Shown here: piece by piece, positions 1 to 64,000 of the stretch
Position numbering within the stretch: position 1 is the stretch's first letter
Layout of the letters: each line of letters opens with the position of its first letter
Source: Soehngenia sp.
Lineage (GTDB): Bacteria; Bacillota; Clostridia; Tissierellales; Tissierellaceae
Assembly (NCBI GenBank): GCA_024637045.1
Contig: JAGXFX010000023.1
Span: 1 to 64,000 of the forward strand
Direction of reading: 5' to 3'
DNA length: 64,000 nt
The notes under the pieces: generated by a model
Database searches by the model: none
What the model was told of the DNA's origin: nothing
Seen by the model: the letters and a program-made list of their open reading frames with translations, nothing else
Translations under genes and position numbers: made by a program

Positions 1-230
1 GGTCCCAATATGATTCCTGCAATCATTGCTGATATGAACCCACCTTTTGCTCCCCAGAAAAATGCGGATATAATTATGGGAATATTTATGAATTGTAAAT
101 ATGCGCTTTTTGTACCACCTGTTAAGTAGACAAAGAGCCCATTAGCGACAAGAAATACTATAACTAAGATAATTTTATATAGTTCAGGCAAACTAAATCT
201 TTTCATTTCCCCTTTAGTTTCACTTTTCAT
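1..230 (-). CDS. Membrane sensor N-terminus (partial, runs off window)
   Basis: The minus strand encodes about 76 residues beginning MKSETKGEMKRFSLPELYK, then two hydrophobic segments (IILVIVFLVANGLFVYLTGG and IPIIISAFFWGAKGGFISAM) before the window edge. The motif of a short helix followed by FFWGAKGGFISAMIAGI resembles the membrane-sensing N-termini of clostridial histidine kinases, GGDEF or HD-GYP proteins, where YIPII.SA..fG.kGG..a is common. That family assignment is from memory. The output domain lies outside the window. The ATG at 230 is preceded by AAGGGA about ten bases upstream; a second ATG at 206 has GGGG too close to serve. No partner gene is visible. Confidence 0.55.
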   Translation of the reverse strand, partial: MKSETKGEMKRFSLPELYKIILVIVFLVANGLFVYLTGGTKSAYLQFINIPIIISAFFWGAKGGFISAMIAGIILG

Positions 231-580
231 AAAAACACGATCCCTTCATTATCTCCAATGCATTTAGTATATATATTATTCTCTTGACTCTGTGCTCAAA
301 GAACCTCCTTAATCGTTATCCACACTTAAAAAGTCTCTATCTTCCAAATTGATTTTTTCTCCTTATACAAAGCGCATCTTACAAACACATAAATCTACTT
401 ATGCGAATTACCAACTCCTTTAGTGTATAGATACCCTATTTTAACTCACTTTACTTGTCAAATGAAGTATTCTCTTTCTACTGAAATGGCTACTGGTTCG
501 GGAATACGGATCGGTTAAGTCTGTAATTAAAAACTGGAAGCAAGAAATAGAGCTTTTGGATATCGTACTTGTGAGGCAGC
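231..580. other. Intergenic region, no gene seen
   Basis: About 350 AT-rich bases lie between the membrane sensor start and the integrase remnant. They presumably include the promoter of the sensor gene on the minus strand. I see no RNA gene, strong hairpin or credible coding frame. A short plus-strand frame from about 480 to 655 looks protein-like but is not recognisable. Confidence 0.5.
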
Positions 581-820
581 TTAGCCGATATCTGGAAGAT
601 AAAGATGTCTTGAACCGGTCACAATTTGCGACCAGTTCACTAAATACGTTTTGAGGTCAGTTACATCAATTGAATCCAAATCCTCATCCAAGCTCTGGGA
701 ACTTAAAAATGAAATAAATCCATTGAAGTCATTCCTGTAGGATCGGATGGTTTCAGAAGATGAGTTCTTCTCAACTTCCAGATAGTCATAAAATTCTTCC
801 AGACATTTCTCGATTTTCAT
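581..820 (-). pseudogene. Tyrosine recombinase (XerC/D-like) N-terminal fragment
   Basis: From MKIEKCLEEFYDYLEVEKN through SSETIRSYRNDFNGFISFL to VTDLKTYLVNW this is the SAM-like, core-DNA-binding N-terminal domain of a phage-integrase/Xer recombinase (fold L..f..yL..ekn.S..Ti.sY..Dl..F..fl). After that the frame runs into unrelated sequence and stops. The whole catalytic domain with the R-H-R-Y residues is missing, so about 60 of some 300 expected residues survive. The ATG at 820 has GGGGG nine bases upstream; an ATG at 856 in the same frame has no such site. It is a degraded gene left by deletion or recombination. It cannot be active. Confidence 0.7.
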
Positions 821-980
821 ACTACATAACCCCCTTATTTTTTTAATATATAACACCCTTATATGTGGTTATGTTATGTTTTTGCAACTACCAATACTTC
901 AAGGTTGGTCCACATGGTCTTAAAAACCTTCAATTTTCAACCTCTTGACTGGACAAAAAAACCAAATGTAGAATGAACCA

Positions 981-1011
981 CAAAAGTTCCCTGTATTATA
1001 ATACAGGGAAC
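981..1011 (-). terminator. Rho-independent terminator of the 1050-4278 operon
   Basis: Positions 986-1011 form a perfect 26-bp palindrome (arms GTTCCCTGTATTA/TAATACAGGGAAC). On the minus strand it is followed directly by TTTTG. It lies about 40 bases after the stop of the zinc-ribbon gene, as expected for the end of that operon. Confidence 0.8.
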
Positions 1012-1049
1012 TCCGGTAGCGGATTTAGTTAATTCTTTATCCTCAAACT

Positions 1050-1292
1050 CTAGTAATTCTTTCCAGCCGCCTTGATTCTTTCAGGATAAGCTGTTGAACA
1101 TGGTGTAACTCCATATACCATCTCACAACTTGGACATTTTGTCTCTAGATGTGTCATTTCAAAATCATTTCCACACTCGATGCAAGTTATTTTTACTCCA
1201 GGGGGCATGGGTCTTGTATTAAATCCCATGGCTCTAATTTTATCAACTACTGCCTTTCCGCTTCCAAAACTTCCAGTACATCCATCATGCAT
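1050..1292 (-). CDS. Small zinc-ribbon-like protein, last gene of metal/ATPase operon
   Basis: This 80-residue protein carries two CxxC pairs, CIECG and CPSCE, about 17 residues apart. That is the spacing of a zinc ribbon. Further cysteines lie near the N-terminus (MHDGC) and C-terminus (TPCSTAY). It has no signal peptide or membrane segment, so it should be cytosolic. A good Shine-Dalgarno (AGGAGG) lies upstream of the ATG. It is the last of four co-directional genes, 51 bases after the ABC ATPase gene, and a perfect terminator hairpin follows. By context it may be a metal-binding or adaptor partner of the ATPase/GTPase/binding-protein set. I do not recognise a characterised homologue. Confidence 0.7.
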   Translation of the reverse strand: MHDGCTGSFGSGKAVVDKIRAMGFNTRPMPPGVKITCIECGNDFEMTHLETKCPSCEMVYGVTPCSTAYPERIKAAGKNY

Positions 1293-1343
1293 TATAAATT
1301 CCTCCTATTATCCTAGTTATTGGTATAATTCGACCCTTTTCAT

Positions 1344-2336
1344 TTATCTACTTAAAGATTCGCCCTGTCTTAGACTTATTCTCATCGCCTGGACGAAAGC
1401 ATCTATTTTTTCAAGCTCCTGAAGAATCTCTTTTTCCTCTTCTGTAGTTTCTATGATCTTTGATATTCCACCATTTTTGATAATTATCCTTTTATCAGCG
1501 ATAAGTGCCAGTGTAGGATCATGAGTGGCCATCAATACAATTTTGTCCTCATCAATCAATAGATTCAATGCTTTTCTTCTGTCAATTCCTGCATTCTCAA
1601 TCTCATCAATCAACACTATTGGAGATGAGCTTAAGATCGCAGTATCAGCTATCATAAGGGCTCTTGACTGCCCTCCGCTAAGTGCTGTAACTGGTGTATC
1701 CAGCTGGAACTTTTCTCCGGCCAAGCTGTTCGCAGCCTGTATTATCCTTTCAATGGTTTCTTCAATATCTTCAACCAATCTGCTTTCTGCATGAAGCTGT
1801 AGAAATTCCATTACAGTTAGGTCCATTACAAAGTTCATGTTCTGAGACAGCTGTGCTACCAGTTTGTTGTTTGATGAAAATCTCCATTTCTTGTCTGGGA
1901 GTTCACCGTTGATCAGTATACTCCTTCCCGTTGGAGTGTCCTTTTGTGCTGTCCATTCAATGTCTGCAAGAAGTCTTGATTTCCCCGCTCCAGTTGGACC
2001 TACAATCGATATTATCTGAGAAGTGTTAATTGTGAGTTCATTGAATCCTTCAGGTTCTCCGGACTTATCATTTCCAGGAAGAATGGTAAGAGATTTAACT
2101 CCCATATCTTCTTTAATTCCTAGAAATTCATTCATCTGATTGATAAAAATTTCAAGGTTTTCTTGAAGTTCCTTCTTGTCCATGGCAAGGTCTTCCACCT
2201 GCTCCTGGTCAAAACCTCCTAGAAATTCCTGGAAAGTTTCGTATTCGTGTCCATCTATATCAAGTTTGTTTTCGACAAAATAACTCATTGAAAAAGGGTA
2301 TTTTTGTAATATTTCTCCGATTGTCATTTTACTCAT
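1344..2336 (-). CDS. Soluble ABC-type ATPase with DUF1858-like N-terminal domain
   Basis: Residues 1-75 (MTIGEILQKYPFSMSYFVEN...) form a small helical domain resembling DUF1858 or the DUF2249-like N-termini of redox proteins. Residues ~85-300 are a complete ABC ATPase: Walker A GPTGAGKSR, signature LSGGQSRALMIAD, Walker B IVLIDEIENAG and a switch His in MATHDP. There is no membrane segment, and no permease gene lies in the operon. It may therefore act as a mechano-ATPase rather than a transporter motor. The start overlaps the stop of the upstream GTPase gene by eight bases, implying translational coupling. Role is inferred: handling of a metal or cofactor together with the neighbouring GTPase and binding protein. 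Confidence 0.7.
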   Translation of the reverse strand: MSKMTIGEILQKYPFSMSYFVENKLDIDGHEYETFQEFLGGFDQEQVEDLAMDKKELQENLEIFINQMNEFLGIKEDMGVKSLTILPGNDKSGEPEGFNELTINTSQIISIVGPTGAGKSRLLADIEWTAQKDTPTGRSILINGELPDKKWRFSSNNKLVAQLSQNMNFVMDLTVMEFLQLHAESRLVEDIEETIERIIQAANSLAGEKFQLDTPVTALSGGQSRALMIADTAILSSSPIVLIDEIENAGIDRRKALNLLIDEDKIVLMATHDPTLALIADKRIIIKNGGISKIIETTEEEKEILQELEKIDAFVQAMRISLRQGESLSR

Positions 2337-3030
2337 CTATTTCACCCAGTTCAATCTTTCTCACATTACCCATTTGAAAGGCATCTCCGATTCTCGTCTC
2401 TCCTAGACAATATGAGCAAAGTGCTGATGGCATTGGATATCTTAGTTCCATTCCAGTTACGGTTTCGAGTTCCTGGTCTTCCTCATAAAGAAGTGTACTT
2501 AATTCAAAAGCCCCTTGTCCTGTCAAACCGTTTATGTGCATTGTCATAGCCTTGGGATTTACTGAATTTACCTTTGAAGCAAATACTTCCCTTTCTGCCT
2601 GGGAAACAATGTCTCCTTTTGTTATTACAACAATATCAGCAGCCTTAAGCATCGGCCCAATTTTCTTTGGGGTATTTATTCCTGACAAATTATCTATTAC
2701 ACAAACTCCCATGATGGATTTGATATATGGTGAACATCTGTTACACAACCCTGCTGACTCTGTAATTAAAAGGTCAAGGCCAGCCTTTCTTCCCCACTGA
2801 ACAACTTCCTCAATATTTGAGGCAAAATAGTGGTCGGGGCATAACGCTCCTGAAAGTCCCTTCTTTACAGGAATACCTGCTTTTTCGTAAAGGATGTCAT
2901 CATCTGTGCTTAAGCAATCAAACTTAACAACACCCACCTGCAAGTCTCTAGTTCTCATGGCTTCGATTGTCTTTAGTATTATACTGGTCTTCCCTGATGA
3001 AGGAGGACCAGAAAAAATTACTAGATTCAT
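2329..3030 (-). CDS. HypB/CobW-like GTPase with Cys pairs
   Basis: This 233-residue P-loop protein starts with MNLVIFSGPPSSGKTS (Walker A). It has a switch-type FDCLSTDDD segment, LLITESAGLCNRC, and the specificity motif ITKGD where NKxD is usual, all features of the SIMIBI metallochaperone GTPases (HypB, CobW/G3E, UreG). Two Cys pairs, CNRC near residue 97 and CSYC near residue 208, could bind zinc, nickel or iron. The gene abuts the binding-protein gene with no spacer and overlaps the ATPase gene by eight bases. The family suggests GTP-dependent metal delivery; the client protein is unknown. It is not a good match to HypB itself, since the His-rich N-terminus is absent. Confidence 0.75.
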   Translation of the reverse strand: MNLVIFSGPPSSGKTSIILKTIEAMRTRDLQVGVVKFDCLSTDDDILYEKAGIPVKKGLSGALCPDHYFASNIEEVVQWGRKAGLDLLITESAGLCNRCSPYIKSIMGVCVIDNLSGINTPKKIGPMLKAADIVVITKGDIVSQAEREVFASKVNSVNPKAMTMHINGLTGQGAFELSTLLYEEDQELETVTGMELRYPMPSALCSYCLGETRIGDAFQMGNVRKIELGEIDE

Positions 3031-4278
3031 TTACTTGACACCTGCTTCCTTGTTGAATATATCCATCAATTCCCTGATTAATGCTCCCAGGTCCTTGTGA
3101 CTATTAATATAATCCCAGCCAATCCACATAAACCTTTGATCCTCTGTAAGACCATTCTGGACTTCTGGATGGGTTGAAGGGAATTTACCGCTTGTAGAGA
3201 GCATCTGTCCAACTTCCCTTGACATAAAGTAGTCCACAAGGGGCTTGACCTTGTTCTTGCTGGCCTTTTTTGAAAGAAGGAATATTGGGCTTATTACAGC
3301 ACCTTCCTTTGGCCACACAGCCTTCAGGGGACTTTCCTCCCTCACCATTTTTGCAAACAGGTATGGCATCACAGTAACTGTCGGAATTCCTGATGATGTA
3401 TTTCTCACATTGGATTTTACCATTTCTGCAGGAGTCATGCTTCTCATGTGTGCTTTTCTGAGTCTTCTTATGCCATCTTCTCCAAATTCCTTGTGTATGC
3501 TTAATAGAAGCGCATTGAAAAGGTCAAAATCATTAAGGGGGAGAGATATTGAGTTCTCGAATTCACCACTTAGAAGGTCTGCCCATGAAAGAGGCATCTT
3601 TCTTCCCTTAAGTTCTTCAGTATTTACAAGAAATACTGCAGGGACTACTGCAAGAACCGTGTATTGTCCTTTGGGATCCTTTAGTGATATTTCATCATTC
3701 TGAAAATCCTTGTTGAGGTTTTCAAATCCTGACATATCCTCGAATACTCCCTGGGACTTGAATTTACCCATTAGCTTCTCATCAAAGAAAAGATCAAAGC
3801 CTGCTGACATGAATAAATCTGAAATATTATCTTCCTCAGCTTTTTCCATCTCATCCCTGATCCAGTCCACACCAATATTTGCAGCCTTCAATTCATAATC
3901 TACCTTATAGCCCAGATCCTTTTCATGATTCTCGAGCCATTTCGTAAAGCTCTCCATCAATGGGATTCTAACAGGACAAGGGAGTACTCCAAGAATGCTG
4001 ACTTCACCATCACCATTTTCTCTTGTCTGGTTCAATGTTACATCCAAATTTCCTCTTGTCTGTTCAATTACTTCAACTAGCTTTTTTTCAAACAAGTCAA
4101 GATTGATTTTTTTTGTCTTACATGCTGTTACAAGATTTATAGTCTTACCCATCATCTTGCGCATCGCTTCATTCTTCAAATGCTCGAAGCCATTTGCGGC
4201 AAACACATCCAAGGTTTCCGGGTATCTTTCAGTTATATCAAATACTTTCTCATTTGGATCAAAGTATTTATTCATCAT
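3031..4278 (-). CDS. Cytosolic solute-binding-protein homologue with DUF1858 domain
   Basis: The first ~75 residues (NKYFDPNEKVFDITERYPE...NGFEHL) match the DUF1858-type helical domain. The rest, from VSILGVLPCPVRIPLMESF onward, has the layout of a type-2 periplasmic binding protein of the ferric/spermidine group (for example PLSWADLLSGEFENSISLP). No signal peptide or lipobox is present, so the protein should stay in the cytoplasm, which is odd for this fold. The start is taken at the ATG at 4278, with GGAGG six bases upstream; an in-frame start at 4302 lacks a site. It is the first gene of the operon. I infer intracellular capture of a metal complex or anion for the GTPase and ATPase downstream. 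Confidence 0.7.
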   Translation of the reverse strand: MMNKYFDPNEKVFDITERYPETLDVFAANGFEHLKNEAMRKMMGKTINLVTACKTKKINLDLFEKKLVEVIEQTRGNLDVTLNQTRENGDGEVSILGVLPCPVRIPLMESFTKWLENHEKDLGYKVDYELKAANIGVDWIRDEMEKAEEDNISDLFMSAGFDLFFDEKLMGKFKSQGVFEDMSGFENLNKDFQNDEISLKDPKGQYTVLAVVPAVFLVNTEELKGRKMPLSWADLLSGEFENSISLPLNDFDLFNALLLSIHKEFGEDGIRRLRKAHMRSMTPAEMVKSNVRNTSSGIPTVTVMPYLFAKMVREESPLKAVWPKEGAVISPIFLLSKKASKNKVKPLVDYFMSREVGQMLSTSGKFPSTHPEVQNGLTEDQRFMWIGWDYINSHKDLGALIRELMDIFNKEAGVK

Positions 4279-4332
4279 TAAAAACCTCCTTATCATCTGC
4301 AATCATTTTACATTATTATATAAAACTATTCA

Positions 4333-4346
4333 GTAACATTTGTTAC
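4333..4346 (-). promoter_or_regulatory. Crp/Fnr-type palindrome upstream of the binding-protein operon
   Basis: GTAACATTTGTTAC is an inverted repeat with 6-bp arms and 2-bp centre, and fits the GTA-N8-TAC pattern of Crp/Fnr-superfamily sites. It lies 54 bases before the operon start codon. If TAAAAT at 4310-4305 on the minus strand is the -10 hexamer, the palindrome centre is at about -41.5, the classical class II activator position. A TATAAT ten bases closer would instead put the site over the -35 region. No Crp/Fnr gene is in the window. Confidence 0.5.
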
Positions 4347-4373
4347 GCTTTTGATTTTTACTCTCAGTTGACG

Positions 4374-4400
4374 TAAAAAAAGAACCCAAAGGTCCTTTTC
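4374..4400 (-). terminator. Terminator of the chrA-end transcript
   Basis: On the minus strand AAAGGACC and GGGTTCTTT pair around a short loop (one G-U pair) and run directly into a stretch of seven T. It lies just after the chrA stop codon and separates the sulfur cluster from the binding-protein operon. Confidence 0.7.
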
Positions 4401-4409
4401 TGATTGTCC

Positions 4410-5522
4410 TTACATTAAATTCACTAGCCAGTTGATTAATCCTCCGGCAATAATAAGCCAGGCAGTATTGATATTGTACTTCATAATCCCAATCATGCCA
4501 CCGATAAAGATAAGTGCTGTAGTAATACTTATAATGGATGCTACTCCAAGCTTTACGCTGACCACTGCCATCAAGACCAGTGATGCAATATTTACCCCAT
4601 CAAGAGCACCTGAGAGCCATTTGTTTTCCCTAAGTTTGTAAATAAGGGGCTTCAGGAAAATTACCAGTATGAATGCAGGCAAGAATATTCCGATTGTCGC
4701 AACAATTGCTCCTGGAAATCCTCCAAGAATGTATCCTATGAAGGTGGCAGTTGTAAACACCGGTCCAGGTGTAAACTGTCCAACAGCCACTGAGTCTAGA
4801 ATCTGTTGTTCAGTTAGAACTCCGAGGGTTTCTACAAATTCTGCTTCTAGAAATGCAAGAAGAACATACCCACTTCCGTATAGAACAGCTCCAATTTTAA
4901 GGAAGGTCAAAAAAATCATTGGTATTGCAAGTGAATAGGTCTTGCCTGTAATCCTGTCCTTGTTTTTCCATATCATCATAAATAAGCCTGCAGTAAACAA
5001 AAGAGGTATTTCATCAACACCAAGCAAGTAAATTCCTGCAACAACAAGTCCGAAAACCAGCGCCCACTTTGTCTTGATTATATTTTTGAACAGCCTGTAT
5101 AATGCATTGATAATAACTGCCATAATAACTGATTTTACACCATCAAGGACTGTTGTTAGTTCAGGTAAAGATCCATAGTTTACATACATCACACCAAACA
5201 TCAAAACCAGAACCATTGCAGGGATAATAAAGGAAGCTCCGGCATTGAATAGACCTAGAACTCCTCCCCGTTCATACCCTACCAGCATAACCATCTCAGT
5301 GGAATTCGGTCCAGGAATAATATTGGTTGCTCCCATAAAGTCCATAAATCTGTCTCTTTGAAGCCATTTCTTTTTCTCTATGGCCTCTGTTTCAAGCATG
5401 GCTATATGTGCAGCTGGACCTCCAAAAGCTAGAAATCCAAGCTTTGTGAACAGCTTCCATATTTCCTTCTGTCTCTGTATTTTTTCACTTTTTGTAAGAT
5501 CCTTATACTGTCTGTCGTCCAT
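4410..5522 (-). CDS. chrA: ChrA-family chromate/anion transporter
   Basis: This 370-residue polytopic membrane protein has the two homologous halves of bidomain CHR-family transporters. Half one carries FLAFGGPAAHIAML and NIIPGPNSTEM; half two carries GQFTPGPVFTTATFIGYILGG. Both contain the diagnostic GGP and PGP motifs. The family exports chromate by exchange with sulfate-like oxyanions. Located at the distal end of a run of sulfur genes and 39 bases after the CoA-disulfide-reductase-like gene, its natural substrate here could be a sulfur oxyanion rather than chromate; that is inference from context. Start chosen at the ATG with AGAGGTG upstream. Confidence 0.9.
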   Translation of the reverse strand: MDDRQYKDLTKSEKIQRQKEIWKLFTKLGFLAFGGPAAHIAMLETEAIEKKKWLQRDRFMDFMGATNIIPGPNSTEMVMLVGYERGGVLGLFNAGASFIIPAMVLVLMFGVMYVNYGSLPELTTVLDGVKSVIMAVIINALYRLFKNIIKTKWALVFGLVVAGIYLLGVDEIPLLFTAGLFMMIWKNKDRITGKTYSLAIPMIFLTFLKIGAVLYGSGYVLLAFLEAEFVETLGVLTEQQILDSVAVGQFTPGPVFTTATFIGYILGGFPGAIVATIGIFLPAFILVIFLKPLIYKLRENKWLSGALDGVNIASLVLMAVVSVKLGVASIISITTALIFIGGMIGIMKYNINTAWLIIAGGLINWLVNLM

Positions 5523-5561
5523 ATATTCACCTCTGTCTATATATGACCTGAATTATTCTCT

Positions 5562-6905
5562 TTATTCAGCAACATTGGCTGCAACCTGCATGGGATCCCA
5601 TGCTCCTGAGTATGGAGGGGTGTATGCAAAATCACTATACGCAATTTCCTCAAGGGTCATTCCCTGTTGAATTGCAATGGACAGAGCATCTATCCTATGC
5701 TGGGCACCTTTCTCACCAGCTAATTGTGCACCAAGCAGAACTTTTGTTTCTCTATCGAAAATATATTTAACATATAATGGTTTTCCGCCGGGATAGTATC
5801 CAGCGTTACTGTATCCTTTGATAAATACTGTTTCATAATCCAGGTCATTATCCTTTGCCAGCTTCTCATTTACACCTGTTACACTTATGGTGAGATCCAA
5901 TATCTTGACAACGGATGCTCCTATTCCTCCAGGAAAACTCTTATCCTTCCCTGCAAGTATTTCGGCCAATAATCTCCCCTGTCTATTGGCATAGGTTGCC
6001 AATGGAATGTGTACGTTCTTTTTCAGCACCCTGTGATATATGCTGGCACAATCCCCTGCTGCGTATATATTGTCAATGTTTGTCTCCATCCTTTCATTTA
6101 TTACGATGGCACCATTTTTTAGAGTATCAATTCCTGTCCCTTCTAAAAATTTTGTGGCTGGCACAACTCCTATCGCTACAACTACAAGGTCTGCTCCGTG
6201 CTCCCCCTTGTCAGTTACAACAGATTTTACCATTCCATTTGAGTCCTTGGTTATTTCCTTAACCTCTTCATTAAAATTAAGCTTTATATTCTTTTCCTTC
6301 AATTCTTCTATCAGAATGTCCCTGATTTCCTGATCCACAGGCTTCATGATATTTGCAGACCTGTTTATTACAATTATCTCCTTGTCTAGATTATGGAATG
6401 ACTCCACAAGTTCCAGGCCGATATATCCCGCTCCAATAAGGACGACTCTCTTAACATTTTTAGATAAAGCCGCCTCTTTTATCATCTGTCCATCTTCAAT
6501 TGTTCTAAGTGTGAATACATTTTCTATGCTATCATCGACAAAAGGAGGTTTTACAGGTTCAGCTCCAGATGCAATAACCAGCTTATCGTACTCCTTGTCA
6601 AATTCCTCTTCTGTTTCCAAATTTCTTACCTTTACCGTTTTTTTCTCTGGATTTACACTTAACGCTTGATGCAAAATTTTAACGGTTACCTTGCTATCCT
6701 CGTAATCCTCAGGTTCTTTGATTACCAGATCCATATGGTCTTCTATTACATCGCCGATATAATAGGGCAGCCCGCATGCTCCATAGGATATGTGTTGTCC
6801 CTTTTCAAACACAGTGATATTGGCTTCCTTATCTTCTCTTGAAAGTTTTGCTGCACAGCTCATTCCTGCAGCAACTCCACCAATTATTACAATTTCTCTG
6901 GTCAT
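5562..6905 (-). CDS. CoA-disulfide reductase-like flavoprotein
   Basis: This 447-residue FAD/NAD(P)-dependent enzyme is of the pyridine nucleotide-disulfide oxidoreductase family. Residues 5-16 are the FAD-binding GGVAAGMSCAAK, and SYGACGLPYYI at 40-50 holds the single active-site Cys44 typical of CoA-disulfide reductase, NADH oxidase and persulfide reductase. A second dinucleotide site is VVLIGAGYIGLEL, the FAD motif IYAAGDCA follows, and the dimerisation domain ends with AYTPPYSGAWDP. No C-terminal rhodanese domain is fused, but a separate rhodanese gene lies in the same cluster. It may reduce CoA-disulfide, CoA-persulfide or polysulfide with NAD(P)H. Shine-Dalgarno GGGAGGG supports the start. 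Confidence 0.85.
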   Translation of the reverse strand: MTREIVIIGGVAAGMSCAAKLSREDKEANITVFEKGQHISYGACGLPYYIGDVIEDHMDLVIKEPEDYEDSKVTVKILHQALSVNPEKKTVKVRNLETEEEFDKEYDKLVIASGAEPVKPPFVDDSIENVFTLRTIEDGQMIKEAALSKNVKRVVLIGAGYIGLELVESFHNLDKEIIVINRSANIMKPVDQEIRDILIEELKEKNIKLNFNEEVKEITKDSNGMVKSVVTDKGEHGADLVVVAIGVVPATKFLEGTGIDTLKNGAIVINERMETNIDNIYAAGDCASIYHRVLKKNVHIPLATYANRQGRLLAEILAGKDKSFPGGIGASVVKILDLTISVTGVNEKLAKDNDLDYETVFIKGYSNAGYYPGGKPLYVKYIFDRETKVLLGAQLAGEKGAQHRIDALSIAIQQGMTLEEIAYSDFAYTPPYSGAWDPMQVAANVAE

Positions 6906-6925
6906 ATTTCCCTCCCTACTTTATA

Positions 6926-7474
6926 TTAAAATCCATTACTCTCCATCAAGTACATTACAATTACCAAAAAAGCTCCAAATGGCAAAGTAAACTTGAAAGG
7001 ATTTTCTTTTATTTTATGAAAAAGACTGTACTCACTGTATTTGTCCTGGGTAAGCACACCTTTTTCCTTTAACTTACCGTACATCATTGCATAAATAACC
7101 GTTCCTAGAACTATTCCTATAAGTCCTCCTGTAATGGCATCAATGTATCCATTTCCTATTGCACCTGCTATTGTTCCAGGGCAATATCCCAAAAGTCCGA
7201 AACCTACACCAAAGAGCAGTCCTCCTATTGTAGCGTTCTTGATGGATCCTGGCTTTGTCTTCACCGGAACCATCTTTTTTGGATAAAAGTAACTTATACC
7301 AAGCATTGAAACAACAATGGCTGTAAGGATTATTTTTATTACCGTAAAATCTATCAATCTTAATTGACCAACTATAACATCGTATTTGGTTACTCCTCCC
7401 TTTTGAAGGAAGAAACCGAATAGAATTCCTATCACCAACCCTTGCATTAAGGTTCTATCTTTCTTCTTAGCCAT
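6926..7474 (-). CDS. YeeE/YedE family sulfur transporter, second half-protein
   Basis: About 182 residues with five or six hydrophobic helices. The conserved GLLGYCPGTIAGAIGNG carries the cysteine typical of one half of YeeE/YedE (TsuA) thiosulfate or sulfur-compound transporters. TsuA proteins are commonly a single ~350-residue chain; here the two halves are separate adjacent genes, a known arrangement in the family. The ATG at 7474 is preferred because GAGGTG lies six bases upstream; a GTG three codons earlier overlaps that site. It follows the partner half-gene by only 11 bases and likely forms one complex with it. Confidence 0.85.
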   Translation of the reverse strand: MAKKKDRTLMQGLVIGILFGFFLQKGGVTKYDVIVGQLRLIDFTVIKIILTAIVVSMLGISYFYPKKMVPVKTKPGSIKNATIGGLLFGVGFGLLGYCPGTIAGAIGNGYIDAITGGLIGIVLGTVIYAMMYGKLKEKGVLTQDKYSEYSLFHKIKENPFKFTLPFGAFLVIVMYLMESNGF

Positions 7475-7485
7475 TTTTATCACCT

Positions 7486-7998
7486 CTACATTCCGTATAT
7501 AAGGAAGGCCACAGCTATACCGCCAACGAAGAATGCGATTGCAGCAACCCAGCTAATAACTGACAACAAACTGGTTCCACTTATTCCGTGTCCGCTGGTA
7601 CATCCACCAGCCCACCTTGCTCCTATGCCAAGGAATATTCCACCGAGAACAGCAGCCAGGAATCTTAAGATGAAACTGTCGGATACCTCGTTTGCCCACA
7701 TATCTGGAACTGCTATCAGGTTGAAATCTCCTGAAAGAATTGCAGAAACAAATGCTCCAAGTATAATTCCAAGTACCAGCATCATACCCCAGTCAAGCTT
7801 AAGCTCATTCTTCTTATAGTACTCGTTATTCTTAACTTTTTCCTTATCAAAGGATTTGTAGATGATTCCACCAAACTTCATAAAGCTGGTGGATGCTCCC
7901 AATGGTTTTTTTGAAACCAAAAGGGAGCCAATATTTAAAAGTCCAATCAAAATCCCTACAACATAGGGCGACCATCTTTCAAGCATCAAGAAATCCAT
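7486..7998 (-). CDS. YeeE/YedE family sulfur transporter, first half-protein
   Basis: A 170-residue membrane protein with the other signature of the YeeE/YedE family, GARWAGGCTSGHGISG. In structurally characterised TsuA, the Cys residues of such motifs form the path that passes thiosulfate through the membrane by relay. It begins MDFLMLERWSPYVVGILIG, with AAGGAGGAG five bases upstream; an in-frame ATG at 8031 would overlap the SLC13 gene. Together with the following gene it makes one pseudo-symmetric transporter, probably bringing in thiosulfate or another sulfane-sulfur compound for the reductase and rhodanese enzymes of the cluster. Confidence 0.88.
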   Translation of the reverse strand: MDFLMLERWSPYVVGILIGLLNIGSLLVSKKPLGASTSFMKFGGIIYKSFDKEKVKNNEYYKKNELKLDWGMMLVLGIILGAFVSAILSGDFNLIAVPDMWANEVSDSFILRFLAAVLGGIFLGIGARWAGGCTSGHGISGTSLLSVISWVAAIAFFVGGIAVAFLIYGM

Positions 7999-8023
7999 TT
8001 TTTCTCCTCCTTCACTGAATTGT

Positions 8024-9811
8024 TTAAACATAAAAGAAATAGACTATCAATGTCGATACCAAAAGGAATATAACACTCATTATTCCTCCAGCTTTTAAGT
8101 AATCTGAAGTTTTGTAATTACCTGGTCCCATAATATATGCATTCACCTGATGTGTAGGGATTATAAATGAATTGGAAGCTGCAACAGCAACTAGAAGAGC
8201 CAATCCTCTTGGATCTATTCCAAAACTCTCTCCCATTATCAGTATCAAAGGTACCAGCAACACAGTTGCAGCTACATTGGACATAAACAGTGAAAAGAAG
8301 GATGTGATAAGGCCAATTACAAGTAAGATAAAAAACACATTCCATGATTCCACAATATTTATTATTGCCTCCGCTGTAAGTCTCGCCGCACCTGTCTGCT
8401 CAAAAGCCGTTCCGAGAGGTATCAGACCGGCTAGAAGAAACACCGTCTTCCAATCTATTGCCTTGTAAATCTCCTCTTTGTATATTACTTTGGTAAAAAG
8501 CATCAGAATGGCTGCTGACAGAAAGCTTAGAGGTAGTGGTACTCCAAAAAGTATCAGGACTATACCTGCTCCCAGTATTAGCATTGCTTGTATCTTCTTG
8601 TCAGCTCTGGAGCTTTCTTCTGGTGACTTGACCTCACTTATTACTACAAAATCCTTTGTTTCCTTTAGACTATTAAGGTCTTCCCATCTTGCAAAAACAA
8701 TAACTTTTAGTCCTGGTTCCATTTCCCAATCCATAAGATTAAGTCTCTTTCCATCAGTATTTATATATATTATTGGTTCAATCCTGTAATTCTTTCTAAG
8801 GGAGATTTCCTCAAGTGTCTTCCCTTTGAGGTTTGAATCTGGAGGCAGAATTATTTCAGCGAAACCAGCTTCTTTCTCATCTCCAAGCTCTCTAAAAACC
8901 ACCAGATTATGCTCGTGCTCTAGATTGAATGCTTTGAAAAATTGATTTAGATGATCATCTTCTCCAAATATGGCAAGTATCTGCCCTTCCTTGAATGTGG
9001 TTTTTCTCCATGGAATATATGTCTTGCTACCAGAATCCCACAAGGCTAGAATATGAATTCCAAATATCCTCCAGATATCAAGTTCCTCTATGGTTTTGCC
9101 TATCAGCTCGCAATCCTCTTTAATTTCAACTTCATGAATCTCTTTTGGGAGACTATAGATATCAAGAAGTTCATCTTTTCTCCCTTGATTTTTTTCTTCG
9201 CCACCAGGCAAAACTACACCTGACAATAAGTAGAAATACAAAATTCCTGCAAAGAGCAAACCCAATCCTATCGGGGTTACACTAAATAATCCAAAGCTGT
9301 CATATCCACCCTCATTAAGTAGGTCGTTTAAGATTATCAATGGTCCTGAAGCTACCATAGTTACTGTTCCACCAAGAATTCCCGCAAATGCCAAAGGCAT
9401 AATAAGTCTTTGATGGCTTATTCCGGATTTGTTCCCAATTTTCTTTACAGCAGGTAAAAAAAGGGCTACAGCTCCAATATTCTGCATAAATGAAGATATC
9501 ATTCCAGCCACAGCCATTACAGTTGCAATTACTCTATTCTCCTGAGTACCAGCTTTTTTCATTATCAATTGTGCAAAGGTATCCATTATTCCCGTCTTTT
9601 CAATTCCGTAACCGATTATCATAACTCCCATAATGGCTATTACCGCATTGGATGAAAATCCCGCAAAAGCCTGGTCTATTGGTATTACCTTGCTCCATGC
9701 CAATGATAGCATGATGATAATGGATGCCACATCATTCCTGATTTTATCCATGGAGAACATAATAACTGCAGCAAACAAGATTATAAAAACAATTATTATA
9801 TCAGTACTCAT
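8024..9811 (-). CDS. SLC13 (DASS) family permease with two RCK_C domains
   Basis: This 595-residue permease has about six N-terminal helices (from MSTDIIIVFIILFAAVIMF), then a soluble insert at ~205-395 containing two TrkA-C/RCK_C-like modules (EVEIKEDCELIGKTIEELD and FAEIILPPDSNLKGKTLEE). A second helix bundle follows and ends with AAVAASNSFIIPTHQVNAYIMG, a substrate-site motif of the DASS family. Proteins with this layout include the algal sulfate transporter SLT/SAC1 group and bacterial YfbS. Given the neighbours, sulfate or a related sulfur anion is a likely substrate. The RCK_C inserts suggest nucleotide or ligand control. GGGAGGATT supports the start. Confidence 0.85.
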   Translation of the reverse strand: MSTDIIIVFIILFAAVIMFSMDKIRNDVASIIIMLSLAWSKVIPIDQAFAGFSSNAVIAIMGVMIIGYGIEKTGIMDTFAQLIMKKAGTQENRVIATVMAVAGMISSFMQNIGAVALFLPAVKKIGNKSGISHQRLIMPLAFAGILGGTVTMVASGPLIILNDLLNEGGYDSFGLFSVTPIGLGLLFAGILYFYLLSGVVLPGGEEKNQGRKDELLDIYSLPKEIHEVEIKEDCELIGKTIEELDIWRIFGIHILALWDSGSKTYIPWRKTTFKEGQILAIFGEDDHLNQFFKAFNLEHEHNLVVFRELGDEKEAGFAEIILPPDSNLKGKTLEEISLRKNYRIEPIIYINTDGKRLNLMDWEMEPGLKVIVFARWEDLNSLKETKDFVVISEVKSPEESSRADKKIQAMLILGAGIVLILFGVPLPLSFLSAAILMLFTKVIYKEEIYKAIDWKTVFLLAGLIPLGTAFEQTGAARLTAEAIINIVESWNVFFILLVIGLITSFFSLFMSNVAATVLLVPLILIMGESFGIDPRGLALLVAVAASNSFIIPTHQVNAYIMGPGNYKTSDYLKAGGIMSVIFLLVSTLIVYFFYV

Positions 9812-9834
9812 GGCAATCCTCCCTTGATTTAGAA

Positions 9835-9867
9835 ATCAAGCAGCCTCCTCTTGTGAGCCTGCTTGAT
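9835..9867 (-). terminator. Hairpin between rhodanese and SLC13 genes (weak terminator or processing site)
   Basis: ATCAAGCAG and CTGCTTGAT form a 9-bp stem extended by CTC/GAG past one mismatch. On the minus strand only GATTTCT follows, so the U-tract is poor. It may partly terminate the MBL/rhodanese transcript or adjust relative expression within one operon. Confidence 0.5.
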
Positions 9868-9889
9868 CAATTCTTGCCTCTTTGTTAAT

Positions 9890-11242
9890 CTATGCAATGT
9901 TTCTGTACATTCTAACTCCTCCGGTTATAACTACTGAATTGTAACCTTTAACCTTAAGGTATGCCGCCGCGGTTGTAGCTCTGTTTCCAGAACCGCAAAG
10001 AACATATATTGTCTTGTCCTTATCCAGCTTGTCCAGATTCTCATAGAGACTCTTTAGATTAATGTTCACTCTGTTCTCATCCGGATCTCTTTCCTCAATT
10101 TCACCTGCATCTCTTATGTCCAGAAGTATGAAGTCATCACCTTTGGGCATTTCCTTGTATTCTTTTGCAGATATTGTAGATAGCTTATCTACCTTATGCC
10201 CATTTTCCTGCCACATTTCAATTGCATCCGGTAAATAGCCAACAATGTTGTCAAAGCCTATTCTTCTACAATACCAATAAATTTCCTCCATCTCTCCAAC
10301 TTGTCCGTCAATGACAAAGGCCAGCTTGTCATCCGGTAAGTATATGGATCCTAAGAATGCAGTAAGGTTACCTTTGTTTAAATAAATTGATCCGGGGATA
10401 TGTCCTCCTATATAACCCTCTTTTGTTCTGGCATCTATCAAAAGAATATCATCCTTCATTTCGGCTACTTCATCGACAGTCAGTACATTAATCACAACTT
10501 CATCTCCAACAAATTCTGCGCCCTTAACGTTGAGTACCTCCATCCTCTCAAAGTACCTTGGCTTGATTCTCATTTTTGCAAATTTTTCGATGAATTCTTC
10601 CTTGGAACTCACCTGAAGCAACTCATTTGTAGCTTTTTCATATCCCAAGGATGAATATGGTCTTTCATCCATGGCATCTCCACAGGCGGATCCTGCTCCA
10701 TGGGCAGGACATAGAAGTACATGATCACCCATAGGTAGTAGCTTCTCGAATACACTCTCATATAGAAGCCCTGTCATCTTTTCAAGATTCTCTTCTCCAT
10801 AGAAGTCAGTCCTTCCAAGGTCACCCATAAATAAGCAGTCCCCTGTGAATACCATATAGGCTTCCTCTGTTTCTTTTTCATACACCGCATAGCTCAGATG
10901 CCCCAAAGTGTGTCCTGGTGTATGTATTGCCTTTACGGTTATATCCCCCATGTCAATTTGGAAGCCATCCCGGATTTTTTCTCCATAGACATGACCCAGA
11001 TCCTCATGGTCAGATATGTATATCGTTGCGCCTGTTTTTTCAGCCAGCTCCATTGATCCGATTATGTAGTCTTCGTTTCGATGGGTTTCAAGGATATATT
11101 TTATCCTCATTCCGGCTTCTCTGGCTTCATGCATATATACCTGTACATCCCTCATTGGATCGATTACTGCAATATCATCTCCATTACCTATCATGTATGA
11201 GTAGTGCGCAAGTCCTTCTGTTTCAATTTTTTTGAAAAACAT
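9890..11242 (-). CDS. MBL-fold persulfide dioxygenase-like protein with two rhodanese domains
   Basis: Residues 1-200 form a metallo-beta-lactamase domain of the ETHE1/GloB group. The usual HxHxDH is H54-R-N-E-D-Y59 here, but His54, His111 (in HTPGHT) and Asp135 (in FTGDC) match the three iron ligands of persulfide dioxygenases, so a mononuclear metal site is plausible. Two rhodanese domains follow: the first (~255-345) has no catalytic Cys, the second (~360-450) has the active loop CGSGNRA. The family oxidises or transfers sulfane sulfur (compare CstB). The gene is first in the sulfur cluster, with a strong AGGAGGG site, and is divergent from an HTH regulator gene 188 bases away. Confidence 0.85.
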   Translation of the reverse strand: MFFKKIETEGLAHYSYMIGNGDDIAVIDPMRDVQVYMHEAREAGMRIKYILETHRNEDYIIGSMELAEKTGATIYISDHEDLGHVYGEKIRDGFQIDMGDITVKAIHTPGHTLGHLSYAVYEKETEEAYMVFTGDCLFMGDLGRTDFYGEENLEKMTGLLYESVFEKLLPMGDHVLLCPAHGAGSACGDAMDERPYSSLGYEKATNELLQVSSKEEFIEKFAKMRIKPRYFERMEVLNVKGAEFVGDEVVINVLTVDEVAEMKDDILLIDARTKEGYIGGHIPGSIYLNKGNLTAFLGSIYLPDDKLAFVIDGQVGEMEEIYWYCRRIGFDNIVGYLPDAIEMWQENGHKVDKLSTISAKEYKEMPKGDDFILLDIRDAGEIEERDPDENRVNINLKSLYENLDKLDKDKTIYVLCGSGNRATTAAAYLKVKGYNSVVITGGVRMYRNIA

Positions 11243-11430
11243 AAAATCCCTCCTTTTAAGATTAAGCTTCCTTTTGTTTTTACCCCGAGAGTTTTGGTCT
11301 AAAACCCATTACCATAATATGTTAACCAATACATCTCTAAACCACTCAAATTTGTTAATTAAGATTATTTCTTAAGGGTATAATTGAATATGAGTGTGAT
11401 AAGCTATTATTATTTTTTAAGGGGGACATT

Positions 11431-12498
11431 ATGAAACTTTCAATTGGAAGTACCATTCAGAAACTGAGACAGAACAAGGGCATTTCAATAGATCAGTTTG
11501 CACATGCACTTGGTACAACACCTGATGTTGTTGAAAGATGGGAGAACAATTCCTCCTATCCTGATATTACAATGCTTTCACCCATAGCAAGGCTACTGGG
11601 AACATCCCTGGATGCTTTACTTATGTTTGAGACAGAAATCAGTCCTGATGATGTAACTAATATTTACAAGGTCTGTGCAGAGAAATTTGAAACAGGTGAT
11701 TACGATGATGCACTTATGGTGTGTGAAAACTACCTGGAAGCATATCCCAACAGCCTTTTCCTTAAGTTCAGGATGGGAAGTTTATTGCAGGAGTACATCC
11801 AGATGGCTAATTCAGAAGATCAGGCAAATATAGTTCTGGACAGGTCCATATCTCTTCTCGAAGCATCATCCGTTATTGATGACCTTGAAGTAAAACAAGC
11901 TTCCTTATATGTACTGAGCAGCCTTTACACCATGAGGGAAGACTACGACAAGGCTATAGAAGTACTTAATACACTTCCTAAACTAAGTGTAAATACAGAC
12001 TTTATGCTTTCAACTATTTATTCCATAACTGGTGATAGCGAAAGCGCCAAAATCATCGAACAAGAGAGTCTATTCAATAATATCAACAATTCAATAATTT
12101 CACTGGCCAGCATGTGGGGAACCGCACTGAAGGATAGAGAACTGGAATTCGCTATGGAACTGGCAACTTTACAAAGAAAGATGATAGCAGACTATAAACT
12201 GGAAGGGTATCTTATGGGCAACAATATTCTTATGTTTGCTGATATTTATGCTATTAGGAAGGATGTAGACAGAACTTTGGACTATATAGAAAAGTATGTT
12301 GAGTGGGCACTTAAAAATGAGAATTCTGACCTTGACCTTTCAAAGAACAAGTTCTTCTATCTCGTTGAAAACCTTACACCTTCAATGAGTTTTGAATACC
12401 AGAGACAGAATTTCATAAGTTCTGTAATCAAGAACTCAGATTACGACCTGGTAAAATACACTGACAGGTATAAAAAAATAATTTCAAAAATAATTTAA
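11431..12498 (+). CDS. XRE-family HTH regulator with TPR-like helical C-terminus
   Basis: Residues 5-65 are an XRE helix-turn-helix (TIQKLRQNKGISIDQFAHAL...VVERWENNSSYPDI). The remaining ~290 residues are alpha-helical and carry TPR-like pairs, for example CAEKFETGDYDDALMVCENYLEAYP and YTMREDYDKAIEVLNTLP. This layout resembles peptide-responsive or stress regulators (RRNPP-like), though I cannot name an inducer. It is followed 19 bases later by a DUF1576-like membrane gene and then a 112-residue protein, probably one operon. It is divergent from the rhodanese gene and could control either side. GGGGG upstream of the ATG gives a good start. Confidence 0.75.
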   Translation: MKLSIGSTIQKLRQNKGISIDQFAHALGTTPDVVERWENNSSYPDITMLSPIARLLGTSLDALLMFETEISPDDVTNIYKVCAEKFETGDYDDALMVCENYLEAYPNSLFLKFRMGSLLQEYIQMANSEDQANIVLDRSISLLEASSVIDDLEVKQASLYVLSSLYTMREDYDKAIEVLNTLPKLSVNTDFMLSTIYSITGDSESAKIIEQESLFNNINNSIISLASMWGTALKDRELEFAMELATLQRKMIADYKLEGYLMGNNILMFADIYAIRKDVDRTLDYIEKYVEWALKNENSDLDLSKNKFFYLVENLTPSMSFEYQRQNFISSVIKNSDYDLVKYTDRYKKIISKII

Positions 12499-12517
12499 GT
12501 TAAAGATAGGTGATTAG

Positions 12518-13786
12518 ATGGATAATGAATTGCTTAAATCACTGGAGTTAAGTGAAAAGATAAAATACAGAATAATGTACCTGTACTCATTGGCATTTAT
12601 CTTATCCGCCTTCCTTTTTAACTCATTGGATATAATTATCTATGGAATTTATAAAATAGTAATTTCTCCGACACTATTGTTAACTGATTACATTGTTGTA
12701 GGCGGTATAGGAGCGAGTCTTCTTAACAGTGGAATTCTAATGTTATTGACAATTTTTATTGCTAGAAAAAATGATACCCTTATGAACGGTCCCCTTATTG
12801 CAGCTATATTTACAGTAGGAGGCTTTGCTTTTTTCGGCAAAAATATTTTCAATATTCAAGGAATTCTACTTGGAGTATACATTTTTAGCCGTATTCAAAA
12901 GGATCATTTCACTAAATATATTATTATCGCATTCTTTGGAACCGCACTTTCTCCATTGGTAAGTCAAGTTAGCTTCGGAATGGGTTTAAGCCCATTATCT
13001 GGAGTTATATTGGGAATTGCAACCGGAGTATTAATCGGCCTTATCCTTCCACCTTTGGCAAGTAGTTTTGTAAGGTTTCATCAAGGATTCAATCTATACA
13101 ATATTGGATTCACAGCAGGCATCATCGGCATGATATTCATGTCTGTTTTCAGACTTACGGGATATGACCATACACTTAATCAAATCATTAGCACTGAAAC
13201 CAATATTCCTTTGCTGATTCTTCTCATTTTCTATTTTTTATCAATGGTTCTTGTTGGGCTTTTTTCATCAAAGAATGGCTTTATTGAGTATCCAAACCTT
13301 TTAAAAAATCCTGGACGACTGGTGACTGATTTTGTCTCACTCCATGGCTTTTCAACATCAATCTTAAACATGGGAGTACTGGGTTTGCTAGGAATTATTA
13401 TTGTCCTTATCCTGAAAGGGCCAATAAATGGACCGATAATAGGTGGCATTTTTACACTGGTAGGCTTCGGGGCATTTGGAAAACATCCGGCAAATACTCT
13501 TCCTGTGATGATTGGGGTTGTTTTTTCGGCTGTTCTTTTGGGCTTGTCTCTTTCATCAACCGGATTGTTACTCACGGTTCTGTTCGCCACAACATTAGCA
13601 CCCATATCTGGACATTACGGATATCTTGCAGGAATTCTTGCAGGTTTCCTCCATCTGTCCCTGGTATCGAATCTTAGTTCACTACACGGGGGAATGAATC
13701 TATATAATAATGGTTTTTCAGGAGGGTTTGTGGCAGCTTTTCTTGTTCCTCTATTTGAATCTTACAAAAAGGAGAAAGATCTATGA
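12518..13786 (+). CDS. DUF1576-like integral membrane protein with internal repeat
   Basis: A 422-residue protein with about twelve hydrophobic segments and clear internal duplication: GGIGASLLNSGILMLLTI...MNGPLIAAIFTVGGFAFFGKN in the first half recurs as HGFSTSILNMGVLGLLGI...INGPIIGGIFTLVGFGAFGKH in the second. A paired FHQGFNLYNIGFTAGIIG and LHGGMNLYNNGFSGGFVA end each half. I assign DUF1576 from memory of this clostridial family; function is unknown. The pseudo-twofold repeat is typical of transporters. Its stop overlaps the next start by four bases (ATGA), so the 112-residue protein is probably a functional partner. Confidence 0.65.
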   Translation: MDNELLKSLELSEKIKYRIMYLYSLAFILSAFLFNSLDIIIYGIYKIVISPTLLLTDYIVVGGIGASLLNSGILMLLTIFIARKNDTLMNGPLIAAIFTVGGFAFFGKNIFNIQGILLGVYIFSRIQKDHFTKYIIIAFFGTALSPLVSQVSFGMGLSPLSGVILGIATGVLIGLILPPLASSFVRFHQGFNLYNIGFTAGIIGMIFMSVFRLTGYDHTLNQIISTETNIPLLILLIFYFLSMVLVGLFSSKNGFIEYPNLLKNPGRLVTDFVSLHGFSTSILNMGVLGLLGIIIVLILKGPINGPIIGGIFTLVGFGAFGKHPANTLPVMIGVVFSAVLLGLSLSSTGLLLTVLFATTLAPISGHYGYLAGILAGFLHLSLVSNLSSLHGGMNLYNNGFSGGFVAAFLVPLFESYKKEKDL

Positions 13787-14121
13787 AGGATGAAAAATCC
13801 AAGCTTTTAAAAATCATGAATGAGTTGGTGAGATTTTTCTTGAAATCAGGAAATCACCATGTCAACATCCAGATGGACCTGGATGAACACGAAGGGGTTA
13901 TACTTCTAGAAGGATGTTGTACAAAAATTTCAGATAAGCAAATCAAGGAACTGGACAACATTATAAACTCACCTCGTAAAGATGAAGCTGAAGAGTATTA
14001 TTGGAATCTTATTGGAAGCAATGATTTTTCTGAACTCCATCTTCTAGGGGCACTTGTAAACGACGGTGAAGTTGGGTATGAAGGTGATAATTTGAGAATA
14101 AAAGTCAGAAGAAAATTTTAG
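13783..14121 (+). CDS. Unknown 112-residue soluble protein coupled to DUF1576-like gene
   Basis: No recognised domain. The protein is acidic and soluble, starts MKDEKSKLLKIMNELVRFFLKSG, has a possible beta segment HHVNIQMDLDEHEGVILLEGCC, and ends in basic KVRRKF. It overlaps the membrane-protein gene by four bases and is followed immediately by a strong terminator. Translational coupling suggests it works with the membrane protein, for example as a cytosolic subunit or regulator. Confidence 0.6.
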   Translation: MKDEKSKLLKIMNELVRFFLKSGNHHVNIQMDLDEHEGVILLEGCCTKISDKQIKELDNIINSPRKDEAEEYYWNLIGSNDFSELHLLGALVNDGEVGYEGDNLRIKVRRKF

Positions 14122-14150
14122 GATGGTCAGCTTGACCATCCTATTTTTTA
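14121..14150 (+). terminator. Terminator after the HTH/DUF1576 operon
   Basis: GGATGGTCA and TGACCATCC form a perfect 9-bp stem around GCT, followed by TATTTTTTATTTT. It begins at the last base of the 112-residue gene's stop codon and overlaps the 3' end of the convergent lipoprotein gene. Confidence 0.85.
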
Positions 14151-14938
14151 TTTTCAATTATTTTTTCAATATTATCGTAAAAGTAAAGGGCATTTTCTCC
14201 ATCCAGATTCATATCATCTTTTTTGATTTCCTCTAAATACTCCTGAAGAATTCTTGCCGTTCTTGAATCAGGATTTTCCCTTATTGTTTGTTCATACACC
14301 TCAAGAGTATCCTCTTTTAAGACACTTTTTCCTTCCTGGGCATATATATATTGATTCCCAAGACCTTGAATAGCAAGACTCATGTAGGTATTGTACAGCT
14401 CTTCCAATCGAGATCTTGTTTTTCCTTCAGGGAACTTGTCAATATGGCTCTCAATTTGGAGAGCTCTTTCCAGAATTTCCTCAGCGGAAATATTGATACT
14501 TTCTCCGTCTGTGGTCTCATTCTCTACCTCATTATTCCATATTCTGAAATATGATTTGAACTCATCAGATGCATATTGTATGTGAGGAGCAAGTTTCTCC
14601 AAAACGCCTTTTGTATCATAGCCCTTTGCATAAAGATGGTTCTCAAGTTGAAGCAGCATTTCATCTACTCTGAACTCATCCAAATTTTCGATATTGTCTT
14701 TTAGAAAATTGATGATTTTATCCTCATCCATTCTATTTTCAATGAAGGTATAGTACTCCTTAAGGATTTTTATTTGATCTGTCTCTCCGAGACGTTCACT
14801 TACAATCTCATTGGCTTTTTCCTTTATATTCTCAACGTCGACCTTTTCTGTTATTTTGTCCACTTCCTCTGAACACCCAGTAATCAACAATGTACTTGCA
14901 AGCATTATCGAAATCACAATTTTTCTCAATGTAATCAA
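14141..14938 (-). CDS. Putative lipoprotein, unknown function
   Basis: A 265-residue protein with N-terminal signal MITLRKIVISIMLASTLLITGCS. LITGC is a lipobox, so the mature protein should be anchored to the outer face of the membrane. The rest is highly charged and predicted mainly helical (EKVDVENIKEKANEIVSERL, RTARILQEYLEEIKKDD). I recognise no catalytic motif. It is a single gene, convergent with the DUF1576 operon. Function unknown. Confidence 0.65.
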   Translation of the reverse strand: MITLRKIVISIMLASTLLITGCSEEVDKITEKVDVENIKEKANEIVSERLGETDQIKILKEYYTFIENRMDEDKIINFLKDNIENLDEFRVDEMLLQLENHLYAKGYDTKGVLEKLAPHIQYASDEFKSYFRIWNNEVENETTDGESINISAEEILERALQIESHIDKFPEGKTRSRLEELYNTYMSLAIQGLGNQYIYAQEGKSVLKEDTLEVYEQTIRENPDSRTARILQEYLEEIKKDDMNLDGENALYFYDNIEKIIENKK

Positions 14939-15006
14939 CTCCCTTATCCTTATTATACAATCAATTCTCTTATAATATGTTACAAGTCCATTACATCCCT
15001 GGATAT

Positions 15007-15056
15007 TTGCGCTTTATTGCGTGACAATGTTTTCCCGGTATTGACATAAAGCGCAA
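15007..15056 (+). promoter_or_regulatory. Inverted-repeat operator at amidohydrolase promoter
   Basis: TTGCGCTTTAT at 15007-15017 is repeated in perfect inverse orientation (ATAAAGCGCAA) at 15046-15056. The 11-bp arms have start points 39 bases apart, about four helical turns on one DNA face. The right arm sits between the -35 and -10 boxes of the promoter, so a bound protein would block RNA polymerase. No obvious regulator gene is adjacent. Confidence 0.65.
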
Positions 15057-15069
15057 TGGACAATATAAT
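15041..15069 (+). promoter_or_regulatory. Sigma-A promoter for amidohydrolase
   Basis: A consensus TTGACA at 15041-15046 and TATAAT at 15064-15069 are separated by exactly 17 bases. The start codon of the next gene lies 76 bases downstream. Confidence 0.9.
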
Positions 15070-15145
15070 TTTATTTAGCTATTCGAATTATCTTTGAAGA
15101 TTGATTGATATAACAAAATCCAAAGATATATACTGGAGGGATAAT

Positions 15146-16339
15146 ATGACAAGTAAACAGATTCTTTTTAAGGGCTTCACACTTATTGACGGCACTGGTG
15201 CAGACCCCCTTGTAAATGCATTTATGATAGTGGATGACAAAAAAATCAAAAAACTGGGTAAACTGGTTGATGTAGAATCCACCAACGGATATGAGGTTGT
15301 AGATCTTCATGGAAAATACGTGATGCCAGGGATGATAAACACCCATGTCCATATTATTATGGAGCCGGTCGGAGATCCAAACAAGCTACTTATGACAGAA
15401 TCAAAATACAAGACACTCCTACGTGGTGTGGCAAACCTTAAGAAGCATCTTTATTCCGGGACAACCTACTTCAGGGATATGGGTGGGTACGATTACATGG
15501 ACATAATACTCAGAGACGAGGTCAAGTCTGGTCTCGTGGAAGGCCCTGAATTCCTGGCTTCTGGAAAGGTTGTTACAATGACCGGTGGACACGGGTGGAT
15601 GATGGGCAGAGAAGCTGATGGCCCAGAGGAGACCAGAAAGGCTGCCAGAGAGCAGCTGAAAGCAGGAGCTGATGTGGTCAAGATCATGGCAACAGGTGGA
15701 GTTATGACACCCGGTGTTGAGCCTGGAAGTCCGCAGCTAGAAGAGGATGAAATAAGAAGTGCAGTAATGGAAGCTCACAAGGCAGGAAAGAAAACAGCTA
15801 CCCATGCACAAGGTACATCAGGAATCAAGAATGCACTAAGGGCCGGGATAGATTCAATTGAGCATGGTATATTCCTAGATGAGGAAGCAATCCAAATGAT
15901 GGTGAATAACGGAACATATCTTGTTCCAACCCTTGTGGCTCCCTACTTTATAGTCAAGTACGGTGTGGATGCGGGTATTCCAAGGTTTGCTGTCGACAAG
16001 GCAGAGTATGTAATGAAATACCATATAGACAGCTTCCAGAGAGCCCACAAGGCAGGAGTTAAAATTGCCATGGGAACTGACTCTGGAACACCATTTAACC
16101 AGCATGATGGTGGACCTTGGGAGGTAAAGCTTATGGTTGAAAACGGAATGACCCCAATGGAAGGAATTATGGCAACTACAAGAAATGGCGCGGAATGTCT
16201 TGGAATTGAAAATGAATACGGAACTCTTGAAAGAGGCAAATACGCCGACTTCATAGTACTTGATGAGAATCCACTTAAGAACATCGATGCCCTTTTCAAT
16301 GTTGAGAATGTATATAAGTTGGGAAAGAAGGTTAAATAA
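15146..16339 (+). CDS. Metal-dependent amidohydrolase (imidazolonepropionase/prolidase-like)
   Basis: A 397-residue enzyme of the amidohydrolase superfamily. The binuclear metal-site residues are visible: HxH in GMINTHVHIIM, Lys in VVKIMATGG (probably carbamylated), His in ATHAQG, His in SIEHGIF, and Asp in MGTDSGTP. The C-terminus rebuilds the small beta-sandwich (YGTLERGKYADFIVLDENPL). This subgroup includes Xaa-Pro and Xaa-Arg dipeptidases and imidazolonepropionase-related proteins; the substrate cannot be fixed. The start at 15146 is chosen for GGAGGG seven bases upstream rather than the in-frame ATG at 15101. It is monocistronic, with its own promoter, inverted-repeat operator and terminator. 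Confidence 0.88.
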   Translation: MTSKQILFKGFTLIDGTGADPLVNAFMIVDDKKIKKLGKLVDVESTNGYEVVDLHGKYVMPGMINTHVHIIMEPVGDPNKLLMTESKYKTLLRGVANLKKHLYSGTTYFRDMGGYDYMDIILRDEVKSGLVEGPEFLASGKVVTMTGGHGWMMGREADGPEETRKAAREQLKAGADVVKIMATGGVMTPGVEPGSPQLEEDEIRSAVMEAHKAGKKTATHAQGTSGIKNALRAGIDSIEHGIFLDEEAIQMMVNNGTYLVPTLVAPYFIVKYGVDAGIPRFAVDKAEYVMKYHIDSFQRAHKAGVKIAMGTDSGTPFNQHDGGPWEVKLMVENGMTPMEGIMATTRNGAECLGIENEYGTLERGKYADFIVLDENPLKNIDALFNVENVYKLGKKVK

Positions 16340-16366
16340 ATATAGATTTATTACCCTAAAAATTTT

Positions 16367-16401
16367 GGCTCCTGATATCATTATCAGGAGCCATTTTATT
16401 T
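16367..16401 (+). terminator. Terminator after amidohydrolase gene
   Basis: GGCTCCTGAT and ATCAGGAGCC form a perfect 10-bp stem around a six-base loop, followed by ATTTTATTTA. It sits between convergent genes and may also limit minus-strand readthrough from pepF. Confidence 0.85.
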
Positions 16402-18217
16402 ACTGCTTTTCTTTTTCAATTTCATCTGTAAGCTTCTCAATTTCGTCGATTAACTTCCCGATATATGCTATGGTGTTAAGCAATGGCCTCTCTGTTGTAA
16501 TATCAACTCCAGCCATCCTTGCCAATTCTACAGGGTTCTTTGTTCCCCCGGCTATCAGGACATTTCTCCAGTCCTCAATTGCTGTTTCACCATCCCTAAG
16601 AATCCTCTGACTTGCCTCTGTTGCTATTGTAAGTCCGGCTGAATAGGTGTAGGGATACAAGCCCATATAATAATGAGGTTGTCTCATCCAGGTTAGTTCA
16701 GCACCTTCAATTATTTCAACATCTTCTCCCCAGAATATTTTTAGAGTCCTTCTCTTCAATTCATCCAGCACCTCGGCATTGACACTTCCACCAACATCTA
16801 TTATCTTGTAAACCTCCCTTTGATAATGAGCTTCCAAAAGATGAGTAACAAAGTTGTGATAATAGGTCTTTGAAACAATAGATGATAACACCCATCTCTT
16901 CATTCTCTTGTCATCAGTTGTTTTCATTAGATGGTTTGTAAGCAGCATCTCATTCATTGTAGATGGTGCTTCAATAAAATATAATGAGGGTTCAGCATTA
17001 TATATGCTTTGATTTAGATTTGCAAGATGAAAATGGCCAGCATGACCCAGCTCATGTGCAAGAGTGAAAACATCTCTCATCTTGTCCGTCCATGATAGAA
17101 GTACAAAGGGATGCGATCCATATGGAGTTGCACAAAATGCTCCCGTTGACTTGCCTTCGTTCATTACAAAGTCTATCCATCTCTCATCAAATGCTTTTTC
17201 TAGCATAATTTGGTAGTCTTCTCCAAGTATTCCCAGACTGTCGAATATATATTTCTTGGTATCATCCATTGAAATTTGAGGCTCAAAATCAGGATCAACA
17301 TCCATTTTAATATCCGCAAAGGTCATCTTCTCAATACCATGAATTCTCCCCAGAAGCCTTGCATACTTTCTCATATGAGGGGCAAGATTTTCCATAACCG
17401 AGTCAATCTGCCTGTTGTATAAGTCCCTAGTCACTTCCTGGTCGATCAGAAGGCTGTCAAAAACTGATTCAAATCCTCTTAAATCAGATAAGGTCTTCTC
17501 TCTTGTAACATGAGCTTGATAGGCCGTTGCCATGGTATTTCTATGACGGGATAGGTCCTTTGAAAACGATTTAAAGGCTTCTCTTCTGAGCGCAGTATCT
17601 TTTTCATATTCCCACTGACCTTCAAAGGATGCAAAGCTCAATGAATGACTCTCACCTTTAGCATGAAAAGCCTTGAAGGAAAGATCCGCGAGCTTAGCCA
17701 TATTATAGATTCTGTAAGGTGCATCAAAAGTAGTTGATAAAGCTGACAACACTCTCTCTGCTTCCGAATGAAGCCTGAACGGTTTCTTCCTTACTATAAA
17801 CTTAAAATAACCCATGTTTTCTGAGTTTTGTCTTGCAGCTTCCATAAGTATCACTTCAGGCACTTGCATAATTTCAGATTCTACAAAGCTAAGTCTGCTT
17901 TCCATTGATGAAATTCTGTTGCTGATATCATCAAGTCTTTCCTGCGCCTTCATATTTGTCAGGTCCACCTCTGCGCAGAGGTAGGAATAGTTTTCAAGCC
18001 ATCCGCCAAGCATCTCCATCTCTCGCATATCATCAAGGCATTGATTTATATCCTCTGCTGTCAAGAGCTTGCCTTTGTTTTTTCTTTCAATGGATTCACC
18101 TATGGTGGTATATTTTCCCATTGTTTCCTTGAAGGACTTTTCATCCTTGAAAAGACCTGTAAGATCCCAAGTTAGATTCTTATCGACTTCGCTTCTTTTT
18201 GGCATCTTATCTTCCAT
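16400..18217 (-). CDS. pepF: Oligoendopeptidase F
   Basis: A 605-residue M3-family zinc metallopeptidase of the PepF type, the usual family length. The zinc motif HELGH lies at residues 388-392 in FTLAHELGHAGHFH, with the downstream Glu in NAEPSLYFIEAPSTMNEML as third-ligand region and a C-terminal WMRQPHYYMGLYPYTYSAGL substrate segment. It cleaves peptides of roughly 7-17 residues in the cytosol. The start codon is preceded by GGGGGAA. It stands 34 bases downstream of the DUF2812 gene stop, so it may be co-transcribed with it. Confidence 0.93.
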   Translation of the reverse strand: MEDKMPKRSEVDKNLTWDLTGLFKDEKSFKETMGKYTTIGESIERKNKGKLLTAEDINQCLDDMREMEMLGGWLENYSYLCAEVDLTNMKAQERLDDISNRISSMESRLSFVESEIMQVPEVILMEAARQNSENMGYFKFIVRKKPFRLHSEAERVLSALSTTFDAPYRIYNMAKLADLSFKAFHAKGESHSLSFASFEGQWEYEKDTALRREAFKSFSKDLSRHRNTMATAYQAHVTREKTLSDLRGFESVFDSLLIDQEVTRDLYNRQIDSVMENLAPHMRKYARLLGRIHGIEKMTFADIKMDVDPDFEPQISMDDTKKYIFDSLGILGEDYQIMLEKAFDERWIDFVMNEGKSTGAFCATPYGSHPFVLLSWTDKMRDVFTLAHELGHAGHFHLANLNQSIYNAEPSLYFIEAPSTMNEMLLTNHLMKTTDDKRMKRWVLSSIVSKTYYHNFVTHLLEAHYQREVYKIIDVGGSVNAEVLDELKRRTLKIFWGEDVEIIEGAELTWMRQPHYYMGLYPYTYSAGLTIATEASQRILRDGETAIEDWRNVLIAGGTKNPVELARMAGVDITTERPLLNTIAYIGKLIDEIEKLTDEIEKEKQ

Positions 18218-18251
18218 AACTATTCCCCCAGTTCAAATTATTACTCTGTGG

Positions 18252-19553
18252 CTAAATGCTTTCCTCGAGCAAGCTATCAACAAACTCATTTATCTCTTCA
18301 ACAACTTCATCTTCTCTTAAATCTCTATCCATGGACAATCTTACAATGTATTCATCTCTCTTAAGAAACAGAATTCCACCGTCATCCATCTCCTGGTCAA
18401 TGTATGTAACAAAGTATGCTTTGTCAAAATCAGGATACCATTCCTTTGCATCCCAGTAATCTCCCATAAACCTTGTATTGCTTTCAAGTTCCAGTCCATA
18501 AAAATACTCAGCTACATTACCACTTATATACCCAGTTACCTCAGTAGAAACACTGTCTCCCCGTCTCCACTCTCTGTAGGAGTATCTGGTGGGAGCAATT
18601 ATGCTGCCTTCCCTTCTAAAGGATGTGGTGTCTGGGTTTTCAATTCTAAGAGCCTTATAATCCTCCGGCAACTCGTCCCCAAAGCCGGTTGATATTAGTC
18701 TCATGTTTATTATGGTCATCAAGCCTATTACTACAAATACAATAACGAATGCCACTACAGTCTTTTGAATTGTATCCATATTCCTTCCACCGAAGAATCC
18801 TCTAAGCTTGAAGGCCACAAACAGTCCAGCAATTACAGGTAGGATTGTTAGAATTATCATATTCCCAGCCAATACTGAATCTGCTGTAACTACCGCTACA
18901 AGTATAGTAATGAGCAAGACACTCATTATCATTTGTACCTTCCTGGATAGCAGAACCGTCGATGGGTTCAAATAAGGAAATTCCTCAATATCATCCTTAC
19001 CTCTTATATTAATCCAGATTCGGATGTTTTCAATGACAGAAATCAATAATATTAATGATATCATTGGCATAAGTATAAGACTAAATAAACCTGTGTTGTA
19101 ATAGAATATTGAGGGATGTATTGGAAACGTCCGCCAAATATTGAATATATTCATCAGAATTAATAGTATAAAGCTTAAATTCTCAAGCTTAATGCTTCTT
19201 CTGATGTTATCAATTTGTGTTGAGGTATCTATTGGTTCAAGGTTGTCTCTTTCACTGCTGCTGAAGATATGAAGGTGCTCTTTGGAGTATACGTGATCCC
19301 ATCCCTTCTCCTTCTGCTGATCAACATACTCCCTTGATTTTTCCTTATCCACTGTCTCATAGGCCTTTGGTTGGGGATAAATGCCAATGGAATATTCCAT
19401 ATCCTCGGGATAACTTTCCTTGTATGTACTGATACCCCACTTAAATTTTTCTACAATCAGACCCTTGCTGGCCATATTTTTGTAGTGGTCTTCCATTACC
19501 TTCCAATCCGTTAGCCTGAATCCTTCCAATTTATATCTTTTTTTATCTGCCAT
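18252..19553 (-). CDS. DUF2812 domain membrane protein
   Basis: A 433-residue protein. Residues 1-115 match DUF2812 (YKLEGFRLTDWKVMEDHYKNMASKGLIVEKFKWG..., then W-x-x-V-Y and HIFSS). Five hydrophobic segments follow, ending in TVVAFVIVFVVIGLMTIINM, and a C-terminal extracellular-type domain of ~130 residues. DUF2812 proteins are widespread in Firmicutes, often next to PadR regulators, and are of unknown function. The ATG at 19553 is chosen because AAAGGAG lies five bases upstream; an upstream GTG contains that site. The gene overlaps the end of the preceding membrane-protein gene by 11 bases, so the two are probably coupled. Confidence 0.75.
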   Translation of the reverse strand: MADKKRYKLEGFRLTDWKVMEDHYKNMASKGLIVEKFKWGISTYKESYPEDMEYSIGIYPQPKAYETVDKEKSREYVDQQKEKGWDHVYSKEHLHIFSSSERDNLEPIDTSTQIDNIRRSIKLENLSFILLILMNIFNIWRTFPIHPSIFYYNTGLFSLILMPMISLILLISVIENIRIWINIRGKDDIEEFPYLNPSTVLLSRKVQMIMSVLLITILVAVVTADSVLAGNMIILTILPVIAGLFVAFKLRGFFGGRNMDTIQKTVVAFVIVFVVIGLMTIINMRLISTGFGDELPEDYKALRIENPDTTSFRREGSIIAPTRYSYREWRRGDSVSTEVTGYISGNVAEYFYGLELESNTRFMGDYWDAKEWYPDFDKAYFVTYIDQEMDDGGILFLKRDEYIVRLSMDRDLREDEVVEEINEFVDSLLEESI

Positions 19554-20022
19554 TTTTTCTCCTTTCACGGCTCCCTGCCATCATTACCCTGATGGTTTCA
19601 AAGGCAGCTACAATAAGAAATGCTGCATAATGACCTCTTGCGTAACTGAAAAAAGCTCTTGGGAAATAATAGTCATGAATATCTCCAGATAGAAGGCCCA
19701 CTTGATTTCTCAGCTCAACCACCTGCTGTGAATCCATACCTCTAGTCACCTCTTCTTGAATTCTTGGCTCATTTACTGAACTGTCCTTGTCGAACATATG
19801 AAATTCAAGATTGTGAAATGCAAGCACTCTGTTGTAATCTATGCCCAAAGTTTCATAATCCTCGGGTGGTGTTGAGTAGAACTCGTATTGAGGATAATCC
19901 TCCTGTATAAGCTCAATCATGGGATCATATTTAATGGAGTCAGAAAAGTAAAAAACCGTCCCCAATAGCATCAAAAGTATTGAAACAAGCATTGCAACTC
20001 TTTGTAGAATATGTAGTAACAT
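19543..20022 (-). CDS. Unknown two-TM membrane protein upstream of DUF2812
   Basis: A 159-residue protein with an N-terminal membrane segment (VAMLVSILLMLLGTVFYF), an extracellular-type acidic region, and a C-terminal hydrophobic stretch (GHYAAFLIVAAFETIRVMM) followed by a basic tail GSRERRKNGR. No recognised domain. Its 3' end overlaps the DUF2812 gene by 11 bases, suggesting a functional pair. It is the first gene of the possible 20022-16400 transcript. Confidence 0.6.
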   Translation of the reverse strand: MLLHILQRVAMLVSILLMLLGTVFYFSDSIKYDPMIELIQEDYPQYEFYSTPPEDYETLGIDYNRVLAFHNLEFHMFDKDSSVNEPRIQEEVTRGMDSQQVVELRNQVGLLSGDIHDYYFPRAFFSYARGHYAAFLIVAAFETIRVMMAGSRERRKNGR

Positions 20023-20282
20023 AGATTTCCTCCTTAGATTATCGTCTTTTGTTCATTATAACACAAATAATCGGCTTAATTAACCTGTTTAAACAACTAT
20101 CTTCAAGAATTATAAGGAATGTATAATTGACATATGCTTGTTATTTATTTCACTTTAAAATAGATACTGTTAAATTTATTTATATATATCCATCTAAGAC
20201 CCTATAATACCCTAATTTATACATTTGTTAGATTTTTTTCTATTGATTTATTAAAATACTGAATGTTTTTTTGAAAACACTA

Positions 20283-20311
20283 TTGATTTATATTGCATCT
20301 CGTGGTAATAT
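20283..20311 (+). promoter_or_regulatory. Promoter for three small membrane proteins
   Basis: TTGATT at 20283 and TAATAT at 20306 are separated by 17 bases and lie about 45 bases before the first start codon. The 260 bases upstream (20023-20282) are very AT-rich, with two copies of TATTGATTTAT; I see no gene in them. Confidence 0.55.
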
Positions 20312-20352
20312 ATTGTTACATAAATAACGATGTATGCTTTGGAGGTTTTCTT

Positions 20353-20526
20353 ATGATAAAAAAATTGGTTGGATTGGCAGCTTTCGCAGCAACAGGCACA
20401 GGACTCCTATTAACAGTAGAACTTAAGGATGCGAGTCCACTTAATATGACAATCCTGATGGTTGTAGGATACTTTTTTACACTTAGTCTTGTTGATCACT
20501 ACAATAATCTTAAGGAAGGTGAATAA
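20353..20526 (+). CDS. Small membrane protein, 57 residues
   Basis: Starts MIKKLVGLAAFAATGTGLLL with GGAGG twelve bases upstream (20341-20345). It has two hydrophobic stretches, the second (MTILMVVGYFFTLSLVDHY) ending in a charged tail NNLKEGE. No known domain. It is first in a set of three tightly packed small membrane-protein genes (four and eleven bases between them). The closeness suggests a complex, but function is unknown. Confidence 0.65.
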   Translation: MIKKLVGLAAFAATGTGLLLTVELKDASPLNMTILMVVGYFFTLSLVDHYNNLKEGE

Positions 20527-20530
20527 TACT

Positions 20531-20890
20531 ATGACTCTGGATAAATCAAAAATAAGAATCTTGTTCTTGGCAATAGGAAGCACTTCTTTGACCTGGATGC
20601 TAAATCATCATTTTGGACTTGGTCCCATTGTTGCCAGTGGCCTTGTGGGTGTAATTGCAGCTCTTTTTATCCCTGGTGCACTGGCAGGTATAGCTTACAC
20701 TTCTTCTTTCGTGGGAATGAGTTCATTGGCTGTACTTCCATCTTTAATCATTGCCCTGTTGGGTGGCTTGATAGTAGGTATCGTGATTATAGCTACAACA
20801 GAAGTTTATGCAGGTATCGGCGGCAAGGGCGGAACAACCGCAGCTGCAGCTGCACTGGTTACAAAAGCGATTACAGGACTAATTGGATAG
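20531..20890 (+). CDS. Small membrane protein, 119 residues, with YAGIGGKGGT motif
   Basis: Starts MTLDKSKIRILFLAIGS, with GGAAGGTG about ten bases upstream. It has four hydrophobic segments rich in Gly/Ala, for example GPIVASGLVGVIAALFIPGA and LIIALLGGLIVGIVIIATTE, followed by VYAGIGGKGGTTAAAAALV. The last motif recurs as SYAGVGGRLGTIAAI in the next gene, so the two are probably distant paralogues or halves of one fold. No named family recognised. Confidence 0.65.
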   Translation: MTLDKSKIRILFLAIGSTSLTWMLNHHFGLGPIVASGLVGVIAALFIPGALAGIAYTSSFVGMSSLAVLPSLIIALLGGLIVGIVIIATTEVYAGIGGKGGTTAAAAALVTKAITGLIG

Positions 20891-20901
20891 GAGGTTAAAA
20901 C

Positions 20902-21327
20902 ATGAATACTTTATTGATTATATGTACGGCCATTGTGGCTGGTGTTGCAACTTATATAATTGCAAACAATTTTAATAAAGGAGCTGTTCTTGCTTCAGCT
21001 TCTGTAACTCTGGTATCCGGAATAATTTTTCCTTATTTTTTCCCGACAATGGGTACAACTCTTATGGTTGTTGCAGCCTGCGCTTCATATGGCGGAATGG
21101 TCTCAAGAAAAAATGCCCCTTCTCTAATTGACATGATTATGATTTCTTCGATTATCGGACTTTTATTCACCTTGACTGCCACATCTTATGCTGGTGTTGG
21201 CGGTAGACTTGGAACAATCGCAGCTATATCCTGCTTCACTTGGATTGGTGTCAGGAATTCCGCAACAGCTGCAACTAGGGCTCGCAAGAGCGACGCCTAC
21301 TCAAAACCTGTTGGAGTCTGGCAATGA
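20902..21327 (+). CDS. Small membrane protein, 141 residues, with YAGVGGRLGT motif
   Basis: Starts MNTLLIICTAIVAGVATYII with GGAGG upstream, eleven bases after the previous gene. Four hydrophobic segments, then TSYAGVGGRLGTIAAISCFTWIGVR and a basic hydrophilic tail ATRARKSDAYSKPVGVWQ, likely cytoplasmic. It shares the YAG-GG--GT motif with the preceding protein. The gene is followed by a strong terminator, so the three-gene unit is self-contained. Function unknown. Confidence 0.65.
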   Translation: MNTLLIICTAIVAGVATYIIANNFNKGAVLASASVTLVSGIIFPYFFPTMGTTLMVVAACASYGGMVSRKNAPSLIDMIMISSIIGLLFTLTATSYAGVGGRLGTIAAISCFTWIGVRNSATAATRARKSDAYSKPVGVWQ

Positions 21328-21349
21328 CTTAATCAAATAGATTTCTCCT

Positions 21350-21376
21350 AAAGAACCTCTAAAGGTTCTTTTTTGT
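21350..21376 (+). terminator. Terminator of small membrane protein operon
   Basis: AAAGAACC and GGTTCTTT form an 8-bp stem around TCTAAA, followed by a run of six T. Confidence 0.85.
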
Positions 21377-21441
21377 TGAATTAAACTACTCCTTATGGTA
21401 GAATGGCATGATGAAAATATTTAAAAGAGGATGAAGAAGAA

Positions 21442-23031
21442 TTGATTAATGTAAATAACGTTAGCCTAAGATTTGGCTCCCAAAAACTATTTGACGATGT
21501 AAACCTAACTTTCACACCAGGAAACTGCTATGGTGTTATTGGCGCTAATGGCGCAGGGAAAAGTACATTCCTGAGAATCCTTTCCGGTGATGTAGAGGCA
21601 GATTCAGGAGAGATTAACATTGCGGCAAATTCACGTATGAGTGTATTAAAGCAGGATCACTATGCTTTTGATGAGTTTGGTGTAATTGAAACTGTGGTAA
21701 TGGGCAATAAAAGACTTTATGAGATAATGATTGAGAAAGACGCAATCTATGCAAAGGAAGACTTCACAGATGCGGATGGAATAAAAGCATCTGAGTTGGA
21801 GGGTGAATTCGCCGAGATGGACGGATGGAGTGCTGAAAGCGAGGCTTCTTCACTTCTACAAGGACTTGAAATCCCGGTTTCCCTGCATCAGAAGAAGGTA
21901 AAGGAATTAACGGGAAATGAGAAGGTAAAGGTCCTTCTTGCTCAAGCCTTGTTTGGAAAGCCAGGAATACTTATTCTGGACGAGCCAACCAATGACCTTG
22001 ATGTAAAAAGCGTTAAATGGCTTCAGGATTTCCTTGGAGATTTCGAGGGTACAGTCATAGTCGTGTCTCACGACCGTTATTTCCTGAATGAAGCTTGTAC
22101 TCACATGGTGGATATTGATTTCGGTAAGATTAAAATGTTTGCAGGTAACTACGACTTCTGGTATGAATCCAGTCAACTTGCTCTGCAGTTGATGAGAGAC
22201 CAAAACAAGAAGAAGGAAGACAAGATTAAGGATCTTCAAGCATTTATCAAGAGATTCTCTGCCAATGCTTCAAAATCAAAACAGGCAACCTCAAGAAAGA
22301 AGCTTCTTGATAAAATATCACTTGATGATATAACTCCATCCAATAGAAGATACCCATTTGTAAGTTTTACAATGGAAAGAGAAGTAGGGAATGAAATCCT
22401 GACGGTTGAAAATCTAAGCAAGAAAATTGATGGAGATATTTCCCTTAATGATATTTCTTTTAGAGTGAACAAAAATGACAAGATAGCATTTATAGGAGAT
22501 GAAATGGCCGTTTCGGCACTCTTCCAGATTCTCGTAGGTGAATTGGAGCCAGACAGTGGTTCCTACAAGTGGGGACAGACAATTACTACCTCATATTTCC
22601 CTAAAGACAATGCCGAGTTTTTCAACAATGTTAAGCTGAATCTTGTGGACTGGTTAAGACAATTCTCAGTTGAGCAAAGCGAGATCTACCTTAGAGGATT
22701 CCTTGGCAGGATGTTGTTCTCCGGGGATGAGGCACTTAAAGATGCACAGGTCCTTTCAGGAGGAGAAAAAGTTCGATGCATGTTATCCAGAATGATGCTT
22801 AAGGAAGCAAATGTTCTTATTTTGGATCAACCAACAAACCATCTGGACCTGGAATCAATTACGGCAGTAAATAATGGTTTAAGGGATTACAAAAGCAACA
22901 TATTATTCACTTCCCATGACCACCAGTTTATGCAGACAATCGCCAACAGAATAATTGAAATAACACCTGATGGCATCAGAGATAGATCTATGACATATGA
23001 GGAATATATTGAGGAGTTTTACATGAAATAA
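21442..23031 (+). CDS. ABC-F family ATPase (YbiT/YkpA-like)
   Basis: A 529-residue duplicated ABC ATPase without membrane segments, of the ribosome-associated ABC-F family. NBD1 is complete: GANGAGKST, LTGNEKVKVLLAQ in place of the usual signature, ILDEPTNDLD and a VVSHDRYF switch. NBD2 is degenerate: its Walker A region reads IGDEMAVSALF, lacking the GK[S/T] core, and Walker B is LILDQPTNHLD with Gln at the catalytic Glu position, although LSGGEKVR is kept. The start is TTG, giving MINVNNVSLRFGS as in related proteins; AGAGG is upstream. ABC-F proteins adjust translation elongation at the ribosomal E site. A terminator follows. Confidence 0.88.
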   Translation: MINVNNVSLRFGSQKLFDDVNLTFTPGNCYGVIGANGAGKSTFLRILSGDVEADSGEINIAANSRMSVLKQDHYAFDEFGVIETVVMGNKRLYEIMIEKDAIYAKEDFTDADGIKASELEGEFAEMDGWSAESEASSLLQGLEIPVSLHQKKVKELTGNEKVKVLLAQALFGKPGILILDEPTNDLDVKSVKWLQDFLGDFEGTVIVVSHDRYFLNEACTHMVDIDFGKIKMFAGNYDFWYESSQLALQLMRDQNKKKEDKIKDLQAFIKRFSANASKSKQATSRKKLLDKISLDDITPSNRRYPFVSFTMEREVGNEILTVENLSKKIDGDISLNDISFRVNKNDKIAFIGDEMAVSALFQILVGELEPDSGSYKWGQTITTSYFPKDNAEFFNNVKLNLVDWLRQFSVEQSEIYLRGFLGRMLFSGDEALKDAQVLSGGEKVRCMLSRMMLKEANVLILDQPTNHLDLESITAVNNGLRDYKSNILFTSHDHQFMQTIANRIIEITPDGIRDRSMTYEEYIEEFYMK

Positions 23032-23047
23032 GAGTTCAAGACAAAAT

Positions 23048-23092
23048 AGAATCCTGGGCCAAATTAATTGGCCTCAGGATTCTATTTTTTTA
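23048..23092 (+). terminator. Terminator after ABC-F gene
   Basis: AGAATCCTG/CAGGATTCT arms with an inner GGCCAA/TTGGCC stem, followed by ATTTTTTT. Confidence 0.88.
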
Positions 23093-23256
23093 TCCAAAAT
23101 TCTGGATTTAGAGTTAAGTTTTCACCATTTCGTACTATTTTAGTCTTCTTGTCTCCAGCTGAATAATTCAAGATCTTTGTGATAGTAATATGAAAACGAG
23201 GTGGAAATTGTGTAAAAATGGGTAAAGTAAGAGTACACCTAAAAGGAGGTAGCCAG

Positions 23257-23940
23257 ATGATAAAGGACAAAATAAAAATCGAATATATCTATCACAGCGG
23301 ATACACAATTGAGACTGAAAAATATTTTATGGTATTTGATTATTTCAAGGGAGACATTGAACTGCCTGACAAACCAGTTGTTGTTTTCTCAAGCCATGCC
23401 CACCCCGATCACTACAATGAAGATATTTTTAGGTGGACACTTGCGAGCGATGATATCACCTACATCCTGAGTGATGATATAATAGCATCTCCAAATGGAA
23501 GAATCCGGTTAATGGGACCTTATGAACGGATAAATTTTATGGATTTCACTGTAGATACATTTGCTTCGACAGATCAGGGAGTTTCTTTCCTTGTTAATGT
23601 GGAAGGAATAGATATATTTTTTGCAGGCGATCTTCACTGGTGGTATTGGGAAGAGGACTCTTCTGAAGATAAATTTCAGATGGAGAAGGATTTTAAATAC
23701 CAGATAGATAAAATAAAGCAGCATAAGATTGATATTGCATTCTTCCCAGTGGATCCTCGATTGGGAGATAATTTTGCATTAGGTGGAAACTACTTTATCC
23801 AAAAGACCAATCCCACGCATTTCTTTCCGCTTCATTTTGGGGATAACTTTGAAATAATTGATGATTTTATCAACAATCTACCATCAGATAATACACATGT
23901 TTATAACGTGGATCAACGCAATCAAGAATTTTTCATTTAA
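23257..23940 (+). CDS. MBL-fold metal-dependent hydrolase
   Basis: A 227-residue metallo-beta-lactamase superfamily protein. It has SSHAHPDHYNED (HxHxDH), a later Asp in IFFAGDLHWWYW, and a His in PLHFGDNF, so the dinuclear site is essentially complete. It resembles the UPF0173/YtkL-like group that hydrolyses phosphodiester or lactone-type bonds; substrate unknown. The start at 23257 is chosen for AAAGGAGG seven bases upstream; an in-frame ATG 13 codons earlier is unsupported. Convergent with the YczE-like gene, sharing a terminator. Confidence 0.82.
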   Translation: MIKDKIKIEYIYHSGYTIETEKYFMVFDYFKGDIELPDKPVVVFSSHAHPDHYNEDIFRWTLASDDITYILSDDIIASPNGRIRLMGPYERINFMDFTVDTFASTDQGVSFLVNVEGIDIFFAGDLHWWYWEEDSSEDKFQMEKDFKYQIDKIKQHKIDIAFFPVDPRLGDNFALGGNYFIQKTNPTHFFPLHFGDNFEIIDDFINNLPSDNTHVYNVDQRNQEFFI

Positions 23941-23943
23941 AAA

Positions 23944-23961
23944 GGATGGCCGAGGCCATCC
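23944..23961. terminator. Bidirectional terminator between convergent genes
   Basis: GGATGGCC and GGCCATCC form a perfect stem around GA. TATCTTT follows on the plus strand and TTTTTAAA on the minus strand, so it can end both the MBL and YczE-like transcripts. Confidence 0.8.
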
Positions 23962-23966
23962 TATCT

Positions 23967-24614
23967 TTATGCTTTGTTTCTTATTTTCCTCAAGTCATCC
24001 TGAATAAATCGGTGATTTACCTTTTCAACCTTGAAGTTTATTACTCTAAATAATGTCTGAAATATAAGTCCTCCGAAAAATGCCATTATTATCGTTCCAA
24101 TACCAAAAGTTCCTCCAAGTATAATACCAATTGAAACGACAAAAATCTCTAAAATGCTTTTAATTATCTTTATAGATTTTCCGGTTCTTCTGGCCAATAC
24201 AACCATTAGCCCATCTCTTGGACCTGCACCCATCCCTTGTGAAATGTAGGTAGCAAATCCTATGCCTTGTACAACCACTCCTGCAAGTATCATTAGAACT
24301 CCCTTAAAAGTTGAGCCTGCCAAAGGAATCAGATTATTCAACATCAGAATATCAATAAAGGTTCCTATAAGAAGCATATTCAAAATTGTTGCCCAACCTA
24401 TTCTTTGTCCTAGAAAAATATCCAATATTATTATTAAAAATCCCATGCTAATACTTGCTTGTCCAAGCGTGATCCCAATAGTCCTAGATATTCCTTGATG
24501 AAAGACGACCCATGGAGATACACCAAGACTTGCGTTAATCGTAAGGACAATTCCTGCTGCAAATATGAACAACCCGACTACTACCATAAACAATCTTTGT
24601 GGTGAATATAACAT
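23967..24614 (-). CDS. YczE/YyaS/YitT-family membrane protein
   Basis: A 215-residue protein with five or six helices. RLFMVVVGLFIFAAGIVLTINASLGVSPWVVF and ISQGMGAGPRDGLMVVLARRTG are typical of the YczE/YyaS/YitT group, with a duplicated GASPWD-like motif. Function is unknown for the family; in Bacillus YczE affects lipopeptide production. The gene follows the TtcA-like gene by 100 bases on the opposite side and is not clearly in an operon. Confidence 0.75.
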   Translation of the reverse strand: MLYSPQRLFMVVVGLFIFAAGIVLTINASLGVSPWVVFHQGISRTIGITLGQASISMGFLIIILDIFLGQRIGWATILNMLLIGTFIDILMLNNLIPLAGSTFKGVLMILAGVVVQGIGFATYISQGMGAGPRDGLMVVLARRTGKSIKIIKSILEIFVVSIGIILGGTFGIGTIIMAFFGGLIFQTLFRVINFKVEKVNHRFIQDDLRKIRNKA

Positions 24615-24714
24615 TATACCCCTTCTTTTCTATTTGATTTTCAACTCTACAGGGCAATGGTCAGAACCTTATACCATTTACATTCCTGAATATCAGCCTC
24701 ATCCAAGTCCCGCC

Positions 24715-25599
24715 TTAATATTCATCCAGAAAGGAATGTTTTTCTCCATCTTCTTCCCATCCGAGAATTCCTTCCATATTTACATTTTGAGCAGCTCTGA
24801 AAATTGAGCTGTCAACATTTTGAAAATCATCCTGAAGTTTTTCAATAAGGTCCTTTATTTCATGACGCTTGTTTCCAATTTTTTTAGCAGCAACCATACA
24901 GGCACAATTTAGTGGCCATATCCCTGCATTCTGAATAAATCGTTCAATATATTTTTCTTCAACAAGATACATTGGCCTGATAAGCTCCATATTCTCAAAG
25001 TTTTGTGCCTTCAGTTTCGGCATCATGGTCTTGAAGTTACCCGCACAAAGGACATTCAGCATAGTTGTTTCAATTACATCATTGTAATGATGTCCAAGAG
25101 CCAACTTGTTACAGCCCAACTCCTCGGCTTTCCCATACAATGCTCCCCTTCTCATCCTTGCACACATATAACAAGGGTAGTCCTTGGCAATTTTATCTGC
25201 AACTTCAAATATATTTGCTTCATATATATGAACAGGTATGTCCAAATAATTGCAATTCTTCTCCAGTAGTTCACGTATATCTGGATGATAGCCCGGGTCC
25301 ATTGCTATAAACTCCACTTCAAAGTTCTGGGTGCCATAATTTTTTAGTTCCTGAAAAAGCTTAGCCATCAATAGACTGTCCTTTCCACCAGATACGGCTA
25401 CAGCAATTTTATCTCCGTCTTGTATAAGTTCATATTCCTTTATTGCTTTAATAAACTTTGTCCATACATGTTTTCTGTAGGTTTTGATAATGCTTCTTTC
25501 TATATCCTTCAAAGGTTTCCTTTCATTGAAAGGGACCAGAATTTCACAGCCTTCTCCTGCTATTTCTGAAATTTTTTCACTCAATTTAAACCACTCCAT
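24715..25599 (-). CDS. TtcA-like PP-loop ATPase (tRNA thiolation family)
   Basis: A 294-residue N-type ATP pyrophosphatase. The PP-loop is VAVSGGKDSLLMAKL at about residue 64. The CYMCARMRRGALY segment and a later NCACMVAAKK supply the conserved Cys pairs that hold a [4Fe-4S] cluster in TtcA/TtuA enzymes, and LALGHHYNDVIETT is the usual family motif. These enzymes activate a tRNA base with ATP and insert sulfur, for example 2-thiocytidine-32. The N-terminal zinc-finger cysteines of TtuA are absent, so TtcA is the closer match. The precise tRNA target is inferred only. Confidence 0.8.
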   Translation of the reverse strand: MEWFKLSEKISEIAGEGCEILVPFNERKPLKDIERSIIKTYRKHVWTKFIKAIKEYELIQDGDKIAVAVSGGKDSLLMAKLFQELKNYGTQNFEVEFIAMDPGYHPDIRELLEKNCNYLDIPVHIYEANIFEVADKIAKDYPCYMCARMRRGALYGKAEELGCNKLALGHHYNDVIETTMLNVLCAGNFKTMMPKLKAQNFENMELIRPMYLVEEKYIERFIQNAGIWPLNCACMVAAKKIGNKRHEIKDLIEKLQDDFQNVDSSIFRAAQNVNMEGILGWEEDGEKHSFLDEY

Positions 25600-25829
25600 C
25601 TAAATTCCAAATTTACTTTGTGCATCTAACTAATATTACTAGTTTATAACAAATATGTAATTAATACAAGAATATTGCTCAAGGCGAAAATCTACACTCC
25701 GCTACCCTGCACCTTATGATATAATCTTATCAGAAGTCATTAATCCGTTGCACTCCTAAGGAATTTAGGATATAATTCTTACTCATGGATAAGAATCGAT
25801 AATAATTTATATATAGAAAGGATTTTGAA

Positions 25830-26924
25830 ATGAAACTTGGAATAGTAGGTCTACCTAATGTAGGAAAAAGTACGTTGTTCAATGCAATAACACATGCAGG
25901 TGCAGAATCTGCAAATTACCCCTTCTGTACAATAGAACCAAATGTTGGGGTGGTTGCAGTACCAGATGAAAGGATTTATAAGCTTGCTGAAATCTATAAT
26001 TCAAAAAAAATAGTCCCAACGGCAATAGAGTTTTATGATATCGCAGGTCTGGTGGCTGGGGCCAGCAAGGGAGAAGGACTCGGAAACAAGTTCCTGGCTC
26101 ACATAAGAGAAGTTGAAGCAATTGTCCATGTTGTAAGATGCTTCCAGAATGAGGATGTTGTACATGTTTCCGGAGGAATTGACCCCTTGAGGGATATTGA
26201 GACCATTAACATTGAATTGATGCTATCAGATATGGAGCTTTTGGATAGACGTCTTGATAAAGCACAGAAACTTGCCAAGAATGATAAATCAATGAGACTT
26301 GAAGCAGATGTAATAAAGAAGGCTCTCGAAGTCTTGGAAGAAGGTAAATCACTAAGGACTCTTGATCTTACAATTGATGAAGCGGCAATTCTTAGATCTT
26401 TGAATATGCTCAGCTCGAAGCCAATAATATATATTGCAAATATATCTGAGTCAGATGTGGGATCCGAGGACGATAATCCTTATGTAAACATAGTAAGAGA
26501 TTTTGCAGCAACAGAAGGAGCAGAAGTTGTTGTAGTGAGTGCAGAAATTGAAGAGGAAATCTCTCAATTGGATGAGGATGAAAGAAAAGAATTCTTAAAT
26601 GATCTTGGGCTTTCCGAATCAGGTTTGGACAAACTTGTACAGGCAAGCTACAAACTCCTTGGTCTTATGAGTTTCCTGACAGCCGGTGAACCGGAGTCGA
26701 GAGCTTGGACCATCAAGATTGGAACTCCTGCGCCACAGGCAGCCGGCAAGATACACTCTGATATTGAACGTGGCTTTATAAGGGCAGAGATCATTCATTA
26801 CGATGATCTTATGGCACATGGGGGAAGCATGGCATCCGCAAGGGAAAAAGGTCTAGTCAGGATAGAAGGAAAGGATTACATTATGAAAGATGGAGATGTT
26901 GTTCACTTCAGATTCAACGTCTAA
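25830..26924 (+). CDS. ychF: Ribosome-associated ATPase YchF
   Basis: A 364-residue OBG-family P-loop protein, the standard YchF length. G1 GLPNVGKST at 6-14, G3 DIAGLVAGASKGEGLGN, a NISE motif (YIANISESDVG) in place of NKxD as expected for an ATP-preferring YchF, and the C-terminal TGS-like domain ending AREKGLVRIEGKDYIMKDGDVVHFRFNV. YchF binds the 70S ribosome and is linked to translation and oxidative-stress control. Single gene; GAAAGG upstream of the ATG. Confidence 0.96.
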   Translation: MKLGIVGLPNVGKSTLFNAITHAGAESANYPFCTIEPNVGVVAVPDERIYKLAEIYNSKKIVPTAIEFYDIAGLVAGASKGEGLGNKFLAHIREVEAIVHVVRCFQNEDVVHVSGGIDPLRDIETINIELMLSDMELLDRRLDKAQKLAKNDKSMRLEADVIKKALEVLEEGKSLRTLDLTIDEAAILRSLNMLSSKPIIYIANISESDVGSEDDNPYVNIVRDFAATEGAEVVVVSAEIEEEISQLDEDERKEFLNDLGLSESGLDKLVQASYKLLGLMSFLTAGEPESRAWTIKIGTPAPQAAGKIHSDIERGFIRAEIIHYDDLMAHGGSMASAREKGLVRIEGKDYIMKDGDVVHFRFNV

Positions 26925-26947
26925 AATATCTGAAATAAAACTTGTAC

Positions 26948-26975
26948 TTGACATTGAAAGTCATTTTGATATAAT
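26948..26975 (+). promoter_or_regulatory. Promoter of the arginine T-box operon
   Basis: TTGACA at 26948-26953 and TATAAT at 26970-26975 with a 16-base spacer. Transcription would start near 26982, at the beginning of the T-box leader. Confidence 0.85.
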
Positions 26976-26982
26976 TAGCAAC

Positions 26983-27226
26983 AATATATTAATACATTAA
27001 GTCGATGAGTTGGAGAAGTACTATTTAGTAGTTTGAAGTAGCGAGTTGGGGATGGTGGAAGCCTGATGTTCAAGCCTGATAGGAAAAGGACCAATGAGAT
27101 TTCCTTTGAATTGGTAGTATGAGGAACGTTAGCTAGCGATAAAGCTTTGAGTGGACATATTTTATGTCAATTTGAGTGGTACCACGGCAATCCCGTCTCT
27201 TAGTTTAAAGAGATCGGGATTTTTTA
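26983..27226 (+). ncRNA. T-box riboswitch leader upstream of argH
   Basis: The leader contains the T-box sequence TGAGTGGTACCACGGCA at 27173-27189, whose bulge pairs with the acceptor end of uncharged tRNA. A terminator hairpin follows at 27190-27226 (ATCCCG...CGGGAT then TTTTT). Stem I is recognisable by AGTA elements near 27017-27040, an AGCGAG bulge and the GGATGGTGGAAGCC distal region. Given the downstream genes the regulator should be tRNA-Arg, but I could not place the specifier loop with certainty; AGG at 27081 and AGA at 27097 are candidate Arg triplets. Expected behaviour: readthrough when charged tRNA is scarce. Confidence 0.9.
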
Positions 27227-27256
27227 TATGCAAATTTAGATGGAGAGGTGATGTAA

Positions 27257-28651
27257 GTGAAACTATGGGGTGGACGATTTGAAAATCAAACTGACAAAGC
27301 AGCTTTTGATTTCCAATCCTCAATTCACGTTGATAGGCGGTTATATAAAGAGGATATATTGGGAAGCATTGCCCATGCAAAGACATTAAACAAGTGTGGA
27401 GTTCTAACGGATGAAGAGTCTGGTACAGTAGAAATGGCTTTGAATGAAATACTCGATGATATTGAAAATGAAAAACTACAAATTGGTATGGAGCATGAGG
27501 ATATTCATACCTTTGTTGAAGCTACACTAACTGAAAGAATCGGTGATTTGGGGAAAAAGATTCATACTGGAAGAAGTAGGAATGACCAGGTTGCCACAGA
27601 CTTTCGAATGTATTTGGGAACAGAAGTGGACCTTTTGGTAGATCTGTTAAAAAAGTTGGATGCAGCTTTGATATCCATAGCTGAAGACAATTTGGACACT
27701 ATCCTTTCTGGATATACCCATTTGCAGAAGGCACAGCCCCTGACCTTGGGACACTACCTGATGGCTTACTTTGAAATGTTTAGGCGTGATATGGAAAGGC
27801 TCCTTGATACAAAGAAAAGAATCATGATAATGCCCTTAGGTTCAGGCGCACTCGCGGGTACAACATTTGATCTGGATAGAGAATATACTTGCAAATTGCT
27901 TGGATTCAATGATATCACATACAACAGCTTGGATGGTGTAAGTGATAGGGACTTTGCAATAGAACTTGCCTCAGATTTATCTATAATAATGATGCATCTT
28001 AGCAGGTTTTGCGAAGAGATAATACTTTGGGCAACTGGAGAATTTGGTTATGTTGATGTTGATGAGGGTTATAGCACAGGCAGCAGTATAATGCCACAAA
28101 AGAAAAATCCAGATGTAGCAGAGCTTATAAGGGGTAAAACAGGCAGGGTGTATGGATCAAACATGACTTTATTAACTATTATGAAATCACTGCCACTAGC
28201 CTATAACAAAGATATGCAGGAGGACAAGGAAGCAGTTTTCGATGCTGTTGACACTGTAAAAGCTTGTGTGGATATGTTTACAGGAATGATAAAAACAATA
28301 AGGTTCAACAAAGACAATATGTACCAAGCTTCAGAGGATGGGTATACCAATGCTACTGATTTAGCGGATTATTTGGTAAAAAAAGGAGTGCCTTTTAGAG
28401 AAACACATGAAATATCCGGTCAAATTGTAAATTTCGCTATAAAGCAAAACAAGAAACTATCGGAGATTACAGTTGAGAACTTCAAAAGGTTTAGCGATCT
28501 TATAGAAGAAGATATTTACAAGGAAATTTCAGCTGAGACCTGCGTTAATGCAAGAAATCTTATTGGAGGTCCTGCAAAAGAGGCAGTCACGAAATCAATT
28601 GAACGAGGTAAGGAATTCTTAAACGAAGAGATGGGAGATGTAAAGAAATGA
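27257..28651 (+). CDS. argH: Argininosuccinate lyase
   Basis: A 464-residue fumarase/aspartase-superfamily enzyme that splits argininosuccinate to arginine and fumarate, the last step of arginine synthesis. It starts MKLWGGRFENQTDKAAFDF from a GTG codon with GGAGAGGTGAT upstream. The hallmark GSSIMPQKKNPDVAELIRGK is present, with catalytic-loop TGRSRNDQVATD and HLQKAQPLTLGHYL. It is first in a four-gene operon behind the T-box and overlaps argG by four bases (ATGA). Confidence 0.96.
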   Translation: MKLWGGRFENQTDKAAFDFQSSIHVDRRLYKEDILGSIAHAKTLNKCGVLTDEESGTVEMALNEILDDIENEKLQIGMEHEDIHTFVEATLTERIGDLGKKIHTGRSRNDQVATDFRMYLGTEVDLLVDLLKKLDAALISIAEDNLDTILSGYTHLQKAQPLTLGHYLMAYFEMFRRDMERLLDTKKRIMIMPLGSGALAGTTFDLDREYTCKLLGFNDITYNSLDGVSDRDFAIELASDLSIIMMHLSRFCEEIILWATGEFGYVDVDEGYSTGSSIMPQKKNPDVAELIRGKTGRVYGSNMTLLTIMKSLPLAYNKDMQEDKEAVFDAVDTVKACVDMFTGMIKTIRFNKDNMYQASEDGYTNATDLADYLVKKGVPFRETHEISGQIVNFAIKQNKKLSEITVENFKRFSDLIEEDIYKEISAETCVNARNLIGGPAKEAVTKSIERGKEFLNEEMGDVKK

Positions 28652-29826
28652 AAAAAGTAGTGTTGGCTTTTTCAGGAGGATTAGACACTTCGTTTTGTGT
28701 CCAATATCTAAAAGAGCAAGGTTATGATGTAATTACAGCTGTTGTAAATACTGGAGGATTCAATGATAGCAAGCTAAAGGAAATTGAAGAAAAGTCTAAG
28801 TCGCTTGGAAGTATAAAGCACTATACAGTGGATGCAACAGAGGTCATTTATGAAAATATCATACAGTATTTGATAAAGCTAAATGGTCTTTATGAAGATG
28901 AATATCCATTAATGTGTGCTGATAGATACATCATAGCAGAAGGGATCCTTAAGATAGCCAAAGAAGAAGGAACGGAGTCAGTTGCTCACGGGTCAACCGC
29001 GGTTGGCAACGATCAGGTTAGGTTTGAGGCATCCTTGATTACCCTAAATCCAAATGCGGATATTATTGCACCAATAAAAGAATTGAATATTACTAGAGCT
29101 AAAGAGATTGAGTACCTTGAAGAAAAAGGCTTCCAGGTTGACAAGGATCTTAAAAAGTACTCCATCAATGAAAATATCTTTGGTATAACTGTTTCCGGGA
29201 CTGAAATCGATCAAAACAAGGAGCCAGATAGCTTTGCCTATACACTGACAAAAAGGGATGAATCAAAAACCCAGGAGTATCTGAAGATTGAGTTTGAAAA
29301 AGGACTTCCCATCAAATTGAATGATAAGGATATTAAGGGAGTGGATCTTATATCAAAACTTAATGCGACTTTGGGATCATATGGATATGGAAGTAGAATA
29401 TATGTTGGAGATTGCATTATTGGAATAAAAGGAAGAATTATGTTTGAGTCTCCTGCATTGTTAGCCCTAATTGAAGCACACAAAAAACTCGAGCAGATTG
29501 TCCTAACCAAAAGACAGATAATGTTTAGTAGACAGGCTGCTATTGAGTGGTCCGACTTGGTGTATGGTGGACTATATTATGAACCGTTGGTTAAGAACAT
29601 TGAGACTTATACGGATTCAGTGCAAAAGAGAGTCAGTGGAACTGTCAAGATTAAGGTTGAGCCAAACAGTATCCAGGTAGTGGAGATAAGTTCACCTAAC
29701 TCATTAGTTAACGAGAACATCGCAATGTATGCACAGCAATCGAAATGGAGTGGAACTGAAGCAAATGGCTTCATAAAATTATATTCGATGCAGCAAAGAC
29801 TATCAAACTTAGAATGGGAGGAATAG
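28648..29826 (+). CDS. argG: Argininosuccinate synthase, Bacteroidetes/Xanthomonas-like type
   Basis: A 392-residue PP-loop ligase joining citrulline and aspartate with ATP. The N-terminus FSGGLDTSFCVQYL and AVVNTGGFNDSKLKEIEE, then AHGSTAVGNDQVRFEASL and YSINENIFGITVSGTE, resemble the ArgG form of Bacteroidetes and Xanthomonas rather than the common AYSGGLDTSV...TADVGQ form. In those groups ArgG works in the pathway using acyl-citrulline. This similarity is from memory and should be tested by phylogeny. Translationally coupled to argH. Ends five bases before the GNAT start region. Confidence 0.93.
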   Translation: MKKVVLAFSGGLDTSFCVQYLKEQGYDVITAVVNTGGFNDSKLKEIEEKSKSLGSIKHYTVDATEVIYENIIQYLIKLNGLYEDEYPLMCADRYIIAEGILKIAKEEGTESVAHGSTAVGNDQVRFEASLITLNPNADIIAPIKELNITRAKEIEYLEEKGFQVDKDLKKYSINENIFGITVSGTEIDQNKEPDSFAYTLTKRDESKTQEYLKIEFEKGLPIKLNDKDIKGVDLISKLNATLGSYGYGSRIYVGDCIIGIKGRIMFESPALLALIEAHKKLEQIVLTKRQIMFSRQAAIEWSDLVYGGLYYEPLVKNIETYTDSVQKRVSGTVKIKVEPNSIQVVEISSPNSLVNENIAMYAQQSKWSGTEANGFIKLYSMQQRLSNLEWEE

Positions 29827-29828
29827 AA

Positions 29829-30641
29829 ATGAAAGAACTGTTAAAGAAGTATGAAAATTTAAATTTAGAGGTGTTTATAGTAGTCAATAGATTACACTGG
29901 GATAAATACAAAGCCCTTATGGAAGGTTTTCCATACAAAACTGTATTTATTGATCCAGCTACTACTGAAGGGTACGATTTTACCTATGAGATTGTACAAT
30001 TAAATGAAAAAGCCTATGGAGCAGGAATGGCTGCACCAGACTGGACCTTTGCAAACTTTGGAACCATTGGAGCGGGCTTGACCGCAGGTTTTTTAATTGA
30101 TGGGATACCCGCAGCCAAGCTTTGTGTGGTTGGAAACGTTTCAGACCCCAAAATCGCTCATGAGTGGACCCTATTGGTGGATCCTGCCCACGAGGGTGAA
30201 GGACTAGGATCACTTACCTTTGCACTGGCTTTGCATCTTGTTCAGGACAAAGACTACCTGACTTTCATAATTCAGACCGACAATCCAAGCTCAAATATTT
30301 ACCTTAAGAATGTCAATCCACTTAATATCCTGTCATACGGATTTGTACACACTCGTAAAAACAGTATGCTGATAAAAACCAAAATACCTAAGGAGAACAC
30401 ATTTGAAACGGTTCTGGGAAATTCAATGGAAAAACATGAGCTTGATGAGTACCCCGTTGCAAAGGACGATTTGGAGAGCGCAGGGGATTGTTTCTGGGTT
30501 CAGCAAAATAATTCCAAGGTTTACAGAATGATAAACGATGAGATTAAGAATGGCAAGAAATATATTATCAAGGGCAAGTATCTAGAAAACGGCATATCAT
30601 ACTTCTTGATATCAGAAATTTCCAGCGATCAGGAAGTTTAG
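29829..30641 (+). CDS. GNAT-family N-acetyltransferase of arginine operon
   Basis: A 270-residue protein with a GNAT core at ~105-175: WTLLVDPAHEGEGLGSLTFALAL is the acetyl-CoA binding motif A, followed by FIIQTDNPSSNIYLKNVNPL. The ~100 N-terminal residues are not recognised. The start at 29829 has GGGAGGAA upstream. It sits between argG and an M20 deacetylase in the T-box operon, so it probably acetylates an arginine-pathway amino acid (glutamate, ornithine or citrulline are candidates). It lacks the amino-acid-kinase-like domain of classical ArgA. Confidence 0.75.
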   Translation: MKELLKKYENLNLEVFIVVNRLHWDKYKALMEGFPYKTVFIDPATTEGYDFTYEIVQLNEKAYGAGMAAPDWTFANFGTIGAGLTAGFLIDGIPAAKLCVVGNVSDPKIAHEWTLLVDPAHEGEGLGSLTFALALHLVQDKDYLTFIIQTDNPSSNIYLKNVNPLNILSYGFVHTRKNSMLIKTKIPKENTFETVLGNSMEKHELDEYPVAKDDLESAGDCFWVQQNNSKVYRMINDEIKNGKKYIIKGKYLENGISYFLISEISSDQEV

Positions 30642-30663
30642 AAGTGGAAAGCAAGGTGACCTG

Positions 30664-31635
30664 ATGAAATTATTGGATGATTTAATTAGGATCAACACAT
30701 ATGAAGGTGATTACACCGAAATGATAAAGTTTCTGGTGGAATATCTGAAATCAAATACTGATTGCAAAATTCACATTCAACATATCAGTCAAAACAAGGC
30801 GAATATAATTGCGATCTATGGAAACCCGGAACTTTTGATAAATTGTCATATGGATACTGTTAAGCCTTCAAACTCATGGAAAATGGATCCCTTAAGCTTG
30901 AGTGAAAAAGATGATAAATTTTATGGCTTGGGAGCATGTGACACAAAGGGCAATATCTATATGATCCTCAAAGCTATTGCGGAAAATAAACCAAAAGATT
31001 TAATGGTCTTGTTTTCAATAGATGAAGAGTCAGGAATTAAAACAGGGGTGAAATACTTCCTGGAATCTAATTTTAAGAAGAACATCAAACGAGCAATAGT
31101 TTGCGAGCCTACAGAGCTTAAACTTGTTTCCACTCACAAAGGATATTATTCTTTTACATTGGAAAACATTGCAGATTCAGCGCATTCATCCCTGAAATCA
31201 AAAGGTGCGATTATAAAGGCTGCACACAATATAATCAGACTGGATGAATTGGGTTTTAACGTAGGTATTATAGAAGGCGGAACTGCGGGCAATGTAGTGT
31301 CTCAAAAGTGCACCTATCGAGCTTCCATAAGGACATTTGATAAATTGAGCGATGTGGTGGATACTATAAAAAGCAATTGCAAGGAAACAACAATAGACAG
31401 CAGGTTCAATGGGCCTCCGTTAATAAACAAAAAACCATTGTTCCAGGGTGAATTCCATGAAGTGGATTTTTGGACAGAAGCGAGCTTATTTCAAGAAGCA
31501 GGAGTAAATACAGTAGTTTTTGGAGCCGGGAGCATTAAGCAAGCACATTCAGAAGATGAGTATATAGAAAAGTGGCAACTTGAAACTGGCAAAAAAATAA
31601 TAAAGAAACTTGTTGAATCTACCCCTCAGATTTAA
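30664..31635 (+). CDS. M20-family deacetylase, acetylornithine/acetylcitrulline type
   Basis: A 323-residue zinc peptidase-fold amidohydrolase. Metal ligands are visible: His in NCHMDTVKP, Asp in GLGACDTKGN, the Glu pair in SIDEESGIK, Glu in VCEPTELKLV, and the C-terminal His in IKQAHSEDEY. The GLGACDTKG segment resembles N-acetylcitrulline deacetylase (ArgE') and related ArgE/LysK enzymes. Last gene of the arginine T-box operon, so removal of an N-acyl group from an arginine precursor is the likely role. Followed by a strong hairpin. Confidence 0.82.
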   Translation: MKLLDDLIRINTYEGDYTEMIKFLVEYLKSNTDCKIHIQHISQNKANIIAIYGNPELLINCHMDTVKPSNSWKMDPLSLSEKDDKFYGLGACDTKGNIYMILKAIAENKPKDLMVLFSIDEESGIKTGVKYFLESNFKKNIKRAIVCEPTELKLVSTHKGYYSFTLENIADSAHSSLKSKGAIIKAAHNIIRLDELGFNVGIIEGGTAGNVVSQKCTYRASIRTFDKLSDVVDTIKSNCKETTIDSRFNGPPLINKKPLFQGEFHEVDFWTEASLFQEAGVNTVVFGAGSIKQAHSEDEYIEKWQLETGKKIIKKLVESTPQI

Positions 31636-31653
31636 CATTTGAAATATTTGAAA

Positions 31654-31691
31654 CAACTAAATCCAGGTGGATATCCAGCTGGATTTAGTTG
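31654..31691. terminator. Hairpin between arginine operon and histidine kinase gene
   Basis: CAACTAAATCCAG and CTGGATTTAGTTG are perfect 13-bp arms. U-tracts on both sides are modest (TTAGCCTATTT and TTTCAAAT). It lies between convergent genes and probably ends both transcripts. Confidence 0.75.
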
Positions 31692-31700
31692 TTAGCCTAT

Positions 31701-33530
31701 TTATTTCTCCAATGGAAACTTTAAGAGTACATTGAACTGGTCTCCATCAACCTGCAAATCAAATTCTCCTCCGGAAACTCTGGTGAAGCTTTCAGCAATT
31801 GAAAGTCCCAACCCGCTTCCTTCTCCACTTCTTGAACGGTCTCCTCTAAAGAATCTCTGAAGAATTTCATCCTTGGTAAAATTCATTTCATACCCAGCGG
31901 TATTTTTAATCCTTAAACTTGCTTTTCCATATTCCTCCACAAGATCAACATATATCCTTGTACCTTGAAGTGAATATTTCAATGCGTTATCCAACAGATT
32001 CTGGATTACCCTGTAAAGCTTCTTGCCATCTGATAGGATTGCAACAGGCTCTTCAGGAAGACTGGTCCTTATCTGGAACCCAGATGATTGAATACTGTCA
32101 TCCATATCAACAACTGTCTGTTCAACAAGTTTCTTTAAGTCCAACTCTTCAACCTCAGTTTCAATATCACCACTTGTACTCCTGGCAAGGTCAAACAGGT
32201 CTGAAACAATATTCTTTAGTCTATCCGACTTTTCCGAAAGAATCCTTATATAATCCTTGGCGGAATCTGAGAGATCGTCTTCCCTAGACAGGAGGTCCAC
32301 ATAGCTAATTATTGATGTCAAGGGAGTTTTTAAATCATGGGAAACATTTGTTACCAGATTGATCTTCATCCTCTCTGACTTCATCTTCTCCTCCAGGCTT
32401 TCATCAAATCCCTTGTTTATTTCTTCAAAGGTTTCCCGATTATACTTAAGGTACCAGTAAATAAGAATCACTTCCAGGATAGGTGGCAATAGCATCAATG
32501 GATTAGCAGACATCATCAGGATGAATGTCAATATAACAAGAATAAGGCTCCCACTAATAAAATAAATCTGCCTTTGATGGAGAACCCTTGTCAGTGGAGC
32601 ACTCGTGAATCTGCTTCCATCTAGAAAACTTCTTAAATAAACTATTCCTCTGTAGAATACCCTGTAGATAAAACTACTTTTGAAAAATCTCTTTGCTTTT
32701 ATCCTTCTTGCAAATGAAAGTAGGATTACTCCTGACGCTGCTGTTACAATGGCTGTATAACACATAATTATATAGAGACTCACAATTTGCCTGGAAGATA
32801 ATACTGACTCGTCTGTCCATCCACTGGGAACTGTATACAATAAATTCCCGATTCCGGCCAGCCAAATATAGCCAAGTGACAATAATCCAAATAGAAATAT
32901 CTCTGTGTACACCTTATCAACTGATGCAAGATGTATTTCGTCATCTTGCACTTTTTTACCGGTAACATAAAACAAGTATCCCAAGAGAATTACAGTACCC
33001 ACTATCATTGCAATTGCTGCAATTGCAAGAGGCATCAGAATATCCCTTCCACTTGACCAATCCTGTTGCTTTTGCTGTAAAAATCCATTCTCCAACGAAA
33101 AATATGCTTTATCGTAGGTATCGGAAAATGCACCGTATAAGAATATGGATTCATCTGTTTCAGAATTCTTGAACATTCCATCCTCATTATAAAAGTATTC
33201 ATCATTACCCTGAAGGAAAGACTCCTCTGTTAAATTATGAGGCCATGACATTGAATTTGTACCATTCTCACCATAAAACCGAATTCCACCAGGTATGGTC
33301 TCCTGATCACCCTCCAGTACCATTACCACAGCATAAGCCAGGTTGCGCAAATCACCCTGATATGCTTCACTTTCATTGTAATTCTCGGCCAATAAAACCT
33401 CTGGATTAATTCCTGAGTAATTCCAATATACAAAAATTCCTGTCATTCCGGCTACCATTGCAACAATAAGTAGAAAGGCTGCCGCCTTTGTAAAATTATT
33501 TCTGCTGAAGCTTTTCAATCTTGTATCCAA
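31701..33530 (-). CDS. Sensor histidine kinase, multi-TM
   Basis: About 609 residues. An N-terminal helix (AAAFLLIVAMVAGMTGIFVYW), ~140-residue extracellular domain, then five or six further helices precede the kinase core. The H-box is VSHDLKTPLTSIISY, with NLLDNALKYS (N box) and GSGLGLSIAESF (G2 box). A TTG start at 33530 is chosen because AAGGTGG lies nine bases upstream; an in-frame start at 33587 would overlap the response regulator gene by 92 bases. With the TTG the overlap is 35 bases. It pairs with the adjacent OmpR-type regulator; the signal is unknown. Confidence 0.88.
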   Translation of the reverse strand: MDTRLKSFSRNNFTKAAAFLLIVAMVAGMTGIFVYWNYSGINPEVLLAENYNESEAYQGDLRNLAYAVVMVLEGDQETIPGGIRFYGENGTNSMSWPHNLTEESFLQGNDEYFYNEDGMFKNSETDESIFLYGAFSDTYDKAYFSLENGFLQQKQQDWSSGRDILMPLAIAAIAMIVGTVILLGYLFYVTGKKVQDDEIHLASVDKVYTEIFLFGLLSLGYIWLAGIGNLLYTVPSGWTDESVLSSRQIVSLYIIMCYTAIVTAASGVILLSFARRIKAKRFFKSSFIYRVFYRGIVYLRSFLDGSRFTSAPLTRVLHQRQIYFISGSLILVILTFILMMSANPLMLLPPILEVILIYWYLKYNRETFEEINKGFDESLEEKMKSERMKINLVTNVSHDLKTPLTSIISYVDLLSREDDLSDSAKDYIRILSEKSDRLKNIVSDLFDLARSTSGDIETEVEELDLKKLVEQTVVDMDDSIQSSGFQIRTSLPEEPVAILSDGKKLYRVIQNLLDNALKYSLQGTRIYVDLVEEYGKASLRIKNTAGYEMNFTKDEILQRFFRGDRSRSGEGSGLGLSIAESFTRVSGGEFDLQVDGDQFNVLLKFPLEK

Positions 33531-34206
33531 TTCCCCACACCACCTTAAGATATTTAGGCTCTTTTGGATTGATTTCGATTTTCTCACGAATTCTTCTGAT
33601 ATGAACCATTACCGTATTTTCAACTGAATATGCTGTCTCTTCCCAGACTCTTTCATAAATCTGTTCAGCTGAAAAAACAACGCCTGGATTCTTCATCAAC
33701 AGCTCAACTATTCGGTATTCCGTAGGTGTCAAGCGAACCTGTTCTCCGTCTATAAGGAGCTCCTTTGAGTCTTCGTCAAGTACAAGACTTCCGACTCTTA
33801 TACCAGATTCCTTCCTAGCGTTTCCCATATCCCCAAGAAGCATATACCTTCTTAGCTGACTCTTAACACGGGCTACAAGCTCCTGCGGATTAAAGGGCTT
33901 TGTAACATAATCATCCGCACCCATGGAAAGTCCCAGAATCTTGTCGCTATCCTGAGATTTTGCCGAAATGATTATAATGGGAATATTCTTCTCCTCACGG
34001 ATTTTCATTGTTGCTGAAAGCCCATCCAACCTTGGCATCATGATATCCATGATTATCAGATGAATGTCCTCACTAATTAATCGATCCATTGCTTCCATTC
34101 CATCATAGGCCTTTGTAACCCTGTAGTCTTCAAGAAGAAGAAGCTTTTCAATCGCTGCGGCAATTTCCCTGTCATCATCTACAACAAGAATATGAGCATT
34201 TTCCAT
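33496..34206 (-). CDS. OmpR/PhoB-family response regulator
   Basis: A 236-residue regulator: receiver domain with ILVVDDDREI acidic pocket, phospho-acceptor Asp in LIIMDIMMPRLDG, conserved Thr/Ser in IIISAKS and Lys in DDYVTKPF. The winged-helix domain follows (LTPTEYRIVELLMKNPG...ENTVMVHIRRIREKI...VWGIGYKIE). Upstream of and overlapping the histidine kinase gene, so they are a two-component pair. Targets are unknown. Confidence 0.94.
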   Translation of the reverse strand: MENAHILVVDDDREIAAAIEKLLLLEDYRVTKAYDGMEAMDRLISEDIHLIIMDIMMPRLDGLSATMKIREEKNIPIIIISAKSQDSDKILGLSMGADDYVTKPFNPQELVARVKSQLRRYMLLGDMGNARKESGIRVGSLVLDEDSKELLIDGEQVRLTPTEYRIVELLMKNPGVVFSAEQIYERVWEETAYSVENTVMVHIRRIREKIEINPKEPKYLKVVWGIGYKIEKLQQK

Positions 34207-34277
34207 CTAATCTCCACCATCCTTCACCTTGATTCCAAGTATAGGGGATAATTCTTACAAAACAGTCTATATAATTC

Positions 34278-35210
34278 TTAAGAAATTATTACATTTTGAC
34301 CTTTTTTCTTTTTTTGGCCGAAGTAAAGTGTACCCCATACGCCTGTAACTATCATAATCGCTCCGATAACATCCTTTGTTCCGAATGGTTCATTAAGGAT
34401 AAACACCCCTGCAAGAATTGCAAATACTGTGACCAGATTACCAAATATTGCCGACTGAGAGACTGGGATCCTCGAAATTGTAAAGTTTAAAAAGAAAAAT
34501 GCAACAATTGACGACAATAAACCCAAGTAGAGTATTGGTGCTATTACCTCCGGGTTTGTCAGCGGCTGAAAGTAGACTGCAAGAGTCCCCTCAAATGCAC
34601 TTCTTACAATAAGAGTGCTATTGAAAACAATGGCTCCCATAGTCATCATGGTGTAGGTTATTTCTACAGGAGTAAATTCCCTCGAAGCCCTTTTGGAGCT
34701 GAGGCTAAACATTGTTCCTGCAAACAATGACATGGTTAGAAATGCTAGTCCCAAAGTGCTTCCTGACATGCCCTGGGAGGTATCAACTGCATTAATTACA
34801 ACCACGCCACTAACAGAAAGTATGATAAACATAATCTGAATAAGTTTCAGTCTTTCCTTGAACAAAATCCTTGCTCCAATCGCTGTTGTAACAGGCACAA
34901 GTGATACCATCAGACCCGCCTGAGATGTTGATGTGAGGTTGACTCCCTCAACTTCAAAGAAAAAGTACAGAACTGGCTGAAACAAAGCTGTTATAATAAC
35001 CAACTTTAGATCCTTTCCTTTAAAATCCAATTTTATTAATTTCAAAGCCCTTAATATCTGCATGGTTACTCCTGCTACCAAAAATCTGTAAGCAATAAGC
35101 TGAATAGTGCTCATATAGCCTAATCCAATTTTAGTAAACATAAAGGACATCCCAAATATCATAGAATACCCTAATGCTGTCATATAGGGTAAAAACCGAT
35201 TTTCTGTCAT
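34278..35210 (-). CDS. EamA/DMT-family transporter
   Basis: A 310-residue protein with ten hydrophobic helices in two EamA halves (SMIFGMSFMFTKIGLGYMST... and LAFLTMSLFAGTMFSLSSKRAS...). This drug/metabolite superfamily exports amino acids or small metabolites; substrate not predictable. The ATG at 35210 has GAGG ten bases upstream. An in-frame ATG at 35240 is unsupported. A single gene following the two-component system on the same strand. Confidence 0.85.
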   Translation of the reverse strand: MTENRFLPYMTALGYSMIFGMSFMFTKIGLGYMSTIQLIAYRFLVAGVTMQILRALKLIKLDFKGKDLKLVIITALFQPVLYFFFEVEGVNLTSTSQAGLMVSLVPVTTAIGARILFKERLKLIQIMFIILSVSGVVVINAVDTSQGMSGSTLGLAFLTMSLFAGTMFSLSSKRASREFTPVEITYTMMTMGAIVFNSTLIVRSAFEGTLAVYFQPLTNPEVIAPILYLGLLSSIVAFFFLNFTISRIPVSQSAIFGNLVTVFAILAGVFILNEPFGTKDVIGAIMIVTGVWGTLYFGQKKKKGQNVIIS

Positions 35211-35260
35211 AGTATCACGCTCCTCATACAAATATAGCATTTTGGTGAAAAACTGGCAAA

Positions 35261-35284
35261 TTAAAAGACCAGCTACAGCTGGCC
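35261..35284 (-). terminator. Terminator of the ccdA-tlpA pair
   Basis: On the minus strand GGCCAGC and GCTGGTC (one G-U pair) close a TGTA loop and TTTTAA follows. The hairpin contains the end of the TlpA coding sequence and its stop. Confidence 0.7.
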
Positions 35285-35908
35285 TTCCAATTCTCTCATT
35301 TGTTCCAGTATATCTTCCATTTGCTCCAGATTCATCAAACCTGGCTGATACCCAAGAATCAAGCCCTCCGCATCAATAAAGTAGGTAGTTGGCATACCGC
35401 TTACAAGGTACATTGATGCAATACCTCCATCCTCATCAAGAATCACAGGGAAGTCGTATCCACCCTCCTCAAGATAATCCCTTACCAGATCAATATCCTC
35501 CCTGACATTTACTCCCAGAACTACAAGGTCATCATTTTGATCGTGAATTTTCTGAAGATCAGGCATCTCAATATCACAATACTGACACCAGGTTGCCCAG
35601 AAGTTTAAGAACACCATTTTCCCTTTGAACTCGCTTAGGCTCCTTTCGTTTCCATCCATATCATACAGTGTAAAATCAGGAGCTTCCTTTCCCATTTCTA
35701 TGGGGCTATCGTTATAATTTTCATTTTCAACTGGTGATTCACCTTCTACTGTTGACGGTTCTCCTGCCTCTGAAGCTGAGGGAAAATTCGGTTCTTCAGG
35801 TTGAGCTGTCTCCTGATTATTACCCATCATATTTGACATAAAATAAACTGCGCCTATACTTAGCAAGACTATTGCTATTATCAATACTATAAAATTACTC
35901 TTCTTCAT
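35273..35908 (-). CDS. TlpA/ResA-like membrane-anchored thioredoxin
   Basis: A 211-residue protein with N-terminal anchor NFIVLIIAIVLLSIGAVYFM, an acidic linker, and a thioredoxin/AlkyHydroperoxide-reductase-like domain with active site WCQYC in NFWATWCQYCDIEMPDL and cis-proline in SGMPTTYFID. It should work outside the membrane as a thiol-disulfide oxidoreductase. It lies 11 bases after a CcdA gene, the normal electron supplier for such proteins. Targets could include cytochrome or enzyme maturation. Confidence 0.9.
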   Translation of the reverse strand: MKKSNFIVLIIAIVLLSIGAVYFMSNMMGNNQETAQPEEPNFPSASEAGEPSTVEGESPVENENYNDSPIEMGKEAPDFTLYDMDGNERSLSEFKGKMVFLNFWATWCQYCDIEMPDLQKIHDQNDDLVVLGVNVREDIDLVRDYLEEGGYDFPVILDEDGGIASMYLVSGMPTTYFIDAEGLILGYQPGLMNLEQMEDILEQMRELEGQL

Positions 35909-35919
35909 ATTTGCCTCCT

Positions 35920-36615
35920 TTACAGCAACAACGAGCTTATACTCGTCATCTTATCAAAAAATATCAAAACACCGAAAATCACAAGGATAATCCCACTAAT
36001 AATTGGCATGTATTTTAGAAATTTTTCAGCTTTTGTCATCCACTTAATAAAAATATTTATAAAAAGCGCTGTTAACAAAAAAGGTACAGCCATGCCCATA
36101 GAATAGATAAATAACAGGAGCACTCCCTTTGAAATTGTAGCCGATGTTCCTGCAAACACCAATATGGATGCAAGCACAGGTCCAAAGCACGGTGTCCAGC
36201 CAGCTGCAAACGCCATTCCCATAAGAATTGAGCTAAACCAGTGGGTGATTTTCTTTGGAGCTTTCACCCTCTTTTCCATGCCGAGCATACTTAGATTCAG
36301 TAAACCCATCATGTTCAACCCAAATAGTATTATAAGGATTCCACTAATTCTGAAAAATATAGTCTTATTCTGTATGAAAAGTCTTCCAATAAAGCTTGCT
36401 GACGTACCCATTATAACAAATATTATTGTAAAGCCCAGTACAAACCCCAATGTCCTTAGCAGAGCCGTCATTCTTATTTTAGATAAGTCCTCTTCCATAT
36501 CCACGCCGGTAATATACATAATATATGCTGGAATCATTGGTAATAGGCATGGCGAGAAGAATGATATAAATCCTGCTCCAAAAGCAATTGGAAGTGAAAC
36601 ATCTGTAGTAATCAT
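35920..36615 (-). CDS. ccdA: CcdA/DsbD-type thiol reductant transporter
   Basis: A 231-residue protein with six helices. The conserved pair of intramembrane cysteines sits in FISFFSPCLLPMIPAY and AAGWTPCFGPVLAS, as in CcdA. It passes reducing equivalents from cytosolic thioredoxin across the membrane to the TlpA-like protein encoded next. The ATG at 36615 has GGGGG six bases upstream, better than an in-frame ATG at 36636. The promoter is probably the TATAAT within the preceding terminator region. Confidence 0.9.
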   Translation of the reverse strand: MITTDVSLPIAFGAGFISFFSPCLLPMIPAYIMYITGVDMEEDLSKIRMTALLRTLGFVLGFTIIFVIMGTSASFIGRLFIQNKTIFFRISGILIILFGLNMMGLLNLSMLGMEKRVKAPKKITHWFSSILMGMAFAAGWTPCFGPVLASILVFAGTSATISKGVLLLFIYSMGMAVPFLLTALFINIFIKWMTKAEKFLKYMPIISGIILVIFGVLIFFDKMTSISSLLL

Positions 36616-36637
36616 ACTTAACCCCCTGTCAATCATA

Positions 36638-36685
36638 AAACTCTATACTTATTATACCCTAAAGGGGTATCCAAGTATAGAGTTT
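36638..36685 (-). terminator. Terminator after MATE gene
   Basis: AAACTCTATACTT and AAGTATAGAGTTT are 13-bp arms, with an inner TACCC/GGGTA hairpin. TTTTATG follows on the minus strand. The structure also holds a TATAAT that could serve the ccdA promoter. Confidence 0.75.
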
Positions 36686-36687
36686 AA

Positions 36688-38085
36688 TTAACTCACTCCA
36701 TAAATTCTTACACTTTTCCATCTTCCCTGTCTGAACACAAGATATGCCCAAAGACCAGAAATTAGATTTGTTGAACTAATTGCAATCCAAACTCCGGTAG
36801 AATCCATTCCAAGAAGCAATGCTAGAGTTACCGCAAGAAATACCCTGATTACAACCCAGCTTACAAATGTAATCTGAAAAGGCTTCTTTGTATATCCTGC
36901 TCCCTGCATGGTTCTGGAAAAGATTATGGATGCTGCATGGAACGGCTCTGATATTCCAATAATTATAAGGAATGCCTTACCAATTCTTACAACCGGCTCA
37001 TTCGGTCCATCAAGGAAGAAGTTTATGAATGGATCTGCAAATATTATAAACAACAATGATATTCCAAACATAACACCGGCACCTAGAATCGCCGTGGCCC
37101 TTCCGCTGGCCTCCGCTCGGTCATACTGCTTTGCACCAAGATTCATACCTGATAGTGTTGCCGCCGCTGTTCCTATAGCAAGACCAGGCATCAGTGCGTA
37201 CTGGTTAAGATTGCTACCTATTACAAAGGCTGGTATGGCAAAATCAGCATCTATCGTTCTGGCCAGAACTGCAAACATTACAAAAGTTGTGGCATTTCTG
37301 GAAAGTCCCTGCAAACCAGCTGGAATTCCAATATCTACAATCTGCTTGGATGCCTTCCAGATTGGCTTAAACATATCCTTCCATTTGACTTTAATATCAA
37401 ATTTTCCACTAAGCAGCAACCCCCAGGCTACAAATACACTAATAATTCTTGAGAGGGCCGTACCCATGGCTGCACCTGCAACACCGTAAGCTGGAAATCC
37501 AAACATACCAAATATAAATATATAATTACCGATTACATTGATTATATTCATCATAATATCAATATAAAGAGGTGTCTTTGTATCACCCGCACCCTGAAAT
37601 ATTGATCTTGCCATGAAATGTAGCAAAAAGAAGGGTACTGCAAGGAAGAATATTTCCATATATTGGACTGCATATTCCAATACTTCATCTGTCACTCCCA
37701 ATAGCCTCAAACTGAATTCATTTGTGAGCATCCCTACAGGTACTATAAATGCAGATAATACCAAAGATAGCATAAAAGCCTGACCAGCGGCTATGCTTGC
37801 GCCCTCCTGGTCATCTTCGCCCACAAACCTTGCAACCATTGCAGTTGTTCCAGTGGAAATAGCAATTACCAGAACCATGAGTATCATTATGATATTCCTG
37901 CTTGTTCCAACCGCGGATATTGCATCCACACCGACAGTTCCTACCATCTTCATATCGATAGTTCCAACAGTAACCTGGAGCAATAATGTAATAACAACAG
38001 GCCATGCCAGATAAATTGATGTTTTATATAAGTTTTCGTTACTTAACAAGTATTCTCTTTTCTTTTTATATGCTGTACTACTCAT
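36688..38085 (-). CDS. MATE-family multidrug/Na+ antiporter
   Basis: A 465-residue protein with twelve helices. It opens NLYKTSIYLAWPVVITLLLQVTVGTIDMKMVG and has the repeat second half KQIVDIGIPAGLQGLSRNATTFVMFA, typical of the NorM/DinF superfamily. Such pumps export cationic drugs or metabolites with Na+ or H+. GGAGGAG upstream of the ATG. A single gene with its own terminator. Confidence 0.92.
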   Translation of the reverse strand: MSSTAYKKKREYLLSNENLYKTSIYLAWPVVITLLLQVTVGTIDMKMVGTVGVDAISAVGTSRNIIMILMVLVIAISTGTTAMVARFVGEDDQEGASIAAGQAFMLSLVLSAFIVPVGMLTNEFSLRLLGVTDEVLEYAVQYMEIFFLAVPFFLLHFMARSIFQGAGDTKTPLYIDIMMNIINVIGNYIFIFGMFGFPAYGVAGAAMGTALSRIISVFVAWGLLLSGKFDIKVKWKDMFKPIWKASKQIVDIGIPAGLQGLSRNATTFVMFAVLARTIDADFAIPAFVIGSNLNQYALMPGLAIGTAAATLSGMNLGAKQYDRAEASGRATAILGAGVMFGISLLFIIFADPFINFFLDGPNEPVVRIGKAFLIIIGISEPFHAASIIFSRTMQGAGYTKKPFQITFVSWVVIRVFLAVTLALLLGMDSTGVWIAISSTNLISGLWAYLVFRQGRWKSVRIYGVS

Positions 38086-38215
38086 AATATTTCTCCTCCA
38101 AAGTTATATTATAGCACTGGTCATCTTAATTATCTAGACCCTCGAAATTAATTTATGGTAGAACTTACCCCAAAATAGGTATAAATAAGTTATACTGAAT
38201 AAAAGGGGGGTTTTT

Positions 38216-39256
38216 ATGACCAGTAAAGATAGAGTTGCAATATTTGTTTTTATCCTGATTGCCATAGTGCTTTTTGGAGTATTGGGCTACGGGTTACTTC
38301 TTGATGTAGGCTTTATTGATGCCCTCTATATGACTATTATTACAATTTCTACAGTAGGCTATACAGAAGTTGCTGCAATGACCCCAGAAGCAAAATTATT
38401 CTCTATAATTCTTATAGTAATAAGTCTTGGTACTGTCGGTTACGCATTTACTCGAATAGTCTCCTCACTAATGGAAGGGGATATCAGAAAAGCGATAAGG
38501 AGGAGAATGATGGAAAGAAAGATATCTGATTACAACAATCACTACATATTGTGTGGTGCAGGAGAAACCGGATGGCATGCCATGAAGCGATTTCAAAAGA
38601 GCGATGTAAACCTTGTTGTTATAGATAAAGACGAACAGGTTGTGGCAGAACTGCTTGAAGAAGGAGTCTCAGCTATTCTAGGTGATGCAACTATGGACGA
38701 AACTTTAATAAAAGCTGGAATTGAAAGAGCAAATGGATTGATCTGTTCCCTATCCAAGGATGCTGACAATGTGTTCACTGTACTTACAGCAAGAGAACTA
38801 AATAACAAGCTCTATATTGTATCCAGGGCAATTGACAAAGGTTCCCATCAAAAGCTTATACGAGCCGGCGCCAACAATACCATTTCTCCGGATGAAATTG
38901 GTGGAAGTCGTATGGCTGCTCTTATGCTTAGACCTAATGTAATTTCCTTCCTGGACATTATAACCCATGCGGGAGAGGTGGTTCTGGATCTTGAAGATGT
39001 TGTAATATGTGAAAATTCACCCATTATGAATCAATCTTTAAGAGAAGTTCGTATTCCTGAGAAAACAGGATTGATAGTTCTTGCAATAAATAAGAAAAAT
39101 CGAAAAAAGCTTCAGTTTAACCCTAATTCAGATGAATTGTTGGAAATTGGTGATACCATGATTGTTCTTGGAACCCAGGAACAGATAAAAACCTTAAGAA
39201 GACTTGCATGCGACAGAGGAGACAGATCTCATGAAAAAAAACACCAACTGGAATAA
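38216..39256 (+). CDS. MthK-like potassium channel with RCK domains
   Basis: A 346-residue protein. Two N-terminal helices flank a pore with selectivity filter TISTVGYTE. An RCK_N domain begins HYILCGAGETGWHAMKRF (Rossmann GxGxxG-like) with an acidic VVIDKDE strand end. An RCK_C domain at ~255-335 ends IGDTMIVLGTQEQI. The layout is that of ligand-gated (Ca2+, nucleotide) K+ channels. The start ATG has AAAGGGGGG upstream. A single gene, divergent from MATE. Confidence 0.93.
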   Translation: MTSKDRVAIFVFILIAIVLFGVLGYGLLLDVGFIDALYMTIITISTVGYTEVAAMTPEAKLFSIILIVISLGTVGYAFTRIVSSLMEGDIRKAIRRRMMERKISDYNNHYILCGAGETGWHAMKRFQKSDVNLVVIDKDEQVVAELLEEGVSAILGDATMDETLIKAGIERANGLICSLSKDADNVFTVLTARELNNKLYIVSRAIDKGSHQKLIRAGANNTISPDEIGGSRMAALMLRPNVISFLDIITHAGEVVLDLEDVVICENSPIMNQSLREVRIPEKTGLIVLAINKKNRKKLQFNPNSDELLEIGDTMIVLGTQEQIKTLRRLACDRGDRSHEKKHQLE

Positions 39257-39271
39257 CCGGTTGGTGTTTCT
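39236..39271 (+). terminator. Terminator after K+ channel gene
   Basis: AAACACCAAC and GTTGGTGTTT arms, extended by CTGG/CCGG pairing, followed by CTATTTG. It overlaps the end of the coding sequence. Confidence 0.7.
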
Positions 39272-39289
39272 ATTTGAAATAGTATTCTA

Positions 39290-40075
39290 TTATAGACTGA
39301 ATTTTACTATCAATGCTGGATCAAGTACTCTAAATGCAAATGTCTCTGCAATAAAGAATTTAACCTTTTCTGCATCGTGTTCCTGATAGCCTATCGAGAA
39401 ATCTCTTCCAATAGTCAATTCAAGATCATCGTGGTCATAAGGAATCAGATAAGCTCCTTCAACAACATGACTTAGGATAATTTTCCCTTCAATCAGGTTC
39501 TCAATTCTTCTGCTCAATGGATAACCGTTATCCTGCGCAATTATTCTCTTGTAAGCGTCTTTTCCTACCACTAGAGAATAAGCTCCACCTGCGTAATTTC
39601 TTCTAAGTCTAAGAACACCCTCAGCAACTGATCCCATCAATGACTTTTCATCTTCTCCAAGCTTGATGGCCTCTCCTTGAGATGCTCCACTAAAACCTAT
39701 GATTCCAGCATTTTCTAATCCATTATACACTGCGTTTTCCTCAAACAGTGCAATTTTCTCAAGAGCTTCTTCCAATGGTCCATAATCTACATCCTTGGCA
39801 CCCCTTGAAACATTGTCAAGCTCCCATCTATCCATTTCGAACTCAATCCTTGATTCAGTCAATGGAAGTACCTTGTAGTTTGCATAGCAAATGTCGCCAT
39901 CCTCTAATGTCTCTCCAAGCCTGCCCTCAGATATTACATTGAATGAAAGACCCTTAGGTCCGTTCACTTTAACAACCTTTCTAGCAGACAAATATGACTT
40001 CAGTACCTCTGAGGCTCTTTCGTCTATTTCACCCCATGCTTCATTTGAGATTGGTGCAAGTTCTCTGTATAACAT
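39290..40075 (-). CDS. Encapsulin shell protein (family 1)
   Basis: A 261-residue HK97-fold protein with the encapsulin N-terminus ELAPISNEAWGEIDERASEVLKSYLSARKVV, LSFNVISEGRL, FEENAVYNG, and C-terminus FRVLDPALIVKFSL. These self-assemble into icosahedral nanocompartments that hold cargo through a C-terminal targeting peptide. The cargo gene, an encapsulated ferritin with such a peptide, lies 12 bases upstream. AGGAGGG precedes the ATG. Role: iron storage and oxidative-stress protection. Confidence 0.95.
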   Translation of the reverse strand: MLYRELAPISNEAWGEIDERASEVLKSYLSARKVVKVNGPKGLSFNVISEGRLGETLEDGDICYANYKVLPLTESRIEFEMDRWELDNVSRGAKDVDYGPLEEALEKIALFEENAVYNGLENAGIIGFSGASQGEAIKLGEDEKSLMGSVAEGVLRLRRNYAGGAYSLVVGKDAYKRIIAQDNGYPLSRRIENLIEGKIILSHVVEGAYLIPYDHDDLELTIGRDFSIGYQEHDAEKVKFFIAETFAFRVLDPALIVKFSL

Positions 40076-40087
40076 TCAATTTCCCTC

Positions 40088-40429
40088 CTATTTAAGATCT
40101 CCAATGCTTAATCCCTTATCACCAGAGGATTCTTCTTCTCCACCTTCTTCAAGGTGAGCGATATCTCCTTCGGTGAATAAGTACGTTTTCATTTCTTCAT
40201 CCCAAGTTCCCATATTTCTTCTTAGCCATTCCAATGTCATTACTGCATGCTCAATTTCTTCATCTCTGTTGTGAGCAAGAACTTCCTTAAGCGCCGGGTC
40301 AGCCGCTGCTGCAACTCTCTGGTTATACCAGTCAATCGCTTCAATTTCTTCCTTTAAGCTCATTAATGCTCTAGTAATGTCCATTGTCTTGTCATCTAAT
40401 TTTTCTACTGGCTCATGATATTGTGTCAT
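40088..40429 (-). CDS. Encapsulated ferritin-like protein (encapsulin cargo)
   Basis: A 113-residue EncFtn. Ferroxidase residues match the family pattern: E27, E28, E30, W34 in EEIEAIDWYNQR, and E57/E58 with H61 in DEEIEHAVMTLEWLRR. The C-terminal tail ends GDKGLSIGDLK, an encapsulin targeting peptide of the LxIGxLK type after a flexible acidic linker. Inside the shell it oxidises Fe2+ for mineral storage. First of the two-gene unit, AAGGGGG before the ATG. Confidence 0.95.
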   Translation of the reverse strand: MTQYHEPVEKLDDKTMDITRALMSLKEEIEAIDWYNQRVAAAADPALKEVLAHNRDEEIEHAVMTLEWLRRNMGTWDEEMKTYLFTEGDIAHLEEGGEEESSGDKGLSIGDLK

Positions 40430-40503
40430 TTTTCGGTTCCCCCTTGTTTTTATTCTCTATCTAAGACTTTACCCTCATTTTCCAGATAATAAACATTATT
40501 CTG

Positions 40504-41370
40504 TTACAGTCTTCTCATCCACTCTTCCTTAAAATCACCGTCGTTCAGAGCATTCTCAAGGGTTTTGATCATCTCTTCCTTGTCCTGATTCAATGTACCC
40601 TTAAGGGATACATAGTTTGAAGCATGATTGCTTCTAAAGACACAGCCATGGCAATCCAGATGTTCGAGCATCAAAAGGGTCTCTTGCGCAATTTCATATG
40701 GAGTAAGGATTGCAAATTCTCCTGACTCAACCTGGTTCCAAAGTTCTGTTCCAGGTTCAATCATAAGAGTAAGCAGCCCAAGATAATCAGGATTGATTTT
40801 ATTTACCGCACTGGCGGTCTCTTTTGCATGTTCTTCCCAATTTTCCTTGCCTCCAAGTCCGGAAATTACAGTTACAGATAACAATAATCCAGAGTCCTTT
40901 AGCTTGATGCCGGCAGAAATTATCCCTTCCCGGTCATCACCTTTTTTAACACTTTCAAGTATCTTCTCGCTGCCTGATTCTAGTCCAAGGTATGCTATTC
41001 CTAGTCCTGCTTCTTTTAGTGAACTCAGCTCTTCCTTTGACTTTAAATGAATGCTTCTTGGAGAAGAATATATTCCAATTCTTTCACATTCCGGAAACGT
41101 GTTCCTTAATTCCTTGATTATCTGTAGCAGTTCATCTGTCTTGATCATCAGAGCATCCCCATCTGCAATAAAAATCCTCTTAAGGCTACCATAGGTATTT
41201 CTGGCTTCATGTATTTCCTCAATTATCTCATCTGTGCTTCTTATTCGAAAGCTCTTGTCTTTGTACATGCTGCAGAATGTACATTTATTGTGTGAACATC
41301 CAATAGTTGCCTGGAGTATCCAGCTTCTCGACTCTGAAGGCGGTCTGTATACTGATCCTTCATATCTCAT
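40504..41370 (-). CDS. Radical SAM enzyme of unknown specificity
   Basis: A 288-residue radical SAM protein. The cluster motif is GCSHNKCTFCSMYKDK, which is C-x4-C-x2-C rather than the usual C-x3-C-x2-C; I recall such spacing from a family in anaerobes. A GIAYLGLESGSEKIL segment marks the barrel, as in Elp3/YgiQ-like proteins. The C-terminal part contains LDCHGCVFRSNHASNYVSLKGTL, which could bind another cluster. It lies 31 bases downstream of the selenoperoxiredoxin gene and 74 upstream of EncFtn on the same strand. Product unknown. Confidence 0.82.
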   Translation of the reverse strand: MRYEGSVYRPPSESRSWILQATIGCSHNKCTFCSMYKDKSFRIRSTDEIIEEIHEARNTYGSLKRIFIADGDALMIKTDELLQIIKELRNTFPECERIGIYSSPRSIHLKSKEELSSLKEAGLGIAYLGLESGSEKILESVKKGDDREGIISAGIKLKDSGLLLSVTVISGLGGKENWEEHAKETASAVNKINPDYLGLLTLMIEPGTELWNQVESGEFAILTPYEIAQETLLMLEHLDCHGCVFRSNHASNYVSLKGTLNQDKEEMIKTLENALNDGDFKEEWMRRL

Positions 41371-41401
41371 TTAATCACTCCCAAAATAGTTGGTCTACGT
41401 G

Positions 41402-41854
41402 TTATTTGACATTCTCCTTAATAAACTCCAATACTTCATCTGCATGTCCCTCTGATTTAACCTTCCTATATTCTTTTACAAGTTCTCCTTCTCTATCGAA
41501 CACAAAGGTAGATCTTTCCGTACCCATATACTCCTTGCCATACATCTTCTTTGGCACAATAACATCATATTGTTCATGTACCCTTTGCTCTTCATCACTT
41601 AGAAGAAGAAAGTTCAGTTCCTGATTGTCTCTGAATTTCTTATGTGATTGGAGACTGTCCTTGCTTATTCCCAATATAACGGTGTCCAGTTTTTCAAATT
41701 CCTGATTCAGATCCCTGAATCCAGTGGCTTCAGTTATTCAACCAGATGTATTATCCTTAGGGTAGAAATAAACAACTACATTTTTCCCTCTGTAATCCAC
41801 TAGCGATATTTCATCTCCATCTGTTTCTTTTAGTGTAAAATCATATTTGGACAT
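41402..41854 (-). CDS. Peroxiredoxin (Bcp/PrxU-like) with in-frame UGA, probable selenoprotein
   Basis: Read through one UGA, the frame encodes 150 residues of an AhpC/TSA-type peroxiredoxin. MSKYDFTLKETDGDEISLVD and NVVVYFYPKDNTSG precede the UGA at codon 39 (41740-41738), and ITEATGFRDLNQEF follows. In Bcp proteins this position is the peroxidatic Cys of PGCTTEACGFRD, so UGA sits exactly where selenocysteine replaces Cys in clostridial PrxU. The resolving Cys is Thr. A hairpin 13 bases after the UGA could be the bacterial SECIS. AGGAGG lies seven bases before the ATG. If UGA were a true stop, only 38 residues would be made. Confidence 0.85.
41701..41724 (-). promoter_or_regulatory. SECIS-like hairpin after UGA of peroxiredoxin
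   Basis: On the minus strand GATTCAG-GGAT-CTGAATC forms a 7-bp stem with a four-base G-rich loop, flanked by C-G and U-G pairs past one mismatch. The loop starts 23 bases after the UGA, within the distance expected for SelB-binding bacterial SECIS elements. Its fit was judged by eye only. Confidence 0.6.
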
Positions 41855-41973
41855 TTCATTACCTCCTAAAACATTTCTAGACATCACGTATCACATTTCC
41901 GGTTAATTTCAAATTGCTGTGGTTCCAACATCAAACGGAATAGATGCTTCTTTATAATTCTATACCCTGCATT

Positions 41974-42390
41974 CTACTCTCCAATAATTTTCACGAGTAC
42001 TCTCTTGCTTCTCTTCCCGTCAAATTCACCATAGAATATCTGCTCCCAGGTTCCAAAATCCAGTCTTCCATTTGTAACAGCAACAACTGCTTCTCTTCCC
42101 ATTATTGTTCTCTTTAGATGGGCATCGGCATTATCCTCAAATCCGTTGTGGTCGTATTGACTGTAAGGCTTCTCTGGAGCAAGTCTTTCAAGAAGTCTCT
42201 CAAAATCTCTGTGAAGCCCGTTTTCATCGTCATTGATAAAAACACTGGCTGTTATGTGCATGGGATTGCAAAGAAGTATTCCCTCTTTTATTCCACTCTC
42301 CGCAAGACATTGTTCAACCTGATGTGTAATATTGACAAATCCTCTTCTGGTTCCAATATTGAAGGTCAGTTCTTTTCTGTATGATTTCAT
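41974..42390 (-). CDS. YjbQ/UPF0047 family protein
   Basis: A 138-residue protein of the YjbQ family (TIGR00149, secondary thiamine-phosphate synthase enzyme). Signatures are [65 protein letters not shown]. coli YjbQ can replace ThiE weakly; the true physiological role is not settled. Single gene, on the same strand as its neighbours. Confidence 0.9.
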
Positions 42391-42450
42391 TAGTAGACCA
42401 TCTCCTTCTTTAAAGTATTATGATAAAGTCCTACTTATAATTATACAACA

Positions 42451-42476
42451 AAAAACGCCTTCAGAAGAAGGCGTCT
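42451..42476 (-). terminator. Terminator of DAACS symporter gene
   Basis: ACGCCTTC and GAAGGCGT around TTCT on the minus strand, followed by TTTTTTG. Confidence 0.85.
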
Positions 42477-42482
42477 TGGTAA

Positions 42483-43658
42483 TTAATTTGTCTGTGGCTT
42501 AAGTTTATGTCCCGAGAATTTATTTACTAGTACTGCTATTGCTCCGTCACCAGTTACGTTACATGCAGTACCAAAGCTGTCCTGTGCCAGGTAAAGAGCA
42601 ATCATAAGCGATGTCAGCGTTGCATCAAATCCAAGCATGCTTTGAAGCAGTCCGATTGCAGCCATAACAGCTCCTCCTGGCACTCCAGGTGCAGCAACCA
42701 TTGTTACTCCAAGTGCCATTATAAAGCCCAAATAAGTTCCGAATGAGAGTGGCATTCCAGCAATAAGCATTATTGCTATTGAACAGCTGACAAGAGTTAT
42801 TGTACTCCCTGATAGATGGATCGTTGCTGATAATGGTATTGCAAAGTCAGCAACTCCTTCATTAACTCCGTTTTTCTTAGTTTGTGCAAGTGTTACAGGA
42901 ATTGTTGCCGCTGATGACTGAGTCCCGATAGCTGTAAAGTATGCAGGCAGCATTGTCTTTATAAGCTTGAATGGATTTGCACCAGCAAGTGTACCAGCAA
43001 TAAGATACTGAAGAATTATAATTGTTAGGTGAAGAACTATTACAAGAACAAATACTCTAGAGAATACACTTAGTATCTGGAATACCTGCCCTGAATATGC
43101 CAAATTTGCAAAGATTCCCATAATATGAAGTGGCAGCAATGGAATAATTATATCTGATATCATTTTGCTTATAATGGCCTGGAACTCGTCCATCAATGAT
43201 TTGATTGTCTTTGATCCTGTTGCTGCAATACCGATACCTATTGTAAATGCAAGTATGAGTGCAGTCATAACTCCCATTAATGCTGGTATTGATATTTCAA
43301 TAAATGCCGCAGCTGATGCTCCTTCTGCAGCCAAGTCAGTTGAAAGGGCTCCTTCGGTAATAAATGAAGGCAATATTGCTGTGTTGGCAAAGTATGCCAT
43401 TGTACCTGCAAGTACAGTTGATGTGTAAGCAAGTGCTGCAGTAACTGCAAGAACTCTACCTGCACCTTTTCCAAGGTCACCGATTCCAGGCGCAACAAAA
43501 CCCAGGATTATAAGTGGTATGGCGAATCCAAGGAACTCACCAAATATTCCATTAAAAGTTGCAAATACCCTTACTCCCGGCTCTGGTAATATCATGCCGA
43601 ATAGAATACCTAAAATAATAGCTATAATAAGCCTTGGCAGTAATCCAATTTTTTTCAT
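42483..43658 (-). CDS. Dicarboxylate/amino acid:cation symporter (DAACS)
   Basis: A 391-residue GltP/SstT-family transporter. It shows GLLPRLIIAIILGILFGMI at the N-terminus, the hairpin-loop serine motif AIGTQSSAATIPVTL, and the substrate/cation region AAPGVPGGAVMAA...YLAQDSFGTACNVTGDGA. SstT-like serine/threonine or dicarboxylate uptake is possible; the substrate is not certain. The ATG at 43658 has AAGGAGG seven bases upstream; an in-frame start at 43694 is unsupported. Confidence 0.9.
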   Translation of the reverse strand: MKKIGLLPRLIIAIILGILFGMILPEPGVRVFATFNGIFGEFLGFAIPLIILGFVAPGIGDLGKGAGRVLAVTAALAYTSTVLAGTMAYFANTAILPSFITEGALSTDLAAEGASAAAFIEISIPALMGVMTALILAFTIGIGIAATGSKTIKSLMDEFQAIISKMISDIIIPLLPLHIMGIFANLAYSGQVFQILSVFSRVFVLVIVLHLTIIILQYLIAGTLAGANPFKLIKTMLPAYFTAIGTQSSAATIPVTLAQTKKNGVNEGVADFAIPLSATIHLSGSTITLVSCSIAIMLIAGMPLSFGTYLGFIMALGVTMVAAPGVPGGAVMAAIGLLQSMLGFDATLTSLMIALYLAQDSFGTACNVTGDGAIAVLVNKFSGHKLKPQTN

Positions 43659-43828
43659 ATGTTTCCTCCTTATGACTTTTCTCATAAAATTCATCTGGCT
43701 GATTCCAGAAAAACATTATGTGTTTTGCCCTATTAAGTTAACATTTTGTCAATCGAATTACAAGCGTTTATGCCATTTTTAACAATTCTTAATTTTCCTC
43801 ATTGTTTCAAATATTCTGATAAAATTGA

Positions 43829-44596
43829 TTAAAGTCCCGATAACGGATTGATATATCTCCCTCTTGATTCAGTTCTTTTTCCGTATTGAATTGCACCTAC
43901 AGGACATCTATGGATACATGCGAGACAGTGCACACATTGATCCTTAATCCAGACAGGTTTACCCTTCTTCATTTCTATTGCACCCACAGGACATATTTCT
44001 TGGCACAGATTGCAGCTTATGCAATTATCTGTAACATGGAATTTGCTGGTTTTCCTTCCTCTTCTATAGATAGCACCTGCCAGCAATGTCATGACTCCAG
44101 GCATTGGTCCCTTGATCTTGTTGTAATCTCCTTTATTATCCTCCTTAATCAGCTCAACTATTTTTTTTAATGAATCCTTGCTGCTGGTTAGCATCTTATC
44201 CTGCTTCTCTTTATCCTGCACATCATACAGTAGCACGTAGTTGTCAGGCATCTCAACTGAAAACAAATAATCCGTCTGAATTCCTTTTTTAATTAGAATA
44301 TCCTTTGCATTTTTTGTAGAGTCACCAGTAGTAGCACCACAGGTTGCGAGGATAAAGCATCTTGATCCCTTTTTCATTGTAATCTCAACCTTTTCCAAAA
44401 ATTCTTCCACCACTGTTGGTAATGAGTAGTAGTATACAGGAAAGACCAAACCAAGGATTTCCCCGTCGCCGACAGTTAGTTTAGTATTATTGTTTTTTAT
44501 ATTATCTGCTAAATTATGTACTTCCTCTCCTAATGCTTCTCCTATAGTCTTTGCTGCATAAAGGCTATTGCCTGTTCCTGTGAAATAGAATATCAT
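43829..44596 (-). CDS. EFR1-family flavodoxin/ferredoxin fusion
   Basis: A 255-residue protein. Residues 1-165 are a flavodoxin-like domain with FMN phosphate loop FYFTGTGNSLYAAK. The C-terminus has two [4Fe-4S] motifs: CISCNLCQEICPVGAI and CVHCLACIHRCPVGAI. EFR1 proteins are presumed electron carriers in anaerobes. GGGGG lies before the ATG. Single gene; partners unknown. Confidence 0.93.
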   Translation of the reverse strand: MIFYFTGTGNSLYAAKTIGEALGEEVHNLADNIKNNNTKLTVGDGEILGLVFPVYYYSLPTVVEEFLEKVEITMKKGSRCFILATCGATTGDSTKNAKDILIKKGIQTDYLFSVEMPDNYVLLYDVQDKEKQDKMLTSSKDSLKKIVELIKEDNKGDYNKIKGPMPGVMTLLAGAIYRRGRKTSKFHVTDNCISCNLCQEICPVGAIEMKKGKPVWIKDQCVHCLACIHRCPVGAIQYGKRTESRGRYINPLSGL

Positions 44597-44770
44597 TTCA
44601 TTTCCCCCTTATTTTAACCTTTTTACTTTTACTGCAATTGGGTATAACTTAAATGTTTTTTGAAATTATGTGAACACTCCATTAGTATCTTGATATAATA
44701 GTATTATACAAGATATCGGTTGAGATTAATCGATTTTTAAGAAAAATCCTCAGATAGGAATGGTGATTGT

Positions 44771-45484
44771 ATGATTTCATATGAAAAATGGGCACAGAAA
44801 GAACTTTATTTATGGATGGGTAGCATGAGAAAAAGGCCTTCCATTATTCAGAGTATCTCCAAGGGGACTCAGAGGAAAGTCAATTCTTTGCTACCTGAAA
44901 AATATCATGAATTCGTTACAGGAACAATAAAAAACATGACAAAGGCAACTCTATATGGGTCAAAGTTTGGTATTAATCCCCCATTGATAGGATATACTCT
45001 AAAGGAAAGGGAAAAAATTCTTAAGGAAAAGACAAAGATGTATACAGCAACGGCGACAATCGAAGGAGCTGCAACCGGAGCAGGAGGTTTTGTTTCAGGA
45101 CTTGCGGATTTTCCTCTTCTTATGGGAATTAAAATGAGATTTCTATTCGAAGTGGCTGCAATTTATGGTTTTGATGTAAATGACTACAGGGAAAGATTAT
45201 ATATTCTTCATATTTTCCAACTGGCATTCTCCAGCAAGAAACACGTCAACAAGGTATTCAATAGGATGGAGAATTGGCAGGAGTATGTTAACAGCCTACC
45301 TGAGAATCTTGATGATTTTGAGTGGAGGGATTTTCAGCAGGAATACAGGGATTATCTTGATATTGCAAAGCTGCTTCAGATGCTGCCTGTTGTGGGAGCC
45401 TTGGTTGGAAGCTATGTGAACAACAAGCTTTTGAAAAAACTCAGTGAAACTGCAATGAATTCATACAGAATGAGAATCTTGTAA
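44771..45484 (+). CDS. EcsC family protein
   Basis: A 237-residue protein matching EcsC-domain proteins: YEKWAQKELYLWMGSM, ATATIEGAATGAGGFVSGLADFPLLMGIKMRFLFEVAAIYGFD, and the C-terminal MLPVVGALVGSYVNNKLLKKLSETAMNSYRMR. In Bacillus EcsC is linked to the EcsAB transporter, but here it stands alone. Function not known. Followed by a strong terminator. Confidence 0.9.
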   Translation: MISYEKWAQKELYLWMGSMRKRPSIIQSISKGTQRKVNSLLPEKYHEFVTGTIKNMTKATLYGSKFGINPPLIGYTLKEREKILKEKTKMYTATATIEGAATGAGGFVSGLADFPLLMGIKMRFLFEVAAIYGFDVNDYRERLYILHIFQLAFSSKKHVNKVFNRMENWQEYVNSLPENLDDFEWRDFQQEYRDYLDIAKLLQMLPVVGALVGSYVNNKLLKKLSETAMNSYRMRIL

Positions 45485-45492
45485 AAAAAAAT

Positions 45493-45530
45493 CTTCCCAG
45501 GGGGACAATCTCCCTGGGAAGGTTTTTTTC
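45493..45530 (+). terminator. Terminator after EcsC gene
   Basis: TTCCCAGGG and CCCTGGGAA form a 9-bp stem around GGACAATCT, followed by GG and seven T. Confidence 0.9.
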
Positions 45531-46084
45531 TATAAAAGCTTAGGATGTGTTCTTGTTAATACCACCATTTTATATTCTCGCTCATCAAAGGGACTCTGAT
45601 CGATAACCCTGCGATCCTCAATAAATCCACATCTTTCAAGAAGACTTATCGATTTTAGATTGGTTTCTTCAGTAAATGCTTCCAAGCTATTAAGATCCAT
45701 CTCTCTAAAGGAGTAGTCAACTACCTCTCTTAAAGCTTCTGTCATAAGTCCACTCCCTCTGAAAGCAGGGATGATTCCAAATCCAAGCTCAGCCTTCTCA
45801 TCAGCAGGATAAATATTCCAGATGCTGATTGTTCCGATTATTCTTCCTGTCTCCTTATCCTCAAGACCCCACAGAATCCACTTATTTTCATCTATACCCT
45901 GAGACATTTTCCTGATGTAATCAATTGTATCGTCCAGCTGCTCATCAGGTCTTGTATCGGTGTATTCATGCATTGAAGAATCCTTTCTCATATTAAATAC
46001 ATCATACATATCATCCTCGGTCAACTTTCTCAGTATCAGATTTTCAGTCTCCAGATTGGGAAAAGGATTGAAATCTATCTTCAT
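45530..46084 (-). CDS. RimJ/RimL-type GNAT acetyltransferase
   Basis: A 184-residue GNAT protein. LETENLILRKLTEDDMYDVFNM is the RimJ-type N-terminus; AELGFGIIPAFRGSGLMTEALREVVDYSF is the acetyl-CoA motif A; EETNLKSISLLERCGF is motif B. It may acetylate a ribosomal protein N-terminus, an antibiotic or a metabolite. ATG at 46084 chosen for GGGAGGTG seven bases upstream. Single gene. Confidence 0.85.
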   Translation of the reverse strand: MKIDFNPFPNLETENLILRKLTEDDMYDVFNMRKDSSMHEYTDTRPDEQLDDTIDYIRKMSQGIDENKWILWGLEDKETGRIIGTISIWNIYPADEKAELGFGIIPAFRGSGLMTEALREVVDYSFREMDLNSLEAFTEETNLKSISLLERCGFIEDRRVIDQSPFDEREYKMVVLTRTHPKLL

Positions 46085-46188
46085 AATGGACACCTCCCGG
46101 TAAAATTTCATAGTTTTTGTATATAGAATATACCCTATTTACTGATTCTAACATATTTAACTGGTGTATACTAAAATAAGTTTCAAGA

Positions 46189-46223
46189 AATACCTATACA
46201 CCCCAGGGGTATTGTGTTATAAT
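46189..46223 (+). promoter_or_regulatory. Extended -10 promoter and inverted repeat before osmC-like gene
   Basis: TGtTATAAT at 46215-46223 is an extended -10 box. Immediately upstream AATACC (46189) and GGTATT (46208) form an inverted repeat centred near the -35 region, which suggests a regulator binds there. The start codon is 39 bases downstream. Confidence 0.55.
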
Positions 46224-46261
46224 ATATTCATATTGTTAAAATAACTTAATGGAGTGATAAA

Positions 46262-46639
46262 ATGTCCTATATGAAAGTAGAATTTCCAGGTGGATTAAGA
46301 GTGGATGCACGTTCCGCAAGGCACCTAATTGAAACTGACCAGGGAGGTAGTGATCCTACACCTTTTGAACTTTTCCTTGGTTCGCTTGCAACCTGTGCAG
46401 GAATATTTGCACTTGGTTTCTGTAAAAACAAAGGTATAAACACTGAAGGCCTTGATATCTCAATGGACCTTGAAATGAACAGACAGAACGGAATGATTAG
46501 CAAGGTAGTTTACGATGTTAAGCTTCCAGAGGGCTTCCCCGAGAAATACGAGAAAGCTCTGATAAATTCAATTGAGCTATGCTCAGTTAAAAAACACATG
46601 ATGACTCCACCAGAGTTTGAGGTTAAAACAACATTCTAA
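46262..46639 (+). CDS. OsmC/Ohr family protein
   Basis: A 125-residue OsmC-fold protein. The two redox cysteines are at GSLATCAGIFALGFCKNKG (first) and SIELCSVKKHM (second), as in thiol-dependent hydroperoxide reductases. VEFPGGLRVDARSARHLIETDQGG fits the OsmC group (YhfA-like). It likely removes organic hydroperoxides or handles persulfide. Single gene with an extended -10 promoter. Confidence 0.87.
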   Translation: MSYMKVEFPGGLRVDARSARHLIETDQGGSDPTPFELFLGSLATCAGIFALGFCKNKGINTEGLDISMDLEMNRQNGMISKVVYDVKLPEGFPEKYEKALINSIELCSVKKHMMTPPEFEVKTTF

Positions 46640-46641
46640 AA

Positions 46642-46674
46642 GTATCCCCCGATCCTTCACCCGGACCGGGGGTA
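46642..46674. terminator. Terminator-like hairpin after osmC-like gene
   Basis: ATCCCCCG...CC pairs with GG...CGGGGGTAT, a GC-rich stem with internal mismatches. TTGCTTTC follows, a moderate U-tract. It lies between convergent genes. Confidence 0.6.
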
Positions 46675-46689
46675 TTGCTTTCTATATAG

Positions 46690-48153
46690 CTATTCTATTA
46701 TTTCGATGCTATTAGAATCCAATTCGACCCTCTTTAAGGTTGGTGGTTGTAAATCATCAGATGAGTGGAACAAAAGCCAATCTCCAGCATGAACAAACCC
46801 TTCTACATTAGTCGCATCAGAAACAAGTGTCTTGTCCAAACCAAAGTGATCCATCTTATAAATACCATCTCCAGGATATCCAACATCCTCACCATGGAGG
46901 GAGTAAAATATTCCATTTTCTGTTATTATATAGGATGATACGTTGTCATCAATTGGTACCTGGTACACATCAGGGTCCGTACCCTCTGTTCTTATCAGTC
47001 TGTAGTCTCCATTAATATAGTACCAGTAATCATTCCACCTCGAAAGGTTACTAACGGAGCTATCCGTTTCAAATTCCAGTCTCCTGTCACTGCCATCCAT
47101 ATTGACACTTTCCACATAACCTCTTTCCTCGTCCATATAGCTATAGATCAAGCGATTATCATAAATGGCCAAATCGGATACTCTTTTTTGAATAAACCGT
47201 TCCAGATTCTGACCGTTTACATCCATCCTATAGATATTATGATTATCCTCGAAATTAATGAAATAAATCCATCCTCCCATCAAATGTGGCTCAATTACAT
47301 ACCCTTGCTTATATATGGTCTGATCTTCCGTACCGTCAAGCTTCATCCTATTGTAGGATTCACCACTAGAATAGAATACCCATTCTCCAGCTACATTGAG
47401 CCTGCTGATACCGCTTCCTCCGTCCTTCTGGATAAGATACTCCTTCATCTTAAAATCCTTGTCCGTCCTTACAAGATTTAAATTGTCCTCGACATAGATG
47501 AAATAATTTCTGGTCTCAACTCCAAAGCCGTAATTATTGGTATTATCCACAGTGTTGCCCATTGTATACTGATCCTGCACTTCAATCTCTTGAACATCTC
47601 TCATGCTGTAATTATGATATCTTATCCTTAAGTCCCAGTACATTCCAGACTCAAATACCACTGGTATTGAGACTATCACCAAACCCAGTGTAAATGCCCC
47701 AATAGAAGCAAATCTCCTCATCCACTTGCTGCTTCTTCCTTTCAAATCCTTTGCCAGCTGGTCCACATAATAACTGGGACCTTCAATTGTTGCTTTGTCC
47801 TCTGAAAGTTTTAAAGTTAGTGATTCCTTGCTCAACATATTGTATGGGTAATCAAAGCCTGGCTTTAAGACAAGCTTGTTTTCATTGTTTTCAACAATCC
47901 TCCACCTGGTGCTCTTCTCAAGTTTTTCCAGCCATAGCCTATCCTCCAGATTTTCTTCTCTTACTTTATTTGTATAGCTGGTAATTGTTGCAATGGTGAT
48001 TAATACCAAGTAGGGAATCAGGGTTCTCCAAAGGTTTTCCATTTGGTATCCCAGAATTATCTCATATAGAATATATAGAAATAGGATTATGGGAAGTGAA
48101 AAAAACAGCAGTCTCTTCATGACAAGAACTAAAAGGTCTTTCGGTAGTTTCAT
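46690..48153 (-). CDS. Membrane protein with DUF5050-like beta-propeller domain
   Basis: A 487-residue protein. Two N-terminal helices (LLFFSLPIILFLYILYEIIL; TLIPYLVLITIATIT), a cytosolic ~80-residue domain, a third helix (ASIGAFTLGLVIVSIPVVF), then an extracellular ~300 residues with repeated blades such as WVFYSSGESYNRMKLDGTE, WIYFINFEDNHNIYRMDVNG and WYYINGDYRLIRTEG. These are typical of DUF5050/beta-propeller surface proteins. Function unknown; possibly ligand sensing. Single gene. Confidence 0.7.
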   Translation of the reverse strand: MKLPKDLLVLVMKRLLFFSLPIILFLYILYEIILGYQMENLWRTLIPYLVLITIATITSYTNKVREENLEDRLWLEKLEKSTRWRIVENNENKLVLKPGFDYPYNMLSKESLTLKLSEDKATIEGPSYYVDQLAKDLKGRSSKWMRRFASIGAFTLGLVIVSIPVVFESGMYWDLRIRYHNYSMRDVQEIEVQDQYTMGNTVDNTNNYGFGVETRNYFIYVEDNLNLVRTDKDFKMKEYLIQKDGGSGISRLNVAGEWVFYSSGESYNRMKLDGTEDQTIYKQGYVIEPHLMGGWIYFINFEDNHNIYRMDVNGQNLERFIQKRVSDLAIYDNRLIYSYMDEERGYVESVNMDGSDRRLEFETDSSVSNLSRWNDYWYYINGDYRLIRTEGTDPDVYQVPIDDNVSSYIITENGIFYSLHGEDVGYPGDGIYKMDHFGLDKTLVSDATNVEGFVHAGDWLLFHSSDDLQPPTLKRVELDSNSIEIIE

Positions 48154-48231
48154 TAAGCACCTCCACTAAATATTGTTATTATGTATTCTGTCGCACCCAT
48201 TGTAACCTAATTTTTAGCCATTTTCAACAGA

Positions 48232-48268
48232 TTTAAAAGCCACAAGGTTTTAAACCTCATGGCTTCCT
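48232..48268 (-). terminator. Terminator after dual-GNAT gene
   Basis: On the minus strand AAGCCA/TGGCTT with inner AGGTTT/AACCT stem, then TTTAAATC. It follows the 48281 gene stop by a few bases. Confidence 0.75.
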
Positions 48269-48280
48269 GCAGTCTATACT

Positions 48281-49189
48281 CTATCTGTTTATATAATATT
48301 CGTAGCTTACAACTCCTTCGACCTCAACAAATCCGCCTCTATCATAGATTCTTCTGGCAGCCTTGTTATTCTCATTTACAGATAGAACTGTTCTTTTGAA
48401 GCCTGCTTCATCTGAAAATCTTATAGCTTCCCTTAATAAAATTCCTCCAAGTCCCTTATACTGATAATCTGGAATTACGGACAAGGAACCAATATTCATT
48501 ATTGGTTTGCCTTCGTACTCATCCTTTGTACACCTTACTGTTCCAACAGCCTTTCCATGATGTCTTAATACCATCATTCCTCCTGGGACAAAGTCTTCCT
48601 TGTTGGGATAGGTCATAATCATTTCGGTGCATACAGGAATTTCATTCCCTGTTACAAATGCAAAAGCTTCATTCCTTACTTTGCACCAGTCTTCATAATC
48701 CTTCTCAATTTCAACAGGACTTATTTCATATCCCTCTGGGATTTCCTCCTCAGGAACAGGATTATCATCTCTTACCATAAGGTAAACAAATCTTTCCGCC
48801 TTGAATCCAAGATCCTCCATTCTTCCCATAAGTTCAATATTTGATGACGGCACAAAAATATATACCTTTTCGAGATCAATTGCATGTATAAGTATCCTGT
48901 GAAAGATGATGTCATACACAGCACTGTTGTTCTTCTCAGAGTAAAGAATTCTGAATCTTGCTCTATTGCCTCGTCTGTTGTATTCATCGATTATCAAGGA
49001 TGCAGCTGCAACAACTTCCTTTCCCTCCATATAAAGAAACGTAGGATTCTTAGGACTATACTCAAAGCTGTTCAGGTCCTCTTCATAAAGATATGAATCA
49101 TCCACCTGGTCCCTATGCTTTCTACAAAAATCTGTAAATTCCTTAACATTCTCATTATTTAGCTCAACTATTCTGCCTTCAACTTCCAT
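48281..49189 (-). CDS. Tandem GNAT-domain acetyltransferase
   Basis: A 302-residue protein with an N-terminal degenerate GNAT-like half and a C-terminal active-looking one (IGSLSVIPDYQYKGLGGILLREAIRF, then VNENNKAARRIYDRGGF). The length and duplication match mycothiol-synthase-like dual GNATs. It lies ten bases after another 299-residue GNAT gene; two related genes in tandem suggest local duplication. Substrate unknown. Confidence 0.82.
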   Translation of the reverse strand: MEVEGRIVELNNENVKEFTDFCRKHRDQVDDSYLYEEDLNSFEYSPKNPTFLYMEGKEVVAAASLIIDEYNRRGNRARFRILYSEKNNSAVYDIIFHRILIHAIDLEKVYIFVPSSNIELMGRMEDLGFKAERFVYLMVRDDNPVPEEEIPEGYEISPVEIEKDYEDWCKVRNEAFAFVTGNEIPVCTEMIMTYPNKEDFVPGGMMVLRHHGKAVGTVRCTKDEYEGKPIMNIGSLSVIPDYQYKGLGGILLREAIRFSDEAGFKRTVLSVNENNKAARRIYDRGGFVEVEGVVSYEYYINR

Positions 49190-49198
49190 GGATCCACC

Positions 49199-50098
49199 CT
49201 ACCTTTCCTTTTTAAGTTTATAGTATTCCATTGAATAGTTTTCCTCGAAACCACATGACTGGTACAATCCAAGTGCTGTGTCATTATCAGCGTCAACCTG
49301 CAAGTATATATGGTTTGCATGAAGCTCCTTCAGCTTTTCAACTGATCGGAGCAATAGCTCTCTTCCCAAACCTTTTCCTCTGTTTTCTGGAATTATTCCA
49401 AGTCCGAAAATTCCTCCTTCTCCATTGATTAAGTGAAGATGTACCTTTCCTACAATAATACCCCCCAAAAGAGCTATGTATACATGAAAACCTCTCTTTT
49501 TTTCAAGCTCAATATCCAGAAGCTTCTGAGCTGACAGTTCTTCGCCAAAGTAAATGGAATTTTGCCTCGCTATTTCCAATGCATCATCATTGCAAGCTTG
49601 TCTTAGTATTAAGCCCTTTGAGGATTCTTTGGCATTATCAAATAGACTGTCCGAAAGAACCATTTCATATTCAGTATGGTCATAAAATGAGTCTGTAGTT
49701 TCTATAAAGCTCCTTCCTGCAGCTGACTTTCGGTCGCTCAACAAAAGCATGAAATCTGAAGGTCTCTCCATCCACTCCTTCCGTACAAGTGAGAACAGCT
49801 CCTTAAATACTCCCTTTCTTCTATAGTCAGGGTGTACCATTCCATTTACTTCAAGAGTTCTTCCTCCAAAATCATCAATTCCTATATAACCTACCAACTC
49901 ATCACCATCCCAGCAGGTAAACTCATCTGCTTTTTCTACAGTGCTGTTATCGGGAGCATCTTCCTTTGCAAGTTTATATTCGAGCTCCAACTTTAACCTG
50001 ACTTCATCATGTTTTTTGCATATGTCCTCCAGCTTGGATACGGCTTTATAAAGATCTTTATCCATGACTTTAAATATCTTGAAATGAAAGTCTTCCAT
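49199..50098 (-). CDS. Tandem GNAT-domain acetyltransferase
   Basis: A 299-residue protein with two GNAT halves: VNGMVHPDYRRKGVFKELFSLV in the first and IFGLGIIPENRGKGLGRELLLRSVEKL with LQVDADNDTALGLYQSCGF in the second. GGAGG stands before the ATG. Adjacent to the 302-residue GNAT gene with ten bases between, so probably co-transcribed. Its substrate is unknown. Confidence 0.85.
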   Translation of the reverse strand: MEDFHFKIFKVMDKDLYKAVSKLEDICKKHDEVRLKLELEYKLAKEDAPDNSTVEKADEFTCWDGDELVGYIGIDDFGGRTLEVNGMVHPDYRRKGVFKELFSLVRKEWMERPSDFMLLLSDRKSAAGRSFIETTDSFYDHTEYEMVLSDSLFDNAKESSKGLILRQACNDDALEIARQNSIYFGEELSAQKLLDIELEKKRGFHVYIALLGGIIVGKVHLHLINGEGGIFGLGIIPENRGKGLGRELLLRSVEKLKELHANHIYLQVDADNDTALGLYQSCGFEENYSMEYYKLKKER

Positions 50099-50161
50099 AT
50101 TGTAACTCCTCCAATATATTAGATTTAAACAGGCTGCCAGGGTTTGTCTCCTTGGTATGTT

Positions 50162-50584
50162 CTACAAGTCCTTTTTAAGGTAATAGCGTTTAATGCCGTC
50201 TGAGTATCCTTCTAATACTCCAAAAATCTCATACCCATTTTTCTTGTAGAATCCTGGTGCTTGGAAACTGAAAGTATCAAGATGAATGAATCTGCATTGT
50301 TCTGATATCCCTATTTTCTCAGCTTCCATCATCAGTTTCTGACCATATCCCGCGCTTCTCTCTTCTTCGCTTATCCATAGAAATTCAATAAACAAACAAC
50401 CTCTGTATATTTTCCCCATTAAACCTCCATAAATCTTAACCTCATCTTTTATAATCAGATTTATATCCTTGCTTAAAGCCCCTTGATCTGGTGGTGCAGT
50501 ACTTACATTAAACTGAAATAGTTGATTTTTTATGTACTCGATTTCATCCTCTGTCATTCCTACTTTAACAGAAACCTCTCTCAT
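50162..50584 (-). CDS. Small GNAT acetyltransferase
   Basis: A 140-residue single-domain GNAT: CLFIEFLWISEEERSAGYGQKLMMEAEKI is motif A and LDTFSFQAPGFYKKNGYEIFGVLEGY motif B, the latter resembling small-molecule or antibiotic acetyltransferases. GGAGGG before the ATG. It lies upstream of two further GNAT genes and downstream of the ABC operon on the same strand, separated by 74 bases. Confidence 0.85.
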   Translation of the reverse strand: MREVSVKVGMTEDEIEYIKNQLFQFNVSTAPPDQGALSKDINLIIKDEVKIYGGLMGKIYRGCLFIEFLWISEEERSAGYGQKLMMEAEKIGISEQCRFIHLDTFSFQAPGFYKKNGYEIFGVLEGYSDGIKRYYLKKDL

Positions 50585-50658
50585 GACTTTCCCTCCATTA
50601 TTTTGCTTTTAGTCAATTTACAAGCACTAATGAAACCACGACCCATGTCACCATGGTC

Positions 50659-51450
50659 CTAGTTGGTGTTTATATCCAATATTGATTCAATCAATTTTTT
50701 TGTGTATTCATGCTGAGGGTTGTTAAGTATGGCATCAGCATCTCCCATTTCAACTATCTCGCCGTTTTTCATAACTGCAATACGGTCACACATATGCCTT
50801 ATTACTTTTAAATCATGTGAGATGAAAAGATATGAAAGGTTCAATTCTTCCTTAAGCTTTATCAGAAGATTAAGTACCTGTCCCTGAACTGAAGCATCAA
50901 GGGCTGATACCGGCTCATCACAAACAATCAGCTTGGCTCTTGTTGCAATGGCCCTGCCAATAATGATTCTCTGATTCTGACCACCACTAAGTTGTCCTGG
51001 AAACTTCCATCTTTCTGAGGAAGAGAGATTCACCATCTGAAGAAGTCTTTCAACCTCTTCGTCAAGTTCACTTTCCTTGACAATATTATGTATCTTCAGT
51101 GGCTCCTTTAACAATTCATCCACGGTCATTTGAGGATCCAGTACTGAATTCGTGTATTGAAATATTATTTGAATATCCTTTCTGTGCTTTCGCATTTCAT
51201 CTTCTTTCAAATTGGTTATGTCCTTGCCAAATATTTCAATTCTTCCATTGCTCGGTTCGATAAGCCTGAGCACCAAATTGGCAATTGTGCTCTTGCCTGA
51301 GCCACTTTCGCCTATCAATCCCAATGTCTGGTTTTCTCCGACTTCAAAGGTTATATTCTTGGCAGCATCAACAACTTGTTTCTTTGAAAAAATGCTTTTC
51401 TTGCTAATATAGTGTTTTGAGAGATTGTCAACTTTTAGTATGCTGTTCAA
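50659..51450 (-). CDS. Oligopeptide-type ABC ATPase (OppF/DppF-like)
   Basis: A 263-residue ATPase: Walker A GESGSGKST, signature LSGGQNQRIIIGRA, Walker B LIVCDEPVSALD, switch FISHDLKVI. It lacks the Cys-rich C-terminal extension of its partner. The start is TTG, overlapping the partner's TGA by four bases; GAGGTGA is upstream. It is last in the four-gene transporter operon and forms the heterodimeric motor with the 51447-52421 product. Confidence 0.92.
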   Translation of the reverse strand: MNSILKVDNLSKHYISKKSIFSKKQVVDAAKNITFEVGENQTLGLIGESGSGKSTIANLVLRLIEPSNGRIEIFGKDITNLKEDEMRKHRKDIQIIFQYTNSVLDPQMTVDELLKEPLKIHNIVKESELDEEVERLLQMVNLSSSERWKFPGQLSGGQNQRIIIGRAIATRAKLIVCDEPVSALDASVQGQVLNLLIKLKEELNLSYLFISHDLKVIRHMCDRIAVMKNGEIVEMGDADAILNNPQHEYTKKLIESILDINTN

Positions 51451-52421
51451 GCTTTACTCACCTCATTTTCAAATAAAATACACCTGACTTTTCTATCATT
51501 GATTCTTCTAAACTCAGGTATGCCAGATGTACATGCCGGCTCTCTCAACTTACATCGACTATAAAAAGGGCATTCATCCTTGAACTGATGGGCAGTAGGA
51601 GGAGTTCCTTCGATAAAGTACATGATATCCTCATCCTGGGCCAATGAATTGGAACATTTAATCAATTCCTTCGTATAAGGGTGAAAAGGTGCATTGAAAA
51701 TTTGTTCAATGGTCCCCTCTTCAACAACCAGACCTCCGTACATTATCATCAGCCTGTCGCATAAATACTTGGCTACACCAAAGTCATGAGTAATGATGAT
51801 TACAGACATGTCATTCTTCTTACTGATATCTCTCAATAAGTCAAGAACGGTTTTTTGTAGCGAAGCATCTATTGAGCTGGTTGGTTCGTCAGCAATTAAA
51901 AGCTCTGGATTGCAAAGAATACATTGAGCTATCATAATTCTTTGATTCTGACCACCACTAAGCTGAAATGGATAACTATTATATATTCTTTCTGCTTCAT
52001 CAATTCCAACTTCACCAAGTTTATCAAGTACATACTCTTTTGTATTAGTTAAACTATGAGTTTTTAAGACCTCTCCCAGCTGCTTCCCTATTGTCTTGTA
52101 AGGATTTAAAGCCGCTGAAGAGTTTTGGAAGATATATGAGATTTTATTCCCTCTGATTTTTTTCAATTCTTCCTCAGAGGCTTTTAAAAGATCCTTTCCT
52201 TCAAAGATCACTTCACCAGAATCTATCCTTCCGACAACTTCATCTATTAATCGAATAATTGAGCTTGAAGAGACAGTCTTCCCGCTTCCGGATTCACCGA
52301 GTATACCCACAATTTCTCCCTTGTTTAGCTCGATATCAAAGCCTCTAACCACTTGAATACTACCTTTTTCATAATAAAAGGATACTTTTAAATCGCTGAC
52401 TTCAATAAGCTTGCTTTCCAT
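51447..52421 (-). CDS. Oligopeptide-type ABC ATPase (OppD/DppD-like)
   Basis: A 324-residue ATPase: GESGSGKTVSS Walker A, LSGGQNQRIMIAQ signature, LLIADEPTSSID Walker B, IITHDFGVAKYL switch, and the oligopeptide C-terminal domain with CPFYSRCKLREPAC, which can hold an Fe-S cluster in OppD-type proteins. The ATG at 52421 has GGGG eight bases upstream; an alternative ATG at 52439 is possible. Overlaps the OppF-like gene by four bases and follows the DppC-M28 gene by 42 bases. Confidence 0.92.
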   Translation of the reverse strand: MESKLIEVSDLKVSFYYEKGSIQVVRGFDIELNKGEIVGILGESGSGKTVSSSSIIRLIDEVVGRIDSGEVIFEGKDLLKASEEELKKIRGNKISYIFQNSSAALNPYKTIGKQLGEVLKTHSLTNTKEYVLDKLGEVGIDEAERIYNSYPFQLSGGQNQRIMIAQCILCNPELLIADEPTSSIDASLQKTVLDLLRDISKKNDMSVIIITHDFGVAKYLCDRLMIMYGGLVVEEGTIEQIFNAPFHPYTKELIKCSNSLAQDEDIMYFIEGTPPTAHQFKDECPFYSRCKLREPACTSGIPEFRRINDRKVRCILFENEVSKA

Positions 52422-52463
52422 TTTATCAACCCCTAGCATGTCTACTTGTTCCTTTAATCTTAA

Positions 52464-54725
52464 TTAGTAATTGTTTTTATTGATAACTTCCAGCAGAATG
52501 CTTCCTACTTCTTCGATGCTACGTGTCTCCTCTCCTGACTCTAGTGTATTGATAATAATTGTCGGTATTCCCTTTTCCCAGAACATCGCATTATCAGCTT
52601 GACTATCAGTAAAATAGTATTCATTCCCAATATGTCTGGTCTGAATCTCCCGAATTTCAAGGTTGTTCTTAGTAAATTCCTGCTCAATGTGGTGTCCCAA
52701 GCTCCAGGCAAATGGCCTTGTAATAGGTGCTTGAGCTGCACTGAACTGAATGTAGTCGAAATTCCTTTCAACTAGACCGGAGAGATCAATATATCCTTCT
52801 ACCTTATTGGGACTGTAGGGGAAGTCCTGTGTAATATAATGAACTCCGTGTCGTTTCTCATCAATGGTTCCATCCAGGAACATAAAAATAATTGACCTCT
52901 TGTTCCCCTGTTGTTGGCATAATTGCTCCATTAATTCAAGGTTAAACTCCAATACATCATTTCCGCCATCCTCTGTATAATTGTAGTTCATTCCTATTAC
53001 TATGGCTTCATCTCCAATGTTTTCATCCGTACCTTTTTGAATGCCAACAAGGTTATAACCAGTACTTTCCAATGGCATAACTGAACTGGAAATAGAAATC
53101 GTTGAATCCATGTTTGTTTTCAATAGATCTGAAACCTCTCTTGAAACCATTATTACAGACATCATCTCACTTTCATCGATAATAATACTATTAATCCTTT
53201 CACTCTTTCTAGCTATTAGTAAGACTCCTTTGACTCTCTCATTTTTATTGATTTCCTTAATAAAATAATCTATTGATTGGTCATTGTAGTAATCTTTATC
53301 GATAAGAATAAATTTATCCTTAAATTTACTGTAATCATCTATGCTGAACATATCAATCTCTGTAGCATCATGAATCATTCCTGTATTATTAATATCCCCT
53401 GATGTTACAAATGCAAAATCCTGGTTTGGTATTAAGTCCATCGGTCCGTCCTCTAAACTGATACTAAAGTCTTGATCCTTGAGCATATATGATGGACCTA
53501 TATCATAACTCAAAGCATAACCTTCCTCTTCCAAAGGCTCAATACCCAATTGTACCATTTTATCGGTTATCTGCTGGATTGTTTCATCAGCCTCCTCTGT
53601 CCCAATTATGACTCTGTTTGGCAAATCAATTGAATCTGCAGCCAAACTGATAGTGTACTCCTCTTTATTGACAATGCTAAATATCAGAAATAAACCAATT
53701 AAGGTAACTGTTCCCACCGAGTACTTGATTTTTTCCTTTTTCCCAATCATCCTCCACAGATAAGAAAAATCCAGTGAAATCAGTTTACGGAAAACCAAAG
53801 GCATTCTAGAATCTGGTTTTTGTATTATATTTCTTAGGCCCTCACCAAACAGGTTAAAACCAAGCACACTGATGAAAAATGCCAGTGCGGGAAAAATTAC
53901 AGCCCAAGGCGCGGTACTGATTAAAGTTCTTGAAGTACTGAGCATACTGGCCCACTCAGGTTCAAAACTGATATCTGTATTAATATAAAATCCAGAACCC
54001 TTATCATCAACGATTCCTAAATTTCCGACAAATACCGCAAAAATTCCCAGCTGCATTATCATTGAAAGGTTCCTGGCAATCTCCATGAAAAATAGTATAA
54101 TCAATTCAGGTGCAAGATGAGGAACAACATTTTCCAGTGCAATTTTAGTTCTTCGTTTTCCTATGGCCACCTCGCCCTTAATAAATGGCTGTGCAATAAT
54201 AGCCTCGACTCTCTCCATTATCAAGCTTCCCAATTTAGGCCAGCTAACTGCTGTAAGTATAAGAACGAAGGCGATGATGGAGCTTTGCTTGTCCAGATCT
54301 GCAATAAAATCCAGCTTCAATAAAATGATAGATATCAAGAGAGCAGGTATGGCTGAAAAGATAATGTTAAACTGCTGAATAACCGATTTTGCTAGTCTGT
54401 TCCCAAATCCACCTAGCAAAGCTAATGGAATTGCTATTAGGAATTGTCCGATTGCTATTAATAGACCTAAGGTAATTGTCAGTCTCGTACCATAAATAAT
54501 ATAACTGAGAATATCTCTTCCAAGATCATCACTTCCCAATACAAAGTCACTTCCAGGATTGAATGGTGATCGTTCCACAAATAGCTTGGAATCCTCATGT
54601 ATAAACCGTACAATCTGAATTGTGTAAGGGCTGTTATCGGTAAACATATCTGGAAATATCATTATAAAGAGTATTAATAGAAGAATTATGCCTCCAAGTA
54701 TTAATGGTATATTTGTCTTTTTCAT
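52464..54725 (-). CDS. DppC-type permease fused to C-terminal pseudo-M28 domain
   Basis: A 753-residue fusion. Residues 1-325 are a DppC/OppC permease: TM1 LILGGIILLLILFIMIFP, GSDDLGRDILSYIIYGTR at 64-81, and the ATPase-coupling loop GEVAIGKRRTKIALENVVPHLAP near 184-206. A helix (VGTVTLIGLFLIFSIV, ~337-352) then leads to an extracellular ~400 residues. From about residue 590 these show a degenerate M28 peptidase layout: IVIGMNYNYTEDGGNDVLEFN, SIIFMFLDGTIDEK, EGYIDLSGL and GIPTIIIN. The metal-binding His, Asp and Glu pair of true M28 enzymes are missing. It overlaps the M28-DppB gene by four bases. Normal DppC proteins are ~300 residues. Confidence 0.88.
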   Translation of the reverse strand: MKKTNIPLILGGIILLLILFIMIFPDMFTDNSPYTIQIVRFIHEDSKLFVERSPFNPGSDFVLGSDDLGRDILSYIIYGTRLTITLGLLIAIGQFLIAIPLALLGGFGNRLAKSVIQQFNIIFSAIPALLISIILLKLDFIADLDKQSSIIAFVLILTAVSWPKLGSLIMERVEAIIAQPFIKGEVAIGKRRTKIALENVVPHLAPELIILFFMEIARNLSMIMQLGIFAVFVGNLGIVDDKGSGFYINTDISFEPEWASMLSTSRTLISTAPWAVIFPALAFFISVLGFNLFGEGLRNIIQKPDSRMPLVFRKLISLDFSYLWRMIGKKEKIKYSVGTVTLIGLFLIFSIVNKEEYTISLAADSIDLPNRVIIGTEEADETIQQITDKMVQLGIEPLEEEGYALSYDIGPSYMLKDQDFSISLEDGPMDLIPNQDFAFVTSGDINNTGMIHDATEIDMFSIDDYSKFKDKFILIDKDYYNDQSIDYFIKEINKNERVKGVLLIARKSERINSIIIDESEMMSVIMVSREVSDLLKTNMDSTISISSSVMPLESTGYNLVGIQKGTDENIGDEAIVIGMNYNYTEDGGNDVLEFNLELMEQLCQQQGNKRSIIFMFLDGTIDEKRHGVHYITQDFPYSPNKVEGYIDLSGLVERNFDYIQFSAAQAPITRPFAWSLGHHIEQEFTKNNLEIREIQTRHIGNEYYFTDSQADNAMFWEKGIPTIIINTLESGEETRSIEEVGSILLEVINKNNY

Positions 54726-57160
54726 TGTTTTGCCCCCTTGTTTTTTAAGGGATTTATAAGCCTCGCTAAAAATTGAACTCCCCAGGTGAAGACAATGTAC
54801 ATAAATCCAAGTGTCATGGCAAGGGGAACAAACCTGTAAACATCTTGCCTGTTATAGAAATATAGCAGGTAGTACAGGATGCCACGATAATTAAACAACC
54901 ATTCTACAATAATCATATTTGTTAAAAGCATTGTCATTATGGCTGGCAAAGTATCTACTATCTTAAATACTATAGCCGGAATAAGCTCATAAAATATGGT
55001 TTTCTTCCTTGAAAAACCCTTTGCAATTGCGTTTCTTATATAGTCCTTCCCCAGTTCCTCCTGAACTGTGATAAAGGTTATTCTGGAAATATAGATTGTA
55101 GGTATAATTGACAATGTCAACAATGGTAAAACAAAGCCCTTTAAGTATGTTAAATCCCTCACTGCAGGAAAGTTCACTGCTACAAATGTGTACCCCAAAA
55201 GTGTTAGTAATACGATTAATACATCTGGAATGGAGAAGAAGACCAGAGTCCCAAGTGAACCAAGCTTTGCTTTTCTTGATCTGTATCCTTCATACATCCC
55301 CCTTAGAATCCCAACAATGGTTGAGAATGCCAAGGATGAAGAAATCAGCATTATGCTGAGCTTGCTTGAATCATATATGGTCTCTAAGAGGTTGCCTGTG
55401 ATATACATGTTATAGTCACTTGGACTTAGCAGTGTTCTTAAATATAGTACACTTCTTTTTATTGTAAGATAACCTGAAATATTAGTTGAGATATCATTAT
55501 TGATTATTTTAATATTTGATCCTGGGTCAATACTAGCAAGGATGGTCAACATAAAAACTGCAAAAAACCCAGATATTAAGGCTGAAAAGACTTTTCTTAA
55601 TAGGATGTTTGGTGTAGAGAAATATATGTTTTCTACTGAGTGTCCCATGATTTTCTTGTTGGGATACGCATGGTAGGTCTTCACAATCAAATAGCTTATT
55701 AATGTCCCAAAAATTGTAATCCCTATTAATGCTCTTTCGACTACACTTAAATAATCAAATCCTCTATCCTTGTAAACATCTCTTTTTATGTAGTTTAGAA
55801 ATACCTTTGCTGAATTTTCAAGATGCTCTCTGTCAATATTTTCAATGGTATCTTCATAAGTATTTGCAATATTATTACTATCACTTAGCACTACCGCAGG
55901 TACATTCATATCAATGAATTGATTTATTGCGCTATAACCAGGCAACCCTTCAACAACCTTCATTTCCGAATCCAATCCATAATTAACAATCCTATCCCTT
56001 AAAATTGTACCCTTCATCAATCCAGAAGATACCTTCAAACCCTCCAATGTTTCCTTGCCTATCCCCTCCAGGTGTATTACCGTAGTTCTCTCCAAAGGAT
56101 ATACTGGATTGTTGATGTAATGGCTTGATCCCGAAAGTTGTTGATATTGACCATTCCATCCGGCAAAAACAATTGTGTCATAGGGTAAGCTGTTTTGGCG
56201 TGCTATAACATTGGCTACCTCAAGCATTGTAGCAATTCCAGAAGTGTGGTTTAGAACACCAGGAAAGTATTTGCCATCTGTTCCGGTTCCAACACCATCA
56301 ATATTTGTTGTAACCAACAATATGTTCCCATCAGAAGATTCACCCTCGATCTTTCCCAAAATATTAGCAGTCTCAACAATTGGAAACACGATATCCACCT
56401 TGATATTTACACCGCTTAAAATTTCGAAAGATTCTCCTTCTTCCCCGATATTCTTATCCTCCATGAGTTTTAGAATCTCTCGATGTGCTTGAATGGATAT
56501 GTATCCAACTAATATGGACTCTCCTGTTTTCCCGGAAATACTTATAGACTTTTCAAACTCATAGTTTTGATTCGGATTATAAAAACTGGCATCAGCACTA
56601 CAGATAATACCTTTCCCACCTGATTGTAAAACGTAGTTCACGTGCTTGGGAGCGAGTCTGTTTGCTTCGATTATTACGACTCTGTCTTTAATATACTCAG
56701 GTTCAATCCTTAACAGGTCATTGCCTACAAAAATTAAATCCCCAGAAAAATCAACGCTTCCTCCATTCATGGAAGTCAGCATATTATAATCCTTATACAT
56801 AATAAGTTCTTTTATAAGGTTGCCGTCTTCAGAGCTTATTGTGAATGTAGGATCAGTATCAATATCTGGAATAATTGTTGTAAAGGGTTGAAAATATGTA
56901 TCGTTTACACCAGCTGGTTCAACACCAATTTCCTTGAAATAGTTTTCTATGTATAGGAGCGCTTTCTTGTCACCCTCAGAACCTGATAATCTTCCCTGGT
57001 ACTCCTCTGATGACAGCTCACTGATATGTCCATATATATTATCAGTATTTAAAAGGGACTCATCAAAATCATTTCCTGGCCAGAGTAAAAAGACAGCTAA
57101 TAAACCTGCCGCCGCTAATAATAAATATTTAAAAAGTCTTTTTATCTTATCATGTGCCAT
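54722..57160 (-). CDS. Pseudo-M28 domain fused to DppB-type permease
   Basis: An 812-residue fusion. A helix at 9-29 anchors an extracellular M28-like domain (EEYQGRLSGSEGDKKALLYIENYFKEIGVEP at ~52-82, a PA-like insert at ~110-250, then the core). Key sites are altered: TTNID286-288 for HxD, GVLN304HTSG for the bridging Asp, WNGQ338Y339 for the Glu pair, Glu365 for the third ligand (where Asp is usual) and TYE436DTIENID for the final His. So proteolysis is unlikely. After a second helix (~476-493) a DppB permease follows, with coupling loop ELGKDYIRNAIAKGFSRKKTIFYELIPA at 702-729. ATG at 57160 has AAGGGTGG upstream. First gene of the operon; no solute-binding protein is encoded. Confidence 0.88.
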   Translation of the reverse strand: MAHDKIKRLFKYLLLAAAGLLAVFLLWPGNDFDESLLNTDNIYGHISELSSEEYQGRLSGSEGDKKALLYIENYFKEIGVEPAGVNDTYFQPFTTIIPDIDTDPTFTISSEDGNLIKELIMYKDYNMLTSMNGGSVDFSGDLIFVGNDLLRIEPEYIKDRVVIIEANRLAPKHVNYVLQSGGKGIICSADASFYNPNQNYEFEKSISISGKTGESILVGYISIQAHREILKLMEDKNIGEEGESFEILSGVNIKVDIVFPIVETANILGKIEGESSDGNILLVTTNIDGVGTGTDGKYFPGVLNHTSGIATMLEVANVIARQNSLPYDTIVFAGWNGQYQQLSGSSHYINNPVYPLERTTVIHLEGIGKETLEGLKVSSGLMKGTILRDRIVNYGLDSEMKVVEGLPGYSAINQFIDMNVPAVVLSDSNNIANTYEDTIENIDREHLENSAKVFLNYIKRDVYKDRGFDYLSVVERALIGITIFGTLISYLIVKTYHAYPNKKIMGHSVENIYFSTPNILLRKVFSALISGFFAVFMLTILASIDPGSNIKIINNDISTNISGYLTIKRSVLYLRTLLSPSDYNMYITGNLLETIYDSSKLSIMLISSSLAFSTIVGILRGMYEGYRSRKAKLGSLGTLVFFSIPDVLIVLLTLLGYTFVAVNFPAVRDLTYLKGFVLPLLTLSIIPTIYISRITFITVQEELGKDYIRNAIAKGFSRKKTIFYELIPAIVFKIVDTLPAIMTMLLTNMIIVEWLFNYRGILYYLLYFYNRQDVYRFVPLAMTLGFMYIVFTWGVQFLARLINPLKNKGAKQ

Positions 57161-57180
57161 TATATCCACCCTTTGCCTAT

Positions 57181-57195
57181 TATTCGAAAGTACTA
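57181..57195 (+). repeat. 15-bp direct repeat, copy 1
   Basis: TATTCGAAAGTACTA occurs here, just upstream of the ABC operon start, and again exactly at 59633-59647 over the 3' end of the ASCH-like gene. The bases after it are also similar (TTTGA...TATC-TTGATA). The copies span about 2.45 kb holding three minus-strand genes. Confidence 0.7.
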
Positions 57196-57299
57196 GTTTG
57201 AAGGTATCCTTGATACTATTGAACTATCACAATGTTGAATATATGAATGATAATCAAAGATTTAGATGAAATGCATCAAGTTAAGTTTGTTTAATATCC

Positions 57300-58459
57300 T
57301 TATCTGTATTTGCTGAAATTAAGTCGACCCACTATTCCCGCCAAGAAATTTACTTTCTTTAGCTCCACTGCATTATAGACACATAATTCATGGCAGCACA
57401 TGCATTCAATACAAACCGTATAATCAATTTGCTTAGTTTCAGGATTGATTGCCTTTACAGGGCAACTTTCTACACATACATTGCAATTTCTACACTTTTT
57501 TTGATTAACTTTTGGTACTGTTTTAAAGAAATCAATGACCTTAATAAGTATTTTGTAATTTGATTTTTTACTGCTCTTATAACGCTTCGGTAATTTATAA
57601 TCCGTGAATTTCGGAATACTTTTATAATCACCACCAATAGTTATATTCTCCAGTCTACTTTCTCCTACCCCCCTAGCTATGGCTGCACCTAGAATAGGCA
57701 CATCTCCTATTTCCATACCCATCATCTTAATGGCTACAGCATCTAATGCTAAGGGATCTGTACTCAAAAGAATTTTATTTCCTTGATAGTATCACCTGCT
57801 GTTGGGCCTTCACCCTGCATAGCAAGAATACCATCCATAATATGAAGTTGAAATTCGGCTGACTGATGAATATCGGCTAGAATTTCCCCAAATTTTTCAG
57901 GATTGGGAGCCATTTTATGATATTTTGCCTTTGCTAAGCCGGGAATGCATCCAAATACATTTTTTACAGCTCCTGTATAAATCCCCGCTGAGTGTGTCTT
58001 TAATTTTGGTAGGTTTATAACTACATCAGCATCGAAAATGGGTCTTGCAAGAAACATCTTTTCACCATTTTCGCTATTCGGTGTAACTTCAACAACACCT
58101 TCCCTATCAAAGTTTTTAACAAAAGCCCCTTCTTCTTGAGCTACTTTTTCGTAGCCTGCTACCTTGAAGCTTTCTGCAGTAGGTGCTATCCCTGCAATAG
58201 CACCGCCTGAACTATCTCCTATCCACACTTCACATCCTCGCTGTTTCAAAATTCTTACCATTGCACGGGTAAATTCAGAATGAGTTACAGCAGCTGATTC
58301 AGATGTTTTTGGACCAATTAGATTTACCTTAAGTAAAACCTTATCCTTTGGATGGACGAACAAATCCCAGCCTCCTAGGCTTTCTATTCCTTCGTTGATT
58401 TTTATCATCAAACCGTTCAATTCATATTCTTTACACTCTTGAATAGCTACGTTGACCAC
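57300..58459 (-). pseudogene. DUF362 ferredoxin-type protein, frameshifted
   Basis: Two adjoining frames together give one complete DUF362 protein. The first (GTG at 58459 to 57764) has VLLKVNLIGPKTSESAAVTHSEF, VWIGDSSGG, LPKLKTHSAGIYTGAVKNVFG, LHIMDGILAMQGEGPTAGDT; the second (57767-57300) continues STDPLALDAVAIKMMG and ends with two [4Fe-4S] motifs, CRNCNVCVESCPVKAI and CIECMCCHELCVYNAV. The frame breaks near 57780, consistent with loss of one base in AAGG(G)AAAT. A single change would restore a ~385-residue protein. It could be a real mutation or a sequencing error; TGA there is not selenocysteine because the downstream frame differs. Confidence 0.8.
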
Positions 58460-58474
58460 TTTGATTCAGCTCCT

Positions 58475-59104
58475 TTACTTAAAACTCACAACCCTTGCCA
58501 CAACCCTGGCAAGAGATGCCTCTGCTCTAATTTTCAAAGGCAATGCAATAACCTCAAATTTCTCTATATTTACAAGAAGTCCAAGATTTCTTAGGTTTTC
58601 AATTATAAGAATATCATTTCCCAAAAGCTTCTTATGAATGCTAAAAGGATACTGATCCGGTGATGGCAAATCCATTCCAAGCATTTTTATCTTTTTATCA
58701 ATAAATAAATCAGCCAACTCTTCCTCAACCACTGGATGATTCTTGAAATACTCGGCACTACCAAATTTATTCTCAAAACCAGTGTAAAGAAGGATTATGC
58801 TGCTTTCTTCTACTATGTCCCAATACTCATCCTTGATCCCAATAGCATCTTGATTCCTTACATCCAGCAAACAACCTTTTCCGAAAAATTTATCAGCAGG
58901 ATAATCACTTATTACAACATTGCTTTTCATAATGTGGCTGGCAACATCAATGTGAGTCCCAACATGCATTCCTGTTTCCAATCTAGTATCATTATACTTA
59001 TCCTTATCAAGGAATCTGTTTTGGTATAGCTTCAAATCATCATCACCAGGATATGCGCTTATTCCCGCTTCAATGGTATAGCTTAAATCAACGAATTCAG
59101 TCAT
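58475..59104 (-). CDS. Cyclase-family (kynurenine formamidase-like) metal hydrolase
   Basis: A 209-residue protein of the cyclase/KynB family. The metal motif reads HVGTHIDVASHIM against the usual HxGTHxDxPxH, with Ala for Pro. FVDLSYTIEAGISAYPGDD and LGMDLPSPDQYPFSIHKKLLGNDILIIENL are also typical. Such enzymes hydrolyse cyclic amides, formamides or isatin; substrate unknown. It is 15 bases upstream of the DUF362 gene and likely co-transcribed. Promoter region carries the 59191 repeat. Confidence 0.88.
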   Translation of the reverse strand: MTEFVDLSYTIEAGISAYPGDDDLKLYQNRFLDKDKYNDTRLETGMHVGTHIDVASHIMKSNVVISDYPADKFFGKGCLLDVRNQDAIGIKDEYWDIVEESSIILLYTGFENKFGSAEYFKNHPVVEEELADLFIDKKIKMLGMDLPSPDQYPFSIHKKLLGNDILIIENLRNLGLLVNIEKFEVIALPLKIRAEASLARVVARVVSFK

Positions 59105-59190
59105 ATGCTTTATTCTCCTTTAGGTAGTGTCCTCACTACAGTCACCAAGGTTAAATCCTATTCACTTTATTAAATTATTTCCATATAGTG

Positions 59191-59272
59191 CAATTATACC
59201 GTACTTTAAGTGTTCAATAAACTGAATTCTGAATATTTAAAGAATTGTAATCGTTTTGTTATAAATTAATTA
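59191..59272 (-). repeat. Promoter-region repeat, copy 1
   Basis: About 80 bases similar at roughly four in five positions (by eye) to 60170-60249. Both copies contain a TATAAT on the minus strand (here 59199-59194) and lie about 90-110 bases upstream of minus-strand start codons (cyclase here, ASCH-like gene for the other). Confidence 0.6.
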
Positions 59273-59274
59273 TA

Positions 59275-59310
59275 CGTAAAGAGCCAAGGCGACTACTCCT
59301 CGGCTCCCAT
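59275..59310 (-). terminator. Terminator after small Cys protein gene
   Basis: On the minus strand GAGCCGAGG and CCTTGGCTC pair around AGTAGTCG (one G-U pair), then TTTACG. Confidence 0.65.
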
Positions 59311-59316
59311 TTCTTA

Positions 59317-59464
59317 TTAGTTCTTGCAACCATTTTTCCCGCATGTTATCTTTCCGGATGTTGAACTCCAATGATTAGGATTTTTTAGTATCAACACCAC
59401 ATCCTGTCTTACCACCTTTTGTTCCTTTATGAACTTCTCCAGTCGGTGTGTGTTTAACAGGCAT
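59317..59464 (-). pseudogene. Small Cys-containing protein with homopolymer frameshift
   Basis: From ATG at 59464 (GAGGGGGTG upstream) the frame reads MPVKHTPTGEVHKGTKGG and KTGCGVDTKKS, then stops. If the run of six A at 59386-59381 had five, it would continue NPNHWSSTSGKI then TCGKNGCKN to a stop at 59317, giving a ~49-residue protein with Cys motifs. That tail is compositionally sensible, so the reading frame is probably broken by one extra A, either by mutation or base-calling. Too short for most gene callers. Function unknown. Confidence 0.6.
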
Positions 59465-59632
59465 TATTTCACCCCCTCTCCTAATATAAGAGTTGATTAA
59501 TCAGAGTAGACATTAAGGAACATGAATTAATGGCAAAAGATACCTAATATTACTTCCCTCATAGTCAGTTACTTAGGTAGTCTATCTTTGCGCTGAAAAC
59601 CCTCCGTAAAATTGTATCCGTCCTTTGCAGGC

Positions 59633-59647
59633 TATTCGAAAGTACTA
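59633..59647 (+). repeat. 15-bp direct repeat, copy 2
   Basis: Exact second copy of TATTCGAAAGTACTA (see 57181-57195). It covers the last three bases of the ASCH-like gene, including its stop codon. Confidence 0.7.
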
Positions 59648-60064
59648 CCTTTTGATATCATTGATATCCTCTACAATAATCCAATCGTCCATATTGCTTG
59701 CACGTTCGTATGAAAAAGGCTCAATACTAAAGACATCTTTCAATTCTACAAAGCATAAATACCTTTTGCCATTCCATCTCTTCTCTTGTGCAGCAGTCAA
59801 TTGAAACTTATCTCCATTTTCTCTTATGAGCTGCTCAGACTCTTCCTTTGTTAACTTATCTGAATGAAAAGCGCTTGCAACAATGCCTTTTGCCTTGATT
59901 AATCCATCACCATTATTTTCAATCAAATAAACAGTTTCACCTGCATTTACCCTTCCATGGGGCAGTTTTCTTCCTGCAGCTCCTCTTATAAGCATGGTTT
60001 TTGAACCATTCAACAGGTTTTCCAATTCTTTTGCCTTGGCATCACAATAAGCTAAATGTTCCAT
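59645..60064 (-). CDS. Possible ASCH/PUA-like domain protein
   Basis: A 139-residue soluble protein. SKTMLIRGAAGRKLPHGRVNAGETVYLIENNGDGLIKAKGIVASAF resembles the beta-barrel of ASCH/EVE (PUA-like) RNA- or nucleotide-binding proteins, and KRWNGKRYLCFVELKDVFSIEPF the closing strand. The match is by pattern only. It is a single gene with a promoter region (60170-60249) related to that of the cyclase gene. Function unknown. Confidence 0.55.
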   Translation of the reverse strand: MEHLAYCDAKAKELENLLNGSKTMLIRGAAGRKLPHGRVNAGETVYLIENNGDGLIKAKGIVASAFHSDKLTKEESEQLIRENGDKFQLTAAQEKRWNGKRYLCFVELKDVFSIEPFSYERASNMDDWIIVEDINDIKR

Positions 60065-60169
60065 CCTATCATCCTTTCCAAGTGTTATTGACTTAAAATT
60101 AACCTTATATTCCTATTTCAAAAGCAATTATATATAGGTTCTGCTTCATCCAATTATCACTACACAAAC

Positions 60170-60249
60170 TCATTATATCGCATTTTAAATGTGTATAAAA
60201 CTGTATTCTGAATATTTGTTAAATTGTAATTGTTTTGTCATAAATTAAT
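60170..60249 (-). repeat. Promoter-region repeat, copy 2
   Basis: Imperfect copy of 59191-59272, with minus-strand TATAAT at 60177-60172, upstream of the ASCH-like gene. Confidence 0.6.
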
Positions 60250-60280
60250 GAATTTAAACATTAGAAAACATTGACATAAC

Positions 60281-60319
60281 AAAACCCTATCAAAGGAATA
60301 CCCCCTTGGTAGGGTTTTT
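60281..60319. terminator. Terminator after 44-residue gene
   Basis: AAAACCCTA and TAGGGTTTT arms with further CAA/TTG pairing around a C-rich loop; TTTTG follows on either strand. It belongs to the 60467-60333 minus-strand gene. Confidence 0.75.
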
Positions 60320-60332
60320 GCTGATACTATTT

Positions 60333-60467
60333 TTATAGAAATTGTTGTTTTAGCTTTTCCAACTCATTTTTAAGGTTTTCAATCTCTTTTTTTTGAGCAC
60401 TTGCTTGAGCTATGGCTGATAAAGAAAACACGAATGCTACTGGCGCTAGGTATGCAAGGAATTCCAT
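60333..60467 (-). CDS. 44-residue membrane/coiled-coil microprotein
   Basis: A 44-residue protein opening MEFLAYLAPVAFVFSLSAIA, a hydrophobic helix, followed by a charged leucine-heptad helix (KKEIENLKNELEKLKQQFL), i.e. a membrane anchor with a short coiled coil. AGGAGGTG lies eight bases before the ATG and a terminator follows, so expression is plausible. It is 24 bases downstream of the DUF3169 gene and may be the third gene of that operon. Role unknown. Confidence 0.7.
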   Translation of the reverse strand: MEFLAYLAPVAFVFSLSAIAQASAQKKEIENLKNELEKLKQQFL

Positions 60468-60490
60468 AGTGTTACACCTCCTGTTTAATA

Positions 60491-61219
60491 CTATTTTTTA
60501 TAAACTGAATAATACCCATATGAAGCTACGTTTTCCAACATCCAGATACAACTGATAACTATAGGCAATGCTCCAGTTTCGAGTACCATGTTACTTATAA
60601 TAGTAATCAAGATAAAACCTAATGAGGCAGATCTTGATGACTGGAATGCATGATATCCTGATTTATATATCCTCAGTTTTTCAGCTTCATCACAACTCTC
60701 AATAAAATCCTTAGTGAATTTGAATGTTGTAGGATCACCTTTTAATCGAGTGTCTTTTCTCTGTATAAATCGTATAACATATATTTCAAACAATGCCATT
60801 GCTAATATGTTAGTCAAAAATACCATTAAAACTATTAAAAAATTATCAGATGTTTTGTCCAGTGTAGTCCCGTAAACAAGAAAATTCAAAACCATAAATA
60901 TCGAATTTAAAGTTAATGCCGTATCCAACTTTTTCTTGGCTATGTTATCTTTCTCCTCGTACTCATCATCTGACATTACATCTATCTTTTCATATACTTT
61001 TTTTGCTTTCATGAATAGATATACAGATGGGATAAACAATACAAATACTAAAAGAACAAATATATAAATATTGATATCAACTAGAAAATTCCCTATCTCC
61101 GATAATTTAGCTAAACCTCCAGCTTCCCCAAATTTAAGTAGTCCTACCGAAAATACTGCACCAATTACTCCACCTATAAACAAAAGAAAAATTATTCTAT
61201 AAATACTTTTTTTATTCAT
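60491..61219 (-). CDS. DUF3169 membrane protein
   Basis: A 242-residue protein with four to six helices (IIFLLFIGGVIGAVFSVGLL; IYIFVLLVFVLFIPSVYLFM; FLIVLMVFLTNILAMALFEIYV). The central KKVYEKIDVMSDDEYEEKDNIAKKKLDTAL is characteristic of DUF3169, always found with a small XRE regulator. The start is ATG at 61219 with GAGGAGGAC upstream; it overlaps the XRE gene by eight bases. Function is unknown but such pairs often resemble self-regulated membrane-stress modules. Confidence 0.8.
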   Translation of the reverse strand: MNKKSIYRIIFLLFIGGVIGAVFSVGLLKFGEAGGLAKLSEIGNFLVDINIYIFVLLVFVLFIPSVYLFMKAKKVYEKIDVMSDDEYEEKDNIAKKKLDTALTLNSIFMVLNFLVYGTTLDKTSDNFLIVLMVFLTNILAMALFEIYVIRFIQRKDTRLKGDPTTFKFTKDFIESCDEAEKLRIYKSGYHAFQSSRSASLGFILITIISNMVLETGALPIVISCIWMLENVASYGYYSVYKK

Positions 61220-61427
61220 CACTACTGTCCTCCTCATAAATAAATATATCTTCTACTGAAACATCAAATATCCTTGCAATTTTAAGTGCAAGTGTAACTG
61301 ATGGGCTATACTCACCTCTTTCTATCGAGCTAATGGTTTGCCTTGATACTTCTGCTAACTTTCCCAACTCTGCTTGATTTATGCCAAGCTTAGCTCTTTG
61401 AACCTTTAAATAATTGACTAAGGGCAC
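61212..61427 (-). CDS. XRE-family repressor of the DUF3169 operon
   Basis: A 71-residue HTH protein (YLKVQRAKLGINQAELGKLAEVSRQTISSIERGEYSPSVTLALKIARIFDVSVEDIF), the short YozG-like form. The GTG at 61427 with AGGAG ten bases upstream gives MPLVNYLKVQ; longer in-frame starts (TTG 61469) seem less likely. It probably represses its own promoter through the palindromes at 61485-61531 and controls DUF3169. Confidence 0.85.
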   Translation of the reverse strand: MPLVNYLKVQRAKLGINQAELGKLAEVSRQTISSIERGEYSPSVTLALKIARIFDVSVEDIFIYEEDSSDE

Positions 61428-61484
61428 ATCCCTCACTCTCCTTTTCAATAATCGCAACCTTATTGACAAGTTATCTTATAAATT

Positions 61485-61531
61485 TGACAACTATATTTGT
61501 CACAAGCTTATCAAAGACAAGTATACTTGTC
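61485..61531 (-). promoter_or_regulatory. Two palindromic operators for XRE regulator
   Basis: GACAAGTATACTTGTC at 61516-61531 is a perfect 16-bp palindrome, and TGACAA...TTGTCA at 61485-61502 is a second inverted repeat with the same half-site. A further half-site TTGACAAG lies at 61463. All are within 105 bases upstream of the XRE start. No other gene is near, so autoregulation is the simplest reading. Confidence 0.75.
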
Positions 61532-61557
61532 AACACTATTTTATAATTTCTGTATTT

Positions 61558-61603
61558 ATCTTTTGATAATGTCACCTTATAATTATCTTTTGATTATGTA
61601 ACA
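61558..61603. repeat. Tandem 19-bp direct repeat
   Basis: ATCTTTTGATAATGTCACC (61558) and ATCTTTTGATTATGTAACA (61585) agree at most positions and lie 27 bases apart, in the spacer between divergent XRE and DUF4932 genes. They may be sites for another regulator. Confidence 0.5.
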
Positions 61604-61630
61604 ATTATCGAAAAAAAAGCTCTATTGAAA

Positions 61631-61664
61631 ATCCTACCAGAGAGATCGTCTCCTTGGTAGGGGA
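61631..61664. terminator. Orphan hairpin upstream of DUF4932 gene
   Basis: CCTACCA and TGGTAGG with an inner AGAGA/TCTC stem; a T-run follows on the minus strand (ATTTTC). No minus-strand gene ends here, so it may be a leftover terminator or a regulatory hairpin. Similar to hairpins at 60281 and 62885. Confidence 0.5.
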
Positions 61665-61771
61665 TAATATTTGTTGAATTATCAACATAAGTGTATTATT
61701 ATGTTATTGTATTATCAAAGTTTTTCGGCGTATTTTAACTGATGACAAACACCTGTATTGGAGGAGTTGTA

Positions 61772-62878
61772 ATGAAAAGATTGGTAGTTTTTATGGTAGT
61801 TATAATATTATTGGTAACTGGGTGTACATCTCCAAGCTCAATACCGGATATAAAGCTAGATGACTCACGCTTTGATGGATATGAACCAGAGAAATCCCTT
61901 TACTACAATCTTGATTCAGGGATAAGGTTTAGAGTGAGTCCAATGGTTGAAGCGACATATCTTGCTGTTGAGATGGCAAAAAACAGCAATGACTTCACCA
62001 ATTACCAAAGTAATACACCCTATATTGAGGCTGGCAAGGAAAGGTTCAAGGATTTTGAGGATCATGAGTTCATTAGAATGCTCTCCTCCATGATGATTAG
62101 GGGATACACCTATGATGCGATACCCTCATCAATTTATCATTTTAATGAGAATTTTACCCTGAGGGATGATATAGAGATCAATGAGTTTACTATGAAAAGG
62201 TCCAGTGGACAGGATAATCTCGAGAAGCTTATGGTCTACCTTAAGGCATTTAGAATGGACAGTGACTTTGATTCATATTTTAGGGAGAATAAAGAGCAGT
62301 ACATAAAAATGATGGATAAAGGCCATTACATGGTAAATTCCTACAATGTAGAGGAAACAATTGAGGATTTCTACGGAAAGCCAATACAGAATTCGACAAT
62401 CACTGTCACTCCCCATGCAAAGAACGCCTATGGTGTTTCCATTGACCTTAAGACCGGATCGCTTGAGGTGCTTCCAACCCTTGGAGTATATGACGACTAC
62501 GAGATATTCATTAACGTCTTGGTCCATGAGATTTCCCACACCTATGTGAATCCACTGACTGCACAGCAGGGTGAGATTTTGGATGAAACAGAAGTATTGT
62601 ACGAACCAATAAAGAAGGAAATGTCCAACCAAGCCTACACAACCTGGGAGACAACAGTCAATGAACATATAGTCAGGGCCAACACCGCTATTATGATAAA
62701 AGACATACTTGGGGAGACAGCCTACAAAAATTCCCTCAGCAAAGATCGCGAGAGAGGCTTTAAGTATATAGACGAAGTTGTGGAGTCAGCTTCTTATTAT
62801 ATTGAAAATCGTGACGAATACCCAACTTTTGAGGATTATCATCTCGAAATCATGAAGATGTTTCTTAACCTTAAGTGA
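61772..62878 (+). CDS. DUF4932 lipoprotein with HExxH motif
   Basis: A 368-residue protein with lipoprotein signal MKRLVVFMVVIILLVTGC. The body matches DUF4932, a metallopeptidase-like domain, with zinc motif VLVHEISHTYVNPL at about residue 258 and a distal Glu in TTVNEHIVRANTA. It should act on the outside of the cell membrane as a zinc peptidase; substrate unknown. The ATG at 61772 has GGAGG eight bases upstream. Single gene followed by a strong terminator. Confidence 0.82.
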   Translation: MKRLVVFMVVIILLVTGCTSPSSIPDIKLDDSRFDGYEPEKSLYYNLDSGIRFRVSPMVEATYLAVEMAKNSNDFTNYQSNTPYIEAGKERFKDFEDHEFIRMLSSMMIRGYTYDAIPSSIYHFNENFTLRDDIEINEFTMKRSSGQDNLEKLMVYLKAFRMDSDFDSYFRENKEQYIKMMDKGHYMVNSYNVEETIEDFYGKPIQNSTITVTPHAKNAYGVSIDLKTGSLEVLPTLGVYDDYEIFINVLVHEISHTYVNPLTAQQGEILDETEVLYEPIKKEMSNQAYTTWETTVNEHIVRANTAIMIKDILGETAYKNSLSKDRERGFKYIDEVVESASYYIENRDEYPTFEDYHLEIMKMFLNLK

Positions 62879-62884
62879 AATAGA

Positions 62885-62915
62885 ACCCTACCGGGAGACT
62901 CCCTGGTAGGGTTTG
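62885..62915 (+). terminator. Terminator after DUF4932 gene
   Basis: ACCCTACC and GGTAGGGT around GGGAGACTCCC, followed by TTGTTTATTT. Confidence 0.85.
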
Positions 62916-62916
62916 T

Positions 62917-63305
62917 TTATTTAAATTCCGATAAAAAAGCCTTAATTTCCTTGGCAATCACATCAGCCTTCTCATGATGAACGTAGTGATTTGTATCAAT
63001 AAGCAGGTGCTTGTTTGTGTCTATATTTGAAAGATACCCAAGCAATGCATCCTTCTATCCAACAACTCTTGCATCTTGCTGTTCGGAAATAAAGAAGTAC
63101 ATTGGAGTGTTTATTGGAACTATTCCTTGTTCAACTGTTCTTGCATTTTCTAATTATTAACTTCAATCATACTACCTGGTGGCAAATATTCTTTAGCTTC
63201 GATTTGTAGTTGATTCTTGTGATTGATCATGGAAGCAAGCAACAGTACTAATACTATTGCGAAGATACTTGCTAAGATAATTCCAAATACCATCAAGGGT
63301 TTCAT
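62917..63305 (-). pseudogene. Alpha/beta-hydrolase pseudogene with internal deletion
   Basis: ATG at 63305 (GGGGAGGAG upstream) opens an N-terminus with membrane anchor MKPLMVFGIILASIFAIVLV and MINHKNQLQIEAKEYLPPG, ending ...SMIEVNN and a stop. Just beyond it, in another frame, EQGIVPINTPMYFFISEQQD and ..LLIDTNHYVHHEKADVIAKE are the C-terminal part of an alpha/beta hydrolase with its catalytic His, broken again by TAG at 63057-63055. The middle, including the nucleophile, is deleted. It lies beside a related intact hydrolase (63365 onward), so it may be a decayed paralogue. Confidence 0.75.
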
Positions 63306-63364
63306 ATTCTCCTCCCCAGTTTTCAACTTTGTAAAGTTTTCAATAACTCTCACAATATATCTAT

Positions 63365-64000
63365 TTAAAGCATCTTTAATAGACCTTCGTAAAACTTATG
63401 AGCATTTAGGATTACACCTTTATGGTTTTCATTTTCAATAATTTTTGATTTGATGTTTGGAAATCTATCTTTATAACCTTCCAAATTTGTCTCCCATATC
63501 TCATCATTGCCACCTATAACCTGATAGATTGGAATATTCAACTCATTTTCAGAATCTACTCCATTGTTTTTTTGATCTAATGTAGAAGCATTTTGGAGCA
63601 GCAGGCTCTCCAACATCTTTTTATCAGTGTGCTTAATCTCTTCCGTGAAAAAGTTCATTAATTCTTTCTCTGTCTTCAAAGCATAAACATTTTCAAAATC
63701 TGAGTATTTCCAGTCATACTTTCCAAGATTTCTCTTGTAATACCGTTTGACAATCGGTGTAAGTAAATCATGCTTGTATAAAAAGCCTCTAAAACCTTTA
63801 ACATCCCTCAAGCTAAGTGAGGATGCCATCAAGACCACTTCATCAATTCTGGAATCCATGGCTGCCAATTCTATGGCTATTGGCCCGCCATAAGATAATC
63901 CTATTGCTGTAATTGGACCAACCACATTGAGTTTGTCCAATAATACCTTCATATCCTTTGCATGATCCTTTATAGTAAGTTTTTCTTTTAAAGGGCTACT
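63365..64000 (-). CDS. Alpha/beta hydrolase (partial, runs off window)
   Basis: The C-terminal ~210 residues of a serine hydrolase. The nucleophile elbow is IGLSYGGPIAIEL (G-x-S-x-G), the acid is likely in GGNDEIWETNL, and the catalytic His in NENHKGVILNAHKF. The frame stays open to 64000, so the start lies outside; ATG at 63952 is too far in to be real because it lies just before the elbow. Substrate unknown. The neighbouring pseudogene is probably related. Confidence 0.85.
   Translation of the reverse strand, partial: SSPLKEKLTIKDHAKDMKVLLDKLNVVGPITAIGLSYGGPIAIELAAMDSRIDEVVLMASSLSLRDVKGFRGFLYKHDLLTPIVKRYYKRNLGKYDWKYSDFENVYALKTEKELMNFFTEEIKHTDKKMLESLLLQNASTLDQKNNGVDSENELNIPIYQVIGGNDEIWETNLEGYKDRFPNIKSKIIENENHKGVILNAHKFYEGLLKML

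Follow-up and report, generated by a model that had tools for sequence, protein, structure and literature searches.

Known Dpp/Opp importers comprise permeases of approximately 300 aa and a substrate-binding protein (SBP), the cleft of which is entered by a scoop motif of DppB; the E. coli DppBCDF complex is inactive alone and requires DppA and ATP (PMC12136057). In GlnPQ (PMC8025302) and OpuA (PMC11065425) a receptor-like domain is tethered to the permease outside the membrane. The operon described here occupies positions 50659-57160, on the minus strand, of the window, a 64,000-nucleotide stretch of Soehngenia sp. DNA. It has the same DppB- and DppC-type permeases and OppD- and OppF-type ATPases as DppABCDF and OppABCDF (E. 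coli and M. tuberculosis structures) but differs from them in having no linked SBP gene, no scoop region and M28-like ectodomains. It would resemble GlnPQ and OpuA in having a receptor-like domain tethered to the permease, a topology predicted here from hydropathy. The tethered domains of GlnPQ and OpuA are SBP domains on other importer families, whereas here the M28 peptidase fold is carried by a Dpp/Opp-type translocator, at the N-terminal end of one subunit and the C-terminal end of the other.

Transferrin receptor 1, nicastrin and nicalin are catalytically dead M28-fold receptors. The reuse of the M28+PA fold apparently without peptidase activity is shared with these receptors, but they are eukaryotic and lie outside ABC transporters. 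The free M28 aminopeptidases (2ek8, YwaD 6hc6 and the Vibrio aminopeptidase 1amp) belong to the same domain family as the fused domains but have intact zinc ligands and no transporter; free M28 relatives from the same order aligned both to the fused domain and to these solved enzymes. No fusion of M28 to an ABC permease was described in the titles and abstract beginnings among the open-access literature matches listed.

The four coupled minus-strand genes, including fusions of 812 and 753 aa, that a sequence-only reading had proposed were confirmed as open reading frames at those places (Table 1). For M28-DppB the ATG at 57160 was the preferred start, with AAAGGGTGG immediately upstream; a longer frame of 815 aa begins at an upstream GTG. 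M28-DppB and DppC-M28 overlap by 4 nt (ATGA), a 24-nt gap precedes OppD, and OppD and OppF overlap by 4 nt (TTGA). Pfam analysis recognised Peptidase_M28, above its cut-off, in M28-DppB and BPD_transp_1 both in this fusion (E = 4.7e-12) and in DppC-M28 (E = 2.6e-6, barely past its cut-off). There were two BPD_transp_1 permeases, one of DppB type and one of DppC type, for which the best solved-structure matches were DppB and DppC chains, and two ATPases with ABC_tran and oligo_HPY, the latter match spanning 29 of 65 positions in OppF. The four-gene unit is a complete translocator of two permeases and two ATPases, and hydropathy predicted an extra transmembrane helix (TM) beside each M28 ectodomain. 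An Rfam scan of 56500-58500 detected no RNA, a promoter scan gave a value near background (37 compared to 31.5) and none of the plasmid records compared gave a match.

Table 1. Features of the fusion operon (window positions)
Feature	Position	Strand	Remarks
M28-DppB fusion, 812 aa	54722..57160	-	N-terminal anchor TM, PA+M28 pseudopeptidase domain, extra TM, DppB-type permease
Pseudo-M28 domain of M28-DppB	55766..57073	-	DNA of aa 33-468 (815-numbering); Pfam M28 E 2.6e-14; hhalign E 1.3e-65 vs free M28s; ligands lost
DppB-type permease part of M28-DppB	54725..55669	-	no match to PF19300 (scoop region)
DppC-M28 fusion, 753 aa	52464..54725	-	DppC-type permease, extra TM (about 335-353), then pseudo-M28 domain
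Pseudo-M28 domain of DppC-M28	52467..53645	-	DNA of aa 361-753; hhalign and Foldseek (2ek8); no Pfam match
OppD-type ATPase, 330 aa	51447..52439	-	C-terminal oligo_HPY region
OppF-type ATPase, 263 aa	50659..51450	-	TTG start; short oligo_HPY match

AlphaFold models of both fusions were of low confidence (pLDDT of 56 and 54) and were used for fold matches only. Transferrin receptor 1 was the top match of M28-DppB in Foldseek, with its low-confidence model, and of its M28 domain in a profile search. The C-terminal part of DppC-M28 matched no family in the Pfam search, and a PDB profile search with it returned nothing up to E = 1; hhalign related it to free M28s (E = 3e-15) and to the domains of single fusions, in which DppC-M28 accompanies a free DppB (E = 3.6e-22), and Foldseek with the low-confidence model matched the M28 aminopeptidase 2ek8 (E = 5.8e-15). 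As judged by these profiles and models, the tethered domains are M28-like and do not have an SBP fold.

The zinc-ligand and catalytic residue set of an active M28 metallopeptidase was absent from both window domains. In M28-DppB (812-numbering) the replacements already proposed were recovered, with His changed to N286, Asp to N304, the Glu pair to Q338/Y339 and the third-ligand Asp to E365, and the Asp of the HxD motif was retained (D288). The last His had been assigned to E436; this assignment was three residues off, the aligned residue being N433. The DppC-M28 domain, which had been considered equally degenerate, has also lost the catalytic set but had degenerated further (N580/N582, T620/I621 and S649, with no residue aligned to the last His).

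Analysis of other genomes revealed a conserved family. DppC-M28 was present in at least 17 of the 249 genomes from the order and at least 14 of 391 genomes sampled from the class; these counts are lower bounds, since scoring was limited to two candidates per genome when the class and the phylum were surveyed and to four for the order. M28-DppB was found in at least eight genomes, every one of which also carried DppC-M28, and the single-fusion family is broader than the double fusion. Wherever an entire double-fusion operon was visible on its contig, the two ATPases and the importer-type permeases had been retained. Two DppC-M28 genes (L052 and L126) had no DppB or OppD/OppF match in 14 kb. No neighbour family was common to three or more double-fusion loci, and no neighbouring gene was common to them beyond the genus mate, save two in L031 and L048; an AraC-like regulator, recognised by eye, is common to both loci, as is a DUF2202 lipoprotein, the scan for which covered L031. 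The operon in family f39 adjoins a putative HlyD/ABC/FtsX-like gene set.

The complete ligand set was found in none of 46 fused-type M28 domains, one of which (L113_7255) is an M28 fragment at a contig end with no visible fusion, compared to all 11 free relatives; a few of the rows compared were shortened by contig ends. No fused homologue with intact ligands, which could have overturned the sequence-only reading, was therefore found. The catalytic-base position was occupied by Gln in seven of eight DppB domains, by Thr in seven of eight double-fusion DppC domains and by Ser, Thr or Asn in 27 of 30 single-fusion domains. Single ligands persist in some members, for example the first His in L122 and the last His in L116, and the DppB domain of L121 keeps the bridging Asp and a Glu. 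When windows around the former active site were compared with random windows, conservation was as high in 302 (DppB; six of eight domains), 465 (double-fusion DppC; seven of eight) and 488 (single-fusion; 12 of 30) of 5000 draws, compared to 0 of 5000 for the 11 free enzymes (all 11 used). By this measure the dead-site pocket appears only weakly conserved above background, and a ligand may therefore bind elsewhere or not at all.

In the M28 tree (56 rows, L113_7255 having been dropped beforehand) a 100/100 branch separated the DppB domains and the free M28s from the rest, and the DppC domains grouped elsewhere with some of the single fusions (weak support, 81/80). These results suggest that DppB acquired its domain in a separate event, from the free M28 peptidases. 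We accordingly set aside the idea that a single M28 domain had been duplicated onto both permeases; the domains do lie at opposite ends, as in the mirror-image arrangement previously described, and appear not to be copies of one domain. In the DppC tree the fused proteins formed one clade (81/88), within which three apparently plain rows (L120, L130 and L131) were split or cut-off genes. Taken with the position of the DppB domains among free M28s, this clade suggests that M28 was reused repeatedly on a Dpp/Opp-type transporter.

The absence of a linked SBP gene was upheld. There was no SBP_bac_5 match on the 121.8-kb contig that contains the window, and 25 of the 30 ordinary Opp loci, but none of the seven double-fusion loci in the same seven genomes, had such a gene at a distance of up to 10 kb (Fisher p = 8e-5, the loci not being strictly independent). 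The five ordinary loci without an SBP (G046 C165 and C134; G059 C63, C152 and C156) were kept in this control. SBP_bac_5 genes, the only family searched for, were present somewhere in all 30 fusion genomes searched, and the host has one SBP (L147) with no adjoining transporter. This lone SBP occurred in 50 of 60 relatives (E ≤ 1e-60), 48 of which have no M28-DppB, and escaped detection in two double-fusion genomes, G046 and G059; it therefore does not follow the fusion. One single-fusion operon (L050) has an SBP 4.3 kb away, in a position matching that of the widespread lone SBP (G048:C14), so that a dedicated partner is probably ruled out. Among the matches listed, two more SBPs were on fusion contigs, approximately 16 kb (G112:C18) and 31 kb (G596:C16) from DppC-M28.

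PF19300, the DppB N-terminal region to which the SBP-docking scoop was mapped in this analysis, was recognised in 18 of 20 ordinary DppB proteins but in none of 29 associated with fusions (p = 2e-11, with loci not strictly independent). The ordinary set comprised 20 of 24 frames (L075, L078, L081 and L134 were left out) and the fusion-associated set 29 of 30 (the cut-off L048 was left out), duplicates of one gene being counted once. The DppB partners of single-fusion DppC-M28 proteins also had no docking region. Since the outgroup DppBs L135 and L136 (L150 and L152), which have no M28 domain, appear scoop-less too, scoop loss may predate the fusion. The L150 DppB/DppC pair had neither a scoop nor an SBP match, and no directly adjoining OppD/OppF.

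Because E. coli DppBCDF is inactive without DppA, something must replace the SBP here. We consider the chances evenly balanced that the operon encodes an ABC importer of the Dpp/Opp type (type I) without a free SBP, in which the dead M28 domains form a built-in receptor in its place. Somewhat more tentatively, a branch of Dpp/Opp-type importers may have given up both the SBP and its docking scoop and, on at least two independent occasions, recruited pseudo-peptidases as substrate receptors built into the transporter, the double fusion placing two unlike dead peptidases over the pore. Held outside the membrane by the extra helix, the M28 domains would bind substrate and hand it to the pore, like the tethered substrate-binding domains of GlnPQ and OpuA; within the subclade of double fusions, DppB would have gained a second, separately captured M28 domain, so that the ectodomain would comprise two domains. 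Since M28 enzymes bind the N-termini of peptides, the substrate is probably a peptide or a compound resembling one.

A free SBP encoded elsewhere could still feed the transporter, the dead domains acting as docking platforms, gates or lids. The SBP_bac_5 genes of all fusion genomes searched and the unpartnered host SBP are consistent with such supply in trans, which is nevertheless unlikely given the unrecognised scoop region in all 29 fusion-associated DppBs, the wide occurrence of the lone SBP and its being missed in two double-fusion genomes, and the retention by most ordinary Opp loci of their own SBP. We regard as similarly improbable a machine without net import, in which the pseudo-peptidases sense wall or signal peptides or the complex moves an envelope partner. 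Dead enzyme domains often turn into sensors, and the L150 pair, the isolated DppC-M28 genes L052 and L126 and the surroundings of the f39 operon would suit this function, but complete double-fusion operons keep both ATPases and importer-type permeases, and there was no neighbour family common to at least three of their loci.

That the fused domains cut peptides for import by means of different residues is very improbable: the retained HxD Asp, the scattered single ligands in L122, L121 and L116 and an intact free M28 gene adjoining one DppC-M28 gene (L114) could be read in this way, but the loss of the ligand set from 46 of 46 domains and replacement of the catalytic base led us to reject it. 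An assembly or gene-calling artefact, or gene decay, is scarcely credible. The genome of the window is assembled in 27 contigs and the M28-DppB gene of G059 is split over two contig ends; this explanation was nonetheless rejected, since eight independent genomes carry the double fusion in different contexts; the frames are open, and the pairs that were compared share 56-83% protein identity in each domain.

ABC peptide importers are portrayed as dependent on a free binding protein. If the built-in receptor proposal is true, an SBP-less branch with another fold on its permease would indicate that a type I importer can have its receptor replaced, would offer structural biology a complex ready for study, and would mean that dead peptidases serve as transport receptors in bacteria.

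The operon comprises four tightly coupled open reading frames (ORFs), listed in the table with the other features located. In Pfam searches, M28-DppB matched Peptidase_M28 and BPD_transp_1, DppC-M28 matched BPD_transp_1, and OppD and OppF each matched ABC_tran and oligo_HPY. Reading of the ORFs by eye indicated a retained EAA-type coupling loop in both permeases and retained Walker A, LSGGQ and Walker B motifs in both ATPases. A hydropathy scan gave the order N-terminal anchor, M28 domain, extra helix (474-492) and DppB for the first fusion, and DppC, extra helix (335-353) and M28 domain for the second; assuming the usual permease topology, both M28 ectodomains would lie outside the membrane. 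The nearby DUF362 and ferredoxin ORFs, which overlap by 4 nt, may be a single DUF362-ferredoxin gene split by a frameshift. Directly downstream of the operon are two tandem GNAT acetyltransferase ORFs and a third detected by eye; the genus mate L034 has a counterpart of each, in matching order.

Positions of the operon, its neighbours and loci (L numbers) from relatives
Feature	Sequence	Position	Strand
M28-DppB, DppC-M28, OppD, OppF operon	window	50659-57160	minus
DUF362 protein and ferredoxin part	window	57300-58459	minus
GNAT-region ORFs	window	48281-50584	minus
DppB/DppC pair without scoop sequence	L150	7029-8842	plus
Free M28 gene	L114	2249-3724	minus
DppC with other C-terminal extension	L151	7434-8786	minus
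Opp locus with enlarged SBP	L148	4601-9840	minus

By hhalign, the first (DppB-fused) domain aligned with free, unfused M28 peptidases of the same order (E = 1.3e-65). The second (DppC-fused) domain aligned with free M28 relatives (E = 3e-15) and with the C-terminal domains of single-fusion relatives, which pair a free DppB with DppC-M28 (E = 3.6e-22); the latter domains aligned with free M28s at E = 1.6e-40. Since the free M28 profile aligned with solved zinc aminopeptidases across the ligand motifs, the active-site columns could be fixed. AlphaFold models of the two fusions were poor (pLDDT 56.2 and 54.1); the top Foldseek matches of these models were M28 aminopeptidases and transferrin receptor.

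The full ligand set was found in 11 of 11 free M28s compared to none of 46 fused-type domains, a sample that takes in two loci with M28 as a separate frame beside the DppC frame (L120, L131), a contig-end fragment whose fusion is out of view (L113_7255) and a few rows truncated where contigs stop. At the catalytic-base position, seven of eight DppB-fused domains had Q and seven of eight double-fusion DppC domains had T, the exception in each set being the distant L121 (E and S, respectively); of the 30 single-fusion rows, 27 had S, T or N, two had E and one had D. The free M28 gene of L114, with intact ligands, directly adjoins a DppC-M28 gene. In a set of proteins of ~990-1050 aa (L035, L036, L038, L039, L040, L042, L044, L045), M28 is N-terminal and is followed by a long C-terminal half; the ligands were intact in all six compared, and the C-terminal half of L035 had no Pfam match.

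Within the order, at least 17 of 249 genomes carried DppC-M28, as did at least 14 of 391 in a sample of the class; the window's own genome is counted in both surveys, and the class count includes G138, of the split L120 type. In the phylum sample (398 genomes, E <= 1e-45), the only other matches listed were to two genomes, over the DppC part alone. M28-DppB was found in eight genomes, all of which also carried DppC-M28: the window, L034 (G001), L047 (G046), L048/L049 (G059, split over two contig ends), L031 (G176), L032 (G124), L033 and L121 (G126), the last being highly divergent. The pairings of G001, G124 and G176 with their loci were inferred from identical or mirrored coordinates. Named records among these carriers are a Gudongella sp. 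MAG, two Clostridia MAGs and a Vallitaleaceae MAG. The single-fusion operons of family f39 (L111, L112, L116, L120) have a conserved neighbour order, with pheS/pheT-like genes on one side and an HlyD-like/ABC ATPase/FtsX-like set on the other.

The favoured reading, at about even odds, is that the fused dead M28 domains act as a built-in receptor in place of a solute-binding protein (SBP). Across seven double-fusion genomes, an SBP_bac_5 match lay within 10 kb of 25 of 30 ordinary oligo_HPY loci compared to none of seven fusion loci, a comparison limited by short fusion contigs such as L032 (10.2 kb) and L121 (8.5 kb); the window's 121.8 kb contig had no SBP_bac_5 match. Among 28 single-fusion loci, several shorter than 10 kb, scanned with a profile made from the four SBPs of the window's genome, one (L050) had an SBP, 4.3 kb away, in the position of a lone SBP present in 50 of 60 relatives. 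Counting against a built-in receptor, SBPs were present in all 30 fusion genomes searched, and DppC-M28 occurs without the other operon genes in L052 and L126. L148, another Opp locus of the double-fusion genome G001, encodes an enlarged SBP (781 aa) and an enlarged DppC (591 aa); G059, G124 and G176 likewise have long SBP frames, of ~790-845 aa.

In E. coli, according to PMC12136057, the DppB scoop (residues 32-62 region) enters the DppA cleft and the Dpp translocator by itself is inactive. PF19300 was matched by 18 of 20 ordinary DppBs compared to none of 29 from fusion systems; the two ordinary exceptions are probably outgroups (L135, L136), judged by their N-terminal sequences. Because the match in one ordinary DppB spans residues 8-77, PF19300 would, by our own mapping, cover the scoop. 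Scoop loss may be older than the M28 fusion, which counts against a built-in receptor. The L150 pair has no SBP match in its 16-kb stretch and no directly adjoining OppD/OppF-like gene, with one weak ATPase match 1.8 kb away.

Conservation of the former active-site windows was weakly above random, which also counts against a built-in receptor: 302 of 5000 random draws were as conserved for DppB, 465 of 5000 for double-fusion DppC and 488 of 5000 for single fusions, compared to 0 of 5000 for the free enzymes. The most conserved 12-residue window ended at the former catalytic base in both window-type domains, and is also a core strand. The nearest kinds are chimeras of substrate-binding domain and permease (GlnPQ, OpuA), in which the fused domain is a substrate-binding-protein domain, and dead M28 receptors such as the transferrin receptor, which are eukaryotic. 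Among the open-access papers listed, none was recognised on M28 fusion to an ABC permease.

The M28 tree placed the DppB-fused domains together with free active M28s on one side of a 100/100 branch. Outside it, the double-fusion DppC domains formed a group (100/100), with some of the single fusions as weakly supported neighbours (81/80). In the DppC tree, every fused DppC fell within one clade (81/88), with seven of eight double-fusion rows grouped at 100/99 and L121 separate; both trees were rooted at the midpoint, the ordinary DppC sample was small and L121 was on long branches. In L151, which is not from the class, DppC has a different C-terminal extension (~145 aa), and BPD_transp_1 is the protein's only Pfam family; DppC may therefore have acquired unlike ectodomains on more than one occasion. 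The simplest reading of the two trees is that an older DppC-M28 fusion was followed by a later, separate capture of M28 by DppB, and that catalysis was lost each time.
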